Below, in pieces: positions 1-64,000 of a stretch of 64,000 nucleotides of DNA (positions within the stretch are counted from its first letter, which is position 1; each line of letters starts with the position of its first letter). Location of the stretch: contig CAMCUN010000006.1 in the NCBI GenBank assembly GCA_945878995.1, forward strand, positions 1 through 64,000, given 5' to 3'. The notes under the pieces were generated by a model that was not told where the DNA came from, searched no databases, and saw only the letters and a list, made by a program, of their open reading frames with translations. Made by a program: the position numbers and the translations under genes. Origin of the DNA: Polaromonas sp. YR568 (GTDB lineage: Bacteria > Pseudomonadota > Gammaproteobacteria > Burkholderiales > Burkholderiaceae_C).

Positions 1-1469
1 TGCGCCGCGACGCCGACGTGCTGGACACCTGGTATTCGTCGGCCTTGGTGCCCTTCTCTTCAATGGGCTGGCCTGAGAAAACAAAAGAGCTGGATCTTTT
101 CCTGCCTTCGACCGTGCTGGTGACGGGCTACGACATCATCTTTTTCTGGGTCGCCCGGATGATCATGATGACCACGCACTTCACCGGCCAAGTGCCCTTC
201 AAGCATGTGTACATCCACGGCCTGGTCAAAGACGCTCAAGGCAAAAAAATGAGCAAGTCCGAGGGCAATGTGCTGGACCCGGTAGACTTGATTGACGGTA
301 TTGAGCTGGCGCCCCTGCTGGACAAACGCTCGCAAGGCCTGCGCAAGCCCGAGACCGCGCCCCAGGTGCGCAAAAACACCGAAAAAGAATTCCCCCAAGG
401 CATTCCCGGCTACGGCGCCGATGCGCTGCGCTTTACCTTTGCCTCGCTCGCCAGCCTGGGCCGCAGCATCAACTTTGACAGCAAGCGCTGCGAGGGCTAC
501 CGCAATTTTTGCAACAAGCTGTGGAACGCCACGCGCTTTGTGCTGATGAACTGCGAAGGCCAGGACTGTGGCCACAAAGAGCACACCAAAGCCGAGTGCC
601 AGCCGGGCGGACCGGCCCACGGTTACATGAGTTTCTCCCAGGCCGACCGCTGGATTGCTTCTAGGCTGCAGCGCACCGAGGCCGAGGTGGCCAAAGGCTT
701 TGCCGAGTTCCGCCTGGACAACGTGGCCGGCGCCATCTACCAGTTTGTGTGGGACGAGTTTTGCGACTGGTACCTGGAAATTGCCAAGGTGCAAATTCAA
801 ACCGGTGATGCCTCGCAGCAGCGCGCCACGCGCCGCACGCTGATCCGCACGCTGGAAGCCATCTTGCGCCTGGCCCATCCTTTGACGCCCTTCATCACCG
901 AAGAGCTCTGGCAAAAGGTCGCGCCCGTGGCCGGGCTGGCCGGCCCCTTCATTGGCCAGGCCCACTACCCGGTGGCGCAGCTGAAAAAAATCGACGAGCA
1001 GGCCGAAGCCCATATAGCCAAGCTCAAAACCCTGGTGGACGCCTGCCGCAACCTGCGCGGCGAGATGAACCTGTCGCCCGCCGCCCGCTTGCCGCTCTTT
1101 GTGGTGGGGGAACAAGCCTTCATGGCGCAGGTCGCGCCCGTGCTCAAGGCTCTCGCCAAGCTCAGCGAGCTCAAGGTGTTTGACGACGAGGCCAGCTGGG
1201 TGCAAGCCGCTCAGGCCGCACCCGTGGCCGTGGTGGGCGAGGCCAGGCTGTGCTTGTTTGTGGAGGTGGACGTGGCGGCTGAAAAAGCGCGCTTGTCCAA
1301 AGAGGCCGCCCGCCTGGAGGGCGAAATTCTCAAAGCCCAAGGCAAACTGGGCAACGAGGCTTTTGTGGCCAAAGCCCCGCCTGCCGTGCTGGAGCAGGAG
1401 AGAAAACGGCTGGCTGATTTTTCATCCACTTTACTCAAACTGCAGGAACAATTAACTCGCCTGGGCTGA
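1..1469 (+). CDS. valS: Valyl-tRNA synthetase, C-terminal part (5' end outside window)
   Basis: Class I aminoacyl-tRNA synthetase that charges tRNA-Val in the cytoplasm. The reading frame is open from base 3, so the gene begins upstream; 488 residues are visible against a usual length near 950. The segment contains the [11 protein letters not shown] motif of the catalytic domain, the KMSKS ATP-binding loop at bases 246-260 (KKMSKSEGN), the anticodon-binding helical domain, and a C-terminal lysine- and leucine-rich coiled coil (from about base 1265) typical of ValRS. An insert of about 30 residues after the KMSKS loop ([18 protein letters not shown]) is, from memory, common in betaproteobacterial ValRS. 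galU follows 118 bp downstream on the same strand. Confidence 0.97.
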
Positions 1470-1587
1470 GCACAGAGTCAGACTGCACCTTTTTTGCGCG
1501 GCGGTGCAGGCTGATGAGCTTGGTTTGGAGGCCGCATGTGCTATTTTGCTGAGGTCCGATCAATCACTTGCCAATAAAGAGACCCTC

Positions 1588-2499
1588 ATGAATTCACCCG
1601 TGAAAATCGCCGTCTTCCCCGTGGCCGGCCTGGGCACCCGCTTTTTGCCCGCCACCAAGGCCCAGCCCAAAGAGATGCTGCCCGTGGTGGACAAGCCGCT
1701 GATACAGTACGCCGTGGAAGAGGCCTACGCTGCAGGCATACGCCACATGGTGTTTGTCACGGGCCGCAGCAAGCGCGCCATCGAGGACCACTTTGACACG
1801 GCCTACGAGCTGGAAAACGAGCTCGAAGCCGCTGGCAAGCACAGCCTGCTGGCGCTGCTGCGCTCAGTAAAGATGGAAGACATGCATTTTTCCTACGTGC
1901 GCCAAAACCGCATGTTGGGCCTGGGCCACGCCGTGCTGTGCGCCGAGCATGTGGTCTCCGACAAGCCTTTTGCCGTGCTGCTGGCCGACGATTTGATGGT
2001 GGGCCAGCCCCCCGTGCTGGCGCAAATGACCGAGCAGTTCGCCCACCTGGGCCGCTCGGTGGTGGCCGTGCAAGAGGTGCCGCCCGAGCACACCCGGCGC
2101 TACGGCATCGTGGCCGGCCGCGAGATTCAACCGGGGCTGATTCAAATGGAGCGCATTGTTGAAAAACCCGCGCCCGAGCTGGCCCCCTCGAACATGGGTG
2201 TGGCCGGCCGCTACGTGCTAACGCCGTCCATCTTCAAGCACCTGCGCCAGCTCACAGGCGGCGTGGGCGGTGAAATTCAGCTGACCGACGGCATTGCCGG
2301 CCTCATCAAAGACGAAGCGGTGTACGCCTACCAGTACAAAGGCAAGCGCTACGACTGCGGCAGCAAAGAAGGCTTTTTAGAGGCCACGGTCGAGCTGGCC
2401 TTGGAGCACCCCGAGGTGGGCGCCCATTTCCGCCATTACCTGCAGCAGCTGCAGATCAACGACATTCGCCCATGCGGTGCGCTGCGCGCGGTCGTCTAA
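1588..2499 (+). CDS. galU: UTP-glucose-1-phosphate uridylyltransferase
   Basis: Makes UDP-glucose from UTP and glucose 1-phosphate, the precursor for surface polysaccharides. The 303-residue product matches the family length (about 300). The nucleotide-binding signature G[10 protein letters not shown] lies near residues 12-20, followed by [11 protein letters not shown], and the EKP motif of GalU lies mid-protein. ATG at 1588 is chosen over an in-frame GTG at 1504 because the conserved protein starts only a few residues before the signature and the extra 28 residues are not family-like. The gene converges with the tusA-like gene, leaving a 13-bp gap. Confidence 0.96.
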
Positions 2500-2512
2500 A
2501 AAGCATGCGCCC

Positions 2513-2743
2513 TCAGCGGCGCTTTAAAACGTGGACGAACTCGGCGCCTGCCGCTTCTTGACTCACCAGTTCATGGCCGGTTTGCTTGGCAAAGGCCAAA
2601 AAGTCGCGGGTCGAGCCCGGGTCGGTGGACAAGACCTTGAGCACCTCGCCGCTGGCCATTTCGGCCAAGGCTTTTTTGGCCTTCAAAATGGGCAGGGGGC
2701 AGTTCAGGCCGCGGGTATCGAGTTCGGTGGTGTGGACGGTCAT
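2513..2743 (-). CDS. TusA/SirA-family sulfur carrier protein
   Basis: Small (76 aa) cytoplasmic sulfurtransferase-like protein of the TusA/SirA/YedF family. The hallmark CPxP motif is present as NCPLPILKAKKAL with the persulfide-forming cysteine at residue 15, and the C-terminal half has the usual beta-alpha-beta pattern. These proteins relay sulfur for tRNA thiolation, molybdopterin or other sulfur pathways; which one cannot be told from sequence. It overlaps the upstream Nudix gene by 4 bp, so the two are probably translated from one mRNA that also includes cysM, a plausible sulfur-related neighbourhood. Confidence 0.9.
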   Translation of the reverse strand: MTVHTTELDTRGLNCPLPILKAKKALAEMASGEVLKVLSTDPGSTRDFLAFAKQTGHELVSQEAAGAEFVHVLKRR

Positions 2744-3294
2744 GTTTGTGGGCTCTGCGCTTGGCTCAGTGCTTCTCGTTCTTCCCAGCTCATGTAGCTG
2801 GGCTCAATGCCTATGGTGCGCAGCCAGTCGGCCAAGGCGTGGCCGGTGCCGGCCGGCCAGCAAATCAGCTCCTCGGGCGCGTACATTTTGTACTCTGCCA
2901 ACTCGGGCGACAGGCTGACTTCACCAACAGCGTGCGCATGGTAGGCGATGATGACCTGGTTCATGCGCTTGAAATCGTAGACCCCCACCAACTTGAGGGC
3001 TTGAACCTCCAGATTGGTTTCTTCTTTGATCTCGCGGGCAATGCCTTCCTCGGGCGTTTCACCGGCCTCCATGAAGCCGGTGATCAGCGCAAAGCGCCGG
3101 CCCGTCCAGGCGGCATTGCGTGCCAGCAGCACCTTGTCGCCCACCTGCACAATGCCCGCGAGCACAGGCGTGGGGTTGTTCCAGTGCGTGTAAGCGCAGG
3201 CCGTGCAGCGCAGGCGCGACTTGTCGCCCCCGTCCTCGGCCTGGGTTTGCCAGGCCAGGGCACTGGCGCACAGGGGACAAAAACGAAATTCCAT
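2740..3294 (-). CDS. Nudix hydrolase with N-terminal zinc ribbon (NADH pyrophosphatase-like)
   Basis: A 184-residue Nudix hydrolase. Two cysteine pairs (C6/C9 and C30/C33) form a zinc ribbon like that of NudC-type enzymes, although the protein is shorter than NudC (about 257 aa). The Nudix box runs from GFMEAGE to REIKEETNL, with N replacing the usual G near its end. Likely cytoplasmic pyrophosphohydrolase of a nucleoside diphosphate derivative; substrate unknown. It lies between cysM and the tusA-like gene on the same strand, 11 bp after cysM and overlapping tusA by 4 bp, which indicates an operon. Confidence 0.9.
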   Translation of the reverse strand: MEFRFCPLCASALAWQTQAEDGGDKSRLRCTACAYTHWNNPTPVLAGIVQVGDKVLLARNAAWTGRRFALITGFMEAGETPEEGIAREIKEETNLEVQALKLVGVYDFKRMNQVIIAYHAHAVGEVSLSPELAEYKMYAPEELICWPAGTGHALADWLRTIGIEPSYMSWEEREALSQAQSPQT

Positions 3295-3305
3295 GACTCA
3301 GTCCT

Positions 3306-4208
3306 TCAAGCTGGAAACACACCGGTGGACAGGTAGCGGTCGCCCCGGTCACAAACAATAAACACAATCACCGCATCGCGCTCGCGCTTAGCGATCTCCT
3401 GCGCCACCCAGCACGCGCCTGCCGCCGAGATGCCGGCAAAAATGCCTTCTTCACGCGCCATGCGCCTGCACATGTCTTCAGCGTCTTGCTGGTTCACATA
3501 CACCAGTTCGTCCACATGGCTGGGATCATAAATTTTAGGCAGGTACTCCTGCGGCCACTTGCGTATGCCGGGAATGCGCGAACCCTCGCTGGGCTGCGCG
3601 CCCACGATGCGAATGGCCGGGTTCTTTTCCTTGAGGTAACGCGAGACCCCCGTGATGGTGCCCGTGGTGCCCATGGCGCTCACAAAGTGCGTCACCTGGC
3701 CGTCGGTATCTTTCCAAATTTCGGGACCGGTGGTCTCGTAATGGATGCGCGGGTTGTCGGCGTTGGCAAACTGGTCCAGCACCAAGCCCTGGCCGCCGGC
3801 CTGCATCTCGCCCGCCAGGTCTCGCGCATGCTCCATGCCGCCCGACTTGGGCGTCAAAATCAACTCAGCGCCAAAAGCCTTCATGGTTTGCGCGCGCTCA
3901 ATCGACAAGTCCTCCGGCATGATGAGCACCATGCGGTAGCCCTTGATGGCCGCCGCCATGGCCAAGGCAATGCCGGTGTTGCCCGAAGTGGCCTCAATCA
4001 GCGTGTCGCCCGGCTTGATGTCACCGCGCTCCTCGGCCCGCACAATCATGGACAGCGCAGGCCTGTCTTTGACCGAGCCGGCCGGGTTGTTGCCCTCCAA
4101 CTTGCCCAGCACCACATTGCCACGCGCCGCGTTGTCCTCGGCGCCTATGCGCTGCAAGGCCACCAGCGGTGTTTTGCCAATCACATCTTCAATGGTCTGA
4201 AATTTCAT
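3306..4208 (-). CDS. cysM: Cysteine synthase B (O-acetylserine sulfhydrylase)
   Basis: PLP enzyme forming cysteine from O-acetylserine (or phosphoserine-type donors) and sulfide or thiosulfate. The 300-residue product fits CysM (about 303 aa). The PLP lysine is K47 in NPAGSVKDRP, and TSGNTG follows for phosphate binding. The start at 4208 gives MKFQTIEDVIGKTPL, the family N-terminus; a longer frame reaching 4433 would run antisense through the tRNA-Leu gene and is rejected. First gene of the cysM-Nudix-tusA-like group. Confidence 0.95.
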   Translation of the reverse strand: MKFQTIEDVIGKTPLVALQRIGAEDNAARGNVVLGKLEGNNPAGSVKDRPALSMIVRAEERGDIKPGDTLIEATSGNTGIALAMAAAIKGYRMVLIMPEDLSIERAQTMKAFGAELILTPKSGGMEHARDLAGEMQAGGQGLVLDQFANADNPRIHYETTGPEIWKDTDGQVTHFVSAMGTTGTITGVSRYLKEKNPAIRIVGAQPSEGSRIPGIRKWPQEYLPKIYDPSHVDELVYVNQQDAEDMCRRMAREEGIFAGISAAGACWVAQEIAKRERDAVIVFIVCDRGDRYLSTGVFPA

Positions 4209-4248
4209 ACCCTGCACTGTGCCATAATTTCTTTCCTTCCCAGATCCC

Positions 4249-4333
4249 GCCCGGGTGGTGAAATTGGTAGACGCAGGGGACTCAAAATCCCCCGCCGCAA
4301 GGCGTGCCGGTTCGATTCCGGCCCCGGGCACCA
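4249..4333 (+). tRNA. tRNA-Leu (anticodon CAA)
   Basis: An 85-nt cloverleaf including encoded CCA. The acceptor stem GCCCGGG (4249-4255) pairs with CCCGGGC (4323-4329), A4330 is the discriminator, and CCA is at 4331-4333. The anticodon stem GGGGA/TCCCC encloses loop CTCAAAA, giving anticodon CAA at 4283-4285 (reads UUG). A long variable arm CCGCCGCAAGGCG marks a class II tRNA. The T arm GCCGG-TTCGATT-CCGGC is at 4306-4322. It is divergent from cysM and followed by a strong terminator. Confidence 0.97.
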
Positions 4334-4373
4334 CCTGTAGGAATCCAGCATTCATGCGGGTTTCAAGCGAATC

Positions 4374-4404
4374 AAGGCCAACCTTTGCGGGTTGGCCTTT
4401 TTTT
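4374..4404 (+). terminator. Rho-independent terminator after tRNA-Leu
   Basis: A 10-bp perfect stem, AAGGCCAACC (4374-4383) with GGTTGGCCTT (4390-4399), with a 6-nt loop TTTGCG and a following T run to 4404. It lies 41 bp past the tRNA and 86 bp before the next gene, so it separates the tRNA transcript from downstream genes. Confidence 0.9.
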
Positions 4405-4489
4405 ATGTCTGCCGCCTTGCCTGACTTGGGCATCCAACCATGCGTTTGCCGCAGCCCAAGGCCACACCGGCAGCCGTTACCATCACCTC

Positions 4490-4966
4490 ATGAGCGCTGA
4501 CAACAACGAACCCATTCACGAAGCTCGCCTGTGGAGCGACGGTCAGTGGACCGCCCGCGTCATCAAGAATGAGGACGACGAGGGCTGGGCCGTGGCCATG
4601 CACCTGGACAAAAGCTCAGAGCCCGCGCTGGTCGGCCCCTGGACCATGGGGCGTGACAAAAAGAACCCCAAGCCGCTGGACGTCAACGCCTTCAATACCC
4701 TGGTGAAAACCGCCAAGGAAGTGATTCGCCGCTCCGAGCAGCAGCGCCACGCTGAGCTCAACAAAAACGTCAGCATCACGGTCGATGGTCGCCGGCTGCG
4801 GGTGGACATGCGCATCGTGCCCGATGAAGAAGGTGCCAGCGCCACCTTGCGTGCGCTCAATGAATTTGACGAAGAGCTGGCCTGTGTGCCTGTGGCGCCC
4901 AGCTTTCGTTTGACGGTGGATTCCGCCCAGACCTGGGCCAGCAGCGGTTTTGCCCGGCCGCGTTGA
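4490..4966 (+). CDS. Conserved hypothetical protein (158 aa)
   Basis: No named domain is recognised. The product is soluble and charged, with no signal peptide or membrane span. It resembles short hypothetical proteins I remember from Comamonadaceae, with a W-x-ARVIKNEDDEGWAVAM segment near the N-terminus and a PWTMGRDKKNPKPLD segment in the middle. ATG at 4490 is preferred; the frame is open further upstream to 4304 but that part overlaps the tRNA and its terminator. The SSB-like gene starts 23 bp after its stop, so the two may be co-transcribed. Function unknown. Confidence 0.75.
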   Translation: MSADNNEPIHEARLWSDGQWTARVIKNEDDEGWAVAMHLDKSSEPALVGPWTMGRDKKNPKPLDVNAFNTLVKTAKEVIRRSEQQRHAELNKNVSITVDGRRLRVDMRIVPDEEGASATLRALNEFDEELACVPVAPSFRLTVDSAQTWASSGFARPR

Positions 4967-4989
4967 ACTTTTAAACCTGCAAGGACCGC

Positions 4990-5304
4990 ATGATTGATGG
5001 ACTGGTGGCCGGTCGCCTGATGGGCGATGTCTCACGCCGGGTGGACAAATCGGGCCGCACTTTTGTGGTGGCCCGGGTGCTGGCGCGCAACAGGGCCGAT
5101 GAAGAGTTCATCGTCAACGTGATCGCTTTTGACGCCGCCCCTTGCGCCGACCTGCTGGCGCTGGCCGACGGCGACGCGATTGCCCTGGCCGGTGCGCTCA
5201 CGCCCAAGGTGTGGACGGACAAGCAAGGCATTGCCCGCCCCAGCTTGGACCTGATTGCCCAGCGGGTGCTGGCTGGCCGCGACAGCGGCGAGGTCAGCCA
5301 CTGA
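4990..5304 (+). CDS. OB-fold single-stranded DNA-binding-like protein
   Basis: A 104-residue protein with the layout of the SSB OB fold: an N-terminal strand (GLVAGRLMGDVSRRV), a central FVVARVLARN-type strand, an FIVNVIAF strand and a final strand at LTPKVWTDKQGIARPSLDL. It lacks the acidic C-terminal tail of canonical SSB (about 165-180 aa in this group), so it is not the replicative SSB. It probably binds single-stranded nucleic acid; partner and role are unknown. An AAGGA-like Shine-Dalgarno lies 6-10 bp before ATG. Confidence 0.7.
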   Translation: MIDGLVAGRLMGDVSRRVDKSGRTFVVARVLARNRADEEFIVNVIAFDAAPCADLLALADGDAIALAGALTPKVWTDKQGIARPSLDLIAQRVLAGRDSGEVSH

Positions 5305-5351
5305 GCGGCTTGAATGGCTTGAACGCCTGAGCCCCCAGACACCGCGCCGCC

Positions 5352-6011
5352 ATGTCGTCCACCGCTGCCTGGGCCTTGTCCCACACCCTGCTGGCCATTG
5401 AGTTGGTGGCGACGGTGGCGTTTGCCTTGTCGGGCGTGATTGAGGGCGCGCGCAAGCGCCTGGACGCGGTGGGCATTTGCATGGTGGCGGGCCTGGCCGC
5501 GTTTGGGGGTGGCACGGTACGCGATGTGCTGCTTGATCGCCGGCCGCTTTTTTGGGTGGAGCATGCCGGCTGGGTCTGGGTGCTGATGGCGGTGTGCATG
5601 GCCGCCATGCTGTTCATGCGCACCCAGCACTTGGAGCCCACCGAGCGCGCCATGCAGTGGCCCGATGCGTTGGGCCTGGGCCTGTTCACAGCAAGCGGCA
5701 CACAAATCGCGCTGGATGTGGGCATGCCGGCGGTGGTGGCCGTGATCTTGGGCATGGTCACGGCGGTTTTTGGTGGGGTGCTGCGCGACGTGGTCTGCAA
5801 TGAAATTCCGAGGGCTTTCAGCGACCACCGGCCCTATGCCATGTGCTCTTTTGCAGGCGGGTGGGTGATGGTGCTCGGTCACACAGCCTCTTGGCCCCAG
5901 TGGGCCGCGCTGCTGGCAGCCGCAGGCACCGCCACCTTGCTGCGTGCGGCGGCCTTGCACTTGGACTGGCGCCTGCCTGCTTGGCAGGCTGGCGGCGAGC
6001 CCAAGCCTTAA
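5352..6011 (+). CDS. TRIC-family (UPF0126) trimeric intracellular cation channel homologue
   Basis: A 219-residue inner-membrane protein with about seven hydrophobic segments arranged as two UPF0126 repeats. The first carries FGGGTVRDVLLDRRP and the second the matching FGGVLRDVVCNEIPR, the glycine-rich kink and RD motif of bacterial TRIC/YicG proteins. Such proteins form potassium-permeable pores in vitro; the physiological role in bacteria is unclear. The gene starts 47 bp after the SSB-like gene and overlaps the convergent small gene by 4 bp at its 3' end. Confidence 0.88.
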   Translation: MSSTAAWALSHTLLAIELVATVAFALSGVIEGARKRLDAVGICMVAGLAAFGGGTVRDVLLDRRPLFWVEHAGWVWVLMAVCMAAMLFMRTQHLEPTERAMQWPDALGLGLFTASGTQIALDVGMPAVVAVILGMVTAVFGGVLRDVVCNEIPRAFSDHRPYAMCSFAGGWVMVLGHTASWPQWAALLAAAGTATLLRAAALHLDWRLPAWQAGGEPKP

Positions 6012-6259
6012 GCAGCCGCGCTGTGCGCTGAGCTCACAGGCCCCACCGCCTGCAGGCGGTGCAAGGCCACCAGGGCCATGCGGGCTTTGTGCTGAGCCCC
6101 CAAAAGCTGGCCTGAGCGCAGGTAGTAAGTGGCCATGCTCAGGGCATTGGAAGCCTCCTGAAATTGCGACAAATTGGCCGCGTCAAGCGACTCAGGCCGA
6201 ATGTGGGTGGGCGTGGCCTGGTGGCGGGGCACCAATCGAAGGGGGTGGACTTGAGACAT
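6008..6259 (-). CDS. Small hypothetical protein (83 aa)
   Basis: No recognised family. Predicted mostly helical: an alanine- and leucine-rich C-terminal half (ASNALSMATYYLRSGQLLGAQ) suggests one or two amphipathic helices of TPR-like character; no signal peptide or cysteines. The ATG at 6259 has GGAG 9-12 bp upstream; an alternative GTG at 6292 adds 11 residues. The 3' end overlaps the convergent TRIC gene by 4 bp. Coding status rests on frame length and the ribosome-binding site only. Confidence 0.55.
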   Translation of the reverse strand: MSQVHPLRLVPRHQATPTHIRPESLDAANLSQFQEASNALSMATYYLRSGQLLGAQHKARMALVALHRLQAVGPVSSAHSAAA

Positions 6260-6292
6260 GATTTCAGGCTCCAGCATGCGTTTGAATGTCAC

Positions 6293-6506
6293 CTCTTGTG
6301 CGTCTGCTCACAGGGGGTGCGCGGGGCGCCAGACACACAAAGAAGGCCAAGTCGTTTGCACAAAGAAACCAAATCGCAAAAACCGTTAACTTGTGTCTTT
6401 CACCTGTGAACGAATGTAGCCATTGGTGCGCTGCTGAATGCTAAACATTGTTAGCTTGCAGCACGATCTTGGCGCCAGAGCAGCGCATGCTGAACCAGCA
6501 ACGGGC
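6293..6506. other. Intergenic gap, 214 bp, no gene seen
   Basis: Lies upstream of the small minus-strand gene and downstream of the cytochrome c gene. A short imperfect palindrome GCTAAACATTGTTAGC is present near 6440-6456. No T-tailed hairpin or convincing ORF is visible; a promoter for the small gene is expected here but no clear -35/-10 pair stands out. Confidence 0.4.
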
Positions 6507-7106
6507 TCAGGGCGGGGTGCGCGCCAGAAAATGCGCCATGGCCTGGAGGTCTTGGTCAGACACGCCGTAGAGGGCTGCCGCCATCAGGGTGTCGCGCCCC
6601 ACGGCCTGGTTGCTGCGGAACTGGCGCATCGAGTGCAGCAAATAGTCTTCCCGCTGGCCGGCCAAGCGCGGCATTTGCTCGCGGCCTTGGTAGTTGGGCA
6701 GGTGGCAAATACCGCAGCGCATGTCGCTGGCCAGCTGACGCCCGCGCTCCAGCCATGCGGTGTTTTGAGGGCCAGACGTGGACTTGACCGGCAAGCTGGC
6801 GTAATGTTGGGCCAAGGCGGTGATGTCGGCGTCGCTCACACCGTCGAGCGAGCCCTTCATGGCGGGGATGTCGCGCATGCCCTCGCGGATCATGACCAAC
6901 TGGTTTTCAAGAAACACCCGGGGCTGTCCGGCCAGCGATGGAAAGTCTTTGATCTGGGAATTTCCATCGGCCCCGTGGCAAGCCGCACACTGGGCCAGCC
7001 GGGGCGCGATGGACTGGGCAAAGGCCCCGGTGGCCCCGGTGGCCAGCCACAGCAGCGCCGCGCCCAGGCCAGGCGCGCACCACTGGAGCAAGCCGGAACG
7101 GCGCAT
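6507..7106 (-). CDS. Dihaem cytochrome c (c4-like), periplasmic
   Basis: A 199-residue exported cytochrome with an N-terminal signal peptide (cleavage probably after GAFA, near residue 30). It has two haem c sites, CAACH at residues 40-44 and CGICH at 131-135, with methionine-containing segments after each as expected for axial ligands, the arrangement of cytochrome c4. The ATG at 7106 shares one base with the stop of the upstream sorbosone-dehydrogenase-like gene, so the two are translationally coupled. It most likely takes electrons from that PQQ-type dehydrogenase and passes them to the respiratory chain (inference from context). Confidence 0.9.
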   Translation of the reverse strand: MRRSGLLQWCAPGLGAALLWLATGATGAFAQSIAPRLAQCAACHGADGNSQIKDFPSLAGQPRVFLENQLVMIREGMRDIPAMKGSLDGVSDADITALAQHYASLPVKSTSGPQNTAWLERGRQLASDMRCGICHLPNYQGREQMPRLAGQREDYLLHSMRQFRSNQAVGRDTLMAAALYGVSDQDLQAMAHFLARTPP

Positions 7107-8332
7107 CAACGGGCGTAGCTGATGCGGTAGATGGCGCCGAGTTGCTCGTCGCTCACCAGCAAAGCGCCGTCAGGCATTTGCATGAGGTAAGCAGGGCGGC
7201 CCCAAAAGGTTTGCGTGGCCTCGTCCATGAAGCCGGTCATGAAAGGCTCCACGCGGGCGTTGCTGCCATCAGCACCGGCCTTGACCATGACCACGTCATA
7301 ACCAATTTTGCGCGTGCGGTTCCATGAGCCTTTGCGGGCGTTGAACAAGACGTTGCGGTACTCGGCTGGGAACATGCCGCCTGTGTAAAAAGTCACGCCC
7401 ATGGTGGCGGCGTGCGGTCCCATCATGGCCACTGGGGGCTCGACGCCTTGGCAGGCATTGGCTTTTTTCACGTCGGTGTCGGGCAGGCGTCCCTCATGGC
7501 AATAAGGAAAGCCTGCATTGATGCCGGTGCGCGACAAGCGGTGCATGGTGTCGTTGGGAGAGTCGTCGCCTTGCCAGTCGCGGCCGTGGTTGCTGAACCA
7601 CAGCTCTTTGGTGACCGGGTGCCAGTCAAAACCCACCGAGTTGCGCACGCCTGTGGCCAGCACCTGCATGCCCGAGCCGTCGGGGTTGTAGCTGCGGATT
7701 TGCGCGTATTCCTGGGTGGGCAACTCGCAAATGTTGCAGGGCGCACCAAAGGGCACATACAGCTTGCCATCGGGCCCGAAGGCAATGTATTTCCAGTTGT
7801 GGTGCGGCTCGCTGGGCAGCTTGAAGGCGGCCGTCATGTCCACCGGTGCGGCGGCGGGGTTTTTCTCGATGCCGTCAAAGCGCAAGACTTTGTCGATGGC
7901 CATGACATAGAGCGAGCCCTGGCGAAAGGCCACACCGGCAGGCTGGTTGAGCTTGTCGATCACGGTGCGCACGCTGCGCTGGCTGCCGTTGTCGCTGACC
8001 TCGTAGACCCGGCCCAGGCCGCGCGTGCCCACATAAATTTTGCCGTCGTCACCCCTGGCCATGGCGCGCCCGCCCGGCAGGCCGGTGGCCCAAATCTCGG
8101 CCTTGAAGCCTGGTGGCAGCTTGATTTTGTCAATCGGGATGTCAGCCGCTGGCGTGACGGTGAGCTTGCCGGCCAAGGGCGCCAAAGTGCTGTTGGCCAT
8201 GGCTGCAGGCATGCCTTGCTTCCAGGCAGGTGCGGGAGCGGCAGGCGCTTGGGCAAAGGCAGCCACCGTGCAGCTCAGGCCTGCCGCCCAGCTCAGGCGT
8301 GCCACCAAAGGGCGAAGTGCGAATAATTTCAT
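7106..8332 (-). CDS. PQQ-type sugar dehydrogenase, sorbosone dehydrogenase family (copy 1)
   Basis: A 408-residue periplasmic beta-propeller protein. A signal peptide ends near residue 28 (AFAQA). The body has the Gdh/sorbosone dehydrogenase pattern: LPPGFKAEIWATGLPGGRAM at the start of the propeller, GVRNSVGFDWHP and ELWFSNHGRDWQGDD in the centre, and DGALLVSDEQLGAIYRI at the end. Expected to oxidise an aldose or sorbosone-like substrate with PQQ; actual substrate unknown. AGGAGA precedes the ATG. It is followed immediately by the dihaem cytochrome gene; a second dehydrogenase/cytochrome pair is at 28603-30519. Confidence 0.88.
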   Translation of the reverse strand: MKLFALRPLVARLSWAAGLSCTVAAFAQAPAAPAPAWKQGMPAAMANSTLAPLAGKLTVTPAADIPIDKIKLPPGFKAEIWATGLPGGRAMARGDDGKIYVGTRGLGRVYEVSDNGSQRSVRTVIDKLNQPAGVAFRQGSLYVMAIDKVLRFDGIEKNPAAAPVDMTAAFKLPSEPHHNWKYIAFGPDGKLYVPFGAPCNICELPTQEYAQIRSYNPDGSGMQVLATGVRNSVGFDWHPVTKELWFSNHGRDWQGDDSPNDTMHRLSRTGINAGFPYCHEGRLPDTDVKKANACQGVEPPVAMMGPHAATMGVTFYTGGMFPAEYRNVLFNARKGSWNRTRKIGYDVVMVKAGADGSNARVEPFMTGFMDEATQTFWGRPAYLMQMPDGALLVSDEQLGAIYRISYAR

Positions 8333-8486
8333 GTCTCGTCTCCTAGTTATAAAATAAAATAATAATTTAATTCACTTGCACTTCACTGCTACCCCGTATG
8401 AACCCTGTGCAGGGTCGGCTGAACAAGCCATGAACTGCACCAAGCGGGTGGAAGTCTTGGCCATGTGCCTTGGCCAGCCACGCGAC

Positions 8487-9218
8487 TTACGGCCTGAGCT
8501 GCACCGTGCCAGTGACGCTCACGCTGACGGTGCTGCGGCCGGCTTCGAGCGGGACCGCTGCACCGTCGGCGGCGCTGGCCGACATGGACCGTGCCATCAG
8601 CGCCTGAACAGGCCGACCGGCGCCGTCTTCGCTGACCTGCACCTCGCGCAGGGAGTAGTCCTTGAAGCCGAACTGCTCGGTCAGCGCGCGGGCCTTGGCC
8701 CGAAAGCGCTGCACGGCCTGGGCCTGCACCTGCTCAGCGGTTTGCTGGCGCAAGGCCGGACTCAAGCTCCAGCGCACCTGGGCGACCGTCATGCCAGGCA
8801 CCTTGCCCGCCAATTCCGAGACCGCCGCCAAATCGCGCCCCGCCAAAATCAACTCGGCGCGGCCGGTCCAGCCGTTCATGCGGCCAGACTGGTCATAACG
8901 CGGCGACACCTGCATGGCGCCTGTGCTCAGCTCTAACTGGCTGGCAGCGGCAGGCGCGCGCGTTCGGTCCAAGGCCGTGGCCAGCACCTGCTTGAGCTGA
9001 CGCTGCACAGCGGCCGCATCAGCAGCTTCCACCTGGTGGGCCAGGCTCAGGCTGACCCAGTCTTGCAACACATCAAGGCTGGCGCTGGCTGAAAAACCCA
9101 CTACGCGCTCGGGCGCCCTGGCCGCCGCCTCCGCAGGCACGGAACTGTGCTCGCTGGCCCACGCGGCAGGGCTGAGGGTCACCATGAGCGCGCACACCAA
9201 GCGCCGTGAGAAGGTCAT
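8487..9218 (-). CDS. SIMPL domain (DUF541) periplasmic protein
   Basis: A 243-residue exported protein with an N-terminal signal peptide ending near AWAS (about residue 22) and a SIMPL/DUF541 body starting VVGFSASASLDVLQDWVSL. The C-terminal SVSVSVTGTVQL strand is typical of the family. Related proteins (YggE type) have been linked to oxidative stress tolerance and outer-membrane homeostasis, but the biochemical role is not settled. AAGGA lies 8-12 bp before ATG. It stands alone, 154 bp from the sorbosone-dehydrogenase-like gene. Confidence 0.85.
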   Translation of the reverse strand: MTFSRRLVCALMVTLSPAAWASEHSSVPAEAAARAPERVVGFSASASLDVLQDWVSLSLAHQVEAADAAAVQRQLKQVLATALDRTRAPAAASQLELSTGAMQVSPRYDQSGRMNGWTGRAELILAGRDLAAVSELAGKVPGMTVAQVRWSLSPALRQQTAEQVQAQAVQRFRAKARALTEQFGFKDYSLREVQVSEDGAGRPVQALMARSMSASAADGAAVPLEAGRSTVSVSVTGTVQLRP

Positions 9219-9384
9219 GTGAAATCCTTTTTGGAGTTGAAGACCCCACTGCGGCTGGCAGGCTGGGTCTGGAAAACAGTATTTTCAGGCCAGAACTGCA
9301 CCCGTGTGGCGAATCCTCAACCTGAAAACGATTTATGACTTTTTGTTTGCGGCCTTTAGGCTGACCAGCCAGATGTGCAAGTCC

Positions 9385-10380
9385 TTACATGCCGTCAATG
9401 GCTTGGGACAGCAAACCTTCCCTGACGGTGGGAAAGCGCAGGCGCAGGCGCAACTCGCGCTTCAAGCGTGCGTTGTCCAGGCGCCGGGACTCGCCCATGA
9501 AGCTCAGTTGCATGGGCGGCAACACCTGCAGGGCCTCTGCACGCGCCAAGCGCGGGGGTAGTGGCAGGCCGTACAGCTGAGCGGCCAGGTCAAAGTAGTC
9601 GCCCATTTTGAGTTCGGTGTCGTCGCTGGCGTGCGTGACGCGCTGCGGCTTGCCGCGCCACAGAGCCGCCAGGCAAGCGCGGGCGAGGTCATCGGCGTGC
9701 ACATGGTTGGTGTAGACATCGTCCTCGGGGCGCAGCACCGGCGTGCCCTTGAGCAGCCGGCCGCGCGGCGTGCCGCCTTCTCGGTCGGGCGCGTAAATCC
9801 CCGGGATGCGCAAAATGTGCACCGCCGTGCCGCTGCGGCGGCCAAACAAGCGCAGCTGCTGCTCGGCATCCACCCGCCGCTGACCACGCGGGGTGGCTGC
9901 CCGCACAGGCCGGCTTTCGTCAATTCGCGCGCCGCCGCAGTCACCGTAGACGCCGCTGGTCGAGCCGTACACCAGGGCCTGGGGCAGTCCCCGCCGTGCC
10001 AAGGCCTGACTCAAAGCGCGGGTGCGCGGGTCACGCCGCACATCGGCCAAACCCTCGGTGGGGGGCGGTGCCAAATGCAGCACCCGGGTGCCCAGCCCGG
10101 CCAAGCGCCTCAAGCTGGGCGCCGCGTCCAAATTGCCTTGCAAAGGCGTGATTCCGCGCTCCCGCAAGGCTTGCACTCGCTCGGGCGAGGAGGTCAAGGC
10201 CAGCACCCGCACACGCGGTGGCAAAGCCGCCTTCACGCGCAGGCCCACGTCACCGCAACCCACAATAAGCACGCGCTGGCGCCTAAAGCGCGAAGGCAAG
10301 GCGCCAGCCCGCCCCTGCAGGTTGGGGCTGACGCTGGGTCCGGGGCGGGAGTAAGGTCGGGGGATTGAGGGCAAAATCAT
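9385..10380 (-). CDS. NAD(P)-dependent epimerase/dehydratase-like protein (atypical SDR)
   Basis: A 331-residue extended short-chain dehydrogenase-like protein. The Rossmann motif appears as VLIVGCGDVGLRV, a GxGxxG variant, followed by LVYGSTSGVYGDCGG (strand with serine and the YG motif) and an IYAPDREGG substrate segment, matching YeeZ-type sugar epimerase relatives. The N-terminus before residue 35 is arginine- and proline-rich and not family-like, so the true start may be downstream of the ATG at 10380; a still longer frame to 10440 exists. It is divergent from the 2Fe-2S reductase gene with a 77-bp gap. Confidence 0.8.
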   Translation of the reverse strand: MILPSIPRPYSRPGPSVSPNLQGRAGALPSRFRRQRVLIVGCGDVGLRVKAALPPRVRVLALTSSPERVQALRERGITPLQGNLDAAPSLRRLAGLGTRVLHLAPPPTEGLADVRRDPRTRALSQALARRGLPQALVYGSTSGVYGDCGGARIDESRPVRAATPRGQRRVDAEQQLRLFGRRSGTAVHILRIPGIYAPDREGGTPRGRLLKGTPVLRPEDDVYTNHVHADDLARACLAALWRGKPQRVTHASDDTELKMGDYFDLAAQLYGLPLPPRLARAEALQVLPPMQLSFMGESRRLDNARLKRELRLRLRFPTVREGLLSQAIDGM

Positions 10381-10457
10381 GGTTTGTATTTTCACTGGCG
10401 TGTGCCCTCCTTGGGCTGGCGCACAGCGGCTGTGAATCAATTATTGAGGACAAGCAC

Positions 10458-11501
10458 ATGAGTTTCACAGTGAAGGTCGAGCCCAGTGGGCGCACATTCA
10501 GCGCCAACGAGGGCGAAACCCTGTTGGCCGCGGCCATCCGCCAAGGCATAGGCCTGCCCTACGGCTGCAAAGACGGGGCTTGCGGCTCGTGCAAGTGCAA
10601 AAAAATCGAGGGCGTGGTGGTGCATGGCAGCCACCAAGACAAGGCGCTGAGCGCGCAAGAAGAAGAAAACGGTTTGATCCTCACCTGCTGCGGCGTGCCT
10701 CACTCCGATGTGGTGCTGGAGTCTCGCCAAGTCACCGACGAAAGCGCCTATCCCATCCGCAAAATGCCTGCGCGCGTGAGCGGCCTGGTGCGTGCCTCGC
10801 CAGACGTGATGCTGATGACGCTGCAGCTGCCCGCCAACGAGGTGTTCAAGTACCACGCGGGCCAATACGTGGAGTTTTTGCTGCGCGACGGCGACCGCCG
10901 CAGCTATTCCATGGCCAATGCGCCGCACACCCAGGCCGACAAGCCCGGCCTGGAGCTGCACCTGCGCCACTCGCCAGGTGGCAAATTCACAGACCCCGTC
11001 TTCAGCACCATGAAGGAAAAAGACATTTTGCGCATTGAAGGGCCGTACGGCAGTTTTTTTCTGCGCGAAGAAAGCACCAAGCCCATGGTGCTGCTGGCCT
11101 CGGGCACGGGCTTTGCACCCATCAAGGCCATCATTGAGCACATGCAGCTCAAAAACATACGCAGGCCCGCTGTGCTGTACTGGGGCGGGCGCCGCCCACA
11201 AGACCTATACATGCACGACTGGGTGCGGGCCAAGTGCGAGGAGTTGCCCCAGCTCAGCTACGTGCCAGTGGTCTCTGACGCCTTGCCCGAAGACCCCTGG
11301 ACAGGCCGCACCGGCTTTGTGCACAGGGCGGTGCTGCAAGACCTGCCCGACCTGTCAGGCCACCAGGTGTATGCCTGCGGCGCGCCCATCGTGGTGGACT
11401 CGGCCCGCGCCGACTTCACGGCTCAAGCCGGTCTGCCTGATGATGAGTTTTTTGCAGACTCCTTCACCACCGAGGCCGACAAAGCCAAGGCTGCCGCCTG
11501 A
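10458..11501 (+). CDS. 2Fe-2S ferredoxin-NAD(P)H reductase (CDP-6-deoxy-delta-3,4-glucoseen reductase-like)
   Basis: A 347-residue electron-transfer protein. The N-terminal 90 residues are a plant-type ferredoxin domain with ligands in CKDGACGSCKC and a fourth cysteine in LTCC. An FAD domain follows (RRSYSMAN, the R-x-Y-S-x-x motif), then a NAD(P)H domain (LLASGTGFAPIKAII). This is the AscD/RfbI layout; in Burkholderiales such genes are often not within sugar clusters, so the partner oxygenase or dehydratase is unknown. GAGGA is 8-12 bp before the ATG at 10458. The Bug gene follows at 29 bp. Confidence 0.9.
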   Translation: MSFTVKVEPSGRTFSANEGETLLAAAIRQGIGLPYGCKDGACGSCKCKKIEGVVVHGSHQDKALSAQEEENGLILTCCGVPHSDVVLESRQVTDESAYPIRKMPARVSGLVRASPDVMLMTLQLPANEVFKYHAGQYVEFLLRDGDRRSYSMANAPHTQADKPGLELHLRHSPGGKFTDPVFSTMKEKDILRIEGPYGSFFLREESTKPMVLLASGTGFAPIKAIIEHMQLKNIRRPAVLYWGGRRPQDLYMHDWVRAKCEELPQLSYVPVVSDALPEDPWTGRTGFVHRAVLQDLPDLSGHQVYACGAPIVVDSARADFTAQAGLPDDEFFADSFTTEADKAKAAA

Positions 11502-11530
11502 GCCGCAGCCGTTTTTTAAAGGACACACCC

Positions 11531-12508
11531 ATGCGCACCCCTTTCACCCTGTCACGCCGCCACCTGATCAGCTTGGCCGCGACCAGCCTGGCTTGGCCCG
11601 CCCTGGCCCAGACCAGGCCGCTGCGCATCGTGGTGCCCTACGCACCGGGCGGCCCCATTGATGTGACGGCGCGCCTTCTGGCCGAGCGCGTGCAGGCCAG
11701 CCTGGGCACGGTGATTGTGGAAAACCGGCCCGGCGGCGGCGGCAACATTGGCGCCGACGTGGTGGCCAAGGCCGCACCCGACGGCCTGACCATCGGCATT
11801 GCCGCCGTGGCCACGCACGCCATCAACCCCTGGCTGTACAGCCGCATGCCTTACAACGCGGCCACCGACTTCACGCCCATCACGCAAATGCTGCGGGTGC
11901 CCAATGTGCTGGTGATGAACGCCGAGGTGGCCGAGCGCCTGAAGCTGCAAAGCCTGGCCGACCTGATCCGTTACGCCAAAGCCAACCCAGGCAAGCTCAA
12001 CTACGGCAGCGGCGGCAACGGCAGCGCCGGGCACCTGGCGGGCGAAATGTTCAAAAAAGCCGCGGGTGTGTTTGCCGTGCATATTCCCTACAACGGCGGC
12101 AACCCGGCGCAGCTGGCCCTGCTCAGTGGGCAAGTCGACTTCAACTTTGACAACCTGGCCACGGCGGCCAACAACATCAAGTCAGGCAAGCTGCGGGCCT
12201 TGGCCGTGACCAGCGCCCAGCGCAGCCCCGCCATGCCCGAGGTGCCGGCTGTGGCCGACACGCTCAAGGGCTTTGAGGTGGACACCTGGTGGGGCTTGGT
12301 GGGCCCCGCCAACTTGAGCCGCGAGCTCACCCAGAAGCTGCACCAAGCTTTTGCCGGTGCCTTGCAGCAGCCCGAGGTGAAAGCACGCTTTGCCCAGTTC
12401 ATGGCCGAGCCTGTGGCCAACACACCAGAGCAATTTGGCGAGTTCATCAAGACGGAATTGGCCAAGTACGAAGGCGTGGTCAAGGCCTCGGGCGCGAAGG
12501 TCGATTGA
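11531..12508 (+). CDS. Bug-family tripartite tricarboxylate transporter substrate-binding protein
   Basis: A 325-residue periplasmic binding protein of the TctC/Bug family. The N-terminal signal (RTPFTLSRRHLISLAATS) has a twin-arginine character and ends near PALAQ. The mature domain opens with PLRIVVPYAPGGPIDVTARLLAERV, has IVENRPGGGGNIGADVVAKAAPDG, and continues with the LNYGSGGNGSAGHLAGEM ligand loop. It captures a carboxylated or amidated solute for a TctAB permease; none is adjacent, but tctA/tctB occur at 46000-48024. It is 29 bp after the reductase gene and may share its transcript. Confidence 0.93.
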   Translation: MRTPFTLSRRHLISLAATSLAWPALAQTRPLRIVVPYAPGGPIDVTARLLAERVQASLGTVIVENRPGGGGNIGADVVAKAAPDGLTIGIAAVATHAINPWLYSRMPYNAATDFTPITQMLRVPNVLVMNAEVAERLKLQSLADLIRYAKANPGKLNYGSGGNGSAGHLAGEMFKKAAGVFAVHIPYNGGNPAQLALLSGQVDFNFDNLATAANNIKSGKLRALAVTSAQRSPAMPEVPAVADTLKGFEVDTWWGLVGPANLSRELTQKLHQAFAGALQQPEVKARFAQFMAEPVANTPEQFGEFIKTELAKYEGVVKASGAKVD

Positions 12509-12513
12509 CAGCG

Positions 12514-12799
12514 GAGCCCAGCCTGCTGGCGATTTCTCGCCCGAGGTGATGCAAATGGTTCTCCACGAATCGCTTGCAGGCAAGCTCCTACAAATACGCG
12601 CCGTTTTTCCCCTTGTAGGAGCTTGCCTGCAAGCGATTCTTCGCATGAGGCGGCACACCTGGGCCGCCCCCCATCGCCAGCAGGCTGGCTCCTACAGAGG
12701 AATACCGTCTTGTCTTTGTATGAGCCAGCCTGCTGGCGATGGGTGGCGAACAACGGGCACCACCGCAGGCTAACAATCGCCGGCAGGCCGGCTCCTACA
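12514..12799. repeat. Cluster of REP-like palindromic repeats
   Basis: Six related units of about 25 nt with consensus near AATCGC-NN-GCAGGC-NN-GCTCCTACA fill the gap between two convergent genes. Units are at 12514-12534 (degenerate, reverse), 12568-12592 (forward), 12614-12638 (reverse, a perfect complement of the previous one), 12672-12696 (forward), about 12719-12742 (reverse, imperfect) and 12775-12799 (forward). Head-to-head pairs resemble bacterial interspersed mosaic elements, and each pair can fold into a hairpin. No RAYT (REP-associated transposase) gene is in the window. The rest of the 355-bp gap (12509-12863) holds no recognisable gene. Confidence 0.85.
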
Positions 12800-12863
12800 A
12801 GGGAATGTCGGCTAGTTTTTGGAGGAGCGAGCGAAGTTTTTGGGGGTGCGTCAGTGACTGTCG

Positions 12864-13580
12864 TTACTCGCCCAAGTAAGCCGCTCTGACCCTGGGGTTC
12901 ACCAGCAGCTCTTTGGCAGGCCCGCTCATGGTCAAGAGGCCAGACTCCATCACGTAGCCCCTGTCGGCAATGCCCAGGGCGCGGCTGGCGTTTTGCTCCA
13001 CCAGCAAGACCGTCACGCCGCGGGCGTACACGTCTTTGACCACTTCAAAAATTTTGTCGACCATGATGGGTGACAGGCCCATGGAGGGCTCGTCGAGCAG
13101 CAGCACCTTGGGCCGGCTCATGAGCGCGCGGCCCATGGCCAGCATTTGTTGCTCGCCGCCCGACATGGTGCCGGCCAGTTGGTCGCGGCGCTCTTTGAGG
13201 CGCGGAAAAATGGAGAACACCATGTCGATGTCATCGGCAATGGCGCCCGTGTCGCGGCGAATGTAGGCGCCCATTTGCAGGTTTTCAGTGATGGTCATGC
13301 GCGTGAACACGCCCCGGCCCTCGGGCACCATGGCCAGGCCTTCTTTCACCAAATCCCAGGCGCCCTTGCCGCGTATGCTTTTGCCCAGGTACTCTATGTC
13401 GCCGTCCACCAGCGCCAGCGTGCCGGTGATGGCTTTCATGGTGGTGGTTTTGCCCGCACCGTTAGAGCCGATCAGCGTGACCAGCTCGCCCTGGCGGACT
13501 TCGAGGTCCACGCCTTTGACGGCCTGTATGCCGCCGTAGGCGACCTTCAAGCCTATGACTTTAAGCAGTGTTTGCGCCAT
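12864..13580 (-). CDS. livF: Branched-chain amino acid ABC transporter, ATP-binding protein
   Basis: A 238-residue LivF-type ATPase. Walker A GSNGAGKTT is at residues 38-46, signature MSGGEQQML and Walker B VLLLDEPSMGLSP follow, and GVTVLLVEQNASRAL is typical LivF. It works in the cytoplasm with LivG on the LivHM permease. The start at 13580 (MAQTLLKV) is the family N-terminus; the frame extends further upstream through livG but without homology. Last gene of livHMGF, one base after livG. Confidence 0.94.
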   Translation of the reverse strand: MAQTLLKVIGLKVAYGGIQAVKGVDLEVRQGELVTLIGSNGAGKTTTMKAITGTLALVDGDIEYLGKSIRGKGAWDLVKEGLAMVPEGRGVFTRMTITENLQMGAYIRRDTGAIADDIDMVFSIFPRLKERRDQLAGTMSGGEQQMLAMGRALMSRPKVLLLDEPSMGLSPIMVDKIFEVVKDVYARGVTVLLVEQNASRALGIADRGYVMESGLLTMSGPAKELLVNPRVRAAYLGE

Positions 13581-13581
13581 G

Positions 13582-14352
13582 TCAGTGGCCCCCCGTGCCC
13601 AAATAGGCCTCAATGACTTTGTCGTTCTTTTGAACCTCAGACGGCGGGCCTTCAGCAATTTGCTTGCCGTAGTCCAGCACGGTCACGCGGTCGCACAAAC
13701 CCATGACCAGCTTGACGTCGTGCTCAATCAGCAAAATGGTGCGGCTGTCGCGGCGAATGCGGTCTATGAGCTCGCGCAGCTGCACTTTTTCAGTGGCGTT
13801 CATGCCGGCGGCAGGCTCGTCGAGCGCAATCAGCTGTGGGTCGGTGGCCAGGGCGCGGGCAATTTCAAGGCGCCGCTGGTCGCCGTAGCTCAGAGTGCGG
13901 GCCTTGAAGTCGGCGTACTTGGCAATGCCCACGTAGGCCAGCAATTCATGGGCGCGCTCGGCAATGGCTTTTTCCTCGGCCTTGAAGCTGGCCGTGCGCA
14001 AGATGGCCCCCACCAAGCCAGAGTGGGTGCGCACATGCCGGCCCACCATCACGTTTTCCAGCGCGGTCATTTCGGCAAACAAGCGGATGTTTTGAAAGGT
14101 GCGGGCAATGCCGGCCTTGGCCACCTCGTGCACGGCCGAGGGCGTGTAGGGCTTGCCTGCGAGCATGAAGCGGCCGCTGTCCGGCGTGTAGAGGCCTGTG
14201 AGCACATTGAAAAACGTGGTCTTGCCCGCGCCGTTGGGGCCAATCAAACCGTAGACCTGGCCACGCTCTATGCGCATGCCCACCTCAGACAAGGCTTGCA
14301 GGCCGCCAAAGCGCTTGGACACGCCGCTCACATCAAGAATCAAATCGCTCAT
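13582..14352 (-). CDS. livG: Branched-chain amino acid ABC transporter, ATP-binding protein
   Basis: A 256-residue LivG-type ATPase with Walker A GPNGAGKTT (residues 38-46), the long LivG-specific insertion containing GIARTFQNIRLF and VMVGRH, signature LSYGDQRRLEIARAL, Walker B LIALDEPAAGMN and switch histidine IEHDVKLVM. The ATG at 14352 overlaps the livM stop by 4 bp. The same frame is open upstream through livM, but that part is an antiphase shadow and not a fusion. Confidence 0.94.
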   Translation of the reverse strand: MSDLILDVSGVSKRFGGLQALSEVGMRIERGQVYGLIGPNGAGKTTFFNVLTGLYTPDSGRFMLAGKPYTPSAVHEVAKAGIARTFQNIRLFAEMTALENVMVGRHVRTHSGLVGAILRTASFKAEEKAIAERAHELLAYVGIAKYADFKARTLSYGDQRRLEIARALATDPQLIALDEPAAGMNATEKVQLRELIDRIRRDSRTILLIEHDVKLVMGLCDRVTVLDYGKQIAEGPPSEVQKNDKVIEAYLGTGGH

Positions 14353-15446
14353 GAGGCTCCGCCTTTCTGGCCCTTGGCCAGGCTTTGGCCATGTTCGGGG
14401 GCGGGCCACAGGCCGCGCGGGCGCATGAGCATGATGGCGATCATGGCCACCGCAATGAGCAGTTGCCGCAAGATGGCCGAGTCCAGACGACCGCCTGTCA
14501 TGGCCTGCAAGGGGCCAGCCACATGGCGCAGCACCTCGGGCAAGGCCGCCAGCAGCAAGGCGCCCAAAATGACGCCGGGCAAGTGGCCAATGCCGCCCAA
14601 CACCACCATGGCCACGATCATGACCGACTCCATCAGGCTGAAGGACTCGGGCGAAACAAAGCCCTGAAAGGCCGCAAACATGGCACCGGCCACGCCGCCA
14701 AAGGTGGCGCCCATGCCAAAAGCCAGCAGCTTCAAGTTGCGGGTGTTGATGCCCATGGCCTTGGCCGCGATCTCGTCTTCGCGAATGGCCATCCAGGCGC
14801 GGCCAATGCGGGACAACTCCAACCGGTGGCAAATCACCACCGAGATCACCACCAGCGCCAAAAACAGGTAGTAGTAGAGGCTGACCGAATTGATCTCCAC
14901 ACCAAACACCTCCAGCGTGCGGTTCATCTTGATGCCAAAGAAAGTGATGCCGTCGATCTGGCTGATGCCCTTGGGGCCATTGGTCAGGTTGATGGGCCTG
15001 TCCAGGTTGTTCAAAAACACGCGGATGATCTCGCCAAAACCCAGGGTCACGATGGCCAGGTAATCGCCGCGCAGCTTGAGCGTGGGCGCGCCCAAGAGCA
15101 CGCCAAACACCGCCGCAAGCAGGGCGGCCAGCGGAATCACCGCCCAAATCGGCAAGTGCAATCCGTTGGGGAAATTGGCGGCAATGAAAGGAAAGGCCTC
15201 GGCCAAATGGGGCGATGCCAAGAGCGCAAACAAGTAGCCGCCCACTGCAAAAAAGGCCACGTAGCCCAAGTCCAGCAGGCCGGCATAACCCACCACAATG
15301 TTCAGGCCCAGGGCCAGCAGCACGTACAGCAGCGCCATGTCCAAAATGCGCACCCAGGCGTTGCCAAACTGCTGGAGCACCAGGGGCAGCACCAGCAAGG
15401 CGATGGCGGCCAGCACAAAGGTCAGGAGTCGGTGTTGTTTCATCAT
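14349..15446 (-). CDS. livM: Branched-chain amino acid ABC transporter permease
   Basis: A 365-residue inner-membrane permease with about ten hydrophobic segments and the LivM features ALGLNIVVGYAGLLDLGYVAFFAVGGY near the N-terminus, the FGEIIRVFLNNLD cytoplasmic segment, and the EAA-like loop GRAWMAIREDEIAAKAMGINTRNLKLLAF that contacts the ATPases. The C-terminal tail is short and charged. There is an alternative ATG three bases downstream (15443). It follows livH by 12 bp and overlaps livG. Confidence 0.94.
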   Translation of the reverse strand: MMKQHRLLTFVLAAIALLVLPLVLQQFGNAWVRILDMALLYVLLALGLNIVVGYAGLLDLGYVAFFAVGGYLFALLASPHLAEAFPFIAANFPNGLHLPIWAVIPLAALLAAVFGVLLGAPTLKLRGDYLAIVTLGFGEIIRVFLNNLDRPINLTNGPKGISQIDGITFFGIKMNRTLEVFGVEINSVSLYYYLFLALVVISVVICHRLELSRIGRAWMAIREDEIAAKAMGINTRNLKLLAFGMGATFGGVAGAMFAAFQGFVSPESFSLMESVMIVAMVVLGGIGHLPGVILGALLLAALPEVLRHVAGPLQAMTGGRLDSAILRQLLIAVAMIAIMLMRPRGLWPAPEHGQSLAKGQKGGAS

Positions 15447-15458
15447 GATCAGCGCCTT

Positions 15459-16388
15459 TCAAGCTCGGTCGGCCACACGCTCACCGAGCAGGCCAGAAGG
15501 CCTGAGCGTGAGCACCACGATGAGCACCAAAAAAGCAAAAATGTCCACGTAATGGCTGCCCAAAAAGCCACCCGTGAGCGGGCCGATGTAGCCGGCACCA
15601 ATGGCCTCGATCAGCCCCAGCAGCACGCCGCCCAGCACCGCCCCGCCCAGGTTGCCAATGCCGCCAAACACCGCCGCGGTGAAGGCCTTCAGGCCAGGCA
15701 AAAACCCCATGGTGTGCTGGGCCGTGCCGTAGTTGGAGGCGTACATCACGCCGGCAATGGCCGCAAGCACCGCGCCAATGACGAAGGTGGCAGAGATCAC
15801 GGTGTCTGGCCGCACGCCCATGAGGGCGGCCACGCGCGGGTTCTCGGCGGTGGCCCGCATGGCGCGGCCCAAGCGGGTGTAGTTGACGATGTACATCAAG
15901 ACAGCCAGCGAGATGGCTGTGACCGCCAAGATACAAATTTGGGTGAAGGTGATGACCGCGCCCCCCAGTTGGTAGGGCTCGGCCGGCAGCAGCGTGGGAA
16001 AGGACTTGTAGTTGGGCTTCCAGATCATCATGGCCAAGGTCTGCAGCAAGATGGACATGCCAATGGCGGTGATGAGCGGGGCCAGCTTGGGCGAGTTGCG
16101 CAGCGGCCTGTAGGCCACTTTTTCAATGGCGAAATTGAGTGCGCCGCAGACCACGCAGGCAATCAGCAAGGACAGCAGCAAGATGATCCAGCCGGGCGTT
16201 GCGGGCATGGCTTCTTGCATCCAGACAATGATGGTCCAGCTGGTGAGCGCACCCACCATGAGCACCTCGCCATGGGCGAAGTTGATGAGGTTGATGATGC
16301 CGTAGACCATGGTGTAGCCCAGCGCAATGAGGGCGTACATGCTGCCCAGAACCAGACCGTTGATGATCTGCTGAAGCAAGATGTCCAT
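15459..16388 (-). CDS. livH: Branched-chain amino acid ABC transporter permease
   Basis: A 309-residue inner-membrane permease of the LivH family, beginning MDILLQQIINGLVLGSMYAL with the conserved YGIINLINFAHGE. An EAA-like loop TRLGRAMRATAENPRVAALMG occurs mid-protein, and GFLPGLKAFTAAVFGGIG is also typical. The ATG at 16388 is supported by AGGAGA about 8 bp upstream; the longer frame to 16487 would run into a terminator hairpin. First gene of livHMGF. No livK binding protein is next to the cluster. Confidence 0.94.
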   Translation of the reverse strand: MDILLQQIINGLVLGSMYALIALGYTMVYGIINLINFAHGEVLMVGALTSWTIIVWMQEAMPATPGWIILLLSLLIACVVCGALNFAIEKVAYRPLRNSPKLAPLITAIGMSILLQTLAMMIWKPNYKSFPTLLPAEPYQLGGAVITFTQICILAVTAISLAVLMYIVNYTRLGRAMRATAENPRVAALMGVRPDTVISATFVIGAVLAAIAGVMYASNYGTAQHTMGFLPGLKAFTAAVFGGIGNLGGAVLGGVLLGLIEAIGAGYIGPLTGGFLGSHYVDIFAFLVLIVVLTLRPSGLLGERVADRA

Positions 16389-16460
16389 TGGAAAATCTCC
16401 TAAGGATGTGGCGATGGATCGCCCAAAGTAGCCACCTTGTGGGTGACGCACAGGGCTAGC

Positions 16461-16503
16461 AAAAAGCCCACCCATGACCAGGGGCACTGGTTATGGGCGG
16501 GCT
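16461..16503 (-). terminator. Rho-independent terminator after rarA
   Basis: Read on the minus strand, a 16-bp stem (16503-16488 with 16480-16465; the two non-Watson-Crick positions can form G-U pairs) encloses a 7-nt loop and is followed by five Ts. It lies about 100 bp past the rarA stop and upstream of livH, so it closes the ftsK-lolA-rarA transcript and isolates the livHMGF promoter. Confidence 0.85.
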
Positions 16504-16602
16504 GAGCTGCGGATTGTAGTTAGATGAACTGTTTACAAAAGTCTTCCCATCAAGGGGTTTTCCCGCCCTAAATGCGGGACTCGCCTTGGCCAGCTCATCT
16601 GC

Positions 16603-17925
16603 TCAGGCGCTGTCTGGCGCGTCCTTGACCTGCTCGTCGAGCCTTCGCAAAAAAGCCATTTTTTCAGCGATCTTGGCCTCCAAACCACGGCCTGTAGGCT
16701 GGTACCACCCCGGTTCGGGCATGCCCTCGGGCAAATAATTCTCGCCAGCGGCATAGGCTTGGGGCTCGTCGTGCGCGTAGCGGTAAGCGCGGCCATGGCC
16801 CAGCTCCTTCATGAGCTGGGTGGGGGCGTTGCGCAGGTGCACAGGCACTTCACGAGATTTATCTTTGGCCACAAAGGCACGCGCCGCGTTGTAGGCCATG
16901 TAAGCGGCATTGCTTTTGGGCGCCAGCGCCAGGTAGACCACGGCCTCGGCAATGGCCAGTTCCCCCTCGGGCGAGCCCAAGCGCTCAAAAGTGGTGGCCG
17001 CGTCGCCCGCAATTTGCAGGGCGCGCGGATCGGCCAGGCCAATGTCTTCCCAGGCCATGCGCACCACACGCCGCATCAGGTAGCGCGCATCGGCCCCGCC
17101 GTCGAGCATGCGGCACAGCCAATACAAAGCGGCATCAGGGTGCGAGCCGCGCACCGACTTGTGCAGGGCCGAGATCTGGTCGTAGAAATGGTCGCCGCCT
17201 TTGTCAAAGCGCCTGGCCCCGGGCGAGAGGGCTTGCTCTAAAAATGCAGCATCCACCATCGAGCATCCGGCGGCCTGGGCGGCGGTGGCCATTTGCTCGA
17301 GCAAGTTAAGCAGGCGCCTAGCGTCGCCGTCGGCAGAGCTGACCAGGGCACGAATGGCGGCTGCATCTATCTGCAGGTCTGGCAGGTGTTGCGCCAGCGC
17401 TCTGTGCAGCAGCTGCTCGAGCTCCTCGTCCTTGAGCGACTGCAGCACATACACCTGTGCCCGCGAAAGCAAGGCCGAGTTCAGTTCGAAAGACGGGTTT
17501 TCAGTGGTGGCGCCTATCAGCACCACCAGGCCAGACTCGACAAAAGGCAGCAAGCCGTCTTGCTGGCTTTTGTTGAAGCGGTGGATCTCATCCACAAACA
17601 AAATGGTTTTGGCGCCGCGCGCCAAGTTCTGCTCGGCCTGCTCCATGGCCGCACGTATGTCTTTGACGCCCGAAAACACCGCCGACAGGGCAATGAATTC
17701 AAAGTCAAAGGCCTTGGCCGTCAGCCGCGCCAGCGTGGTTTTACCCACCCCGGGTGGCCCCCAAAAGACCATGGAATGCGGCTTGCCTGACTCAAAAGCC
17801 AGGCGCAGCGGTTTGCCCGGACCCAAAAGGTGAGACTGGCCCACGACCTGGTCCAGCGTGGTCGGGCGCAGGGCCTCGGCCAGGGGGGGCGTGGGGGCCT
17901 GGCTGAACAGGTCGGCCATGGGCAA
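16603..17925 (-). CDS. rarA: Replication-associated recombination protein A (AAA+ ATPase)
   Basis: A 440-residue AAA+ ATPase of the RarA/MgsA/WRNIP1 family, close to the E. coli length (447). It starts with the family segment PLAEALRPTTLDQVVGQSHLLGPGKPLR, has Walker A GPPGVGKTT at residues 56-64, Walker B LFVDEIHRFNKSQQD, sensor 1 GATTENPSFE, and a C-terminal MPEPGWYQPTGRG tail. It acts at stalled replication forks. An alternative ATG two codons downstream (17919) is possible. It lies 15 bp after lolA, in the order ftsK-lolA-rarA common in Burkholderiales. Confidence 0.96.
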   Translation of the reverse strand: MPMADLFSQAPTPPLAEALRPTTLDQVVGQSHLLGPGKPLRLAFESGKPHSMVFWGPPGVGKTTLARLTAKAFDFEFIALSAVFSGVKDIRAAMEQAEQNLARGAKTILFVDEIHRFNKSQQDGLLPFVESGLVVLIGATTENPSFELNSALLSRAQVYVLQSLKDEELEQLLHRALAQHLPDLQIDAAAIRALVSSADGDARRLLNLLEQMATAAQAAGCSMVDAAFLEQALSPGARRFDKGGDHFYDQISALHKSVRGSHPDAALYWLCRMLDGGADARYLMRRVVRMAWEDIGLADPRALQIAGDAATTFERLGSPEGELAIAEAVVYLALAPKSNAAYMAYNAARAFVAKDKSREVPVHLRNAPTQLMKELGHGRAYRYAHDEPQAYAAGENYLPEGMPEPGWYQPTGRGLEAKIAEKMAFLRRLDEQVKDAPDSA

Positions 17926-17940
17926 TTAAAAGCTCAGGCT

Positions 17941-18600
17941 TTAAGGCCTGAGCACATCGGCACCCACCGGGGGCTTGAACTCAAAGCTGCCCGCAGGCAA
18001 AGCGGGGTTGGCCTCGAACTGGGCAAAGCGCATGACCGAGCGCTGACCGAAGCTGTCGAGCATGTCCAGGCTCACCAGCTCTGTGCCTTTGGCAGCTGCA
18101 CGCAAACCCACTTTGATGCTTTGAACCTGACCGCCTGGCGTGCGGGGCTCGGCCAGCACCCACTGCAGACCCTCAGAGGCGGGTTGGGCGCTGAGCTTGA
18201 AATCGGCTTGCAGGCCGCGCAAGTCGGTGGCCGCTGCAATCACGGCTGCGGGGGTGCCCTGCAGCACCTGGGCCAGGGGGCGGGCCGTGACCTGGTTCAA
18301 GTCCACATCATGGAGCCACAGGGTCTGGCCATCGGCCACCAGGGTTTGCTGGAAGGGCTTGGCGTAGTTAAAGCGAAAGCGGTTGGGCCGGGCAAACTCG
18401 AAGGTGCCGTTGGAGGTTTTGGCACGCGGGGTCTGCCCGTCTTTGGACGGGGCCGTAACGGTTTGGCTGAACTGGGCGCGGCCGCTTTGCACACTGCGGA
18501 TAAAGTCCCCCAGCAGCTGCAAGCCATCTTGGGCCTGTGCCAGCGAGGCGGACAGGCCCATCACGCTGGCGGCAATCAGGCGCCTGATCATCAAGGTCAT
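17941..18600 (-). CDS. lolA: Outer-membrane lipoprotein carrier protein
   Basis: A 219-residue periplasmic chaperone that takes lipoproteins from LolCDE to LolB. A signal peptide (LIAASVMGLSASLAQAQ) precedes the mature domain; motifs include GRAQFSQTV, FEFARPNRFRFNYAKPFQQTLVADGQTLWLHDVDLNQVT and the C-terminal FEFKPPVGADVL strand. ATG at 18600 has TGGAG about 9 bp upstream; the frame beyond it overlaps the ftsK stop. Sits between ftsK and rarA; lolD and lolC/E are at 54104-56054. Confidence 0.93.
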   Translation of the reverse strand: MTLMIRRLIAASVMGLSASLAQAQDGLQLLGDFIRSVQSGRAQFSQTVTAPSKDGQTPRAKTSNGTFEFARPNRFRFNYAKPFQQTLVADGQTLWLHDVDLNQVTARPLAQVLQGTPAAVIAAATDLRGLQADFKLSAQPASEGLQWVLAEPRTPGGQVQSIKVGLRAAAKGTELVSLDMLDSFGQRSVMRFAQFEANPALPAGSFEFKPPVGADVLRP

Positions 18601-18647
18601 GTGATAACTCCAAAAAGGGGTGGGGTGCGAGCCGCGGCCATGGCCGG

Positions 18648-20966
18648 TCATTCGACGCGCGCAGGCACCAAAATGTCGCGCTGGCCCGCGCCTGACATGG
18701 CGCTGACCATGCCCGCATTTTCCATGTCTTCGAGCAGCCTGGCGGCGCGGTTGTAACCAATCTTGAGGTGGCGCTGCACCAAGGAGATGGAGGCCTTGCG
18801 GTGCTTGAGCACCACCTCCACGGCCTGGTCGTACATGGGGTCTTTTTCACCGCCGCCCTCGCCGGCCAGGTCGCCCAGGCCGCCTTCACCATCGACCATG
18901 CCGCCTTCGAGCACGCCCTCAATGTAATTGGGCTCGCCGCCTTGCGCTTTGAGGAAAGCCACCACGCGGTGCACCTCTTCGTCGCTCACAAAGGCGCCGT
19001 GCACCCTAATGGGCAGGCCGGTACCACTGGGCATGTAGAGCATGTCACCCATGCCGAGCAAGGCTTCGGCGCCCATTTGATCAAGAATGGTGCGGCTGTC
19101 GATCTTGCTGGAGACTTGGAACGAGAGGCGGGTAGGGATGTTGGCCTTGATGAGGCCGGTGATCACGTCCACGCTGGGCCGCTGGGTGGCCAAAATGAGG
19201 TGGATGCCGGCGGCGCGGGCTTTTTGCGCCAAGCGGGCAATGAGCTCTTCGATTTTTTTGCCCACCACCATCATCAGGTCGGCCAACTCGTCGATCACCA
19301 CCACAATGAAAGGCAGTCGCTCCAGCGGTTCGGGCTGCTCGGGCGTGAGGCTGAAGGGGTTGTAAATAAACTCGCCACGCGCTTTGGCCTCGTCGATTTT
19401 GGCGTTGTAGCCGGCCAGGTTGCGCACGCCCAGTTTACTCATGAGCTTGTAGCGCTTTTCCATCTCGGCCACACACCAGTTCAGGCCGTGGGCGGCCTGC
19501 TTCAGGTCGGTGACCACAGGCGCCAGCAGGTGCGGGATACCCTCGTAGACGCTCATCTCCAGCATCTTGGGGTCGATCAAAAGCAAGCGCACGTCTTTGG
19601 CATCGGCCTTGTAGAGCAAGCTCAAGATCATGGCGTTGATACCCACCGACTTGCCCGAGCCAGTCGTGCCCGCCACCAGGCAGTGCGGCATTTTGGCCAG
19701 GTCTGCCACCACGGCTGTGCCGCCAATGTCTTTGCCCAAACCGATGGTGAGCATGGACTTGGCTTCGTTGTAGGTTTGCGAGCCCAAAATCTCCGACAAC
19801 TTGATGGACTGGCGCTTGGCGTTGGGCAACTCCAGCGCCATGTAGTTTTTACCAGGGATGGTCTCGATCACGCGGATAGACACCAGGCTCAGCGCTCGCG
19901 CCAGGTCTTTGGCCAGGTTGACCACCTGCGAGCCCTTGACGCCGGTGGCCGGCTCGATTTCATAGCGGGTGATCACTGGGCCGGGGGCGGCTGCCACCAC
20001 GCGCACCTCCACGCCAAAGTCCTTGAGCTTTTTCTCGATCAGGCGCGAGGTCATCTCCAGCGTCTCGGGCGCCACACTTTCTTGGCCTGACATGGCGCCG
20101 TCCAACAGATCGACCTGGGGCAAGCGTGAGTCTGGCAACTCATTGAACAGCGGTTTTTGGCGCTCCTTGACCACGCGTGTGCTTTGGGGCACCTCCAAGG
20201 GGGCTGGCTCGATCAGCACCGGGATGGGGTGGTGCTCCTTGATCTCCACGCGCTCTTCGAACAACACCTCTTCACGCTCGCGGGCGGCAGCGCGCCCGAC
20301 TTCTAAGTCAATGGCCCGCTCACGTTTTTCGCGGCGCGACACCAACAGTCCGTCTATCCAGGCGCCCAGTTTTTGCGCGGTATGGCCCCAGGAAAAGCCA
20401 AACACCAAGGACACGCTGAGCACAAGCAAGGCAATCCAGACCAAGCCAGAGCCGGCAAAACCCATCCACTTCATGCTGACAGGACCGCCCAAAAACCCCA
20501 GCACCCCGCCCGCATGGCCTGGCAGACTGGCCTCAAAACGGTATAAGCGCGTCCACTCCAGCGCCGTGCTGGCGGCCAGCAACACCAGCAGTGAGACCCA
20601 GAACTGGACGCGGCGCCGCGGCGTGACCGCCGCCCGGCCTCGGCCGTGGAGCCAGCGCCTGAGCGATTGAGCCCACTTCCAGGCGCCCAGCGCCAGCAAC
20701 CACCACACGGAGTAGCCCATTAAAAAGTAACTGGCGTCGGCCAGCCAAGCGCCCAGGCGGCCAGCCAGGTTGTGCACGCCCGCCGCCGCATTACCTGTGG
20801 TGGACCAGGCGGCATCGGCGGGGGTGAAGCTGAGCAATGCAATCGCCCAGAACAGCAACGCCACGGCGGCCAGCACCAGGCTCAGTTCGTGGGCAAATCG
20901 GCTCAAGCCGGTGGGTGCGTCGGCGGTCACCGAGCCCTGGGTTAAGGTGTCAAGTGAGTAAGTCAT
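18648..20966 (-). CDS. ftsK: DNA translocase FtsK
   Basis: A 772-residue septal DNA pump that clears chromosome ends and activates XerCD. The N-terminal quarter has four hydrophobic segments; a short linker follows, so it is smaller than E. coli FtsK (1329 aa) but normal for the SpoIIIE/FtsK proteins of this group. The motor has Walker [11 protein letters not shown] near residues 430-440, Walker [14 protein letters not shown] and [19 protein letters not shown]. The C-terminal gamma winged helix ([27 protein letters not shown]) binds KOPS-like sites. ATG at 20966 gives the family start; further upstream would overlap the intergenic promoter region facing trxB. Confidence 0.96.
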
Positions 20967-21095
20967 GGGGCAATAAGCAAGCTTACCGCAGAAGAGCCCG
21001 TCCAGAACAGTCAGCTTGTCATCCCAGCGCTTGATGCACGGCAGGGCTGGGCGCCCGTTCTTACAATGGATGCAGATCAAATGCTTTTGCTTTGA

Positions 21096-22121
<1,026 letters not shown>

Positions 22122-22316
22122 AGGTTCGCGTGCAAATCCGGGTAGAATCTAGGGTTTGCCGAATCGTTACCCTTTGGGCGCGAGATTCAAGCAAAAAAGA
22201 CCTTTGACCGCCGATGAGCCGGAGCCGTACCCAGATTCATTTGGGGCAGACGGCACAGCACAGGACATCTGCGAGGTGCGGCGATGAGCTGCCAACTATT
22301 TTTCTGGAGTGTCCTT

Positions 22317-22550
22317 ATGGCACGCGTTTGTCAAGTCACGGGCAAGAAGCCCATGGTGGGAAACAATGTTTCCCACGCCAACAACAAAACCAAGCGCAGG
22401 TTCATGCCGAACCTGCAATACCGTCGTTTCTGGGTCGAGAGCGAAAACCGTTGGATTCGCCTTCGCATCACCAATGCTGGTCTGCGTTTGATCGACAAAA
22501 ACGGCATCGACGCCGTCCTCGTTGACCTGCGCGCACGCGGCGAAATCTAA
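22317..22550 (+). CDS. rpmB: 50S ribosomal protein L28
   Basis: A 77-residue ribosomal protein beginning [33 protein letters not shown], the L28 signature region, with basic C-terminus. Length equals the family norm (77-78). TGGAG is about 8 bp before the ATG. The 195-bp leader contains a possible -10 (TAGAAT, 22143-22148) with no good -35. It forms the usual rpmB-rpmG operon with the next gene, 11 bp away. Confidence 0.98.
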
Positions 22551-22561
22551 GGAGCACCACC

Positions 22562-22729
22562 ATGGCTAAAGGCGGACGCGAAAAAATCAAGCTGGAGTCC
22601 ACTGCGGGCACCGGTCACTTTTACACCACGAGCAAGAACAAAAAGACAACGCCTGAAAAGATGTTGATCATGAAGTTCGACCCCAAGGCTCGCAAGCATG
22701 TCGAGTACAAGGAAGTCAAACTGAAGTAA
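22562..22729 (+). CDS. rpmG: 50S ribosomal protein L33
   Basis: A 55-residue basic protein, [20 protein letters not shown] at the start, then [14 protein letters not shown] and [18 protein letters not shown], which is L33 throughout and exactly the usual length. GGAG lies about 6 bp before ATG. It lacks the paired-cysteine zinc ribbon of C+ L33 forms, so it is the zinc-independent (C-) type. Second gene of rpmB-rpmG, followed by a strong terminator. Confidence 0.98.
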
Positions 22730-22746
22730 TTCAGTGGCTGCTCCCC

Positions 22747-22780
22747 AAAAACCCGCCCTCGAAAGACGGCGGGTTTTTTT
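22747..22780 (+). terminator. Rho-independent terminator after rpmG
   Basis: A GC-rich stem ACCCGCC (22751-22757) with GGCGGGT (22768-22774), extended by A/T pairs, with an internal CTC-GAAA-GAC tetraloop-like cap and a run of seven Ts ending at 22780. Placed 18 bp after the rpmG stop. Confidence 0.92.
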
Positions 22781-22822
22781 ACGGCTTACCTTTGTGCATT
22801 GCGCCCATGCTGGGCGCACAAA

Positions 22823-22850
22823 GAAAAAGCCACCCGAGGGTGGCTTTTTC
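22823..22850 (-). terminator. Bidirectional terminator between rpmG and the desaturase gene
   Basis: A near-perfect palindrome: GAAAAAGCCACCC (22823-22835), GA, GGGTGGCTTTTTC (22838-22850). The A and T runs on both sides allow it to act on either strand; its position 22 bp past the desaturase stop suggests its main job is to end that minus-strand transcript. Confidence 0.88.
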
Positions 22851-22871
22851 AATGGGCATCAGACCTGGCTT

Positions 22872-24071
22872 TCAGACGCGAGCAGCCTTGAGCTTGAGGG
22901 CAAACTGCTCCAAGGCCGCCACACCGCTGGCCTCGGCGCGTTGGCACCAAGACTGCAGGTCGGCGGCCAATTGCTCGCGGGTAGACGAGGTGCTCATCCA
23001 CAGCTGACGCAGCTCTTCGCGCATGGTCACCATTTTGTCGAGCACGGGGTGCTCGGCACGGGCTTGGGCAATGACAGGCAAGGCCGCTGCAGGCACTTTG
23101 TCCACATCGCGGTGCAGCCAGCGGCTGGCCACTTTCATGACCGACACGTCTGCGCGGCGGGCTTTGAGTGAAGCCATTTCGGCCTTGGCCGTGCGGCGCA
23201 ATTCGCGGGCAAAGCCTGCCATCACTTCATAGCGGTGGGCAATGACGGCTTCCAGGGTTTTTTCGTCGGCCACGGGCTGCACAGCGCCCAGCAGCAGCTT
23301 GGGCGGCACCTTCTTGACACTGGCCAGCCCCATGCTCCTGAGAATGGTGATGTACATCCAGCCAATGTCGAACTCGTAAGGCTTGATAGACAGCTTGGCC
23401 GAGGTCGGGTAGGTGTGGTGGTTGTTGTGCAACTCTTCGCCAGCAATGATGATGCCCCAGGGCAACAAATTGGTACTGGCGTCGGTGGCCTCGAAATTCC
23501 TGTAACCCCAGAAATGGCCCGCGCCATTGATGATGCCGGCAGCCATGATGGGGGTCCACGCCATTTGCAAAGCCCACACGGCCAGACCCGCCGCGCCAAA
23601 CAAGGCCAGGTCAACGATCATCATTAAACCCACCCCTTGCCATGAATAGCGGGTGTAGAGGTTGCGCTCAATCCAGTCGTCTGGCGTGCCGTGGCCAAAG
23701 CGGGCCAGGGTGTCTTTGTTTTTGCTCTCCGCGCGGTACAGTTCCGCGCCCCGGGTCAGCACTGTTTTGATGCCGTGCACATGGGGGCTGTGTGGGTCTT
23801 CGGCCTGCTCGCATTTGGCATGGTGCTTGCGGTGGATCGCAGCCCATTCTTTAGTGACTTGGCCGGTTGTCAACCACAGCCACAGGCGGAAAAAGTGAGA
23901 GGCAATGGGATGCAGGTCCAAGGCACGGTGTGCCTGATGGCGGTGGAGGTACACCGTCACGCTGATCATGGTGATGTGCGTCATCGCCAACGCGAACAGC
24001 ACGATTTGCCACCAGGCAATGTCCCAGAGGCCGTGGGCCAGCCATTCCAGTGCGGCATCAAAAAAAATCAT
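22872..24071 (-). CDS. Membrane fatty acid (acyl-CoA/acyl-lipid) desaturase
   Basis: A 399-residue integral membrane di-iron desaturase, likely delta-9. The three histidine boxes are visible: HRHQAH at residues 43-48, HRKHH at 80-84 and HNNHH near residue 208. Several hydrophobic spans surround them. It would introduce a double bond into membrane acyl chains using O2. The C-terminal 120 residues are helical and charged, longer than minimal desaturases, as seen in many proteobacterial homologues. AAGGA precedes the ATG. Single-gene unit. Confidence 0.92.
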   Translation of the reverse strand: MIFFDAALEWLAHGLWDIAWWQIVLFALAMTHITMISVTVYLHRHQAHRALDLHPIASHFFRLWLWLTTGQVTKEWAAIHRKHHAKCEQAEDPHSPHVHGIKTVLTRGAELYRAESKNKDTLARFGHGTPDDWIERNLYTRYSWQGVGLMMIVDLALFGAAGLAVWALQMAWTPIMAAGIINGAGHFWGYRNFEATDASTNLLPWGIIIAGEELHNNHHTYPTSAKLSIKPYEFDIGWMYITILRSMGLASVKKVPPKLLLGAVQPVADEKTLEAVIAHRYEVMAGFARELRRTAKAEMASLKARRADVSVMKVASRWLHRDVDKVPAAALPVIAQARAEHPVLDKMVTMREELRQLWMSTSSTREQLAADLQSWCQRAEASGVAALEQFALKLKAARV

Positions 24072-24252
24072 CTATTGGTCCTTTAAAACCCAGAGAAGCA
24101 CAAGCGTGCCACAACCTTGATATTGTGATCATTGTAGGCGGCTGTGCTCAAAAGACCTAACCGAGGGCTACTGTCCACCGACTTTTCAGGACTGAAGGCT
24201 TGAAAGAAGTGCTATCTGTCGCTAAAAAACAGGATTCCCGGCTTACAGCTGG
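24072..24252. other. Intergenic gap, no gene or clear site seen
   Basis: Lies between two minus-strand genes (the desaturase downstream, the methyltransferase end upstream). It should contain the desaturase promoter; no consensus -35/-10 pair or hairpin with a T tail is evident. Confidence 0.4.
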
Positions 24253-25506
24253 TCACGCACGCTGCCAGACTGCAGCAAAAAAACCGTCGGTGGCATGCCG
24301 ATGCGGCCACAAGCGCAGGTACTCACCCGCACACAAGAATTCGGGCTGGGCCACACCGAGCTGCGACAAAAGCTCTGCGGCAGGCAGAGGCTTAAAGTCG
24401 GGCTGCAGCGCCTGAAAAGCCTGTGCCACGGCCTCGTTTTCTGCCTGCAACATGCTGCAGGTGGCATACACCAGCCGGCCGCCAGGCTTGAGCAAACGGG
24501 CGGCGCTCTGAAGAATGGCCAATTGCTTGACGGCCATCTCTTCAATGGCCTTGGGGTTTTGCCGCCACTTGAGGTCGGGGTTGCGGCGCAGGGTGCCCAA
24601 GCCCGAGCAGGGCGCGTCCACCAACACCCGGTCGATTTTGCCGGCCAGGCGTTTGATGCGGTCGTCTCGCTCATGGGCAATGGCCACCGGGTGCACATTG
24701 GACAGGCCGCTGCGCGCCAACCTCGGCTTGAGCGCGTCCAATCTGTGGGCCGACACGTCAAAAGCGTAAAGCCTGCCGGTGCTGCGCATGGAGGCACCCA
24801 CGGCCAGGGTCTTGCCGCCCGCACCGGCACAAAAATCCACCACCATCTCGCCGCGCTTGCCGTCCAGCAACAAGGCAAGCAGCTGCGAGCCTTCGTCTTG
24901 CACCTCAATGTCGCCCTGAACAAACAGGTCCAGCTTGGTCAGCAGCGGCTTGTCTGCCAGCCGCAAACCCCAGGGCGAATACGGTGTGGGCTCTGACTTG
25001 ATGCCCAGCTTGGCCAGCTGCTTTTGCACGTCTGGGCGCTTGGCCTTGAGGGCGTTGACACGCAAATCCAGCCCCGCCAACGCATTGAGGCTGTGGGTCA
25101 GGGCGTCAAACTCGGCGCCCATCTGGGACTTCAAGGGCTCGACCAGCCACTGCGGCAGGTTGTGGCGGTGCAAGTCCATGAGGTCGTCGGGACTGACCTG
25201 GTCGCAGCGCTGCAGCCATTCTTTTTCAGGCGATGAAAGAGCGCTGAACAAAAAATCGCGGTCGGCGGCAAAGCCCAAAATGGCCAGTCGCCGCTCCAGT
25301 GGGCCTGAGCCGTGCTGGGCGAGATAGTTGAACAAGGTCTTTTTACGCAGCACGGCGTAGGTGGTTTCTGCCACGGTGGCGCGCTCTCGGGGACCGAGGC
25401 GTTGATCGCGGATGAAACGGGACACCACGGCGTCAGCCGGGTGCTCAAAACGAAGGACCAGCTTCAGCAGTTCAGCTGCGCTGTCCAAGAGGGCCTTAGG
25501 ATGCAT
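24253..25506 (-). CDS. RsmB/NOP-family RNA cytosine-C5 methyltransferase
   Basis: A 417-residue SAM-dependent RNA methyltransferase. The N-terminal third is a NusB-like/helical RNA-binding part, followed by the Rossmann domain with motif I VVDFCAGAGGKTLAVG, motif IV DAPCSGLGTLRRNPD (product-release cysteine) and motif VI YATCSMLQAEN (catalytic cysteine). These fit an m5C methyltransferase. It differs from classical RsmB in detail, so the target (16S rRNA C967 or another site) is not assigned. It faces the DUF1653 gene divergently with a 41-bp gap. Confidence 0.9.
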   Translation of the reverse strand: MHPKALLDSAAELLKLVLRFEHPADAVVSRFIRDQRLGPRERATVAETTYAVLRKKTLFNYLAQHGSGPLERRLAILGFAADRDFLFSALSSPEKEWLQRCDQVSPDDLMDLHRHNLPQWLVEPLKSQMGAEFDALTHSLNALAGLDLRVNALKAKRPDVQKQLAKLGIKSEPTPYSPWGLRLADKPLLTKLDLFVQGDIEVQDEGSQLLALLLDGKRGEMVVDFCAGAGGKTLAVGASMRSTGRLYAFDVSAHRLDALKPRLARSGLSNVHPVAIAHERDDRIKRLAGKIDRVLVDAPCSGLGTLRRNPDLKWRQNPKAIEEMAVKQLAILQSAARLLKPGGRLVYATCSMLQAENEAVAQAFQALQPDFKPLPAAELLSQLGVAQPEFLCAGEYLRLWPHRHATDGFFAAVWQRA

Positions 25507-25547
25507 GGCCTTATTGTCCCATCCAGCCCACTTACGTTGTTGCCGCC

Positions 25548-25808
25548 ATGTCAGACCACGACCTGCCCCCCCTGATTGAAACCCCTCCCGGCTTGTACCT
25601 GCACTACAAGGGCCTGCCCTACCAAGTGCTGGGCACCGTGCGGCACAGCGAGACCTTGGAGCCCCTGACGCTGTACCGCGCGCTCTACGGCCAGCGCGGC
25701 CTGTGGGTCAGGCCAGCGGCCATGTTTTTAGAAGAAGTGGTGATTGAGGGCGTGCGACAGCCGCGCTTCAAGTGGCAGGGGCCCGCGCAGGCGGAAAGCG
25801 GCGTGTGA
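25548..25808 (+). CDS. DUF1653 domain protein
   Basis: An 86-residue soluble protein matching DUF1653 almost end to end: GLYLHYKGLPYQVLGTVRHSE, LTLYRALYGQRGLWVRP and MFLEEV are the conserved blocks. The fold is a small beta barrel; function is unknown. It is divergent from the RsmB-like gene. The next 230 bp downstream contain a large hairpin element and then prfC. Confidence 0.88.
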   Translation: MSDHDLPPLIETPPGLYLHYKGLPYQVLGTVRHSETLEPLTLYRALYGQRGLWVRPAAMFLEEVVIEGVRQPRFKWQGPAQAESGV

Positions 25809-25880
25809 ATCTCAAGCCGTCTGTCACATAAGCACAAACGACTCAGTCAACCGCACCGTGTTTCCTACACCGGCGCCTGA

Positions 25881-25956
25881 GCGAATTCTGGGTGCGGCCG
25901 GCCGGCGATTTGTGCGTACCCGCAGTATGAGCCGGCCGGCCGCACCCAGACTTCGC
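25881..25956. repeat. Long hairpin element (26-nt arms) upstream of prfC
   Basis: Arms 25881-25906 and 25931-25956 are complementary over 26 positions with one mismatch (25886/25951), including a 19-nt perfect block CTGGGTGCGGCCGGCCGGC. The 24-nt loop has its own 4-bp hairpin TGCG-TACC-CGCA. No T run follows on either strand, so it is not a normal terminator. More weakly matched inverted sequence (TCAAC...GTGTT) continues outward to about 25843 and 26000, suggesting an old MITE or a REP-type unit. It is about 80 bp before the prfC start. Confidence 0.8.
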
Positions 25957-26037
25957 CGCCCCGCCAGCAGAACACACACCGTTGATTCGCCGAACACATG
26001 CCGAGCCAATGACCAGCCCACCGATAATGATTGACTT

Positions 26038-27648
26038 ATGTCTGAAGAAATCGCCAGCCAGGTCCAGCGCCGCCGCACCTTTGCCATCATCTCCCACCCC
26101 GACGCGGGTAAAACCACGCTGACGGAAAAGCTGCTGCTGTTCTCAGGCGCCATTCAAATTGCTGGCAGCGTCAAGGCCCGCAAAGCCGCCCGCCACGCCA
26201 CGTCTGACTGGATGGAAATTGAAAAGCAGCGCGGCATCTCGGTGGCCTCCTCCGTCATGCAAATGGAGTACCGCGACTGCGTCATCAACCTGCTGGACAC
26301 CCCCGGCCACCAAGACTTTTCAGAAGACACCTACCGCGTGCTGACCGCCGTGGACGCTGCGCTCATGGTGATTGACGCGGCCAACGGCGTCGAGCCCCAG
26401 ACCCGGCGCTTGCTGCAGGTTTGCCGGGCACGCAACACGCCCATCCTCACCTTTGTGAACAAAATGGACCGGGAGGTCCAAGACCCCATGGCCGTGATGG
26501 ACGAGATCGAACGCGAGCTCGGCATGACCGTGGTGCCCTTCACTTGGCCGGTGGGCATGGGCAAGCTCTTTCATGGCGTGTTTGACCGCCGCACCGACCG
26601 CATGCGTGTCTTCAGCCCCGGTGAAGACAAAGCCGGAGGTGACGACGAAATCCTGCACGGCCTGGACAACCCGGTGGCCGTGCAGCGCTTTGGTGCCGAA
26701 TTCGCCCAGGCCCAGGGTGAAATTGAACTGGTGGCCGCCGCCACCCCCGAGTTTGACCGCGAGGCCTTTCTCTCTGGCCGCCAAACCCCCATGTTCTTTG
26801 GCTCGGCCATCAACAACTTTGGCGTCCAAGAGGTGCTGGACGCCTTGGTGGACCTGGCGCCTGCGCCCGCAGAACGCCCGTCCATGCAGCGCGTGGTCCA
26901 GCCTGAAGAGAAAAAGTTTTCTGGCGTGGTCTTCAAAATCCAAGCCAACATGGACCCCGCACACCGCGACCGCATTGCGTTTTTGCGCGTGGCCTCGGGC
27001 CAGTTTCAGCGCGGCATGCGCCTCAAAGTGGTGCGCAGCGGCAAAGAGCTGCGGCCCAACACGGTGGTGAGCTTCATGAGCCAGCGCCGCGAGTTGCTGG
27101 ACACCGCTTTTGCGGGCGACATCATTGGCATTCCCAACCACGGCGTGCTGCAGCTGGGCGACACCTTGACCGAAGGCGAAATGCTGCAGTTCACCGGCCT
27201 GCCCTTTTTCGCCCCTGAGATGTTCCGCTCCGTGGAGGTGGCCGACCCGCTGCGCACCAAGCAGCTACGGGCGGGCCTCACGCAATTGGGGGAAGAAGGC
27301 GCCATTCAAGTGTTCAGGCCCGTGGCCGGCTCGGTGCTCTTGCTGGGCGCCGTGGGCCAGCTGCAGTTCGAGGTGGTGGCCCACCGCTTGGAGCATGAAT
27401 ACGGCGTGAAAGCCCGCATCATGGCCTGCCACTTCAACTTGGCGCGCTGGGTCACTTGTGACGACGCCAACGAGCTCAAAAAATTCATGGACGCCAACCA
27501 ACACCGCGTGGCCTTGGACGCCGTCGATGCACCCACGCTGCTGGTCGACCACAGCGCCACCCTCAGGGCGGTGGAGCAGCAGTGGCCCAAAATCAAATTC
27601 CACGCCCTGCGCGAGCATGCGGGCTTGGTGTTCCAGGCCAAGATGTGA
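26038..27648 (+). CDS. prfC: Peptide chain release factor 3
   Basis: A 536-residue translational GTPase that recycles RF1/RF2 after termination. The G1 loop is SHPDAGKTT near residues 19-27, as in all RF3; G2/G3 appear as RGISVASSVMQMEY and DTPGHQDFSEDTYR, G4 as NKMD. The C-terminal EF-G-like domain has FEVVAHRLEHEYGVKA. Length matches E. coli RF3 (529). ATG at 26038 has no strong Shine-Dalgarno (TAATGATTGACTT precedes it), unusual for a long gene here. Downstream lies a toxin-antitoxin island on the other strand. Confidence 0.96.
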   Translation: MSEEIASQVQRRRTFAIISHPDAGKTTLTEKLLLFSGAIQIAGSVKARKAARHATSDWMEIEKQRGISVASSVMQMEYRDCVINLLDTPGHQDFSEDTYRVLTAVDAALMVIDAANGVEPQTRRLLQVCRARNTPILTFVNKMDREVQDPMAVMDEIERELGMTVVPFTWPVGMGKLFHGVFDRRTDRMRVFSPGEDKAGGDDEILHGLDNPVAVQRFGAEFAQAQGEIELVAAATPEFDREAFLSGRQTPMFFGSAINNFGVQEVLDALVDLAPAPAERPSMQRVVQPEEKKFSGVVFKIQANMDPAHRDRIAFLRVASGQFQRGMRLKVVRSGKELRPNTVVSFMSQRRELLDTAFAGDIIGIPNHGVLQLGDTLTEGEMLQFTGLPFFAPEMFRSVEVADPLRTKQLRAGLTQLGEEGAIQVFRPVAGSVLLLGAVGQLQFEVVAHRLEHEYGVKARIMACHFNLARWVTCDDANELKKFMDANQHRVALDAVDAPTLLVDHSATLRAVEQQWPKIKFHALREHAGLVFQAKM

Positions 27649-27687
27649 GCCAGTCGGGTTTCTGGGTGATGGTCAAAAAACGTTCGG

Positions 27688-28008
27688 TCAAGTTGTTCTC
27701 CTGACCGCTACGGCGGCAATAAAGTCTTCCACCAGTTGGTTCAAGCAAGTGAATGTTTAGAGCAGCTCTTTCCCGACCAAATGGCAGTGCTCCCCCTTGC
27801 CCCGCCCCTTGTCAAAGCCCACGATGCGAACACCATCCGGGGCATAAACCGCACGGTACTTGAAACTTTTTCCAAAAGCTTCAGCACTTTGGTCGGCACC
27901 TCGCCGTTTTGGACCTCGTTCGCCTACATGGGCGCGCTCAGAGAAGTGGATATGCGTGGACTGCGTGGCTTGTTGGTCGCTGATCTGTAAGGCCCGAAAA
28001 CTGATCAC
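27688..28008 (-). pseudogene. TumE-like (DUF6516) toxin gene broken by a nonsense codon
   Basis: The frame starts at GTG 28008, overlapping the DUF2283 stop by 4 bp, and runs to a TAA at 27757-27759, then stays open for 22 more codons to TGA at 27688. Before the TAA is FKYRAVYAPDGVRIVGFDKGRGKGEHCH and after it TFTCLNQLVEDFIAA; together these match the TumE-family core (YR...G.R..G.DN.RGKGDHRH) and its FT..QLV.DF tail. TumE relatives normally have tyrosine at the TAA site, so a TAC/TAT to TAA change is the simplest reading. The first 40 residues do not look family-like, so the N-terminus may also be altered. No TumA-like antitoxin gene is recognisable downstream. Confidence 0.6.
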
Positions 28009-28196
28009 GCAGCTTGGCGGTATTCCACCGGCAAAAGACCTTCTTTTTTGGCGTCAAGCAGAACGATCTGCACAATGCTGCCGTCTTCGGCGTAGCTGAT
28101 GTGGGTGTGCCAGCCCTGTGACGCTTCACGCACGATCGGTTTGTCAGACACGCGAATCTGCAAGATGTCGTCATTTTCGAAGTAGGTGCTTTTCAT
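28005..28196 (-). CDS. DUF2283 family protein, probable antitoxin
   Basis: A 63-residue protein with the DUF2283 pattern: MKSTYFENDDILQIRVSD, then a central strand and DGSIVQIVLLDAKKEG (the G-x-I-h-x-I segment). DUF2283 proteins are commonly encoded next to DUF4258 toxins and annotated as their antitoxins. Its ATG overlaps the stop of the DUF4258 gene by 4 bp (28193-28196), and its own stop overlaps the GTG of the TumE-like frame, so all three are translationally coupled. Local GC looks lower than in the flanking genes. Confidence 0.72.
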   Translation of the reverse strand: MKSTYFENDDILQIRVSDKPIVREASQGWHTHISYAEDGSIVQIVLLDAKKEGLLPVEYRQAA

Positions 28197-28453
28197 GGCG
28201 CTGGCCTCCAGTGATGCATCACGGTCTTGATCACCAGTACATTGTCAATGACAGCGGCCACACACAGCAAGTTGTCATCTCGCTCTGGGCAGTGCTTGTA
28301 AAACCAATAATGGCCGGGGCCAGCTTCCTGCTGAAGGCCCGTGTAGACAATGTCCTTTATCTGTTCAAAGCTCATGTTGCGTTCCCAGGCGCGCTGCTGC
28401 GCGTGGGTAGTGAGCACGATCTCCAGTTCATCAAAACGATTGCTTTCCGGCAT
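28193..28453 (-). CDS. DUF4258 family protein, probable toxin
   Basis: An 86-residue basic and histidine-rich protein with the DUF4258 signature: VLTTHAQQRAWERNMSFEQI near the N-terminus (the HA..R..ER.hs...I motif) and GHYWFYK plus VIDNVLVIKTVMHH in the C-terminal strands. DUF4258 proteins are RelE-like predicted ribonuclease toxins paired with DUF2283. GAGG is about 8 bp before ATG. First gene of the coupled three-gene unit. Whether it is still active is not visible from sequence, but the frame is intact. Confidence 0.72.
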   Translation of the reverse strand: MPESNRFDELEIVLTTHAQQRAWERNMSFEQIKDIVYTGLQQEAGPGHYWFYKHCPERDDNLLCVAAVIDNVLVIKTVMHHWRPAP

Positions 28454-28602
28454 CGCTCACCTCAAAAATCCTTGAACACTGTCACCCGATTGAAAAAACG
28501 CATCGCGCCCGCCACAGGGTTCCCAAGCCGCTCAAACTGAAATTTCTGTTACCGAAGTGCTTGTGACAAGAACGGCTACACGCTGGAAGTGAGTACCTGC
28601 AA

Positions 28603-28932
28603 CTACTCCAGCTTGATGGCAATAGCGGCATACCAATGCGACAAGGCCTCAATGTCCGCATCGGTCAAGGTCTTGGCAATCACGGCCATCACCTCGTGGG
28701 GGCGCTTGCCGCTCCTGTAGTTTTTAAGCTGCTCGGCCAGGTAGATCTGGGGCTGACCGGCCAAGTGGGGCACGCCCGGCTGCATGGCCATGCCCATGGG
28801 GCCGTGGCAGACGGCGCAGGCTGTGGCGGCCTTGGTGCGGCCTAAGTTGAGGTCCTGGGCTTGCGCCGAAAAGCCCAGCACGCACAGGGCGAGCAAGCTG
28901 GCTCCGGCGGAAAACAACTTGGTTTTGATCAT
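28603..28932 (-). CDS. Monohaem cytochrome c, start codon displaced by an inserted element
   Basis: A 109-residue exported cytochrome: signal peptide MIKTKLFSAGASLLALCVLGFSAQAQ, single haem site CAVCH at residues 39-43, and a following HLAGQPQIYLAEQLKNY segment like class I cytochromes of the c4/c5 kind. It follows the sorbosone-dehydrogenase-like gene, its likely electron donor. A 235-bp MITE-like element lies exactly between its ATG and its native upstream sequence. The target duplication gives two copies of ATGAT, so an upstream ATG at 29172 is also in frame and would add 80 residues in front of the signal peptide. No good Shine-Dalgarno precedes the ATG at 28932, so expression may be reduced. 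Confidence 0.85.
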   Translation of the reverse strand: MIKTKLFSAGASLLALCVLGFSAQAQDLNLGRTKAATACAVCHGPMGMAMQPGVPHLAGQPQIYLAEQLKNYRSGKRPHEVMAVIAKTLTDADIEALSHWYAAIAIKLE

Positions 28933-29167
28933 CCTAAATCCGGCAGTTGGGCGCGGCCGAGGGGCTGACGAAGCAGGTCTCTGGCTAGGCGCGAGTGCCC
29001 CCCGGACTGCCTGTCCGGGGGGGGCGAGCAACAACGCCAGAGGCCTGAAGCGGCAGACCTGCGGCCGTGCAGCGCTTTCACCCCTGAGGTGAAGGTCGTC
29101 GTGTGCGCAAGTGTTTGATTCATCAAGTGTTTCAAGCGGAAGCAAGCGGCCAACTGCCGGGTTTAGG
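28933..29167. mobile_element. 235-bp MITE-like element with 18-bp TIRs and 5-bp target duplication
   Basis: Terminal inverted repeats are CCTAAATCCGGCAGTTGG (28933-28950) and its complement with one mismatch (29150-29167). The 5 bases ATCAT are repeated directly outside both ends (28928-28932 and 29168-29172), a target-site duplication. Inside, further paired segments (28973-28980 with 29055-29062) and a central 10-bp hairpin (28998-29007 with 29013-29022) make the element highly foldable. It encodes no transposase. Ends beginning CCT recall IS1380-type termini, but family assignment is a guess. The 240-bp gain (element plus one duplication) is a multiple of three. Confidence 0.88.
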
Positions 29168-29235
29168 ATCATTCAACAACTCGTTCAAACACGCGACAAC
29201 GGGCGCTGCAATGCAGCGCCCGTTGAGGGAATCTC

Positions 29236-30519
29236 TCAGTTGCTGTAAGTGATGCGGTAGATGGCGCCTGCGTAGTCGTCAGAGACCAACAAGGAGCCGT
29301 CTTTCATGGGGGCCACATCCACGGGGCGGCCGCGGTAAATGCCGGTGTCAGGGTCCAAAAAGCCCTCTGCAAACACCTCAGACTTGCCTGCCGTGCCGTC
29401 GGCATTGAGTGGCACAAAGTTGACCAGCCCGCCTGAAGCCTTGGTGCGGTTCCATGAGCCGTGGGCTGCCACAAACATGCCGCCTTGGTACCTGCTGGGG
29501 AACATTTTTCCGTTGTAAAAAGTCATGCCCAGCTGCGCCTGGTGCGCGGGAAACTCCACCTGCGGCTTGGTCCAGGCCGCGGGTGCGGCCATGCCCTTGA
29601 GGTCTGGCGCGGCTGCCGTGCCCGCAATTGGCGTGTTGTTGCCATGAATGAAGGGGTAGCCAAAGTGCTCGCCTCCGGCCTTGGTGATGCGGTTGAGCTC
29701 GCCGGGAGGAATGTCGTCGCCCATGCCGTCGGTTTGGTTGTCGGTGAACCACACCACCTTGTCTTTGGGGTTGATGTCCATGCCCACGGAGTTGCGCACG
29801 CCGCGGGCAATCACCTCGCGTTTGGAGCCGTCAAACGCGTCCATGCGGATCATGCCGCCTATGCCCAGCTTTTCATACAAAGCCACTTTGCCGGCGGGCT
29901 GCACGTTGTAAGGCTGGCCCAGGGTGATGTGCAGCTTGCCGTCGTCGCTGATGCGGCAGGTGCGCGCACCGTGGTTGAAAGACTCTTCTTCTTCAGGAAT
30001 CAGCTTGCCTTGGGGCACCACCTCGATGACCGCCACGTCCGGGCCTTCATAAAAGAACTCGGCAGCCGGGAAGTTGAGCACCCGGTTGTGTTCCACCACC
30101 ACCAAAAAACCGTCTTTGGTCCAGCACACGCCGTTGGGCACCTTGAAGTTCAGCGAAGGGGCAAAAGCCTTGACCTCGTCGGCAAAGCCATCGCCGTTGC
30201 GGTCGGTCACGGCCCAAACGCGGGTTTTGCGCGTGCCCACAAACAGCATGTTGGTCGAGGGTGCCACCGCCATGTGGCGGGCGTCGGGCACCACCGCAAA
30301 CAACTCGATCTTGAAGCCTGGCGGCATCTTGATGCGCTTGAGGTTGGCGCGGATGGCATCGGCGTTTTTGCCTTCTTGCGCCACCAAAGGGATGTTCAAG
30401 TCCGTGGTGGCCACCTTCATGGACTGCAAGGTTTTGAGGTTGTCTTTGCCCGCTTGCGCCATGGCGCCCGTGGCCAGACCCATAGAACACAGGGCGAGCG
30501 CCAATCTCGTGAACTTCAT
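29236..30519 (-). CDS. PQQ-type sugar dehydrogenase, sorbosone dehydrogenase family (copy 2)
   Basis: A 427-residue periplasmic beta-propeller protein with a signal peptide ending near GAMAQA. It shares with copy 1 (7106-8332) the opening IKMPPGFKIELFA, the GVRNSVGMDINP block, WFTDNQTDGMGDDIP and the C-terminal DGSLLVSDDYAGAIYRITYS. The substrate is not predictable. GGAGA is 5-9 bp before the ATG. It precedes a cytochrome c gene, repeating the gene order of copy 1 on the same strand. Confidence 0.88.
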   Translation of the reverse strand: MKFTRLALALCSMGLATGAMAQAGKDNLKTLQSMKVATTDLNIPLVAQEGKNADAIRANLKRIKMPPGFKIELFAVVPDARHMAVAPSTNMLFVGTRKTRVWAVTDRNGDGFADEVKAFAPSLNFKVPNGVCWTKDGFLVVVEHNRVLNFPAAEFFYEGPDVAVIEVVPQGKLIPEEEESFNHGARTCRISDDGKLHITLGQPYNVQPAGKVALYEKLGIGGMIRMDAFDGSKREVIARGVRNSVGMDINPKDKVVWFTDNQTDGMGDDIPPGELNRITKAGGEHFGYPFIHGNNTPIAGTAAAPDLKGMAAPAAWTKPQVEFPAHQAQLGMTFYNGKMFPSRYQGGMFVAAHGSWNRTKASGGLVNFVPLNADGTAGKSEVFAEGFLDPDTGIYRGRPVDVAPMKDGSLLVSDDYAGAIYRITYSN

Positions 30520-30672
30520 GTTGTCTCCGTGAGTGAGTTTTAAGGATCTTTCATTTAGCTAGAAGACCTCAAAAGACTCAACCGGGTAGCTCCTAAAGAC
30601 ACTTTTTTTAACTAAAAAATACCGTTAAATAACAAATAAAAGAAGTAAGACACCAACAAAAATATGCAAATC
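30520..30672. other. AT-rich intergenic region
   Basis: About 150 bp of unusually AT-rich sequence (runs such as TTTTTTTAACTAAAAAAT and AATAACAAATAAAAG) between purN and the dehydrogenase gene, both on the minus strand. It probably holds the dehydrogenase promoter and the end of the purN transcript; no symmetrical terminator hairpin is evident. Confidence 0.45.
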
Positions 30673-31296
30673 TCAAAATGAGTGAGGGCGCTCCAGCCAG
30701 CCACGGATGGCCTGCGGGTAAACCAGGTGCTCTTGCGTGAGGACGCGCGCGGCCAGGCTGTGCTCGGTGTCCTCAGGCAACACGGGCACCACGGCCTGGG
30801 CCAAGATGGGGCCGTGGTCCAACTCGGCCGTGACCAGGTGCACGGTCGCACCGGCCACGCGGCAGCCCGCCTCAATCGCACGGCGGTGGGTGTGCAGTCC
30901 GGCAAAAGCCGGCAGCAAAGACGGGTGAATGTTCACCAAGCGGCCTTGGTAGTGGCGCACAAACCCGGGCGTGAGAATGCGCATGAAACCAGCGAGCACC
31001 ACCAGCGCGGGCGCGTGGCGGTCTATGCCCCGCATCAAGGCAGCGTCAAAGGCCTCGCGCGATTGAAATTGTGGGGGCTCTATCACCTCGGTGTGCAAGC
31101 CCGCCCGTTGCGCCTGTTCAATACCTGGCGCCTGGGCCTTGTTGCTGATGACCGCAGCCACCCGCACCCCCAGCCGCTGGTGCCATCCCTCACGCTCGGC
31201 CGCATCCACAATGGCCTGCATGTTGGAGCCTGCGCCTGAGATCAAGATGACAATGTTTCGGGTGGCAGAGCGCGTGGGCGGGTCAAAAGCAGTCAT
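30673..31296 (-). CDS. purN: Phosphoribosylglycinamide formyltransferase
   Basis: A 207-residue purine biosynthesis enzyme that transfers formyl from 10-formyl-THF to GAR. It opens with NIVILISGAGSNMQAI (phosphate loop) and contains LAGFMRILTPGFV, the catalytic NIHPSLLPAFAGLHTHRRAI (Asn-His-Pro) and VHLVTAELDHGPILAQ with the catalytic Asp. Length matches PurN (about 212). Stand-alone on the minus strand. Confidence 0.96.
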   Translation of the reverse strand: MTAFDPPTRSATRNIVILISGAGSNMQAIVDAAEREGWHQRLGVRVAAVISNKAQAPGIEQAQRAGLHTEVIEPPQFQSREAFDAALMRGIDRHAPALVVLAGFMRILTPGFVRHYQGRLVNIHPSLLPAFAGLHTHRRAIEAGCRVAGATVHLVTAELDHGPILAQAVVPVLPEDTEHSLAARVLTQEHLVYPQAIRGWLERPHSF

Positions 31297-31538
31297 GGCT
31301 CAAGTGTAGATCTGGGCTTTGCAGCCTTCAGGCGCCAGTCGCCTGTGGCACAAGCAGTTCAAGGCTGGCCTTGGCCGGCATTCAACCCCAGCCCATGACG
31401 GGCCTGTGATGACCGGCCTGTACCAAGGGGCATGTACTTGGGGGCCAAAATCCCAACCGAGACAGACTCAGCCCCGTCGGCGTGCTACAAAACAAACTTT
31501 GCCGCAAAGCACTCCCTGAACCAAGAAACGACACAGCC
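31297..31538. other. Intergenic region, no gene recognised
   Basis: 242 bp between divergent purN and the acyl-CoA dehydrogenase operon. Short frames exist but none has a family match or ribosome-binding site. Promoters for both sides are expected; no consensus pair is clear. Confidence 0.4.
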
Positions 31539-32726
31539 ATGGACCTCGCCTTCACGCCTCAGGAACAACAGTTCCGCGAAGACATTCGCCACTGGGTCAA
31601 AGCCCAGCTGCCCATCGACATTTCGCACAAGGTGCACCACGGCCTGAAACTCACGCGCGAAGACATGCAGCGCTGGGCGCTCATTTTGGGCAAAAAAGGC
31701 TGGCTGGGCCACGCCTGGCCCAGTGAATTTGGCGGGCCAGGCTGGAACGCGGTGCAGCGCCATTTGTTTGAAGAAGAATGCGCGCTGGCAGGCGCCCCCC
31801 GCGTCGTGCCTTTTGGGCCGGTGATGGTGGCGCCCGTCATCATGGCTTTTGGCAACCGCGCCCAGCAAGAGCGCTTTTTGCCGGGCATCGCCAGCGGCGA
31901 GGTGTGGTGGAGCCAGGGCTACAGCGAACCGGGCTCGGGCTCGGACCTGGCCTCGGTCAAATGCAAGGCCGAGCGCCAAGGCGACAGCTACTTGGTCAAC
32001 GGCCAAAAAACCTGGACCACCCTGGGCCAATACGGCGATTGGATTTTTTGCCTGGTGCGCACCAGCCACGAAGGCAAGCCACAAACCGGCATTTCCTTTT
32101 TGCTCATTGACATGAAGTCGCCCGGCGTGACCGTGCGGCCGATTCGCCTGCTCGACGGCGAATCAGAGGTCAACGAGGTGTGGTTTGACAATGTGCAAGT
32201 GCCGGCCGAGAACCTGGTGGGCGAAGAAAACAAGGGCTGGACCTACGCCAAATTTCTGCTCGGCCACGAGCGCACCAACATTGCCGACGTGAACCGCGCC
32301 AAGCGCGAGTTGGAGCGCTTAAAACGCATTGCCCAGGCCGAAGGCGTGTGGGACGACGCCCGCTTTAGGGACCAAATCGTCCTGCTCGAAGTCGACGTGG
32401 TGGCGCTGGAGATGATGGTGCTGCGCGTGCTGTCGGCCGAGCGCTCGGGCAAAAGCTCGCTGGACATTGCCGGTCTTTTGAAAATTCGCGGCAGCGAAAT
32501 CCAGCAGCGCTACACCGAACTCATGATGCTGGCCGCCGGCCCCTTTGCCCTACCCCTGATCCACGAGGCCATGGAGGCCGGCTGGCAAGGCGACCAGCCC
32601 TTCCCAGGGGGTGCCCTGCACTGCGCGCCTCTGGCCTCCAACTACTTCAACATGCGCAAGACCTCCATTTACGGCGGCAGCAACGAAGTGCAGCGCAACA
32701 TCGTCGCCCAAACCCTGCTCGGCTGA
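31539..32726 (+). CDS. Acyl-CoA dehydrogenase, PimC-like large subunit
   Basis: A 395-residue FAD enzyme beginning MDLAFTPQEQQFREDIRHWV. Conserved segments are WWSQGYSEPGSGSDLASVKCKAER, WTTLGQYGDWIFCLVRT and GFG-like flavin contacts, and the C-terminal YGGSNEVQRNIVAQTLLG. It matches the large subunit of pimeloyl-CoA/dicarboxylyl-CoA dehydrogenases (PimC) more than classical fatty-acyl enzymes (recalled similarity). The actual acyl-CoA is unknown. It is 11 bp before the second subunit gene, so a heteromer is likely. Confidence 0.9.
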   Translation: MDLAFTPQEQQFREDIRHWVKAQLPIDISHKVHHGLKLTREDMQRWALILGKKGWLGHAWPSEFGGPGWNAVQRHLFEEECALAGAPRVVPFGPVMVAPVIMAFGNRAQQERFLPGIASGEVWWSQGYSEPGSGSDLASVKCKAERQGDSYLVNGQKTWTTLGQYGDWIFCLVRTSHEGKPQTGISFLLIDMKSPGVTVRPIRLLDGESEVNEVWFDNVQVPAENLVGEENKGWTYAKFLLGHERTNIADVNRAKRELERLKRIAQAEGVWDDARFRDQIVLLEVDVVALEMMVLRVLSAERSGKSSLDIAGLLKIRGSEIQQRYTELMMLAAGPFALPLIHEAMEAGWQGDQPFPGGALHCAPLASNYFNMRKTSIYGGSNEVQRNIVAQTLLG

Positions 32727-32737
32727 AAGGAACAACC

Positions 32738-33853
32738 ATGGATTTCGATTTTTCTGACGAGCAACTGCAGTTGCGCGAGGCGGTGGCCAAGTGGGTTGAA
32801 AAAGCCTACACCATGGAGCGCAGGCGCGCCATTGTGTCGGGCGGCGGCTTTTCCCGCGAGGCGTGGAACGAGTTGGCCGAGCTGGGGCTGACCGGCTTGA
32901 GCGTGCCTGAGGCGCATGGCGGGCTGGGCATGGGGCCCATGGAGGCCCTGGTGGTGATGGAGGAACTTGGCCGCGGCTTGGTGCTCGAACCCTTGTCGCA
33001 GGCCCTGATGGCGGGCGCAGTGCTGACCCAGGTGGGCAGCCCGGCGCAGCAGTCACAGTGGCTGCCGGAAGTGGCCAGTGGACAGACCCTCATCAGCCTG
33101 GCCTGGCAAGAGCGCCAAGGCCGCTACCGCATGGACGCGTGCCAAACCCAGGCGCAAGCGGCGGGCACTGGCCACCAGCTCAGCGGCAGCAAGAGCCTGG
33201 TGGCTGTGGGCGACCAAGCCCAAGCTTTCATTGTGTCGGCACAGCTGGACGGGAAAATCGCTCTTTTCTTGGTCGATGCCCAGGCCAGCGGCATCAGCTG
33301 CCAGGGCTACGGCACGCAAGACGGCTCGCGCGCGGCCGAGCTGCACTTCAACGCGACACCGGCCGAGCTGCTGACCTCTGACGGGCTGGCTGCGCTTTCC
33401 CATGCGCTGGACCTGGGGGCAGCCTGCGCCTGCGCCGAAGGCGTGGGCGCCATGGAACGCAGCCTGCTGATCACGGCCGACTACATGAACCAGCGCAAGC
33501 AGTTTGGCGTAGCCATTGCGAGCTTTCAAGCCCTGCGCCACCGCCTGGCCGACATGAAAATGCAGCTGGAGCTGGGCCGCTCCATGAGCTACTACGCCTG
33601 GCTCAAGCTGCAAGCCCCTGAGGCAGAGCGCCGCATGGCTTTGTCGCGCGCCAAGGTGCAGCTGGGCCAGTCCATGCGCCTGGTGGGGCAGCAAAGCGTG
33701 CAGTTGCACGGCGGCATTGGCGTGACGGACGAGTACATCATCAGCCACTACTTCAAAAAGCTCACCCAGCTGGAAATGAGTTTTGGCGACAGCTTGCACC
33801 ACTTGGGCCAAGTGTCTGAGCGCATGCAAGACACGGCGGGCGTCTTCGCCTGA
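32738..33853 (+). CDS. Acyl-CoA dehydrogenase, PimD-like small subunit
   Basis: A 371-residue acyl-CoA dehydrogenase beginning MDFDFSDEQLQLREAVAKWVEK, with a divergent central flavin-binding region and the C-terminal QLHGGIGVTDEYIISHYFKKL block. The usual SEPxAGSD motif is not obvious (ISLAWQERQGRY instead), typical of the small partner in PimCD-type pairs. AAGGA is 6-10 bp before ATG. Operon with the preceding gene; converges with the HNH nuclease gene. Confidence 0.9.
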   Translation: MDFDFSDEQLQLREAVAKWVEKAYTMERRRAIVSGGGFSREAWNELAELGLTGLSVPEAHGGLGMGPMEALVVMEELGRGLVLEPLSQALMAGAVLTQVGSPAQQSQWLPEVASGQTLISLAWQERQGRYRMDACQTQAQAAGTGHQLSGSKSLVAVGDQAQAFIVSAQLDGKIALFLVDAQASGISCQGYGTQDGSRAAELHFNATPAELLTSDGLAALSHALDLGAACACAEGVGAMERSLLITADYMNQRKQFGVAIASFQALRHRLADMKMQLELGRSMSYYAWLKLQAPEAERRMALSRAKVQLGQSMRLVGQQSVQLHGGIGVTDEYIISHYFKKLTQLEMSFGDSLHHLGQVSERMQDTAGVFA

Positions 33854-33890
33854 AATAAAGCCTCTCGCCAAACCCTGGCCGCGCTGGCGG

Positions 33891-34469
33891 CTAGGTGCTC
33901 AGCGCGAGGCTCTCCGCCAGCAGCCTGGAGGTGCGCGGCACATGCGCCATCAAAAACTCCATTTGGTCGGCCAAGATGCGGCGGTTGCGCAAAATAAAGT
34001 CTTCCCACAGGCTGGGCACGTAAGGGGCGTAAAGCAGCGGCATGCGCGCTTGCTCAGGTGTGCGGCTGCTTTTGCGGTGGTTGCAGCTGCGGCAGGCGGT
34101 GACCACGTTCATCCAGGTGTCCACACCGTTTTGTGCAAAGGGAATGATGTGCTCGCGCGTGAGCTCTGTCTCGTGAAAGTCTTGGCCGCAGTAAGCACAC
34201 ACATTGCGGTCGCGGATGAACAGTTTGCTGTTGGTCAACCCCGGGCGCAGATTGAAAGGGTTGATATTGGGCACACCCCGGGTACCAATGATGCTGTTGA
34301 CCCGAATTTGCGACTGCTCGCCGGTGCGGGCATTGTGGCCACCGCGAAACACAGCGACTTCGGCACCCACCTCCCAGCGCACCTCGTCCGCAGCGTAATG
34401 CAGCACGGCTTGCTCGAGGCTGATCCACGACTGCGGCAGCCCTTGGGCAGAAAGCTTCAAGACCTTCAA
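33891..34469 (-). CDS. HNH endonuclease domain protein
   Basis: A 192-residue protein with a C-terminal-half HNH nuclease: CAYCG, then ELTREHIIPFAQNGVDTWMNVVTACRSCNHRKSSRTP, i.e. two CxxC zinc pairs, the H in TREHIIP and the N in MNVVTAC. The first 80 residues are of unknown type. Stand-alone HNH proteins of this kind occur widely in Burkholderiales chromosomes next to housekeeping genes and need not be mobile. Divergent from ribF. Confidence 0.88.
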   Translation of the reverse strand: MKVLKLSAQGLPQSWISLEQAVLHYAADEVRWEVGAEVAVFRGGHNARTGEQSQIRVNSIIGTRGVPNINPFNLRPGLTNSKLFIRDRNVCAYCGQDFHETELTREHIIPFAQNGVDTWMNVVTACRSCNHRKSSRTPEQARMPLLYAPYVPSLWEDFILRNRRILADQMEFLMAHVPRTSRLLAESLALST

Positions 34470-34650
34470 GCGACAACCTCCATGTGAATGGGAACGGCAT
34501 CAAAGGCCCCGTCAAGCGTGATGGGTCACCACCGAACACGCTAGATCAAGGTTGACTTCAATATAACGCGAAATGACGACCCGCCCGTGACAGCCTGTGC
34601 TTGACCCTGCGCTGGCCAACCCGTGCCGCACAAAAACGATAATCACAGCC

Positions 34651-35658
34651 ATGAGAGTCTTCCGCGGTTTCCACCACCCTGAACTGGCCCGGCCGTGCGC
34701 GCTGACCATTGGCAACTTTGACGGCGTGCACCGCGGCCACCAGGCCATGCTCGCTTTGCTCAAAAACGAGGCCCAGCACCGGGGGCTGCCTTCCCGGGTC
34801 ATGATTTTCGAGCCCCATCCCCGAGAATACTTTTCGCCTGGCACCGCGCCAGCCCGCATCTCCACGCTGCGCGACAAGCTCACCGAGCTGTCCCGCTGCG
34901 GGGTGGACGAGGTGGTGGTGCTGCCTTTCAATCAAAGCCTGGCCAGCCAAAGCGCGCAAGGCTTTATTGACGACGTGCTGCTGCGCGGCTTGCAAGTGCG
35001 CTACGTGCTGGTGGGCGACGATTTTCAGTTTGGCGCCAAACGCGCGGGCGACTACGCCATGCTCGATGCGGCGGGCGAGGCCGCCGGTTTTGATGTGGCC
35101 CGCATGAACAGCTACGAGGTGCGCGGCGTGCGCGTGTCCAGCTCGGCAGTGCGCGACGCCTTGGCCGCCGGGCGCATGGACTTGGCAGCCAGCTTGCTGG
35201 GGCGGCCCTATTCCATCTCTGGCCATGTGGTGCATGGCCGCAAGCTGGGGCGAGAGCTGGGCTTTCGCACACTGAACATTGAATTTAGGCACCACAGGCC
35301 AGCCGCGTCAGGCATTTTTGTGGTTCGCACGCACGGCCTGGGCCCCGCGCCCGTGGACGGTGTGGCCAGCTTGGGCGTGCGGCCCACGGTGGAAGACGCC
35401 GGCCGGGTCTTGTTGGAGGTGCATTGCCTGACTTGGCCCATCCCGGCGCGGGCCGAAGGTGAGCCACAGGCGGGGCTGGACATTGCCTACGGTAAAATTG
35501 TTCGAGTGGAACTGCTGACCAAATTGCACGATGAGCTGAAGTACGAGGGCCTGGACGCCTTGAAAATCGGCATTGCCAAAGATTGCGATGACGCCCGCGC
35601 CTTTTTTGCCGCCCTGTCCGCGCCCCACAGCCTCCAGAGCCTACGCGAGCGAATTTAA
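34651..35658 (+). CDS. ribF: Bifunctional riboflavin kinase / FAD synthetase
   Basis: A 335-residue enzyme that makes FMN and then FAD. The N-terminal nucleotidyltransferase domain has LTIGNFDGVHRGHQAML (HxGH) and ISSTxVR-type VSSSAVRDALAAGRM; the C-terminal kinase domain begins RPYSISGHVVHGRKLGRELGFRTLNI and ends YGKIVRVELLTKLHDELKYEG. ATG at 34651 gives MRVFRGFHHPE, the normal start. No FMN riboswitch is seen. ribF-ileS-lspA is the classical order. Confidence 0.96.
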   Translation: MRVFRGFHHPELARPCALTIGNFDGVHRGHQAMLALLKNEAQHRGLPSRVMIFEPHPREYFSPGTAPARISTLRDKLTELSRCGVDEVVVLPFNQSLASQSAQGFIDDVLLRGLQVRYVLVGDDFQFGAKRAGDYAMLDAAGEAAGFDVARMNSYEVRGVRVSSSAVRDALAAGRMDLAASLLGRPYSISGHVVHGRKLGRELGFRTLNIEFRHHRPAASGIFVVRTHGLGPAPVDGVASLGVRPTVEDAGRVLLEVHCLTWPIPARAEGEPQAGLDIAYGKIVRVELLTKLHDELKYEGLDALKIGIAKDCDDARAFFAALSAPHSLQSLRERI

Positions 35659-35681
35659 GCTAGCCACCCACGATCGCCCCC

Positions 35682-35765
35682 CATCGACAGGCTCAGGGCG
35701 AACGCACAGGCAGCCCCCGTGCCACCTCTTTTTAGCACCCGCACATCGGGTTGAGCTTGTCGATG
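35682..35765. repeat. Inverted repeat of the TCGACAGGCTCAG type before ileS
   Basis: Left arm CATCGACAGGCTCAGGGCG (from 35682) faces right arm TCGGGTTGAGCTTGTCGATG (35746-35765), which is its imperfect complement; they are separated by about 45 bp. This resembles the interspersed CTTCGACAGGCTCAGGGCGAACGG palindromes common in many proteobacteria (recalled, not searched). The right arm ends 15 bp before the ileS ATG, so it lies in the ileS translation initiation region. Confidence 0.7.
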
Positions 35766-35780
35766 CCCTCGCCCCCAACC

Positions 35781-38633
35781 ATGTCCGACCAACCCACCGA
35801 TTACCGCAGCACCCTCAACCTGCCAGACACGCCCTTTCCCATGCGGGGCGATCTGCCCAAGCGTGAACCGGCCTGGGTGCAAGCCTGGAACGAGCAAGGC
35901 CTGTACAAAAAACTGCGCGATGCCCGCCAAGGCGCCCCCTTGTTTGTGCTGCACGATGGCCCGCCTTACGCCAACGGCAAGTTGCACATTGGCCACGCGC
36001 TGAACAAAGTGCTCAAAGACATGATCGTCAAGTCCAAGCAACTGGCGGGCTTTGACGCGCAATACATCCCCGGCTGGGACTGCCACGGCCTGCCGATTGA
36101 AAACGCCATTGAAAAGCTGCACGGTCGCCAACTCTCCAGAGACGACATGCAGGCCAAAAGCCGTGCTTTCGCCACCGAACAAATCGGCCAGCAGCGCGAA
36201 GACTTCAAGCGCCTGGGCGTGCTGGGCGACTGGGAGCGGCCTTACCGCACCATGGACTTTGCCAACGAGGCCGGTGAAATTCGCGCCTTCAAACGCGTCA
36301 TCGAGCGCGGTTTTGTCTACCGGGGCTTGAAACCCGTGTACTGGTGCTTTGACTGCGGCTCCTCCTTGGCCGAGTTTGAAATTGAATACGCCGACAAGAA
36401 AAGCGACACGCTGGACGTGGCTTTTGAGAGCGACGACGCCAGCCATCTTGCCGCCGCCTTTGGCTTGCCCAGCTTGCCTGCGGGCAAAACCGGCTTTGCC
36501 GTCATCTGGACCACCACCGCCTGGACGATCCCGGCCAACCAGGCGCTCAACGCCCACCCTGAACTGGTTTACGCCCTGGTGGACACACCCAAGGGCTGCT
36601 TGGTGCTGGCCGAGTCCCTGGTGGACAAATGCCTGGAACGCTTTGGCTTGAACGGCACAGTGTTGGCCACTGCCAAGGGCGCACAGCTGGGCGGCCTGAA
36701 TTTCCGCCATCCTCTGCACGACCTGGACGCAGGCTACAAGCGCCTGTCGCCCGTCTACCTCGCCGAGTACGTGAGCGACACCGACGGCACCGGCCTGGTG
36801 CATTCCTCGCCCGCCTACGGGGTGGACGACTTCAACTCCTGTGTGGCGCACGGCGTGAAGGTCGAGGACATCCTCAACCCGGTGCAAGGCAATGGCGCCT
36901 ACGCGGCCGAGTTCCCGCTGTTTGGTGGCCAGCACATCTGGAAGGCCATTCCCGCCATCATGGACGCGCTCAAGCTCGCCGGCCGCCTGATGAGCACCGT
37001 GGGCATCACGCACAGCTACCCACATTGCTGGCGCCACAAAACGCCGGTGATTTACCGCGCCGCGGCCCAGTGGTTCATTCGCATGGACGAAGGCGAAGGC
37101 GTGTTCACCCAGGACAAAGCGCCCAAAACCTTGCGCCAACTGGCACTGGACGCGATTGAGCAGACCGAGTTCTACCCCGAAAACGGCAAAACACGGCTGC
37201 GCGACATGATCGCCAACCGGCCCGACTGGTGCATCTCGCGCCAGCGCTCCTGGGGCGTGCCCGTGGCGTTTTTCTTGCACAAAGACTCCGGCGAGCTGCA
37301 CCCACGGACCATGGCCATCTTGGACCAGGCCGCAGAGATTGTGGAAAAAGGCGGCATAGAGGCCTGGAGCCGCGTGACGGTCGAAGAAATTTTGGGTGCA
37401 GAAGATGCACCGCACTACACCAAGAGCACAGACATTTTGGAGGTCTGGTTCGACTCCGGCTCGACCTTCTGGCATGTGCTGCGCGGCAGCCACAAAAACG
37501 CCTACGCCGTGCCGCCCTTCCACAGCCAAGGCCCGGAGGCCGACTTGTACTTGGAAGGCCACGACCAGCACCGGGGCTGGTTCCACAGCTCGCTGCTGCT
37601 GGGCTGCGCCCTGTTCGACCAGGCGCCTTACCGCGGCTTGCTCACCCACGGCTTTGCCACCGACGGCCAAGGCCGCAAGATGAGCAAAAGCCTGGGCAAC
37701 ACGGTGGAGCCGCAAAGCGTGACCAGCAAATTGGGCGCCGAAATCGTGCGCCTTTGGGTGGCGTCCACCGACTACTCGGGCGACCTCAACATCGACGACA
37801 AGATCCTGGCCCGCGTGGTCGACGCCTACCGCCGAATCCGCAACACCCTGCGGTTTTTGCTGGCCAATGTGAGCGACTTTGACCCGGCCCAACACAGCGT
37901 GCCCGACAGCGAGCTGCTGGAAATCGACCGCTACGCCCTGGCCCGCGCGGCCGAGCTGCAGGCCGAGATCTTGGCGCACTTTGCGGTGTATGAGTTTCAC
38001 CCCGTGGTCTCCAAGCTGCAGATTTACTGCTCGGAAGACCTGGGCGCGTTTTACCTCGACGTGCTCAAAGACAGGCTCTACACCACCGCGCCCCACAGCC
38101 TGGCCAGGCGCAGCGCGCAAACGGCGCTCTACCGCATCACGCACGGCATGCTGCGCTGGATGGCGCCGTTTTTGTCCTTCACGGCCGAAGAGGTGTGGCA
38201 AGACTTTGGCGGCTCGGAGTCCATTTTCTTGGAAACCTTCAGCGCCTTGGGCACACCCGATGCCGCCTTGCTGGCCAAGTGGGGCCGCATCCGCCAGTTG
38301 CGCGACGCAGTCAACAAAGACATAGAGGCCGTGCGCGCCGAGGGCCGCGTGGGCGCGTCGCTGCAAGCCGATGTGAGCTTGCAAGTGAACGCCCCAGACC
38401 ATGCGCTGCTGGCCTCCTTGGGGCCTGACCTTAAGTTTGTGTTCATCACCTCTGCGCTGCGGCTGAGCCTGGGCGAGACCCTGGCCGTGAGCGTGTCACC
38501 CAGCACCAGCCCCAAGTGCGAGCGCTGCTGGCATTACAGCGACACCGTGGGCCAAGACCCGCAGCACCCCACGCTGTGCGGGCGCTGCAACAGCAACCTT
38601 TTTGGCGCGGGTGAAGTCCGCCGTGTGGCCTGA
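35781..38633 (+). CDS. ileS: Isoleucyl-tRNA synthetase
   Basis: A 950-residue class I synthetase. HIGH is at residues 69-72 ([14 protein letters not shown]), the editing domain contains the [12 protein letters not shown] block, KMSKS is at 633-637 ([10 protein letters not shown]), and the C-terminal zinc finger has [12 protein letters not shown] and CGRCNSNL. Length matches bacterial IleRS (about 940). ATG at 35781. Its TGA stop shares one base with the lspA ATG. Confidence 0.98.
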
Positions 38634-39139
38634 TGGCACGCGCACCCGCCAAAAAAACCAGCACCGCCAGCGGCATGCTGCCCTGGCTGGCGCTGGCCCT
38701 GTTGCTGCTCATCGCCGACCAGTTCACCAAGGTGCTGATCCTGGGTGCCTACCAGCTCGGCGACGCCACCCGGGTGACCGAGTTTTTCAACATCGTGCGA
38801 GTGCACAACTCGGGCGCCGCCTTTTCGTTTTTGGCCGGCGCCTCCGGCTGGCAGCGCTGGTTCTTCACCGCCGTTGGCGTAGGCGCAGTCGGCTTCATCA
38901 TTTACCTGCTGCGCGCCCACCCTGGCCAGCGCCTGTTCAGCTTTGCGCTGGCCTGCATCTTGGGCGGCGCCATAGGCAACGTGATAGACCGGCTGCTGCA
39001 CGGCTATGTGGTGGACTTTCTTGATTTCCATTGGGCCGGCTACCACTTTCCCGCCTTCAACGTGGCCGACGCCGCCATCAGCGTGGGCGCGGCTTGCCTC
39101 ATCCTCGACGAGTTGCTGCGGGTGCGGCGCGGGCGTTAA
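38633..39139 (+). CDS. lspA: Prolipoprotein signal peptidase (signal peptidase II)
   Basis: A 168-residue inner-membrane aspartic peptidase with four hydrophobic segments. Catalytic aspartates lie in [18 protein letters not shown] and [12 protein letters not shown]; the LIADQFTKV segment near the N-terminus is also family-typical. Removes signal peptides of lipoproteins after lipidation, linking it to the Lol genes elsewhere in the window. One-base overlap with ileS implies translational coupling. Confidence 0.97.
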
Positions 39140-39224
39140 ATGCTCGCGCGCTGAGCGCTTGTGATGAACAGCCCGAGCCTGGACCGCAGCCCCTTGCTTT
39201 TTTAACCACACCTGGAACTGCACC

Positions 39225-40004
39225 ATGAACATCCCTCAAATGCTTGGACAAGTACTGCAAGGCAGGGTGGCCATCGTCACCGGTGCGGCCCAGGGCATAG
39301 GCCACACCTACGCATTGGCGCTGGCGCGCGCCGGAGCGCAGGTGGTGTGCGGCGATGTGCTCGATTGCACAGACGTCGTCAAAGACATCCACGCCGAGGG
39401 TGGCCAGGCTCTGGCGGTGCATGTGGATGTGACCTCGACGAGCTCGGTCGCTGCCATGGTGCAGGCTTGCTTGGACGCGTTTGGCCGCATTGACGTTCTG
39501 GTCAACAACGCCGCGATTTTTGGCAACCTCTCGCTCAAGCCTTTCGAAGAAATTGATTCGGCCGAGTGGGACCGTGTGATGGCAGTCAATGTGCGGGGGC
39601 CTTTTGAGTGCGCCCGCGCCGTCAGCCCGGTGATGAGGCGGCAGAATTACGGCAAGATCATCAACGTGGCCTCGGGCACCGTGTTCAAGGGCACGCCCTT
39701 ATTTCTTCACTACGTCAGCTCCAAGGGGGCGGTTGTGGCCATGTCGCGTTGCCTGGCGCGCGAGCTGGGCAGCCACAACATTTGCGTCAACACCATTGCC
39801 CCGGGGCTCACGCTCAGTGCCAAGGTGGTGGCCAATCCCGATTGGCAAGGTGACATTGGCTCGGGCATCGTGGCCTCGCGGGCGATCAAGCGCGAACAAC
39901 TGCCTGATGACCTCTCAGGCACCTTGGTGTACCTGGCCAGCGCGGCCAGCGATTTTGTGACTGGCCAGGTGATCGTGGTCGATGGTGGCTCGGTGACCCA
40001 CTGA
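39225..40004 (+). CDS. SDR-family oxidoreductase
   Basis: A 259-residue classical short-chain dehydrogenase: TGAAQGIGHTYALALARAG (TGxxxGIG), NNAAIF, catalytic NVASG and YVSSK, and the C-terminal DFVTGQVIVVDGGSVTH. Substrate unknown. It is 90 bp before a fumarylacetoacetase-family gene on the same strand; this pair suggests a small catabolic unit for a sugar acid or aromatic-derived compound (inference). Confidence 0.9.
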   Translation: MNIPQMLGQVLQGRVAIVTGAAQGIGHTYALALARAGAQVVCGDVLDCTDVVKDIHAEGGQALAVHVDVTSTSSVAAMVQACLDAFGRIDVLVNNAAIFGNLSLKPFEEIDSAEWDRVMAVNVRGPFECARAVSPVMRRQNYGKIINVASGTVFKGTPLFLHYVSSKGAVVAMSRCLARELGSHNICVNTIAPGLTLSAKVVANPDWQGDIGSGIVASRAIKREQLPDDLSGTLVYLASAASDFVTGQVIVVDGGSVTH

Positions 40005-40093
40005 GCCTTGCCCCTGCGCTGCTTCGCCAACAAGGTGGCTGAAGTCACTGCCTTGAAGCGAGTGAATACCTTTCAACAGACACAAGACCCTTT

Positions 40094-40954
40094 ATGAAAC
40101 TGGCCCGATTCAACGACCACCGACTGGGCCTGCTCCAGGGCGAGGTGCTGACCGATGTGACCGCCGCACTGGCGCATTTGCCCAGCGCACGTTACCCCTT
40201 CCCCAGGCACGACATCTTCATCGAGCACCTGCCTTTTTTACAGCCCTTCATTGAAGAGTGCGCCCAAAACGGGCAGACCCACGCCCTGCAAGACGTCAGC
40301 TTGCTCAGCCCCGTGGCCAATGTGGGCAAGGTGGTGGCCGCGCCCGTGAATTACCAGCGCCACATGGAAGAGGTGCTGGCCCAGCGCGACATTCACCACG
40401 GCAACTTGATCCATGAAATCCACAAGGCCGGGCTGTTCTTAAAAGCCAGCAGCTCCGTCATAGGCGCGGGCCACGCCATTGAATTGGTGCACACCGACCG
40501 CCGCAACGACCACGAGGTGGAATTGGCCGTGGTCATAGGCAAGGCAGGTCGAGGTGTTCAATTGCAAGAGGCTCTCTCGCATGTGGCCGGCTACTGCATT
40601 GGCCTGGACATCACCCTCAGAGGCCCAGAAGAGCGCAGCCTGCGCAAGTCGCCCGACACCTACACCGTGCTGGGGCCTTACCTGGTCACGGCCGACGAGC
40701 TGGGCGACCCTGGCGCACTGGACTTGTCCTTGCATGTGGGTGATGAGCTCAGGCAGCAGGCCAACACCCGTGAGTTGATTTTGGGGGTGGCCGAGCTCAT
40801 CGTGTTTGCGTCCAGCTTTTACACCTTGCACCCGGGCGATGTGCTGATCACAGGCACGCCGCAGGGCGTGGGTCCGATCGTGGCCGGCGACACGCTGCAC
40901 GCGCGTATCCAAGGCATAGGCGCCATGTCTGTGCGGGTGGCGGCAGCGGCTTGA
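40094..40954 (+). CDS. Fumarylacetoacetate hydrolase-family protein
   Basis: A 286-residue hydrolase or decarboxylase of the FAH superfamily. An N-terminal cap of about 75 residues is followed by the FAH core: VAAPVNYQRHMEE, FLKASSSVIGAG, the metal-binding acidic residues in DHEVELAVVIGKAG and YCIGLDITLRGPE, and GDVLITGTPQGVGPIVAGDTL. Family members act on acylpyruvates or 2-keto-3-deoxy acids; the substrate is open. ATG at 40094 is at the family start. Confidence 0.9.
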   Translation: MKLARFNDHRLGLLQGEVLTDVTAALAHLPSARYPFPRHDIFIEHLPFLQPFIEECAQNGQTHALQDVSLLSPVANVGKVVAAPVNYQRHMEEVLAQRDIHHGNLIHEIHKAGLFLKASSSVIGAGHAIELVHTDRRNDHEVELAVVIGKAGRGVQLQEALSHVAGYCIGLDITLRGPEERSLRKSPDTYTVLGPYLVTADELGDPGALDLSLHVGDELRQQANTRELILGVAELIVFASSFYTLHPGDVLITGTPQGVGPIVAGDTLHARIQGIGAMSVRVAAAA

Positions 40955-40973
40955 TCGGACTGCCCGGGGGAAT

Positions 40974-41215
40974 CCCCGAATTGCTCCTTCCCCCTCTGGG
41001 GGAGGGCCGGGGTGTGGGCATCGCGTTGCACCATCTTTGCCTCACGCGTACCCCCCTCCCCAGCCCTCCCCCCAGAGGGTGGAGGGAGCAGGACAAAACT
41101 CCCCGAATTGCTCCCTCCCCCCTGGGGGAGGGCCGGGGTAGGGGCATCGCGCTGCACCATCTTTGCCTCACGCGTACCCCTCTCCCCAACCCTCTCCCCA
41201 GAGGGGCGAGGGAGC
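40974..41215. repeat. Two tandem copies of a GC-rich palindromic repeat
   Basis: Two units of about 116 bp, 40974-41090 and 41101-41215, are about 90 percent alike by eye (offset 127 bp). Each opens CCCCGAATTGCTCC, carries a left arm CTGGGGGAGGGCCGGGG, a shared core TGCACCATCTTTGCCTCACG, and a complementary right arm (CCCTCCCC...AGAGGG). Each unit can fold into a long hairpin. They fill the 271-bp gap between the 3' ends of two convergent genes and encode nothing recognisable. Confidence 0.85.
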
Positions 41216-41225
41216 CAAGACAAGC

Positions 41226-42029
41226 TCAGGCCGACGGCCCGCCCAAGAACGCAACCAGCACCAAGGCCGCCTCCAAGGTAAAGCGACCCTCTTGCAAGCG
41301 CTGCACCAACTCTGAGGGACTCAGCCGCTCAAAGGCATGGACCTCGCCGTCTTGGTTGCAAGGCAACACGCCCTCGGGCACGGTGCAGGCATACCAATGC
41401 AAGGTCTCGCGCATGTAGCCCATGCCGCCCGCATCCGAAGTAGCTTGCTGCACCGACAGGCTGCCGCCAAAACGCAGCTGCTGCAACTGCGTCAGGTGCA
41501 AGCCGGCTTCCTCCCAGGTCTCGCGGGCCAAAGCACCAGCCAGGCCGTCATTCGCACTGACCATGCCGCCCATCAGCGTGTCGTTCATGCCCGGGTCATT
41601 GGGCTTGTTCAGGGCGCGTTGCTGCACCCACACAGACCCGTCGGGGCACTGGCCGACCAAGTGCACCGCCTGGGTCTGCAAGCCCAATGGTCGCACCGCA
41701 GCGCGCTCAATCTGGCCGAGTTCGTGGCCCGCATCGCTCACCACCGACAAGAGCTCGTTGCGCCATGGCCCGGCCAACAGCGCCTGGCGCATGAATTGCG
41801 CCAGCTCAGCCAAGCCGGTCGAGTCTTCTGCCGTGCAATGCACTTGGCTTGATGAGGCTTCAAAAAAACGGCTGCCGCCCGCGGCCGCCATTAGGCTGAG
41901 CCACTCGGGCTGCACCGAGCCCACGGCTTGGCCGCGCCAGCACAGCGACAGCCGAGGGCGCGGCGGTGGCTGCTGGGCCTGAAGGGCCAGGCGCTGCAGC
42001 CACTGGGGCGACAAGCCCCGCTCGCTCAT
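41226..42029 (-). CDS. Nudix hydrolase with DUF4743 N-terminal domain
   Basis: A 267-residue protein. The first 110 residues resemble DUF4743 as found in thiamine pyrophosphokinase-related Nudix proteins; the second half is the Nudix fold with GGMVSANDGLAGALARETWEEAGL, in which D replaces the first acidic E of the box while REx2EE is intact. Probable substrate is a nucleotide-type diphosphate or a damaged thiamine diphosphate, by analogy with family members. The gene ends 7 bp before the 5'-upstream quinone oxidoreductase stop on the same strand. Confidence 0.85.
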   Translation of the reverse strand: MSERGLSPQWLQRLALQAQQPPPRPRLSLCWRGQAVGSVQPEWLSLMAAAGGSRFFEASSSQVHCTAEDSTGLAELAQFMRQALLAGPWRNELLSVVSDAGHELGQIERAAVRPLGLQTQAVHLVGQCPDGSVWVQQRALNKPNDPGMNDTLMGGMVSANDGLAGALARETWEEAGLHLTQLQQLRFGGSLSVQQATSDAGGMGYMRETLHWYACTVPEGVLPCNQDGEVHAFERLSPSELVQRLQEGRFTLEAALVLVAFLGGPSA

Positions 42030-42036
42030 GGATGGA

Positions 42037-43032
42037 TCATGGAATGAGGATGGTGCAGCCCGTGGTCTTGCGCGCTTCGAGGTCGCGGTGAGCGCTTGCC
42101 ACGTCGGCCAGCGCGTACTGCTGGTCGATCTGAATTTTCACTTGACCACTGCCGACCAAGGCAAACAACTCGTCGGTGATCGACTGGCTGGACTCGCGCG
42201 TGGCCAAGTGGGAGAACAAAGTGGGGCGCGAGGCGTACAAAGAGCCTTTGCCCGCCAGCACATTGATGTCAAAGGGCGGCACCTTGCCCGAGGCGTTGCC
42301 AAAGTTGGCAATCAGGCCAAAGGGGCGCAGGCAGTCCAGCGACTTCATGAAGGTGTCGGCCCCCACCGAGTCATACACCACCTTGACGCCTTGGCCGCCT
42401 GTGATGTCTTTGACGCGGGCGACAAAGTCTTCTTTGGCGTAGTTGATGACGTGGCTGGCACCATGGGCCTTGGCCATCGCGCATTTTTCATCCGAGCCGG
42501 CCGTGCCAATGAGCTGCAAACCCAGGGCCCGCGCCATTTGGCAGGCGATCAGGCCCACGCCGCCGGCGGCCGCATGAAAGAGCACAAAGTCGCCCGCCTG
42601 CAAGCCCGCCTGCGGCAGGGTGCGGTGCAGCAGGTAATGCGCAGTCAAGCCCTTGAGCATCATGGCGGCACCGGTTTCAAAGGAAATGCTGTCAGGCAGC
42701 TTGCACACCGTGCGAGCCGGCATGACGCGGGCCTCGCAATAGCTGCCGGGCGGCTGGCTGGCGTAGGCGGCGCGGTCACCGACTTGCAGGTGCGTCACGC
42801 CCTCGGCCACGGCCTCGACCACGCCAGAGGCTTCCATGCCCATGCTCAGTGGCAAGGGCATGGCATACATGCCTGTGCGCTGGTAGACGTCGATGTAGTT
42901 CAGGCCCACGGCCTTGTGGCGAATGCGAATCTCACCAGGCCCGGGCTCGCCCACGGGAGCGTCGACCAGTTTCATTTGCTCGGGGCCGCCGAACTGCTCT
43001 ATGCGCACCAGCTTGCTTGTCATTGGACTCAT
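42037..43032 (-). CDS. Quinone oxidoreductase (zinc-independent MDR family)
   Basis: A 331-residue NADPH:quinone reductase-like protein. Features are GLNYIDVYQRTGMY near the N-terminus, GMEASGVVEAV, and the nucleotide motif HAAAGGVGLIACQMARALG; no catalytic zinc cysteines are present. It resembles QorA (E. coli 327 aa). The ATG at 43032 has GGAGAT 8-13 bp upstream, supporting it over the ATG at 43023. Co-transcribed with the Nudix gene, 7 bp away. Confidence 0.92.
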   Translation of the reverse strand: MSPMTSKLVRIEQFGGPEQMKLVDAPVGEPGPGEIRIRHKAVGLNYIDVYQRTGMYAMPLPLSMGMEASGVVEAVAEGVTHLQVGDRAAYASQPPGSYCEARVMPARTVCKLPDSISFETGAAMMLKGLTAHYLLHRTLPQAGLQAGDFVLFHAAAGGVGLIACQMARALGLQLIGTAGSDEKCAMAKAHGASHVINYAKEDFVARVKDITGGQGVKVVYDSVGADTFMKSLDCLRPFGLIANFGNASGKVPPFDINVLAGKGSLYASRPTLFSHLATRESSQSITDELFALVGSGQVKIQIDQQYALADVASAHRDLEARKTTGCTILIP

Positions 43033-43206
43033 TTTTTTCGATCTCCTGTTTTGAATGGAATGGGCTTGCCTTCAGGCTCACAGCGCTGCGACAGGCGAGA
43101 TGTTGACACGAAACGGTGATGCTCGCCCGACGCATGCGAGACGATGCAAGGAGGAAGCAATGACGAAGAGGCCACGAAGCAGTGACGAAGTCGCTACAGT
43201 CCTGTC

Positions 43207-44106
43207 ATGTCTGCGCGCCTGTCCCCGTCCACCTTGGTCTTGCTCACCCTGCCACCCTTGCTGTGGGCTGGCAATTCCATGGTGGGCCGGTGGATCCACG
43301 AGCAAGTGCCGCCCATGACGCTGAACCTGCTGCGCTGGGCCCTGGCTTTTTTGATTTTGCTGCCACTGGCGCACCGCGTGCTTCGCCCGGGCAGCGTGCT
43401 CTGGCCGCTGTGGCGGCGCATGGCGGTGTTGGGCCTGCTCAGCATTGGCGCCTACAACGCGCTGCAGTACCTGGCCTTGCAAACCTCCACGCCCATCAAC
43501 GTCACGCTGGTGGCGTCTTCCATGCCGGTGTGGATGCTGATCATGGGCCGCTTGTTCCACGCCGAGCCCGTGCGCGGCCGGCAAATCGCTGGCGCCATGC
43601 TGTCCATCGCTGGCGTGGTGCTGGTGCTCAGCCGGGGCGAGTGGGAGGTGTTGACGCAGTTCCGGCTGGTGCCTGGCGACGGCTACGTGCTGCTGGCCAC
43701 CATGGCCTGGGCGGTGTACAGCTGGATGCTGGCGCGGCCCGTGGAGCCGGCCGAGTTGCGCGGCGACTGGTCGGCTTTTTTGATAGGCCAGATCTTGTTT
43801 GGCCTGGGTTGGTCGGCCTTGTTTGCCGGGGCCGAATGGGCGTTCACGCCGGCACACATCGCCTGGAGCTGGCCGGTGGCCGCCGCCATTGCGTTTATTG
43901 CCGTGGGCCCGGCGGTGGTGTCCTACCGCTGCTGGGGCGCGGGCATACAACGCGTGGGGCCGCAGCTGGCGGGGTTTTTTGCCAACCTCACGCCGCTGTT
44001 TGCCGCCCTCATGTCGACGTATTTTCTCAATGAGGCGCCGCGCCTGTACCACCTGCTGGCTTTTGTGCTCATTGTGGGTGGGATTGTGGTGTCATCCAAG
44101 CGCTGA
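43207..44106 (+). CDS. EamA/DMT-family transporter
   Basis: A 299-residue inner-membrane protein with ten hydrophobic segments in two EamA repeats: PPLLWAGNSMVGRWIHEQVPP and LNLLRWALAFLILLP in the first, and YVLLATMAWAVYSWMLARP with GPQLAGFFANLTPLFAALMST in the second. Likely exports or imports a metabolite; substrate unknown. Divergent from the quinone oxidoreductase gene, convergent with the SDR gene. Confidence 0.9.
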   Translation: MSARLSPSTLVLLTLPPLLWAGNSMVGRWIHEQVPPMTLNLLRWALAFLILLPLAHRVLRPGSVLWPLWRRMAVLGLLSIGAYNALQYLALQTSTPINVTLVASSMPVWMLIMGRLFHAEPVRGRQIAGAMLSIAGVVLVLSRGEWEVLTQFRLVPGDGYVLLATMAWAVYSWMLARPVEPAELRGDWSAFLIGQILFGLGWSALFAGAEWAFTPAHIAWSWPVAAAIAFIAVGPAVVSYRCWGAGIQRVGPQLAGFFANLTPLFAALMSTYFLNEAPRLYHLLAFVLIVGGIVVSSKR

Positions 44107-44145
44107 GCCGTGGGCACAGTAGCGCAACAAAAGACCGGCTGACGC

Positions 44146-44934
44146 TCAGAAAGTCCCTGGGTAAGCCCCGCCGTCGAGCAACACATTTTGGCCCGTGAAG
44201 TAGCTCGCCTGCTGGCTGCACAAGAAGGCGCAGAACTGGCCAAACTCCTCGGGCGTGCCAAAGCGCTGGGCGGGCACAGACTTGCGGCGGGCATCAGTCA
44301 CCTCGTCCACGCTTTTGCCGCTTTTCTCGGCGTTGGTGGCAAAGTTGCTTTTCAGGCGGTCGGTGTAAAACGCACCCGGCAGCAAGTTGTTCACCGTCAC
44401 ACCTTTTGCTGCGATGTGGCTGCGGGCCATGCCGGCCACAAAGCCCGTGAGGCCTGAGCGGGCGCCGTTGGACAGGCCCAAAATGTCAATGGGCGCCTTC
44501 ACGGCGCTGGAGGTGATGTTGACAATGCGGCCAAAACCGCGCGCGGCCATGCCGTCCACCGTGGCCTTGATCAGCTCAATGGGCGTGAGCATGTTGGCGT
44601 CCATGGCCTTGATCCAGGTGTCGCGGTCCCATTGCCTGAAGTCGCCCGGGGGCGGCCCGCCCGCGTTGGTGACCACGATGTCAAAGTCTTTTCTCAGCGC
44701 AAACACCATGGCACGGCCTGCGCTGCTGGTGATGTCGGCGGCCAGCGCCTGCACCTGCGCACCTGCACTGGCCTGGGTTTGAAGTTGACCGGCGGCGTCC
44801 TCCAACGCCTCTGCGCCCCGCGCAACGATGAGCACATTCACCCCTTCTTTGACCAAAGCCTGCGCGCAGCCATAGCCCAAACCCTTGCTTGCGCCGCACA
44901 CCAGCGCCCACTTGCCTGCAATGCCTAAATCCAT
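44146..44934 (-). CDS. SDR-family protein with non-canonical active site
   Basis: A 262-residue short-chain dehydrogenase-like protein: GKWALVCGASKGLGYGCAQALVKEG (nucleotide loop), VTNAGGPPPGDF (NAG motif), VNITSSAVKAPIDILGL, then SNGARSGLTGF at the position where YxxxK is expected, and TGQNVLLDGGAYPGTF. Aligning SGLTGF with the usual AGLIGF puts Ser at the catalytic Tyr and Arg at the Lys. Other Burkholderiales 'GGPPPGDF' SDRs look alike (from memory), so this is a subfamily trait and not local decay. Reaction unknown. Downstream of an EamA gene by 21 bp, probably one transcript. Confidence 0.88.
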   Translation of the reverse strand: MDLGIAGKWALVCGASKGLGYGCAQALVKEGVNVLIVARGAEALEDAAGQLQTQASAGAQVQALAADITSSAGRAMVFALRKDFDIVVTNAGGPPPGDFRQWDRDTWIKAMDANMLTPIELIKATVDGMAARGFGRIVNITSSAVKAPIDILGLSNGARSGLTGFVAGMARSHIAAKGVTVNNLLPGAFYTDRLKSNFATNAEKSGKSVDEVTDARRKSVPAQRFGTPEEFGQFCAFLCSQQASYFTGQNVLLDGGAYPGTF

Positions 44935-44955
44935 GAAGTTTCTCCAAGTTAGCAG

Positions 44956-45885
44956 TTAATCGGGCAAGGGCGACGCCTTGCTCCGGGTGAACACATAAAT
45001 ACCCGCCAGCACCAAGACCGTGCCGGCCAACACCCATGGCGTCAAGGGCTCGCCCAGCAGCAAGGCCCCCATCAGCATGGTCGACAAGGGGCCTATCATG
45101 CCGACCTGCGAGACCAGCGCCGGTCCCAAGCGCTCCATGGCCATCATGATCATGAGCACAGGCGCGACGGTGCACACCAAGGCGTTGATGAGGGACAAAC
45201 CCAAGACCTCGGGCACCACCACCGCAGCCGACAGAGGCCGCAACACGATGAACTGCACCACACAACACAGGCATGCCACCGAGGTGGCCAGCCCCACCAG
45301 GCGCAAAGAGCCCAGGCGCTGCACCAATTCACCGCTGTACACCAGGTAGACGGCATAGCTCAGCACGCTGGCAAAAACGAGCGCCGCGCCCAGCACGGCG
45401 TGCGGGCCCTGCAGCTGTATCTCGTGTGCAAACACCAGCACGACGCCGGCATAACTCAGAAACAGGCCCAAGATCTGCCAGCCGGTGATGCGGCGCTTGA
45501 AAAACAGCAGGCCCAATACCAGCACCAAGGTGGGGTTGAGGTAGAGGATCAAGCGCTCCAAAGACGCTGAGATGTATTGCAGACCCAAAAAATCCAAAAA
45601 ACTAGACAGGTAGTAGCCCACCACCCCCAAGAACACCACGCTGAGTTGGTCGCGGCGGCTCAGGCGCGCTTGGCCTCGGCCTGCCCACCAGGCCATGGCC
45701 ACAAAAAAAGGCAGCGCAAACAACATGCGATACATGATGAGCGTGACCGCATCCACGCCGTGGCGGTAAGCGAGTTTGACAATGATGGCTTTGCCACTGA
45801 AGGCGATCGCGCCCAAAGCCGCCAAGGCCAAGCCGGCCGCACGGCCTGAGGAATTGCCGTGGGCCAAAAGGGAGGGCGTGCTCAT
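44956..45885 (-). CDS. EamA/DMT-family transporter
   Basis: A 309-residue inner-membrane protein with about ten hydrophobic segments in two EamA repeats (GLALAALGAIAFSGKAIIVKLAYRHGVDAV in the first; VLSYAVYLVYSGELVQRLG and LGPALVSQVGMIGPLSTMLMGALLLGEP in the second). Substrate unknown. It is followed by the atypical SDR gene in the same direction. Not close in sequence to the other EamA protein at 43207-44106. Confidence 0.9.
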   Translation of the reverse strand: MSTPSLLAHGNSSGRAAGLALAALGAIAFSGKAIIVKLAYRHGVDAVTLIMYRMLFALPFFVAMAWWAGRGQARLSRRDQLSVVFLGVVGYYLSSFLDFLGLQYISASLERLILYLNPTLVLVLGLLFFKRRITGWQILGLFLSYAGVVLVFAHEIQLQGPHAVLGAALVFASVLSYAVYLVYSGELVQRLGSLRLVGLATSVACLCCVVQFIVLRPLSAAVVVPEVLGLSLINALVCTVAPVLMIMMAMERLGPALVSQVGMIGPLSTMLMGALLLGEPLTPWVLAGTVLVLAGIYVFTRSKASPLPD

Positions 45886-45956
45886 GTTTGGATTGTCTCA
45901 GAGCCCATCTCAGAGCCGCCACGCCCAGTGGTTGCTAGGCTGGAGGCACGCGATGC

Positions 45957-45982
45957 AAAAAGGCGCCCGAGGGCGCCTTTTT
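45957..45982 (-). terminator. Bidirectional-type terminator after tctA
   Basis: Palindrome AAAAAGGCGCC-CGAG-GGCGCCTTTTT (45957-45982) with an 11-bp arm, A and T runs on opposite sides and a tight loop. Read on the minus strand it lies 18 bp past the tctA stop and ahead of the EamA promoter region. Confidence 0.9.
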
Positions 45983-45999
45983 GCAGCCGCTCAACCGGC

Positions 46000-47511
46000 T
46001 TAATCTTCCACAAAAGCTTCTTTGCGCTTGTTCTTCACCGCAGGCAAGAGCACGATGACCAACAACAAGGCAGCGACTGCCAACAAGCTGGCCGACAGCG
46101 GACGGGTGACAAACACGCTCCAGTCGCCGCGGGACAGCAGCATGGCGCGGCGCAGGTTTTCTTCCATCATGGGGCCCAAAATAAAGCCCAAGAGCAAAGG
46201 CGCAGGCTCAGCCCCGAGTTTGATAAAGAGGTAGCCAATCACACCGAAAATCGCCACCATCCAGATGTCAAAGGTGTTGTTGTTGGTGGAGTACACACCA
46301 ATCGCACAGAACAGCACAATGGCCGGGAACAGCCAGCGGTAGGGCACAGACAGCAGCTTGATCCACATGCCAATCAAGGGCAGGTTCAAAATCACCAGCA
46401 TGGCATTGCCAATCCACATGGAGGCGATCAGTCCCCAGAACAACTCCGGATTGCTGGTCATCACCTGCGGGCCGGGCTGGATGTTGTGGATGGTCATGGC
46501 ACCCACCATCAGCGCCATCACGGCGTTGGGGGGAATGCCCAGGGTCAGCAGCGGGATGAAGGAGGTTTGCGAGCCGGCGTTGTTGGCCGATTCAGGCGCG
46601 GCCACACCGCGAATATTGCCCTGCCCAAAGGGCACCTCACCGGGGCGCAGCTTGGTCTTTTTCTCGATGGTGTAGGCCGCAAAGGCCGACAGCAAAGCCC
46701 CGCCGCCGGGCAAGATGCCCAGGGCCGAACCCAGGGCCGTGCCGCGCAGCACGGCGGGAATCATGTTCCTGAAGTCCTCGCGGGTGGGCATGAGGCCGGT
46801 GACCTTGGCCGTGAAGACCTCGCGGTCTGTCTCATCCTTGCCCAGGTTCATGATGATCTCGCCGTAGCCAAACACGCCCATGGCAATCACGATAAAGCCA
46901 ATGCCGTCGGTCAACTCAGGCACGCCAAAACTAAATCGCGCCACGCCGGAGTTCACGTCGGTGCCCACCAGGCCGAGCAACAAGCCCAGCAAGATCATGC
47001 ACACGGCCTTGATCAGCGAGCCCGAGGCCAGCACCACGGCGCCAATCAAGCCCAGCACCATCAGTGAGAAATATTCGGCAGGGCCGAACTTGAAGGCGAC
47101 TTCGGTCAGCGGCGCGGCAAAGGCCGCCAAAATCAAGGTGCCCACGCAACCGGCAAAAAAGGAACCCAAGCCGGCTGCTGCCAGCGCCGGGCCCGCTCGG
47201 CCTTTGCGGGCCATTTGGTAGCCGTCAATCACCGTCACCACCGAGGATGACTCCCCCGGCAAGTTGACCAAGATGGCGGTGGTCGAGCCACCGTATTGCG
47301 CGCCGTAGTAAATACCGGCCAGCATGATCAGCGCCGACACAGGCGGCAAAGCGTAGGTGGCGGGCAGCAGCATGGCGATGGTGGCCACCGGGCCAATGCC
47401 AGGCAACACGCCAACCAGGGTGCCCAAGACGCAGCCAATCAAGGCGTAAAGCAGGTTGATGGGCGTGAAAGCCACGCCAAAACCCAGAGAAAGATTCGCT
47501 ATGAGATCCAT
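46000..47511 (-). CDS. tctA: Tripartite tricarboxylate transporter, large permease TctA
   Basis: A 503-residue inner-membrane permease, the family length (504). It has about twelve hydrophobic segments and the TctA blocks LYALIGCVLGTLVGVLPGIGP, YYGAQYGGSTTAILVNLPGESSSVVT, IPAVLRGTALGSALGILPGGGALLSAF and FGQGNIRGVAAPESANNAG. It moves a carboxylated solute using the ion gradient, with TctB and a Bug-type binding protein. tctB is 24 bp upstream; no tctC gene is next to it. Confidence 0.96.
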   Translation of the reverse strand: MDLIANLSLGFGVAFTPINLLYALIGCVLGTLVGVLPGIGPVATIAMLLPATYALPPVSALIMLAGIYYGAQYGGSTTAILVNLPGESSSVVTVIDGYQMARKGRAGPALAAAGLGSFFAGCVGTLILAAFAAPLTEVAFKFGPAEYFSLMVLGLIGAVVLASGSLIKAVCMILLGLLLGLVGTDVNSGVARFSFGVPELTDGIGFIVIAMGVFGYGEIIMNLGKDETDREVFTAKVTGLMPTREDFRNMIPAVLRGTALGSALGILPGGGALLSAFAAYTIEKKTKLRPGEVPFGQGNIRGVAAPESANNAGSQTSFIPLLTLGIPPNAVMALMVGAMTIHNIQPGPQVMTSNPELFWGLIASMWIGNAMLVILNLPLIGMWIKLLSVPYRWLFPAIVLFCAIGVYSTNNNTFDIWMVAIFGVIGYLFIKLGAEPAPLLLGFILGPMMEENLRRAMLLSRGDWSVFVTRPLSASLLAVAALLLVIVLLPAVKNKRKEAFVED

Positions 47512-47535
47512 GTTCTTATGTCCTGCTGACCGGGG

Positions 47536-48024
47536 TCAGGCGGTGAAGTAAGCGGGCCAAACGGGAAACTGCAGCCTGAGCAATTTGACAAAGGCCAAGT
47601 AGCTCAAGACCGCCAAAAAAGTAGCCAAGAAGAACGTGGGTTTGATCTTCATGCCTTTTTCGGCCAAGCTGGCCACGAAGGTCAGCGCATAAATGCCCAG
47701 CATCAGGCCCATTGGCTTGAGGCCAATCGAAGGCAAGCCGCCCAGACAAACACCAAAAATCACGTTGGCCGAGATGATGAAAAACAAGGGCTTCCAGGCC
47801 CACTTGCCAATTTTGTCACCGTCCACGGCCTCCACCACCAGGGCTTTGAAGGTCTCGATGGTGCCCAAGACGGCCAGCATGATGCCCAGCAGCATGGGAA
47901 AGTAGCCCGGCCCCATGCGCGCGCCTGTGCCCAGTTTGTAAGTGGTCGCACCCCAGGCGAAGGCAATGCCCACGGCCATGAACATGAGACCGGAGAAAAA
48001 GTCTTTTTGACTCTTGATCTGCAC
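47536..48024 (-). CDS. tctB: Tripartite tricarboxylate transporter, small subunit TctB
   Basis: A 162-residue membrane protein with four hydrophobic segments, starting at GTG 48024 with GGGAGA about 8 bp upstream. MAVGIAFAWGATTYKLGTGARMGPGYFPMLLG is the conserved N-terminal TctB block. It accompanies TctA in the inner membrane. First gene of tctBA; the partner binding protein is not adjacent. Confidence 0.93.
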   Translation of the reverse strand: MQIKSQKDFFSGLMFMAVGIAFAWGATTYKLGTGARMGPGYFPMLLGIMLAVLGTIETFKALVVEAVDGDKIGKWAWKPLFFIISANVIFGVCLGGLPSIGLKPMGLMLGIYALTFVASLAEKGMKIKPTFFLATFLAVLSYLAFVKLLRLQFPVWPAYFTA

Positions 48025-48122
48025 GGTGTGGTCTCCCAGCGATAAGTTAAAAACTCATGTATTGTGCCCTCACTGTGGGCCTATCTGGCATGTGGCTTAC
48101 ACCTACTGCGCCGGGCGGGCAA

Positions 48123-48890
48123 TCACCCAGCGCGCGCCCAGGGTTTGAGCATCCGCAGCCATTTCGGGGCAGGCAAGCCCCAAAGGGTGGCAATGGCATC
48201 GGCACGGCGCACCAATACGGAGCGCTCGGGTCGGCTGGCCTGGCGTTGGGCCAGCACCACAGTGTTGCCCTCGCGGGTGGGGCCAAAGGCCCACACCGCC
48301 TGCTCGCCAAAGGCCGCCACCATTTGGCCTATGGAGCGCTCAAAACTGGCGTCGCGCCCAAACAGGTTGACCGTCATCACCCCCTCGTCGGTGAGCAGGC
48401 GCCGGCAATCGCTGTAAAAAGCCTCGCTGTCCAAGACCGGCGCGGCCGCCTCTTGGTCGTACAGGTCCACCTGCAGCGCATCGACCGTGGCCAGGTGCCG
48501 GTCGTGCTTAATTTCGCGGCCTGCATCGGCCAGAACCACCTGCAGGCGCTCGCTGTCGGGCGGCAGCTTGAACCACAGGCGGCAGGCCTGCAGCACCTGC
48601 GGGTTGAGCTCCACCGCGGTGGTGTGCATTTTGAGTTTTTTAAAGCAAAACTTGCTCAGCGCACCCGCGCCCAGGCCCAGCTGCATGGCTTTGAGGCCCG
48701 CCACCGTGTCCGGTTCGCGAAACAGCAGCCAGGCCATCATGCGCTGCACATACTCCAGCTCAAGGTCAAAAGGCGACTTAATCCGCATGGAGCCCTGGAT
48801 CCAGGGCGATCCCAGGTGCAGGTGGCGCACCTCGCCATCGTCGGAAAAGCTGACCTCGGGCAAGGCCAGCGGGGAAATGGGACTGCCCAT
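48123..48890 (-). CDS. Spermidine synthase-like SAM-fold protein
   Basis: A 255-residue protein with a Rossmann methyltransferase fold resembling polyamine aminopropyltransferases without their N-terminal strand domain: MQLGLGAGALSKFCFKKL (motif I), TAVELNPQVLQACRLWF (acidic loop) and VDALQVDLYDQEAAAPVL (motif with D). The usual catalytic aspartates of SpeE are not all identifiable, so it may not be a spermidine synthase. ATG at 48890 is used; 48911 is also in frame. It lies 62 bp after tatD on the same strand and 98 bp before tctB. Confidence 0.8.
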   Translation of the reverse strand: MGSPISPLALPEVSFSDDGEVRHLHLGSPWIQGSMRIKSPFDLELEYVQRMMAWLLFREPDTVAGLKAMQLGLGAGALSKFCFKKLKMHTTAVELNPQVLQACRLWFKLPPDSERLQVVLADAGREIKHDRHLATVDALQVDLYDQEAAAPVLDSEAFYSDCRRLLTDEGVMTVNLFGRDASFERSIGQMVAAFGEQAVWAFGPTREGNTVVLAQRQASRPERSVLVRRADAIATLWGLPAPKWLRMLKPWARAG

Positions 48891-48952
48891 GGGCGGGTTC
48901 TTTCTCAGCAAACAACAAGGCCAGGCTGCGGCGAACCATCAAGGCCTGAGCC

Positions 48953-49822
48953 TCAAAGAGCGCTGCCTGTATCAGCCACTGGCGCCAGCAGCGCGGCCAG
49001 CTTAGGGAAGGCAAGAACGGCATTGTCGGCCAGCTGGGCCGCCAATGCGTCCATGGACAGGCCACGCAGCCCGGCCAACTCGGCGGCAATGCGCGGCAGT
49101 TCTATGGGCTCGTTGCGCCCCTGGGGCTGGCCTTGGGCACGCTGGGCCGCCGTGCGGTAGAGCCACCAGGGCGGAATGTCGGGAGAATCGGTTTCCAGCA
49201 CCAGGGCGTCCAAGGGGAGGGTGCTGGCCAACAAGCGCAACTGGCGTGCAGCCTCAAAGGTGAGCGCGCCGCCAAAGCCGAGTTTGAAGCCCAGCGCCAC
49301 AAAGGCCTGGGCCTGCTGCGCGCTGCCATTGAACGCATGGGCCACGCCGCGCCAGCCGCCGGGCGGGCACAGCTCGCGCAGGTGCTTGAGCAGCCGGTCG
49401 GCCGAGCGGCGCACATGAAGAATCACCGGCAGGCCATGGCGGCTGGCCAAGCGCAGCTGGGCACGGTACAGGGCCTCTTGGTGCGTGCGCATGGCGGGGG
49501 TCTTGAGCTCGGGGACAAAAAAATCCAGGCCTATCTCGCCCACGGCCACCAAACGCGGATCGCCCGCCTGCTCGGCCAAGGCCCGCTCCAGTTCGGCCAG
49601 GTCTTGTGCACCAGCCTGGGGCGCGCACAGCGGGTGAATGCCCAGGGCGTAGCTGTCACCAAAGCGATAGGCCAGCTGACGCACCGCGCCAAAGTGGGCC
49701 ACCGCCACCGCCGGTATCACGCAGTGCTGCACGCCAGCCTGCCTGGCCCGCTCGCGCACGGCGGCCACGTCATGGGCCAACTCCGGTGCGTCCAGGTGGC
49801 AGTGGGTGTCAATCCAAGTCAT
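48953..49822 (-). CDS. TatD-family metal-dependent DNase/hydrolase
   Basis: A 289-residue TIM-barrel metallohydrolase. Metal ligands: WIDTHCHLD (HxH) at the start, VGEIGLDF (Glu), VILHVRRSADRLL (His), GVAHAFNGS (His), and LETDSPDIP (Asp). TatD enzymes are 3'-5' exonucleases or deoxyribonucleases in the cytoplasm. The start at 49822 (MTWIDTHCHLD) is the family start; the open frame upstream to 50110 runs antisense into the protease gene. Divergent from the protease operon. Confidence 0.93.
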   Translation of the reverse strand: MTWIDTHCHLDAPELAHDVAAVRERARQAGVQHCVIPAVAVAHFGAVRQLAYRFGDSYALGIHPLCAPQAGAQDLAELERALAEQAGDPRLVAVGEIGLDFFVPELKTPAMRTHQEALYRAQLRLASRHGLPVILHVRRSADRLLKHLRELCPPGGWRGVAHAFNGSAQQAQAFVALGFKLGFGGALTFEAARQLRLLASTLPLDALVLETDSPDIPPWWLYRTAAQRAQGQPQGRNEPIELPRIAAELAGLRGLSMDALAAQLADNAVLAFPKLAALLAPVADTGSAL

Positions 49823-49959
49823 AACCTGAATCATGCCGCAAGGCGGTGGGCCTTCACTTGTGCAAAAGAGTCCTGAACGTGCTAACGTAATTATTTGATG
49901 ACTGACAAGCCTGCGTCGCTGAGTCAGCTTACCCCCTGCCGCATTGACGAGGTGACTCG

Positions 49960-50931
49960 ATGAAAAGGCCTTCTCTTTACAGCAGCTCGCGCCGGCCTGG
50001 TGCACTCCCTCCAGGCCCGCCGCTCCAGCCACTGGCCCCAGCCCGTGCAGCAGCCTCCCCAGGCCAGTCCACGGCGCGCGGGGCGCCCAGCCCAGCGCCC
50101 AAGAACCCATCGCGACTTGGTCGGCTGTGGGTCAAGCTAGACCGCCCCTCCTGGACAGACCACCGCCTTCTGTGGGCGGTGATTGCACTCTTGGCAATGT
50201 CCATGGCGCTGACGCAAGGCCTGATGCTCAGCCAGACACCGCGCGCCCTCACGCAAAAAGACATTGACGCGGCGGTGCTCAAAACCCTGGAAACCCAAGT
50301 CCTGCCCTCGGCGGCCAGCCGCGCCTACGAAGCCATCCTGCCCTCGGTGGTGCGCGTGATGGCCATGGGCCTGGACAAAGAGGGCAAGCAAGAGCAGCGC
50401 AGCGTGGGCACGGGCGTGGTGATTGTGGACAAAGGCATCATCTTGACCAACTTGCATGTGGTGCAAGGCGCGCCCACCATACGCATTGAGTTTGCCGACG
50501 GCATGGAGAGCACCGCCAGCGTGATCAGCGTGCAGCCCGAAAACGACCTGGCCGTGCTGCAAGCGCACCAAATTCCGGACGACATGGTTGCCGCTACCAT
50601 GCGCTCGACCAAAGACTTGGCCCCTGGCGACCAGGTACTGGCCGTGGGCTTTCCCTTTGGCATAGGCCCCTCGGCCTCGGCCGGGGTCATTTCGGGCCTG
50701 CGCCGCTCATTTCGCTCGCCCGAGGGCAAGCAAGAAATGACCAATCTCATTCAATTTGACGCTGCCGCCAACCCGGGCAATTCAGGCGGGCCGCTGGTCA
50801 CCATGGACGGCCAGGTGGTAGGCATAGTCACCGCCATTTACAACCCGTCTTCGCAGCGCACCTTCATAGGCATAGGCTTTGCCGTGCCCATTGAAAACGC
50901 GGCCTCGGCCGTGGGCCTGCCACCGTTTTAA
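49960..50931 (+). CDS. Trypsin-like S1C serine protease, membrane anchored
   Basis: A 323-residue DegP-type protease without a PDZ domain. A proline-rich cytoplasmic N-terminus of about 65 residues is followed by one membrane span (LLWAVIALLAMSMALTQGL) and a periplasmic protease domain with the triad H in LTNLHVV, D in ENDLAVLQ and S in NPGNSGGPL. GAGGTG precedes the ATG. First of four genes (protease, MoxR, DUF58, VWA) on one strand; the protease may act on proteins handled by the MoxR/VWA system (inference). Confidence 0.9.
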   Translation: MKRPSLYSSSRRPGALPPGPPLQPLAPARAAASPGQSTARGAPSPAPKNPSRLGRLWVKLDRPSWTDHRLLWAVIALLAMSMALTQGLMLSQTPRALTQKDIDAAVLKTLETQVLPSAASRAYEAILPSVVRVMAMGLDKEGKQEQRSVGTGVVIVDKGIILTNLHVVQGAPTIRIEFADGMESTASVISVQPENDLAVLQAHQIPDDMVAATMRSTKDLAPGDQVLAVGFPFGIGPSASAGVISGLRRSFRSPEGKQEMTNLIQFDAAANPGNSGGPLVTMDGQVVGIVTAIYNPSSQRTFIGIGFAVPIENAASAVGLPPF

Positions 50932-50959
50932 ATTTCCCCTGAACCCGCCTGGAGAGCGC

Positions 50960-51994
50960 ATGGACACACACCCGCCTTTTTCCGCCGCCAACCCCCGCAG
51001 CCCCGTGAATGCCGACACAGCCCAGTTGATGGAGCGCATTCTTTATGAAGTCAAACGCGTGGTGGTGGGCCAAGACCGCTTTTTAGAACGCGTGATGGTG
51101 GCCATCTTGGCCCAAGGCCACTTGTTGGTGGAAGGCGTGCCGGGCCTGGCCAAAACGCTCACCATCAAAACCCTGGCCGAGACCATACACGGCCAGTTCA
51201 AGCGCATCCAGTTCACGCCCGACCTGGTGCCCGCCGACCTGGTGGGCACGCGCATTTACAACCAAAAAACGGGCGACTTCGCCACCTCACTCGGCCCGGT
51301 GTTCACCAACTTGCTGCTGGCCGACGAGATCAACCGCGCCCCGGCCAAGGTGCAAAGCGCCTTGCTGGAGGTGATGCAAGAGCGCCAAGTCACCATCGCC
51401 GGCCAAACCCACCCCGTGCCCAGGCCGTTTTTGGTGATGGCCACGCAAAACCCCATTGAGACCGAAGGCACTTACCCGCTGCCCGAGGCCCAGGTGGACC
51501 GCTTCATGATGAAGGTGGTGGTGGACTACCCCAGCGACGAAGAAGAGTATGTGATCGTCGAGCGCGTCACCGGCCCCAAGGTCGAGGTCCGTGCCGTGGC
51601 CAGCACCGAGCAGCTGGCGGCCCTGCAAAGCGAGTGCCGCAAGGTGTATGTGGACCCCTCGCTGGTGCATTACGCCGTGCGCCTGGTCTCGGCCACGCGC
51701 CACCCCGAGCGCCATGGCCTGCCCGAGCTGGCGCGCCTGATCACCTACGGCGCCAGCCCGCGCGCCACCATCAACCTGACCGAAGGCGCCCGGGCGCTGG
51801 CCATGCTGCGCGGGCGCAGCTACGCCCTGCCTGAAGACATGAGCGATTTGGTGCCCGACGTGCTGCGTCACCGCCTGGTGCTGTCTTACGAGGCCTTGTC
51901 TGAAGGGCTGGACAGCGACGCCGTGCTGGCCAAAATCACCGCCCGCATCACGCCGCCGGCCAAGCCGCTGGAACATGAGCCGCTCGCCGCCTGA
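50960..51994 (+). CDS. MoxR-family AAA+ ATPase
   Basis: A 344-residue MoxR ATPase. Walker A is EGVPGLAKTLTIK, Walker B LLLADEINRAPAKVQSALLEVMQE, sensor 1 VMATQNPIETEGTYPLPEAQVDRF, and the arginine-finger region follows. MoxR proteins act as chaperones with DUF58 and von Willebrand A partners for assembly or modification of periplasmic or membrane complexes. GGAGA is 5-9 bp before the ATG at 50960. The stop overlaps the DUF58 start by 20 bp. Confidence 0.94.
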   Translation: MDTHPPFSAANPRSPVNADTAQLMERILYEVKRVVVGQDRFLERVMVAILAQGHLLVEGVPGLAKTLTIKTLAETIHGQFKRIQFTPDLVPADLVGTRIYNQKTGDFATSLGPVFTNLLLADEINRAPAKVQSALLEVMQERQVTIAGQTHPVPRPFLVMATQNPIETEGTYPLPEAQVDRFMMKVVVDYPSDEEEYVIVERVTGPKVEVRAVASTEQLAALQSECRKVYVDPSLVHYAVRLVSATRHPERHGLPELARLITYGASPRATINLTEGARALAMLRGRSYALPEDMSDLVPDVLRHRLVLSYEALSEGLDSDAVLAKITARITPPAKPLEHEPLAA

Positions 51995-52967
51995 GCTGCG
52001 CTTGGCCGCCGCATCCACCACAGCCGCCGAATCGGCCGAGCAGGTGCTGCGCCGCCTGGAGTGGACGGTGCTGCGCCGCCTGGACGGCCTGCTCCAAGGC
52101 CACCACCGCACGCTGATGCGCGGCAACGGCATGGACCTGGCCGACCTGCGCGAGTACCAGTTGCACGACGATGTGCGCCACATCGACTGGAACGTCACCG
52201 CCCGGCTCAGCCAGCCCCATGTGCGGGTGTTCACCGAAGACCGCGAAATGAGCGCCTGGTTTTTGCTGGACCTGAGCGCCTCGCTGGATTTCGGCTCCCA
52301 CCTGCAGCGCAAAAAAGACCTCAGCCGCGACTTTGTGGCAGTGCTCGCGCGCATGCTCACGCGTGAAGGCAACCGCGTGGGCGCCTTGCTCTACGGCTCG
52401 GGGGTGGACACCCGCGTGCCCGCCCGCAGCGGCCGGCCGCAGGTGTTGCAGCTGCTGCACCGGCTGCAGCACCGCCCGCCCCATGCGGGCACGGCCACCC
52501 GGCTGAACGAGCTGCTGGAGACCGCCGCCCACCAGCTCAAGCGCCGGGCCACGGTGTTTGTGGTGTCCGACTTCATCAGCGAGCCCGGCTGGGAAAAACC
52601 GCTGGGCCAGCTGGCCAGGCGCCACGAGGTGGTGGTGGTGCGCCTGCTGGACCCGCTGGAGCTGGAGCTGCCCAACCTCGGCCTGATCTCCATGCGCGAC
52701 GCCGAAAGCGGCGAAGTGCTCATGGTGGACACCGGCGACAAAGGCTTTCGCCAGCGCTTTGCGCAGCTGGCCCAGGCACGGGAGGCACAGTTCATGGACG
52801 CCATTGTGAAAGCGGGCGTGGATGCGCTGGAGCTGCGCACCGACGACGACCTGCTGGACGCCTTGGTGCGCTTTTGCGCCCTGCGCAAGCGCCGCGTGCA
52901 GTCGCGGGCATCGGGCACAGGGCGGGCCTCGGCGTGGCCCACGTCCTCTGCGAGTGCGGCCAGTTAA
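51975..52967 (+). CDS. DUF58 domain protein
   Basis: A 330-residue protein of the DUF58 family, cytoplasmic in appearance (no clear membrane span). The signature G-x-x-x-D-x-x-x-R-x-Y occurs as GNGMDLADLREYQLHDDVRHIDWNVTARL, and a VWA-like LLDLSASLDFGS motif follows. A low-complexity Ser/Ala-rich C-terminal tail ends the protein. Overlaps moxR by 20 bp; the VWA gene starts 56 bp downstream. Such trios are widespread and likely form one membrane-associated complex. Confidence 0.9.
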   Translation: MSRSPPELRLAAASTTAAESAEQVLRRLEWTVLRRLDGLLQGHHRTLMRGNGMDLADLREYQLHDDVRHIDWNVTARLSQPHVRVFTEDREMSAWFLLDLSASLDFGSHLQRKKDLSRDFVAVLARMLTREGNRVGALLYGSGVDTRVPARSGRPQVLQLLHRLQHRPPHAGTATRLNELLETAAHQLKRRATVFVVSDFISEPGWEKPLGQLARRHEVVVVRLLDPLELELPNLGLISMRDAESGEVLMVDTGDKGFRQRFAQLAQAREAQFMDAIVKAGVDALELRTDDDLLDALVRFCALRKRRVQSRASGTGRASAWPTSSASAAS

Positions 52968-53023
52968 GCCCGCGTACTAGCCATAACAAAACGTTTGACC
53001 CAGACATTTCGGAGCGCCACCTC

Positions 53024-54061
53024 ATGACCTTTCTTTGGCCCGAGTTCCTCTGGTTGCTGCTGATCCTGCCAGCGCTGGTGGTGCTTTACCTGTGGCTGAT
53101 GGGCCGCAAAAAACAACAGGCCTTGTCCTATGCCAGCTTGCAGTTGGTGCGCCAGGCCTTGGGCGCGTCCAGCTTCAAGCGGCACATCCCGCCTGTGCTG
53201 ATGCTGCTGGCCCTGGCTGTGTTGCTGCTGGCCGCCGCCCGGCCCTTTGCCGTGGTGCGCCTGCCCTCGCAGCAAGAAACCATCATGCTGGCCATGGACG
53301 TCTCGGGCAGCATGCGCGCCACCGACGTGGAGCCCAACCGCCTGGTGGCCGCGCAAAACGCAGCCAAGTCTTTTTTGGCAGAGCTCCCCCGGCACGTCAA
53401 GGTCGGCATCGTGGCTTTTGCCGGCACCGCCTCGGTGGTGCAACCCGTCACGCTCAGCCGCGAGGACCTGGTGGCCGCCATCGACAAGTTCCAGATGCAG
53501 CGCGGCACCGCCATTGGCAACGGCATGGTGGTTTCATTGGCTGAAATTTTCCCCGATGCCGACATCGACCTGGCCAAAATGCAGTACGGCGGCCAGCCCC
53601 GCGGCACCAGCCTGGACGACAAAGCCAAAGCCGGCAAAAAGGTCTATGAGCCGGTGGCGCCCGGCTCCTTCAGTTCGGCCGCCATCATTTTGCTCACCGA
53701 CGGCCAGCGCACCACCGGCGTGGAGCCCATGGAGGCGGCCAAGCTGGCGGCCGACTACGGCGTGCGGGTCTACACCGTGGGCGTGGGCACGGTGCAGGGT
53801 GAAACCATAGGCTTTGAGGGCTGGTCCATGCGCGTCAAGCTCGACGAGGAAACGCTCAAAGCCATTGCCGCCAAAACCCAGGCCGAGTACTTTTATGCGG
53901 GCACCGCGCAAGACCTCAAAAAGGTCTACAGCACCTTGGGCTCGCGGCTGAGCATGCAGAAAAAAGAAACCGAAATCTCTGGCCTGCTGGCCTTGCTGGG
54001 TGCAGCACTCGTGCTGCTGGCCGGCGGGCTGTCGGTGTGGTGGTTCAAGCGGGTGCTCTAG
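53024..54061 (+). CDS. von Willebrand factor A domain membrane protein (BatA-like)
   Basis: A 345-residue protein with two N-terminal hydrophobic segments (FLWLLLILPALVVLYLWL and VLMLLALAVLLLAAARPF), a VWA domain with the metal-site DVSGS (MIDAS) and LLTDGQRTTG, and one C-terminal membrane anchor ending WWFKRVL, the BatA/Aerotolerance layout. ATG at 53024 has GGAG about 10 bp upstream. Fourth gene of the operon; the order and domains fit MoxR-VWA envelope systems. Downstream is convergent with lolD. Confidence 0.9.
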   Translation: MTFLWPEFLWLLLILPALVVLYLWLMGRKKQQALSYASLQLVRQALGASSFKRHIPPVLMLLALAVLLLAAARPFAVVRLPSQQETIMLAMDVSGSMRATDVEPNRLVAAQNAAKSFLAELPRHVKVGIVAFAGTASVVQPVTLSREDLVAAIDKFQMQRGTAIGNGMVVSLAEIFPDADIDLAKMQYGGQPRGTSLDDKAKAGKKVYEPVAPGSFSSAAIILLTDGQRTTGVEPMEAAKLAADYGVRVYTVGVGTVQGETIGFEGWSMRVKLDEETLKAIAAKTQAEYFYAGTAQDLKKVYSTLGSRLSMQKKETEISGLLALLGAALVLLAGGLSVWWFKRVL

Positions 54062-54103
54062 CCCGGGGATCAAGCTTAAAACCAGTCCCTGAGGACCTGC
54101 CTG

Positions 54104-54796
54104 TCAGGCCTGCAGGCCCGGTGACAGCCGCCCACCCACCAAGCGCAGCTGCCGGCTGCAGCGCGCGGCCAGCGCCTGGTCGTGCGTGACCACCACAAAG
54201 GCCGTGCCTTGCTCACGCGCCAGCTTGAGCATCAACTCAAACACGCCCTCGGCGGTGCTGCGGTCCAGGTTGCCCGTGGGCTCGTCGGCCAACACGCAGG
54301 CCGGCCGCGTGACCAAAGCACGGGCCAGGGCCACCCGCTGGCGCTCGCCGCCCGACAGCTCTGAAGGCCGGTGCTGCAGGCGCTGGCCCAAACCCACGGC
54401 GCTCAGCATGGCGCAGGCCGCCTGCAAGGCCTGGGTCTTGGGGTCGCGGCGAATGAACAGCGGCATGGCAACGTTCTCTGCGGCGCTGAACTCAGGCAAC
54501 AGATGGTGAAACTGGTAAACAAAGCCCAGGTGCTGGTTGCGCATGCGGCCTTGCTCGGCGGCCGACAAGCTCACCAACTCGCGGCCCATGAGCTGCACCC
54601 GGCCCCGGCTGGGCGCGTCCAAGCCACCCAGCAGGTGCAGCAGCGTGCTTTTGCCCGAGCCCGAGGCGCCCACAATGGCCAGGGTTTGGCCGCGCCGCAC
54701 CTCCAGGTCCACGCCTTGGAGCACCTGCACATCGAGCGGGCCTTCGTGAAAGCCCTTGGCCAGGCCCTGGGCCGACAACACCACAGGCTCATTCAT
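54104..54796 (-). CDS. lolD: Lipoprotein-releasing system ATP-binding protein
   Basis: A 230-residue ABC ATPase (E. coli LolD 233): Walker [10 protein letters not shown] at residues 43-51, LolD-type [35 protein letters not shown], signature [15 protein letters not shown] and Walker [12 protein letters not shown]. Energises release of lipoproteins from the inner membrane to LolA (encoded at 17941-18600). Its ATG overlaps the lolC/E stop by 8 bp. Confidence 0.95.
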
Positions 54797-56054
54797 AGCG
54801 CAGCGCCTCCGCCGGGTTGACGCGGCTGGCCCGCCAGCTCGGATACAGCGTGGCCAAAAAGGCCAGCACCAAAGAGATCACCGCTATCGGCACGATGTCG
54901 GCGGCCAGCGGGTCGCTGGGCATGCGGCTGATGAGGTAAATGTCTCGCGGTAAAAAACTGGCGTTGAGCAGCCGCTCCAGCGCCGGCACGATGACGTCAA
55001 TGTTCAGCGCCACCAGCAGCCCCAGCCCCAAGCCCGACAGCGTGCCCACCACGCCCACCATGGCGCCTTGCACCATGAACACGCCCATGATGCTGGCGGG
55101 GCTGGCGCCCAAGGTGCGCAAAATCGCAATGTCGGCGCGCTTGTCGGTGACGGTCATCACCAGCGTGCTCACCAAATTGAAAGCCGCCACCGCCACGATG
55201 AGCGTGAGGATGATGAACATCATGCGTTTTTCAAGCTGAACCGCCGCAAACCAGGTGCGGTTTTGCCGCGTCCAGTCGCGCACAATCAGCGCAGGCGGCA
55301 GGCTCACCATGAGCTCGGCGGCCACTTGCCGCGCCTGGTGCAAGTCCTTGAGCTTGAGGCGAATGCCGCTGGGCCCCTCCAGCCTGAAGAGGCGAGCGGC
55401 ATCTTCTTGGTGCATGAGCACCAGGGCCGAGTCGTATTCAAAATGGCCGGAGTCAAACTGGCCCACCACCGTCATTTGTTTGAGCCGGGGCACCACACCG
55501 GCCGGTGTGACCTGCCCGCCTGGGGCAATCAGCGTGATGGCGTCGCCCGCCCGCACGCCCAGCGCACGCGCCAGCTCCGAGCCCAAAATCACACCAAACT
55601 GGCCGGGCACCAAGCGGTCAAAGACCTGTTGCTGGCCGTCGGCCAAGTCCGTGACCTGGCCTTCGAGCGCCGGGTCAATGCCGCGCACCATGGCGCCTTT
55701 CATGTCCTCGCCGCGCGCCAGCAAGGCCTGCGCGGCCACAAAAGACGCCGCGCCCACCACCTGCGGGTGAGCGCGCAAGGCCTGCAAGGTGGCCCCGAGC
55801 TCCTGCACGGCGCCGCCGTCCGAGGCCAAAACCTCGATGTGCGAGATCACGCCCAGCATGCGGTCGCGCACCTCTTTTTGAAAGCCGTTCATCACGCTCA
55901 GCACAATGATGAGCGCCGCCACCCCCAAGGCAATGCCCAGCATGGACACGCCAGAGATGAAAGAAATAAAGCCGTTGCGCCGGCTCGCCCGGCCGGCGCG
56001 GGTGTAGCGCCAGCCCAGCACCAGCTCGTAAGGCAAAGCCTGAAAGAAAGACAT
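54789..56054 (-). CDS. Lipoprotein-releasing system permease (LolC/LolE type)
   Basis: A 421-residue inner-membrane protein with one N-terminal span ([27 protein letters not shown]), a large periplasmic domain and three C-terminal spans, beginning [22 protein letters not shown] single gene of this type serves both LolC and LolE roles in many betaproteobacteria (often called LolF when fused in this way; no second permease is seen here). ATG at 56054; the longer frame to 56123 overlaps the divergent start region. Confidence 0.92.
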
Positions 56055-56122
56055 GGTGCGTATTGTGACCAAGGTGTGCGGGCCAGCCCATTGCAGGCCC
56101 ATGGCCCGCCGCTTCCCGGACA

Positions 56123-57139
56123 ATGCGCGCCATGCTCCCTCTTCATGCCGACGCCTTGCACAGTGGTTTTGCCACTGCCGAGGACGCCCCTCACTTAGTG
56201 CTGCCCTTTGCCGCCAGTGAATCTGCCTACTGGTGGCCCACCATGCAAGCCCTGGCTGCGGCCAGCACGCCCCACCTGCGCGCCCTGCTCAAGGGCATGG
56301 GCGTGGTGGCCCGTGACGCGGGCCCGGCCACCTCGCTCTCGCCCCCCCACGAGCGCCTGCTGGCCCACGAGCTGGGCTGGCAGGGCAGCCGTGACGGCCT
56401 GCTGCCTTGGGCGGCTTGGCAGCAGCGCCAGCTCAGCGGCCAGCCCCCGCAGGGCGCCTGGGCCTGGGTGAACCTGTGCCACTGGGCCATGGGCCGCGAG
56501 CACGCCACGCTCAGCGATCCGGCCGCGCTGAATGTGCAAGAGGCCGAGTCGCGCCAACTCTTAGAGGCGATGCGGCCTTTTTTTGAGGAAGACGGCATTG
56601 CTCTGCACTACCAGCAGCCGCTGCGCTGGCTGGCCCAAGGCCAGGCCCTGGCGCAGCCCACCGCCTCGCTGGACCGGGTGCTGGGCCGCAATGTCGATGC
56701 CTGGCTGCCCGCCACCCCCGAGCTGCGCACCCTCAGGCGCCTGCAAAACGAAATGCAAATGCTGCTCTACACCCACGCTGTGAACGAAGAGCGGCAGCAG
56801 CGCCGGCTGCTGCCGGTCAACTCGGTGTGGTTCAGCGGCTCGGGCGAGCTCAGCCCAAACAATACCAGCCTGCCAGCTGCACCGCTCCATGTGGCAAGAA
56901 CCCTGGCACCCGCGGCCTTGGCCGAAGACTGGCCCGCCTACGCCCAGGCTTGGGCAGAGCTTGATGCCACCGCCATCTTGGCGCTGCTCAAGCGCCAACA
57001 AGCCGGCCAAACCGTGCGCCTGAGCCTGTGCGGCGAGCGCGCCAGCCTGACGCTGCAGACTGCACCCAAGGGCCTGCTGGCTCAATTCAAGCAACTCACC
57101 CGCAGACCGGCCTGGCCCGGCCTGCTGCAAGGCCTATGA
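56123..57139 (+). CDS. Conserved hypothetical protein (338 aa) coupled to recJ
   Basis: A soluble protein with no secure family match. It recalls a group of betaproteobacterial proteins sometimes labelled RpfE-type regulators or phosphoglycerate mutase-like in databases (recalled, uncertain). Conserved-looking blocks are ARPFFEEDGIALHYQQPLRWLAQG in the centre and RRLLPVNSVWFSGSGELS near residue 230, followed by a helical C-terminus. ATG at 56123, with a second ATG in frame at 56132. Its stop overlaps the recJ ATG by 4 bp, so it is translationally coupled with recJ. Confidence 0.7.
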   Translation: MRAMLPLHADALHSGFATAEDAPHLVLPFAASESAYWWPTMQALAAASTPHLRALLKGMGVVARDAGPATSLSPPHERLLAHELGWQGSRDGLLPWAAWQQRQLSGQPPQGAWAWVNLCHWAMGREHATLSDPAALNVQEAESRQLLEAMRPFFEEDGIALHYQQPLRWLAQGQALAQPTASLDRVLGRNVDAWLPATPELRTLRRLQNEMQMLLYTHAVNEERQQRRLLPVNSVWFSGSGELSPNNTSLPAAPLHVARTLAPAALAEDWPAYAQAWAELDATAILALLKRQQAGQTVRLSLCGERASLTLQTAPKGLLAQFKQLTRRPAWPGLLQGL

Positions 57140-58860
57140 AACTGACCGTTCGCCAAGCCCCGCCGCGCAGCGTGTGGGCGCTCACCCAGGCAGGCGTGCA
57201 CCCGCTGCTGGCCCAGTTGTACGCCGCGCGCGGCGTGCTCGGCCCCGATGAACTCGACGACGGCCTGGCCCGACTGCTGCCTCCTGCAACGCTCTTGGGC
57301 ACCCAGGCCGCCGCGGCCTTGCTGGCCGACACCATGGCGCGCGGCCAGCGCATTTGCATCGTGGCCGACTATGACTGCGACGGCGCCACCGCCTGCGCCG
57401 TGGGCGTGCGCGGCCTGCGCTTGCTGGGCGCCAGCCAGGTCAGCTACTTGGTGCCCGACCGCGTGGTCGACGGCTACGGCCTCACCTCAGCCATTGCCGA
57501 GCGCGTGCAGGCCGCAGGGGCTGACCTGCTGGTGACCGTGGACAACGGCATCGCCAGCCTGGACGGCGTGGCAAGGGCACGCGCATTGGGCCTCAAAGTG
57601 CTGGTCACCGACCACCACCTGCCTGCCCTCTTGGCGGGCGCCGTGGTCTTGCCCGAGGCCGATGTGATCGTCAACCCCAACCAGCCTGACTGCAGGTTCC
57701 CGAGCAAGTCCATGGCCGGCGTGGGCGTGATGTTTTATGTGCTGCTGGCCTTGCGCGCCGAGCTGCGCCAGCGCGGCGTGTTCGACGCCCAAAGCCAGCC
57801 CAAGCTCGACGCCTTGCTGCCCCTGGTGGCGCTGGGCACGGTGGCCGACGTGGTCAAGCTCGACAGCAACAACCGCCGTTTGGTGGCCCAGGGCTTGAAA
57901 CGCATACGCAGCGGGCACATGCCGCCGGGCTTGGCGGCCTTGTTTGAGGCCGCAGGCCGCCAGTCAAACGCCGCCACCAGCTTTGATTTTGGCTTTGCGC
58001 TCGGCCCGCGCATCAACGCGGCGGGGCGTCTGGCCGACATGACCTTGGGCATTGAATGCCTGCTCACCGACGATGCGACCCGCGCGGCCGAGCTGGCCCG
58101 CCAGCTCGACCAGATCAACCGCGAGCGGCGCGACATTGAAGGCCACATGCGCGAACAAGCCATGCTGGCGGCCGACGCCATGATCGACGAGGACGAAGAA
58201 GCACCGCCCGCCGTCGCCATTTTTGAGCCCGAGTTCCATGAGGGCGTGGTGGGCATCGTGGCCTCGCGCCTGAAAGACCGGCTGCACCGCCCCAGCTTTG
58301 TGTTCGCCCCCAGCGCCGCGCCAGGCAAAGGCCACGAGCTCAAAGGCTCGGGCCGCTCGATTCCCGGCTTTCACCTGCGCGACGCGCTGGACCTGGTGGC
58401 CAAGCGCCACCCCGGCGTGCTGCTGCGCTTTGGTGGCCACGCCATGGCCGCCGGTTGCACGATTTTGGAGGAGCGCTTTGAAGAGTTTGAGGCGGCCTTG
58501 CAGCAAGTGGCCCGCGAATGGCTGGACGCCGCCACGCTCACCCGCCGCTTAGAAACCGACGGCCCGCTGGCCCCCGAATACCGCCGCACCGACGTGGTCG
58601 AGGCCTTGCACAAAGAGGTGTGGGGCCAGGGCTTTGCCGCGCCCACCTTCAGCGAAGAGCTCGACGTGGTGTCGCAGCGGCTGGTGGCTGAAAAACACCT
58701 CTCGCTCAAGCTCAAACACCAGGGCCAGGCGGTGGACGGCATGTGGTTTGGCCGCACCGAGCCCCTGCCAGCACGCTGCAAGCTGGCCTTCAGGCTGGAT
58801 GCCGACGAGTGGCAGGGCGTGCGGCGGGTGCGCTTTTTGATTGAGGGCGCCGAGCTGTAA
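57136..58860 (+). CDS. recJ: Single-stranded-DNA-specific exonuclease
   Basis: A 574-residue DHH-family 5'-3' exonuclease (E. coli RecJ 577). Motifs: VADYDCDGATACAVG (I), TVDNGIAS (II), VTDHHLPA (DHH, III), PNQPDC and ALGTVADVV (IV), and the DHHA1 motif with GGHAMAAGC. C-terminal OB fold completes the protein. It acts in recombination and mismatch repair. ATG at 57136 overlaps the upstream gene by 4 bp. Confidence 0.97.
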   Translation: MKLTVRQAPPRSVWALTQAGVHPLLAQLYAARGVLGPDELDDGLARLLPPATLLGTQAAAALLADTMARGQRICIVADYDCDGATACAVGVRGLRLLGASQVSYLVPDRVVDGYGLTSAIAERVQAAGADLLVTVDNGIASLDGVARARALGLKVLVTDHHLPALLAGAVVLPEADVIVNPNQPDCRFPSKSMAGVGVMFYVLLALRAELRQRGVFDAQSQPKLDALLPLVALGTVADVVKLDSNNRRLVAQGLKRIRSGHMPPGLAALFEAAGRQSNAATSFDFGFALGPRINAAGRLADMTLGIECLLTDDATRAAELARQLDQINRERRDIEGHMREQAMLAADAMIDEDEEAPPAVAIFEPEFHEGVVGIVASRLKDRLHRPSFVFAPSAAPGKGHELKGSGRSIPGFHLRDALDLVAKRHPGVLLRFGGHAMAAGCTILEERFEEFEAALQQVAREWLDAATLTRRLETDGPLAPEYRRTDVVEALHKEVWGQGFAAPTFSEELDVVSQRLVAEKHLSLKLKHQGQAVDGMWFGRTEPLPARCKLAFRLDADEWQGVRRVRFLIEGAEL

Positions 58861-58958
58861 GCCCGCTGCGCCCGCCGTCCGACGACGGCGCTCCCTGCGC
58901 ACCTACATTTGTGCGCTTGGTTCTTTGCCAGGATGGCAGCCTCATCAAAGGGCTGTCC

Positions 58959-59033
58959 ATGAACACCATCATTTACATCGTTGGGCTGCTTGTCATCATC
59001 GGGGGGATCTTGTCTTACTTCGGCTTTCGCTGA
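58959..59033 (+). CDS. Small single-span membrane protein (24 aa)
   Basis: An ATG-to-TGA frame too short for most gene finders: MNTIIYIVGLLVIIGG at the start, then ILSYFGFR at the end, a single hydrophobic helix of about 18 residues with a basic C-terminus. Very similar 24-residue peptides (MNTIIYIVGLVVIVL... type) recur in Burkholderiales from memory. GGGC is 6-9 bp upstream of ATG, a weak Shine-Dalgarno. It lies alone in the 268-bp gap between recJ and the PHP gene. Function unknown; inner-membrane location predicted. Confidence 0.6.
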   Translation: MNTIIYIVGLLVIIGGILSYFGFR

Positions 59034-59128
59034 AGGTTTGGCAAAGCGGTGGCGCAGCCATGACAGGGCTGTGGCCGCGTTCAGACCCGCTCAACCCCAT
59101 TTGAACTTAGAGGTCTAAAATCAAGGAT

Positions 59129-59989
59129 GTGAAAGCACGCAACATCCTCAATGCCGACCTGCACTGCCACTCCGTGGTCTCCGATGGCACTTTGACGCCA
59201 GAAGCCCTGGCCGAGCGGGCCAAAAACGGCGGGGTCGAGCTTTGGGCGCTGACCGACCACGATGAAATAGGCGGCCAGCACCGCGCTGCGGCGGCCGCCC
59301 ACGCCCAGGGCATGGCCTACCTCACGGGCACCGAAATCTCAGTCACCTTTGCGGGCGAGACCGTGCACATCGTGGGCCTGGGCTTTGATGCAGACAATGA
59401 GCAGCTCAACACCGGCTTGGCCCGCACCCGCGGTGGTCGCACCGAGCGTGCCAGAGAAATGGCCGAGGGCCTGGCCAAGGTCGGCATTCCAGGGGCTTAC
59501 GAAGGCGCCCTGCCCTTTGTGGGTAACCCAGAGCTGATTTCCCGCACCCACTTTGCGCGCTTTTTGGTGGAATCTGGCGTGTGCAAAGACACCAACGAGG
59601 TGTTTCGCCGCTTCCTCACCGAAGGCAAGCCCGGCTATGTGCCTCACCGCTGGGCCAGCTTGTCCCAGGCCGTGCAGTGGATCACGGCTGCAGGCGGCGT
59701 GGCCGTGATTGCGCACCCCGCGCGCTACAAATTCACGCCCAACGAGGAATATGCGCTGTTTTCCGAATTCAAAGCCCACGGCGGCCGCGCAGTCGAGGTG
59801 GTCACAGGCAGCCACAGCGCGCAGGAATACATCAAGTACGCCGACACCGCCCGCGAGTTTGGCTTGGCCGCCTCGCGCGGCAGTGATTTCCATAGCCCCG
59901 CTGAGAGCCACACCGACCTGGGCACCCTGCCCTTTTTGCCGGGCCAGCTGACCCCCGTGTGGGAACTGCTGGAAGACCGCATTCAGTGA
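59129..59989 (+). CDS. PHP-domain phosphatase (RNase AM / YciV-like)
   Basis: A 286-residue trinuclear-metal PHP protein: NADLHCHSVVSDGTLTP, LTDHDEIGG, IVGLGFDAD, GVAVIAHPARYK and AASRGSDFHSPA give the usual metal-binding His and Asp residues. Relatives hydrolyse 3',5'-nucleoside bisphosphates and trim 5' ends of rRNA precursors (Rnm/YciV). The start codon is GTG 59129; the preceding ATG is in another frame. Its stop overlaps the DMT gene start by four bases (GTGA). Confidence 0.9.
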   Translation: MKARNILNADLHCHSVVSDGTLTPEALAERAKNGGVELWALTDHDEIGGQHRAAAAAHAQGMAYLTGTEISVTFAGETVHIVGLGFDADNEQLNTGLARTRGGRTERAREMAEGLAKVGIPGAYEGALPFVGNPELISRTHFARFLVESGVCKDTNEVFRRFLTEGKPGYVPHRWASLSQAVQWITAAGGVAVIAHPARYKFTPNEEYALFSEFKAHGGRAVEVVTGSHSAQEYIKYADTAREFGLAASRGSDFHSPAESHTDLGTLPFLPGQLTPVWELLEDRIQ

Positions 59990-60900
59990 GTGTGTTGAGC
60001 GCACGCACCGCCCCGGCGCTGGGCGGCGTGGCCATGGTGCTGGCGGCCATGGCCTGCTTTGCCACCCTGGACACCACCACCAAGGTGGCCACGGCCACAG
60101 TGCCACTGCTCATGGCGCTGTGGTTTCGCTACTGCTTTCAAGCCGTGGTGACTGCGGGTGTGATGCTGCCCCAACGCGGCTGGGGCATGTGGCGTACCCG
60201 CCGCCCGGGCTTGCAACTGCTGCGCGGGCTCTTGCTGCTCGGCAGCAGCGGCATGGCGTTTGTGGGCCTCATGCACATGCCTGTGGCCGAGTTCACGGCC
60301 ATCGTCTCGCTCTCGCCGCTGGCCATCACGCTGGTGGCGGCCACCGTGCTGGGCGAGCGGGTGTCGCTTGTGCGCTGGCTGCTGGTGGTGGGCGGCTTTG
60401 CCGGCGCCATGGTCATCATCCGGCCTGGCCACGAGCAGTTCAGCCCCTACCTGCTGCTGCCGCTGGCCGTGCTGGCCTGCAACACCTGTTTTCAGCTGCT
60501 GACCAGAAGCATGGTCAAGACCGAAGACCCTCTGACCATGCACCTCTACACCGGCTGGGTAGGCACGCTGATTTCTTCACTGGCCCTGCCCTGGGTTTGG
60601 CAAGTGCTCAGCCCTCTGGAGTGGGGCTACCTGGTGCTGATGGGCTTGACGGCCGCCGTGGGGCATTTTTTGCTGATTCTGGCCTACGGTCGCACCCCGG
60701 TGGCCACGCTGGGCCCTTACATTTACACGCAAATTGGCTTTGCGGTATTGGGCGGCTGGTGGGTGTTTGCCCACACGCCAGACGCTTGGGCGCTGGTGGG
60801 CATGTGCGTGATTGCCGCTTGCGGCGCGGCGGGTGCCTGGCTGACACTGCGAGAACACCGCTTTCGGCTGGCAGCGCCTGTGTACCCCGCCGAACACTGA
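59986..60900 (+). CDS. EamA/DMT-family transporter
   Basis: A 304-residue inner-membrane protein with about ten hydrophobic segments in two EamA repeats (GGVAMVLAAMACFATLDTTTK opening; EFTAIVSLSPLAITLVAATVLGE in the first repeat; ATLGPYIYTQIGFAVLGGWWV in the second). Start chosen at GTG 59986, overlapping the PHP stop; other in-frame starts (GTG 59992, ATG 59959) are possible. Substrate unknown. The Sua5-like gene follows 14 bp later. Confidence 0.85.
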   Translation: MSVLSARTAPALGGVAMVLAAMACFATLDTTTKVATATVPLLMALWFRYCFQAVVTAGVMLPQRGWGMWRTRRPGLQLLRGLLLLGSSGMAFVGLMHMPVAEFTAIVSLSPLAITLVAATVLGERVSLVRWLLVVGGFAGAMVIIRPGHEQFSPYLLLPLAVLACNTCFQLLTRSMVKTEDPLTMHLYTGWVGTLISSLALPWVWQVLSPLEWGYLVLMGLTAAVGHFLLILAYGRTPVATLGPYIYTQIGFAVLGGWWVFAHTPDAWALVGMCVIAACGAAGAWLTLREHRFRLAAPVYPAEH

Positions 60901-60914
60901 CAAACTCTGACGCT

Positions 60915-61553
60915 TTGGCCCAGTACTTTGAAGTTCACCCCGACAACCCGCAAGGCCGCTTGCTCAAGCAAGCGGCGGCCTTGCTGGCGCGCGGCGGCGT
61001 GGCAGCTGTGCCCACTGACTCCAGCTACGCCCTGGTTTGTCACCTCGACGACAAACCCGCCGCCGACCGCTTGCGGCGAATCCGCGGCGTGGACGCCAAG
61101 CACCACCTGACGCTTTTGTGCCGCGACCTGAGCGAGCTGGCCAACTACGCGCGGGTGGACAACCGGCAGTTCAGGCTGATCAAAAGCGCCACGCCCGGGC
61201 CTTACACCTTCATTTTGGAAGCCAGCAAAGAAGTGCCCAGGCGCCTGAGCCACCCTTCGCGCAAAACCATAGGCCTGCGCCTGCCTGACCACCGCAGCTT
61301 GCAGGCCTTGCTCGAGGTACACGGCGCGCCCTTGTTGGCCACCACCTTGATCTTGCCCGGCCACAGCGAGCCGCTCAATGATGCGCAGGCCATTCGCGAG
61401 GCGCTGGAGCATGAACTCGCCGCGGTGCTCGATGCGGGTGCTTGCCCACTGCAAGCGAGCACAGTGATCGACCTCACGCCCATGGGCACAGGCGGCGAGC
61501 CCGAGGTGATTCGCTTGGGTCGGGGCGGGCTGGCGGCCTTGGGATTGGCTTGA
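60915..61553 (+). CDS. Sua5/YciO/YrdC family protein
   Basis: A 212-residue L-threonylcarbamoyladenylate-synthase-like protein: MAQYFEVHPDNPQGRLLKQA at the N-terminus (TTG start), GGVAAVPTDSSYALVCHLDDKPAADRLRRIRG (the core PTDT/SY motif), LTLLCRDLSELANYA and FRLIKSATPGPYTFILEA. The N-terminal residues suit the YciO branch more than TsaC, so its role in tRNA t6A is not certain. The TTG start is chosen because the frame stays open upstream into the DMT gene without homology. Confidence 0.85.
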   Translation: MAQYFEVHPDNPQGRLLKQAAALLARGGVAAVPTDSSYALVCHLDDKPAADRLRRIRGVDAKHHLTLLCRDLSELANYARVDNRQFRLIKSATPGPYTFILEASKEVPRRLSHPSRKTIGLRLPDHRSLQALLEVHGAPLLATTLILPGHSEPLNDAQAIREALEHELAAVLDAGACPLQASTVIDLTPMGTGGEPEVIRLGRGGLAALGLA

Positions 61554-61661
61554 GTGCGGCCTCATTCAAGCTGAAACAGGCTAAAACGCGAGAAGATTCA
61601 AAAAGCAAGGCCAGCCCCGCAGGCCCTGCGATGGCTTTGCACCCTCTGAGACAATCTTGCA
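61554..61661. other. Intergenic region, nothing recognised
   Basis: 108 bp between the Sua5-like and M50 genes, both forward. No hairpin with a T run and no promoter match is visible; it may be part of one transcript. Confidence 0.4.
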
Positions 61662-62333
61662 ATGGATGTCTCAGAACTGATTCGAACCGTGGCCATTTAT
61701 GCCTTGCCGGTGGTGTTTGCCATCACCGTGCACGAGGCCGCCCACGGCTATGTGGCCCGCTATTTTGGCGACCCCACGGCCTGGCAACTTGGTCGGGTGA
61801 CGCTCAACCCCATCAGCCACATTGACCCCCTGGGCACCTTGCTGATGCCGCTGCTGCTGTACTTTGCCACCTCTGGCGGATTTGTCTTTGGCTATGCCAA
61901 ACCCGTGCCCGTGAATTTTGGCCAACTGCGCCGGCCCAAGCAACACATGGTGTGGGTGGCCCTGGCCGGGCCGGCGTCCAACTTTATTCAAGCGCTGGCC
62001 TGGGGGGCCGCGCTGGTGCTGCTGGGCGGCATGGATGTGCGCGAGCCCTTTTTCTTGAAGATGTGCCAGGCCGGCGTGCTGGTCAACGTGGTCATGTGCG
62101 TCTTCAACTTGTTTCCACTGCCGCCCTTGGACGGAGGCCGCATTGTGGTGGGCCTCTTGCCCTGGCGGCCAGCGCAACTGCTGGCCCGTGTGGAGCCTTG
62201 GGGCTTTTTCATTGTGCTGGGCTTGATGCTCACCGGCGTGGTGACTGCGCTGTGGATGCGCCCCCTCATGGGCCTGAGCTACGACACCTTGACCCTGCTG
62301 CTCAAGCCGCTGGCTTGGGCGGTGGGACGCTGA
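61662..62333 (+). CDS. Site-2 protease-family (M50) membrane metalloprotease
   Basis: A 223-residue inner-membrane protein with about six hydrophobic segments. HExxH is at residues 24-28 (VHEAAHGYVARYFGD) and the third zinc ligand segment is NLFPLPPLDGGRIV near residue 150. It is a short rhomboid-sized member of the M50B/SREBP-like group without PDZ. Substrate unknown. trpS follows 27 bp later, an arrangement common in proteobacteria. Confidence 0.9.
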   Translation: MDVSELIRTVAIYALPVVFAITVHEAAHGYVARYFGDPTAWQLGRVTLNPISHIDPLGTLLMPLLLYFATSGGFVFGYAKPVPVNFGQLRRPKQHMVWVALAGPASNFIQALAWGAALVLLGGMDVREPFFLKMCQAGVLVNVVMCVFNLFPLPPLDGGRIVVGLLPWRPAQLLARVEPWGFFIVLGLMLTGVVTALWMRPLMGLSYDTLTLLLKPLAWAVGR

Positions 62334-62360
62334 ATTCATTTTTTTCAAGAGTACACACCG

Positions 62361-63662
62361 ATGAGCGAACAGCGCGTCCTGACCGGCATCACCACCTCCG
62401 GCAGCCCCCACCTGGGCAACTATGTGGGCGCCATTCGCCCCGCTGTGCGGGCCAGCCGGGAGCCCGGCGTCCAGAGCTTTTACTTTTTGGCCGACTACCA
62501 CGCGCTCGTCAAAGTCGGTGACCCTGCCCGCATTCAGCGCTCCACGCTGGAGATTGCCGCCACCTGGTTGGCGGCCGGACTGGACCCGGAGAAAGTGATT
62601 TTTTACCGCCAGTCTGACATTCCTGAGATCCCCGAGCTCACCTGGTTTCTCACCTGCCTGACTGGCAAAGGCCTGCTCAACCGGGCCCACGCCTACAAAG
62701 CGCAGGTGGACAAAAACTTAAGTTCAGGTCATGACGCCGATGCTGATGTCACGGCCGGCCTTTTCATGTACCCGGTGCTGATGGCCGCTGACATCTTGAT
62801 GTTCAAGGCCCACCGCGTGCCGGTGGGGCGCGACCAGATTCAGCATATTGAGATGGCGCGCGACATGGCGGCCAGTTTCAACCACCTGTACGGAGAGCTC
62901 TTGGTCTTGCCAGAGGCAGCCATTGAAGCGTCGGTGGCCACCTTGCCCGGCCTGGACGGCCGCAAAATGAGCAAGAGCTACGACAACACCATGGCCTTGT
63001 TTGCCCCGCGCGAGGTGCTGCGCAAACAAATTGCCGGCTTGGTGACCGACTCACGCGCGCCTGGCGAAGCCAAAAGCACTGAAGGCTCGGCCTTGTTTGA
63101 GATTTACCAGGCTTTTGCCAGTGAGGCGCAAACACAGGCCATGCGCGAGGCCTTTGCCCAAGGCATCTCGTGGGGCGAGGCCAAAAACCAGTTGTTTGAT
63201 TGCATAGACGCTGAAATTGCCCCCATGCGGGCCAGCTACGAGGCCTTGATGGCGCACCCTGAGAGGATGGAGGACATCTTACAAGCCGGCGCTCGCAAGG
63301 CCAGGCAGCTGGCCACGCCCTATATGGCTCAGCTGCGCAGCAGTGTGGGCTTGCGCCGCTTGCAGCAGCCAGCTGACCCAGCTTCCAAAGCGGCCGCCAA
63401 AGTCTCGCTGCCCCAGGTCAAGCAGTACAAAGACAAAGACGGGCTTTTTTACGTCAAACTGGTGGACGGGCAAGGCCGGCTGTTGCTGCAAAGCCTGGGC
63501 TTTGACCTCCCGCGAGAAGCTGCTCAGCTTGCGCAGGGCCTGCAACAGGGCGACGCTGATGCTCCAAAGCAACATGCGCACCGCTTGATGTCCGTGGACC
63601 CGGCACTTCAGCCCGCCTTGCAAGATGCGCTGGATGTCTTACGGCTGCAGAAAACCTCGTAA
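62361..63662 (+). CDS. trpS: Tryptophanyl-tRNA synthetase with C-terminal extension
   Basis: A 433-residue class I synthetase. The HIGH-equivalent is TSGSPHLGNYVGAI (residues 12-25), the core includes FLADYHALVK, and KMSKS is GRKMSKSYDN near residue 203. E. coli TrpS has about 334 residues; here the last 100 or so (after about 330) form an extra domain with YKDKDGLFYVKLVDGQGRLLLQSLGF, reminiscent of a DUF1508/YegP-like module. The extension is typical, as I recall, of Burkholderiales TrpRS. Confidence 0.95.
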   Translation: MSEQRVLTGITTSGSPHLGNYVGAIRPAVRASREPGVQSFYFLADYHALVKVGDPARIQRSTLEIAATWLAAGLDPEKVIFYRQSDIPEIPELTWFLTCLTGKGLLNRAHAYKAQVDKNLSSGHDADADVTAGLFMYPVLMAADILMFKAHRVPVGRDQIQHIEMARDMAASFNHLYGELLVLPEAAIEASVATLPGLDGRKMSKSYDNTMALFAPREVLRKQIAGLVTDSRAPGEAKSTEGSALFEIYQAFASEAQTQAMREAFAQGISWGEAKNQLFDCIDAEIAPMRASYEALMAHPERMEDILQAGARKARQLATPYMAQLRSSVGLRRLQQPADPASKAAAKVSLPQVKQYKDKDGLFYVKLVDGQGRLLLQSLGFDLPREAAQLAQGLQQGDADAPKQHAHRLMSVDPALQPALQDALDVLRLQKTS

Positions 63663-63923
63663 TCTCCAAATAAGTTAACATTTAGAATAAATTTAAACCT
63701 ATAATTTGTTCTTTAAGAGGCATTTTTAGTTTTAAAACGTCCAAGAAAGTTTCAGATTTTTTCGAACTGTGTGACTCATTGAGCGTCACCATAAGCTCAC
63801 ACGCCATGATCGATTGGAGCGAGAAGCTCGACAAAATGTTAAAAACTCTGAACTTTTGAGCACTATTGTCAGTCACTATCAGTTACGATAATTAATCCTA
63901 CAACCTAAAAAAACCTGAAATCC
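63663..63923. promoter_or_regulatory. AT-rich intergenic region with a possible promoter
   Basis: 261 bp of low-GC sequence between trpS and the response-regulator gene. TATAAT is at 63700-63705 with TTAACA at 63675-63680 (spacer 19, slightly long), a possible promoter reading rightwards. A minus-strand frame (63682-63876) and a plus-strand frame without any start codon, ending at 63858, are open but not supported. The contrast in base composition with both neighbours is strong. Confidence 0.45.
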
Positions 63924-64000
63924 ATGAGTATTTTTGTCGTAGACGACCACCCGCTGATGCGCGAGGCGGTGGTAATGTTGATTCGGCGGCTGAACAGCAA
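63924..64000 (+). CDS. Response regulator, N-terminal fragment (runs off window)
   Basis: Only 25 full codons are visible: MSIFVVDDHPLMREAVVMLI and onward, the beta1-alpha1 start of a receiver domain with the paired acidic residues DD at positions 7-8 and the DHPLMREA pattern of LuxR/NarL-type regulators. The phosphoacceptor Asp and output domain lie beyond the window. It follows the AT-rich promoter region. Confidence 0.85.
   Translation, partial: MSIFVVDDHPLMREAVVMLIRRLNS

Follow-up and report, generated by a model that had tools for sequence, protein, structure and literature searches.

The window analysed here, a stretch of 64,000 nucleotides from Polaromonas sp. YR568, carries on its minus strand a gene for a glucose/sorbosone dehydrogenase-like protein (GSDH; 427 aa, positions 29236–30519) and downstream of it a cytochrome c gene (109 aa, positions 28603–28932 including the stop codon) that encodes a signal-peptide-like start and then CAVCH; both genes have Pfam support. 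Immediately in front of the cytochrome gene lies a MITE of 235 bp (positions 28933–29167), whose plus strand is the one with the superfamily-conserved RNA fold described below, the cytochrome being encoded on the opposite strand. Its left terminal inverted repeat, CCTAAATCCGGCAGTTGG (28933–28950, plus strand), is matched at the right end by CCTAAACCCGGCAGTTGG (29150–29167, read on the minus strand, i.e. as reverse complement against the left end), and ATCAT stands on the plus strand both at 28928–28932 (inner duplication) and at 29168–29172 (outer duplication). The original prediction of an element inserted exactly at a start codon had described these features as 18-bp terminal inverted repeats with one mismatch, a 235-bp body without transposase and a 5-bp target duplication; the ends and duplications agree with this description, and no frame inside the element in the list of open reading frames is long enough for a transposase. 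Including the duplications, repeat-arm detection found arms of 27 nt with 89% complementarity. It was also correctly recognised that the minus-strand reading of the duplication, ATGAT, equals the five bases with which the cytochrome gene opens, which yields an outer and an inner ATG, and that the net gain of 240 bp introduces no stop: a minus-strand frame of 189 codons is listed at 28603–29172, which begins at the outer ATG, crosses the element and continues into the cytochrome.

The interior of the element consists mainly of a long structured arm (28951–29070, plus strand; alignment columns 19–144) with an internal-loop motif that reads GGCTAGGCGC / GAGCAACAACGC here and GGCAAGGCGC / GAGCAACGC in its superfamily form, followed by a small hairpin TCACC..GGTGA (29078–29092, plus strand). 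Beyond the element, a perfect 14-bp hairpin is found at 29197–29225, between the dehydrogenase and cytochrome genes; it is terminator-like, is not followed by a T run, and is also present with a different loop in the relative G045. Downstream of the cytochrome (28005–28453, minus strand) a DUF4258 gene of 86 aa is followed by a 63-aa frame, a layout like that of a small two-gene module.

An orthologous empty site, the comparison proposed along with the original prediction, is found in G045, where a single ATGAT is present and the sequence is identical to the joined window flanks at 807 of 860 positions, with no gaps. The G045 cytochrome shares 95% identity over 109 aa; its start is an ATG matching the inner one of the window, in both cases 38 codons before CxxCH. 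In all 13 further homologues examined from the genus (L092–L104, 48–63% identical) an ATG is located 28–42 codons before CxxCH, and in most of them it is followed by what by eye looks like a signal peptide, L104 appearing unusual. It is hardly conceivable, then, that the 240 bp belong natively to the cytochrome as a coding extension, with the repeats elsewhere being secondary, as the single open frame of 189 codons might be taken to indicate. None of these genus homologues has the 80-residue extension, whose conservation in relatives had been named as an observation that would speak against an insertion, and at other places this sequence is flanked by different 5-bp duplications. Because of the empty site in G045 and the homologue starts, we reject a native origin of the extension.

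The element is repeated in its own genome, where 26 whole and partial stretches were matched, one of them merely the second end of another. The 15 complete copies examined are 92–100% identical, several others being cut by contig ends, and the search for further copies with target duplications bore out the expectation: 14 of the 15 are flanked by a perfect 5-bp duplication, that of L016 being 4 bp long. DNA matches were obtained in 8 of the 121 genomes searched (its own and relatives), with several full-length copies also in G045 (95–97%) and G023 (80–83%). Taking five copies from G045 together with the 15, perfect duplications occur in 19 of 20; the second base is T and the fourth A in every one of the 19, which gives the target rule NTNAN. 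ATGAT fits this rule, and the insertion at a start codon therefore needs no special mechanism; judged from the duplications, it is an ordinary target of the element family. Small, multicopy and lacking a transposase gene, with terminal inverted repeats and target duplications, the element is a MITE, and the cytochrome case represents a well-supported MITE insertion, neat in its target and of a kind already known.

Four of the 15 complete copies are placed in front of a Pfam-supported gene (cytochrome c, enoyl-CoA hydratase, FtsJ-type methyltransferase or PIN domain), at distances of 0–45 nt from its start, a count for which the neighbours of six of the 15 were compared with Pfam and from which no preference for gene starts is claimed. 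Apart from the cytochrome, these are the copies near 1496–1500 of L005, L007 and L011, which precede the enoyl-CoA hydratase, methyltransferase and PIN-domain genes by 45, 23 and 15 nt respectively, the starts of the first two genes having been chosen by eye. The copy near 1496–1500 of L004 overlaps the ATG of a 109-aa frame with no Pfam match, and the copy of L016 is inserted 44 nt before the stop codon of a gene. At the start of contig C114 (L030 1–252, G000) part of an element is joined to a stretch that looks tRNA-like by eye; the contig had the look of an element with a different interior and was set aside as a probable assembly join.

The minus-strand frame that shares the register of the duplication has no stop in 10 of the 11 complete 235-bp copies and in 11 of all 15; a given frame of the element's composition stays open in 8.6% of shuffles, and since the copies are related by descent their open frame amounts to about one event. 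Across the superfamily 9 of 45 elements keep this frame open, against about 4.9 expected per frame in shuffles. Selection of the open frame at the cytochrome locus was rejected on the 235-bp copies; the 80-codon frame is a family trait and not an adaptation at the cytochrome gene. It is in register with the probable relic of a transposase start described below.

As for translation of the cytochrome, comparison with G045 places the whole ancestral leader and initiation region in front of the outer ATG. Upstream of the inner ATG, at a distance of 6 nt, stands a GGA that belongs to the right terminal repeat, and this repeat pairs with its left counterpart. In fold predictions, the mean unpaired probability between -15 and +5 is 0.30 for the outer ATG, 0.16 for the inner one, 0.31 for G045 and 0.33 for the joined window flanks; for the stretch of the ribosome site (-12 to -5) the values are 0.28, 0.14, 0.15 and 0.33. 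The argument for hindered initiation at the inner ATG is weak, because in the latter stretch the empty site of G045 is as closed (0.15 vs. 0.14). According to the scheme we propose, the ancestral leader and ribosome site would now serve the outer ATG and ribosomes would read through the element, which is feasible because the frame is open, and the inner ATG would be left with the weak GGA site inside the end-to-end stem. Exported cytochrome would then probably stem from initiation at the inner ATG, aided by translation from the outer ATG and at a reduced level, and the long product, its signal peptide preceded by 80 residues, would probably not be exported normally; we hold both expectations, drawn from the model, with low confidence. 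The insertion might instead be silent for translation, the inner ATG alone being used and the element serving as extra leader, a reading to which we give a little less than even weight: the inner ATG is still followed by the ancestral signal peptide and preceded, at 6 nt, by GGA, and its predicted ribosome-site stretch is no more closed than that of G045, but the wider start region is less open than at the outer ATG and in the joined flanks, and it is the outer ATG that keeps the entire ancestral initiation region. Whichever start is used, the window genome and G045 form a clean before-and-after pair for studying start-codon choice across a folded insert of 240 nt.

The larger result concerns the family, which is IS1380-linked and has a covarying, strand-biased RNA fold. 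A search with the pattern CCTRRAWHCGGCAGTTGRNCGC matched 18 of 87 genomes of the genus (the reversed control pattern none) and at least 117 stretches in named genomes. Isolates with elements belong to Ottowia, Tibeticola, Ramlibacter, Roseateles, Nitrosospira, Nitrosovibrio, Thiocapsa, Thiohalocapsa and Methylocaldum, and elements were also found in many metagenome bins, of which some are labelled as other phyla and may be binning errors. We surveyed end pairs in 91 loci, namely 80 of the at least 117 stretches and 11 loci of the genus including the window element, and obtained 72 pairs (a few overlapping), 39 of them 234–235 bp long. Perfect 5-bp duplications flank 36 of the 72, and all of these again have T as the second base and A as the fourth. 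By these matches the element is part of a MITE superfamily of beta- and gammaproteobacteria; neither the superfamily nor an IS1380-type MITE is described in the titles and abstract openings of the open-access papers surveyed. Elements of a second size class (162–163 bp; L120, L146, L153, L174 and L177) have the same ends and a body that looks different.

The idea of an IS1380-type mover was prompted by the end of ISEcp1. Proteins were compared with the family models PF13701 (Pfam) and NF033539 (NCBIfam, cut-off 180 bits): a Tibeticola protein scored 180.3 bits against the latter, a Thiohalocapsa protein (160.0 bits) and a fragment from G023 (61.4 bits) fell below its cut-off, and all three exceeded that of PF13701. 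The Thiohalocapsa element measures 1716 bp, with the ends CCTAGATACAGCAGTT/CCTAAAAAGAGCAGTT and GTCAA on both sides, and the one of Tibeticola 1657 bp, with similar ends and no matching duplication. With the Tibeticola IS1380-family transposase as query, pieces were recovered from 12 of 87 genomes of the genus. Those in G023, G125 and G127 adjoin CCTAAATCCGGCAGTT, identical at 16 of 16 nt to the left end of the MITE, and those in G127, G125, G048 and G028 adjoin the other end, CCTATTTCCGGCAGTT; a copy in G127 that is split by an insert is flanked externally by CTTAT at either end. All transposase pieces of the genus are broken, and no intact element with exactly the ends of the MITE was seen among them. 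PF13701 and protein searches found no IS1380-family transposase in G000 or G045, and a partner within the element's own genome was thereby discarded. A classical IS1380 partner was rejected as well: of 16 IS1380-family loci examined from the taxonomic order, seven have ends unlike those of the MITE (e.g. CCCGGATATTTCA) and 4-bp YTAR duplications. Another of the 16, L252, has CCCAAATTTCCC ends and a 5-bp TTCAT duplication, and ends matching the MITE were found only in a diverged IS1380 subgroup. In G125, a stretch of 634 bp (L311 1175–1808) has both IS1380-type ends, transposase pieces only and the flanks ATTAA / ATGAA; it is a possible step between IS and MITE.

We consider it very probable that a diverged IS1380-family DDE transposase, duplicating 5-bp NTNAN targets, moved the MITE, and we infer that it did so in trans: such an enzyme would act on the non-autonomous element, whose insertion at ATGAT, the five bases that open the cytochrome gene, duplicated the start codon. 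A transposase of another family, for instance of the Tn3 type, which also produces 5-bp duplications, could have moved the element if the match to IS1380-type ends merely reflected shared ancestry. This seems improbable to us: the own genome, which was searched for transposases of the IS1380 family, does lack a recognisable one, and mini-elements with Tn3-type ends, assigned to Tn3 in PMC4133298, give 5- or 6-bp duplications, but the Tn3-type ends given there are 38 bp long, and the 16-nt identity with ends beside IS1380-type pieces of the same genus, the NTNAN duplications on elements of the IS1380 subgroup and the positional relic of a start codon all argue for IS1380. The IS1380 member ISPsp9, as listed in the same article, measures 1718 bp, has ends of 21/18 and makes a 5-bp duplication, and is compared here by description only. 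With the IS1380 family the MITE shares the end CCTAAATCCGGCAGTT of the pieces in the genus, a 5-bp NTNAN duplication and a probable relic of the start hairpin; unlike its members it has no transposase gene, and its left arm was not found in the ISs examined.

This relic lies in the right arm. Five of seven IS left ends (from four genomes, two of the five from G125) have ATGGGTGA at nt 84 inside a TCACC..GGTGA hairpin, a position that, from the reading frame, would be the transposase start; the remaining two do not. Counting from the corresponding end of the MITE along its minus strand, we find ATGGGTGA at nt 83 in 11 of the 15 genome copies, with AGGGGTGA in L001, L011 and L012 and neither in L016; in the window element this position (29083–29085, minus strand) reads AGG in place of the ATG of the 11 copies, and the hairpin around it is a probable relic of the one at the transposase start of the parent IS. 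In the superfamily, NTGGGTGA occurs at nt 83–85 in 20 of 45 rows (16 TTG, 3 CTG, 1 GTG), as compared with a mean of 0.01 and a maximum of 1 in shuffled bodies. Aligned against IS left ends and scored relative to shuffles, the right arm reaches z values of 4.9–9.9 for six of the seven (L296, 0.5) and of -3.3 to 1.1 against IS right ends. Because of the position of the start relic and these scores, the right arm is probably what is left of the 5' end of an IS, as judged by sequence comparison. For the left arm, z values against IS right ends are between -0.4 and 2.4, which leaves a plain deletion of one of the examined ISs unsupported.

MITEs are commonly viewed as transposase-less IS remnants; the superfamily found here in beta- and gammaproteobacteria combines an indicated IS1380-type parent with a covarying fold over most of its length. 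From 50 elements of 228–238 nt, 45 rows were kept after dropping those with at least 90% position-by-position identity, and aligned. RNAalifold predicted 58 pairs, 41 of them with double changes, and addition of the small hairpin raised the number to 63. In this structure 95.1% of the cells are paired (77.2% when shuffled), 445 cells carry double changes (135 when shuffled, 68–105 in slid structures) and the structure score is 0.493 (0.172 when shuffled); double changes are absent from the small hairpin and from helix 5, which has two pairs. None of 500 shuffles reached any of the five measures, counts that are not to be read as probabilities, as the rows are related and the structure was derived from the same alignment; the slid control keeps this relatedness.

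The fold is also biased towards one strand. Plus-strand RNA is predicted to be more stable in 43 of 45 elements (the exceptions being L139 and one element of L181), with a mean strand difference of 17.0 kcal/mol compared with 5.4 in mononucleotide shuffles, and the cytochrome reads the strand on which the element folds more weakly (-111.9 vs. -149.6 kcal/mol). In the structure predicted from the plus strand, G.T cells outnumber A.C cells 263 to 35 on that strand; the one predicted from the minus strand, when read on that strand, has 163 G.T and 182 A.C cells, and the 64 pairs that the two predictions share have 171 G.T and 51 A.C cells on the plus strand. The excess of G.T on the plus strand, with none on the minus strand, points to plus-strand RNA, and a strand-biased conserved fold of this kind turns the question whether MITE RNA acts into a directly testable one. 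Several bases in the loop of the arm are furthermore invariant or nearly so and stay unpaired.

We tentatively propose, at a level of confidence short of even, that the superfamily is a mobile structured RNA whose plus-strand fold, above all the GGCAAGGCGC/GCAACGC arm, is selected for a role in the spread of the element, the arm being combined with unrelated ends in several other MITE-like families. The fold might, for example, process or protect the transcript or insulate the sites of insertion, and the RNA module would then be portable, with the IS1380-type ends as one vehicle among several. It is known that DNA palindromes undergo quasipalindrome correction. The structure could accordingly be a by-product of such arm-to-arm correction during replication, which yields compensatory changes with no RNA function, and the terminal repeats do show compensatory changes too. 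We regard this as rather unlikely, as it is at odds with the near-invariant unpaired loop bases, with the surplus of G.T over A.C on the plus strand both overall and in the shared pairs, a surplus not seen in the minus-strand prediction, and with the greater stability of plus-strand RNA in nearly all elements.

The element was not assigned to a known RNA family, as it has no Rfam match at gathering score. In window positions 28400–29700, searched with a lax threshold, three matches fell below the gathering score and none reached it; 19 superfamily loci gave only three tRNAs, and all 14 matches from ten loci searched with a lax threshold were below their gathering scores. Among described elements, the bacterial MITEs reviewed in PMC10969869 are likewise short and multicopy, with inverted ends, target duplications and stably folded transcripts; here, in contrast, compensatory changes from genus to genus back the fold, and there are indications of an IS1380-type parent. 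The same review reports in-frame fusions of MITEs, notably in Rickettsia, whose palindromic elements resemble ours in that an in-frame insertion can extend a protein and, compared by description only, differ in that here a start codon is duplicated in front of a signal peptide. The motif MRSC-65-2 of PMC11109978, a paper with 249 other mobile or repeat candidates, is also a repeated, covarying stem and a suspected selfish element; going by its description there it is set apart by a single long stem with a UYCCGG repeat, as opposed to several arms and a GGCAAGGCGC/GCAACGC loop.

With strict filters, a covariance model of the fold yielded matches in 69 of 274 genomes (including the own) drawn as a sample of the class, and some of these matches comprise the arm only; part of the arm-only matches could reflect any long hairpin, and their loop letters were compared by eye. 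Arms of the GGCAAGGCGC/GCAACGC type that match the model and have no IS1380-type ends are located in L329–L338 and L341 (regions of G669, G420, G489, G616, G559, G676, G612, G601, G496 and G645). The inverted ends around such arms differ, being for example TAGGGCCTGTTCACACTA in L341, GTGTACTGTTTCACCC in L331 and AGTGGGCCATGCGG in L329, the last of which contains two arms in opposite orientation.
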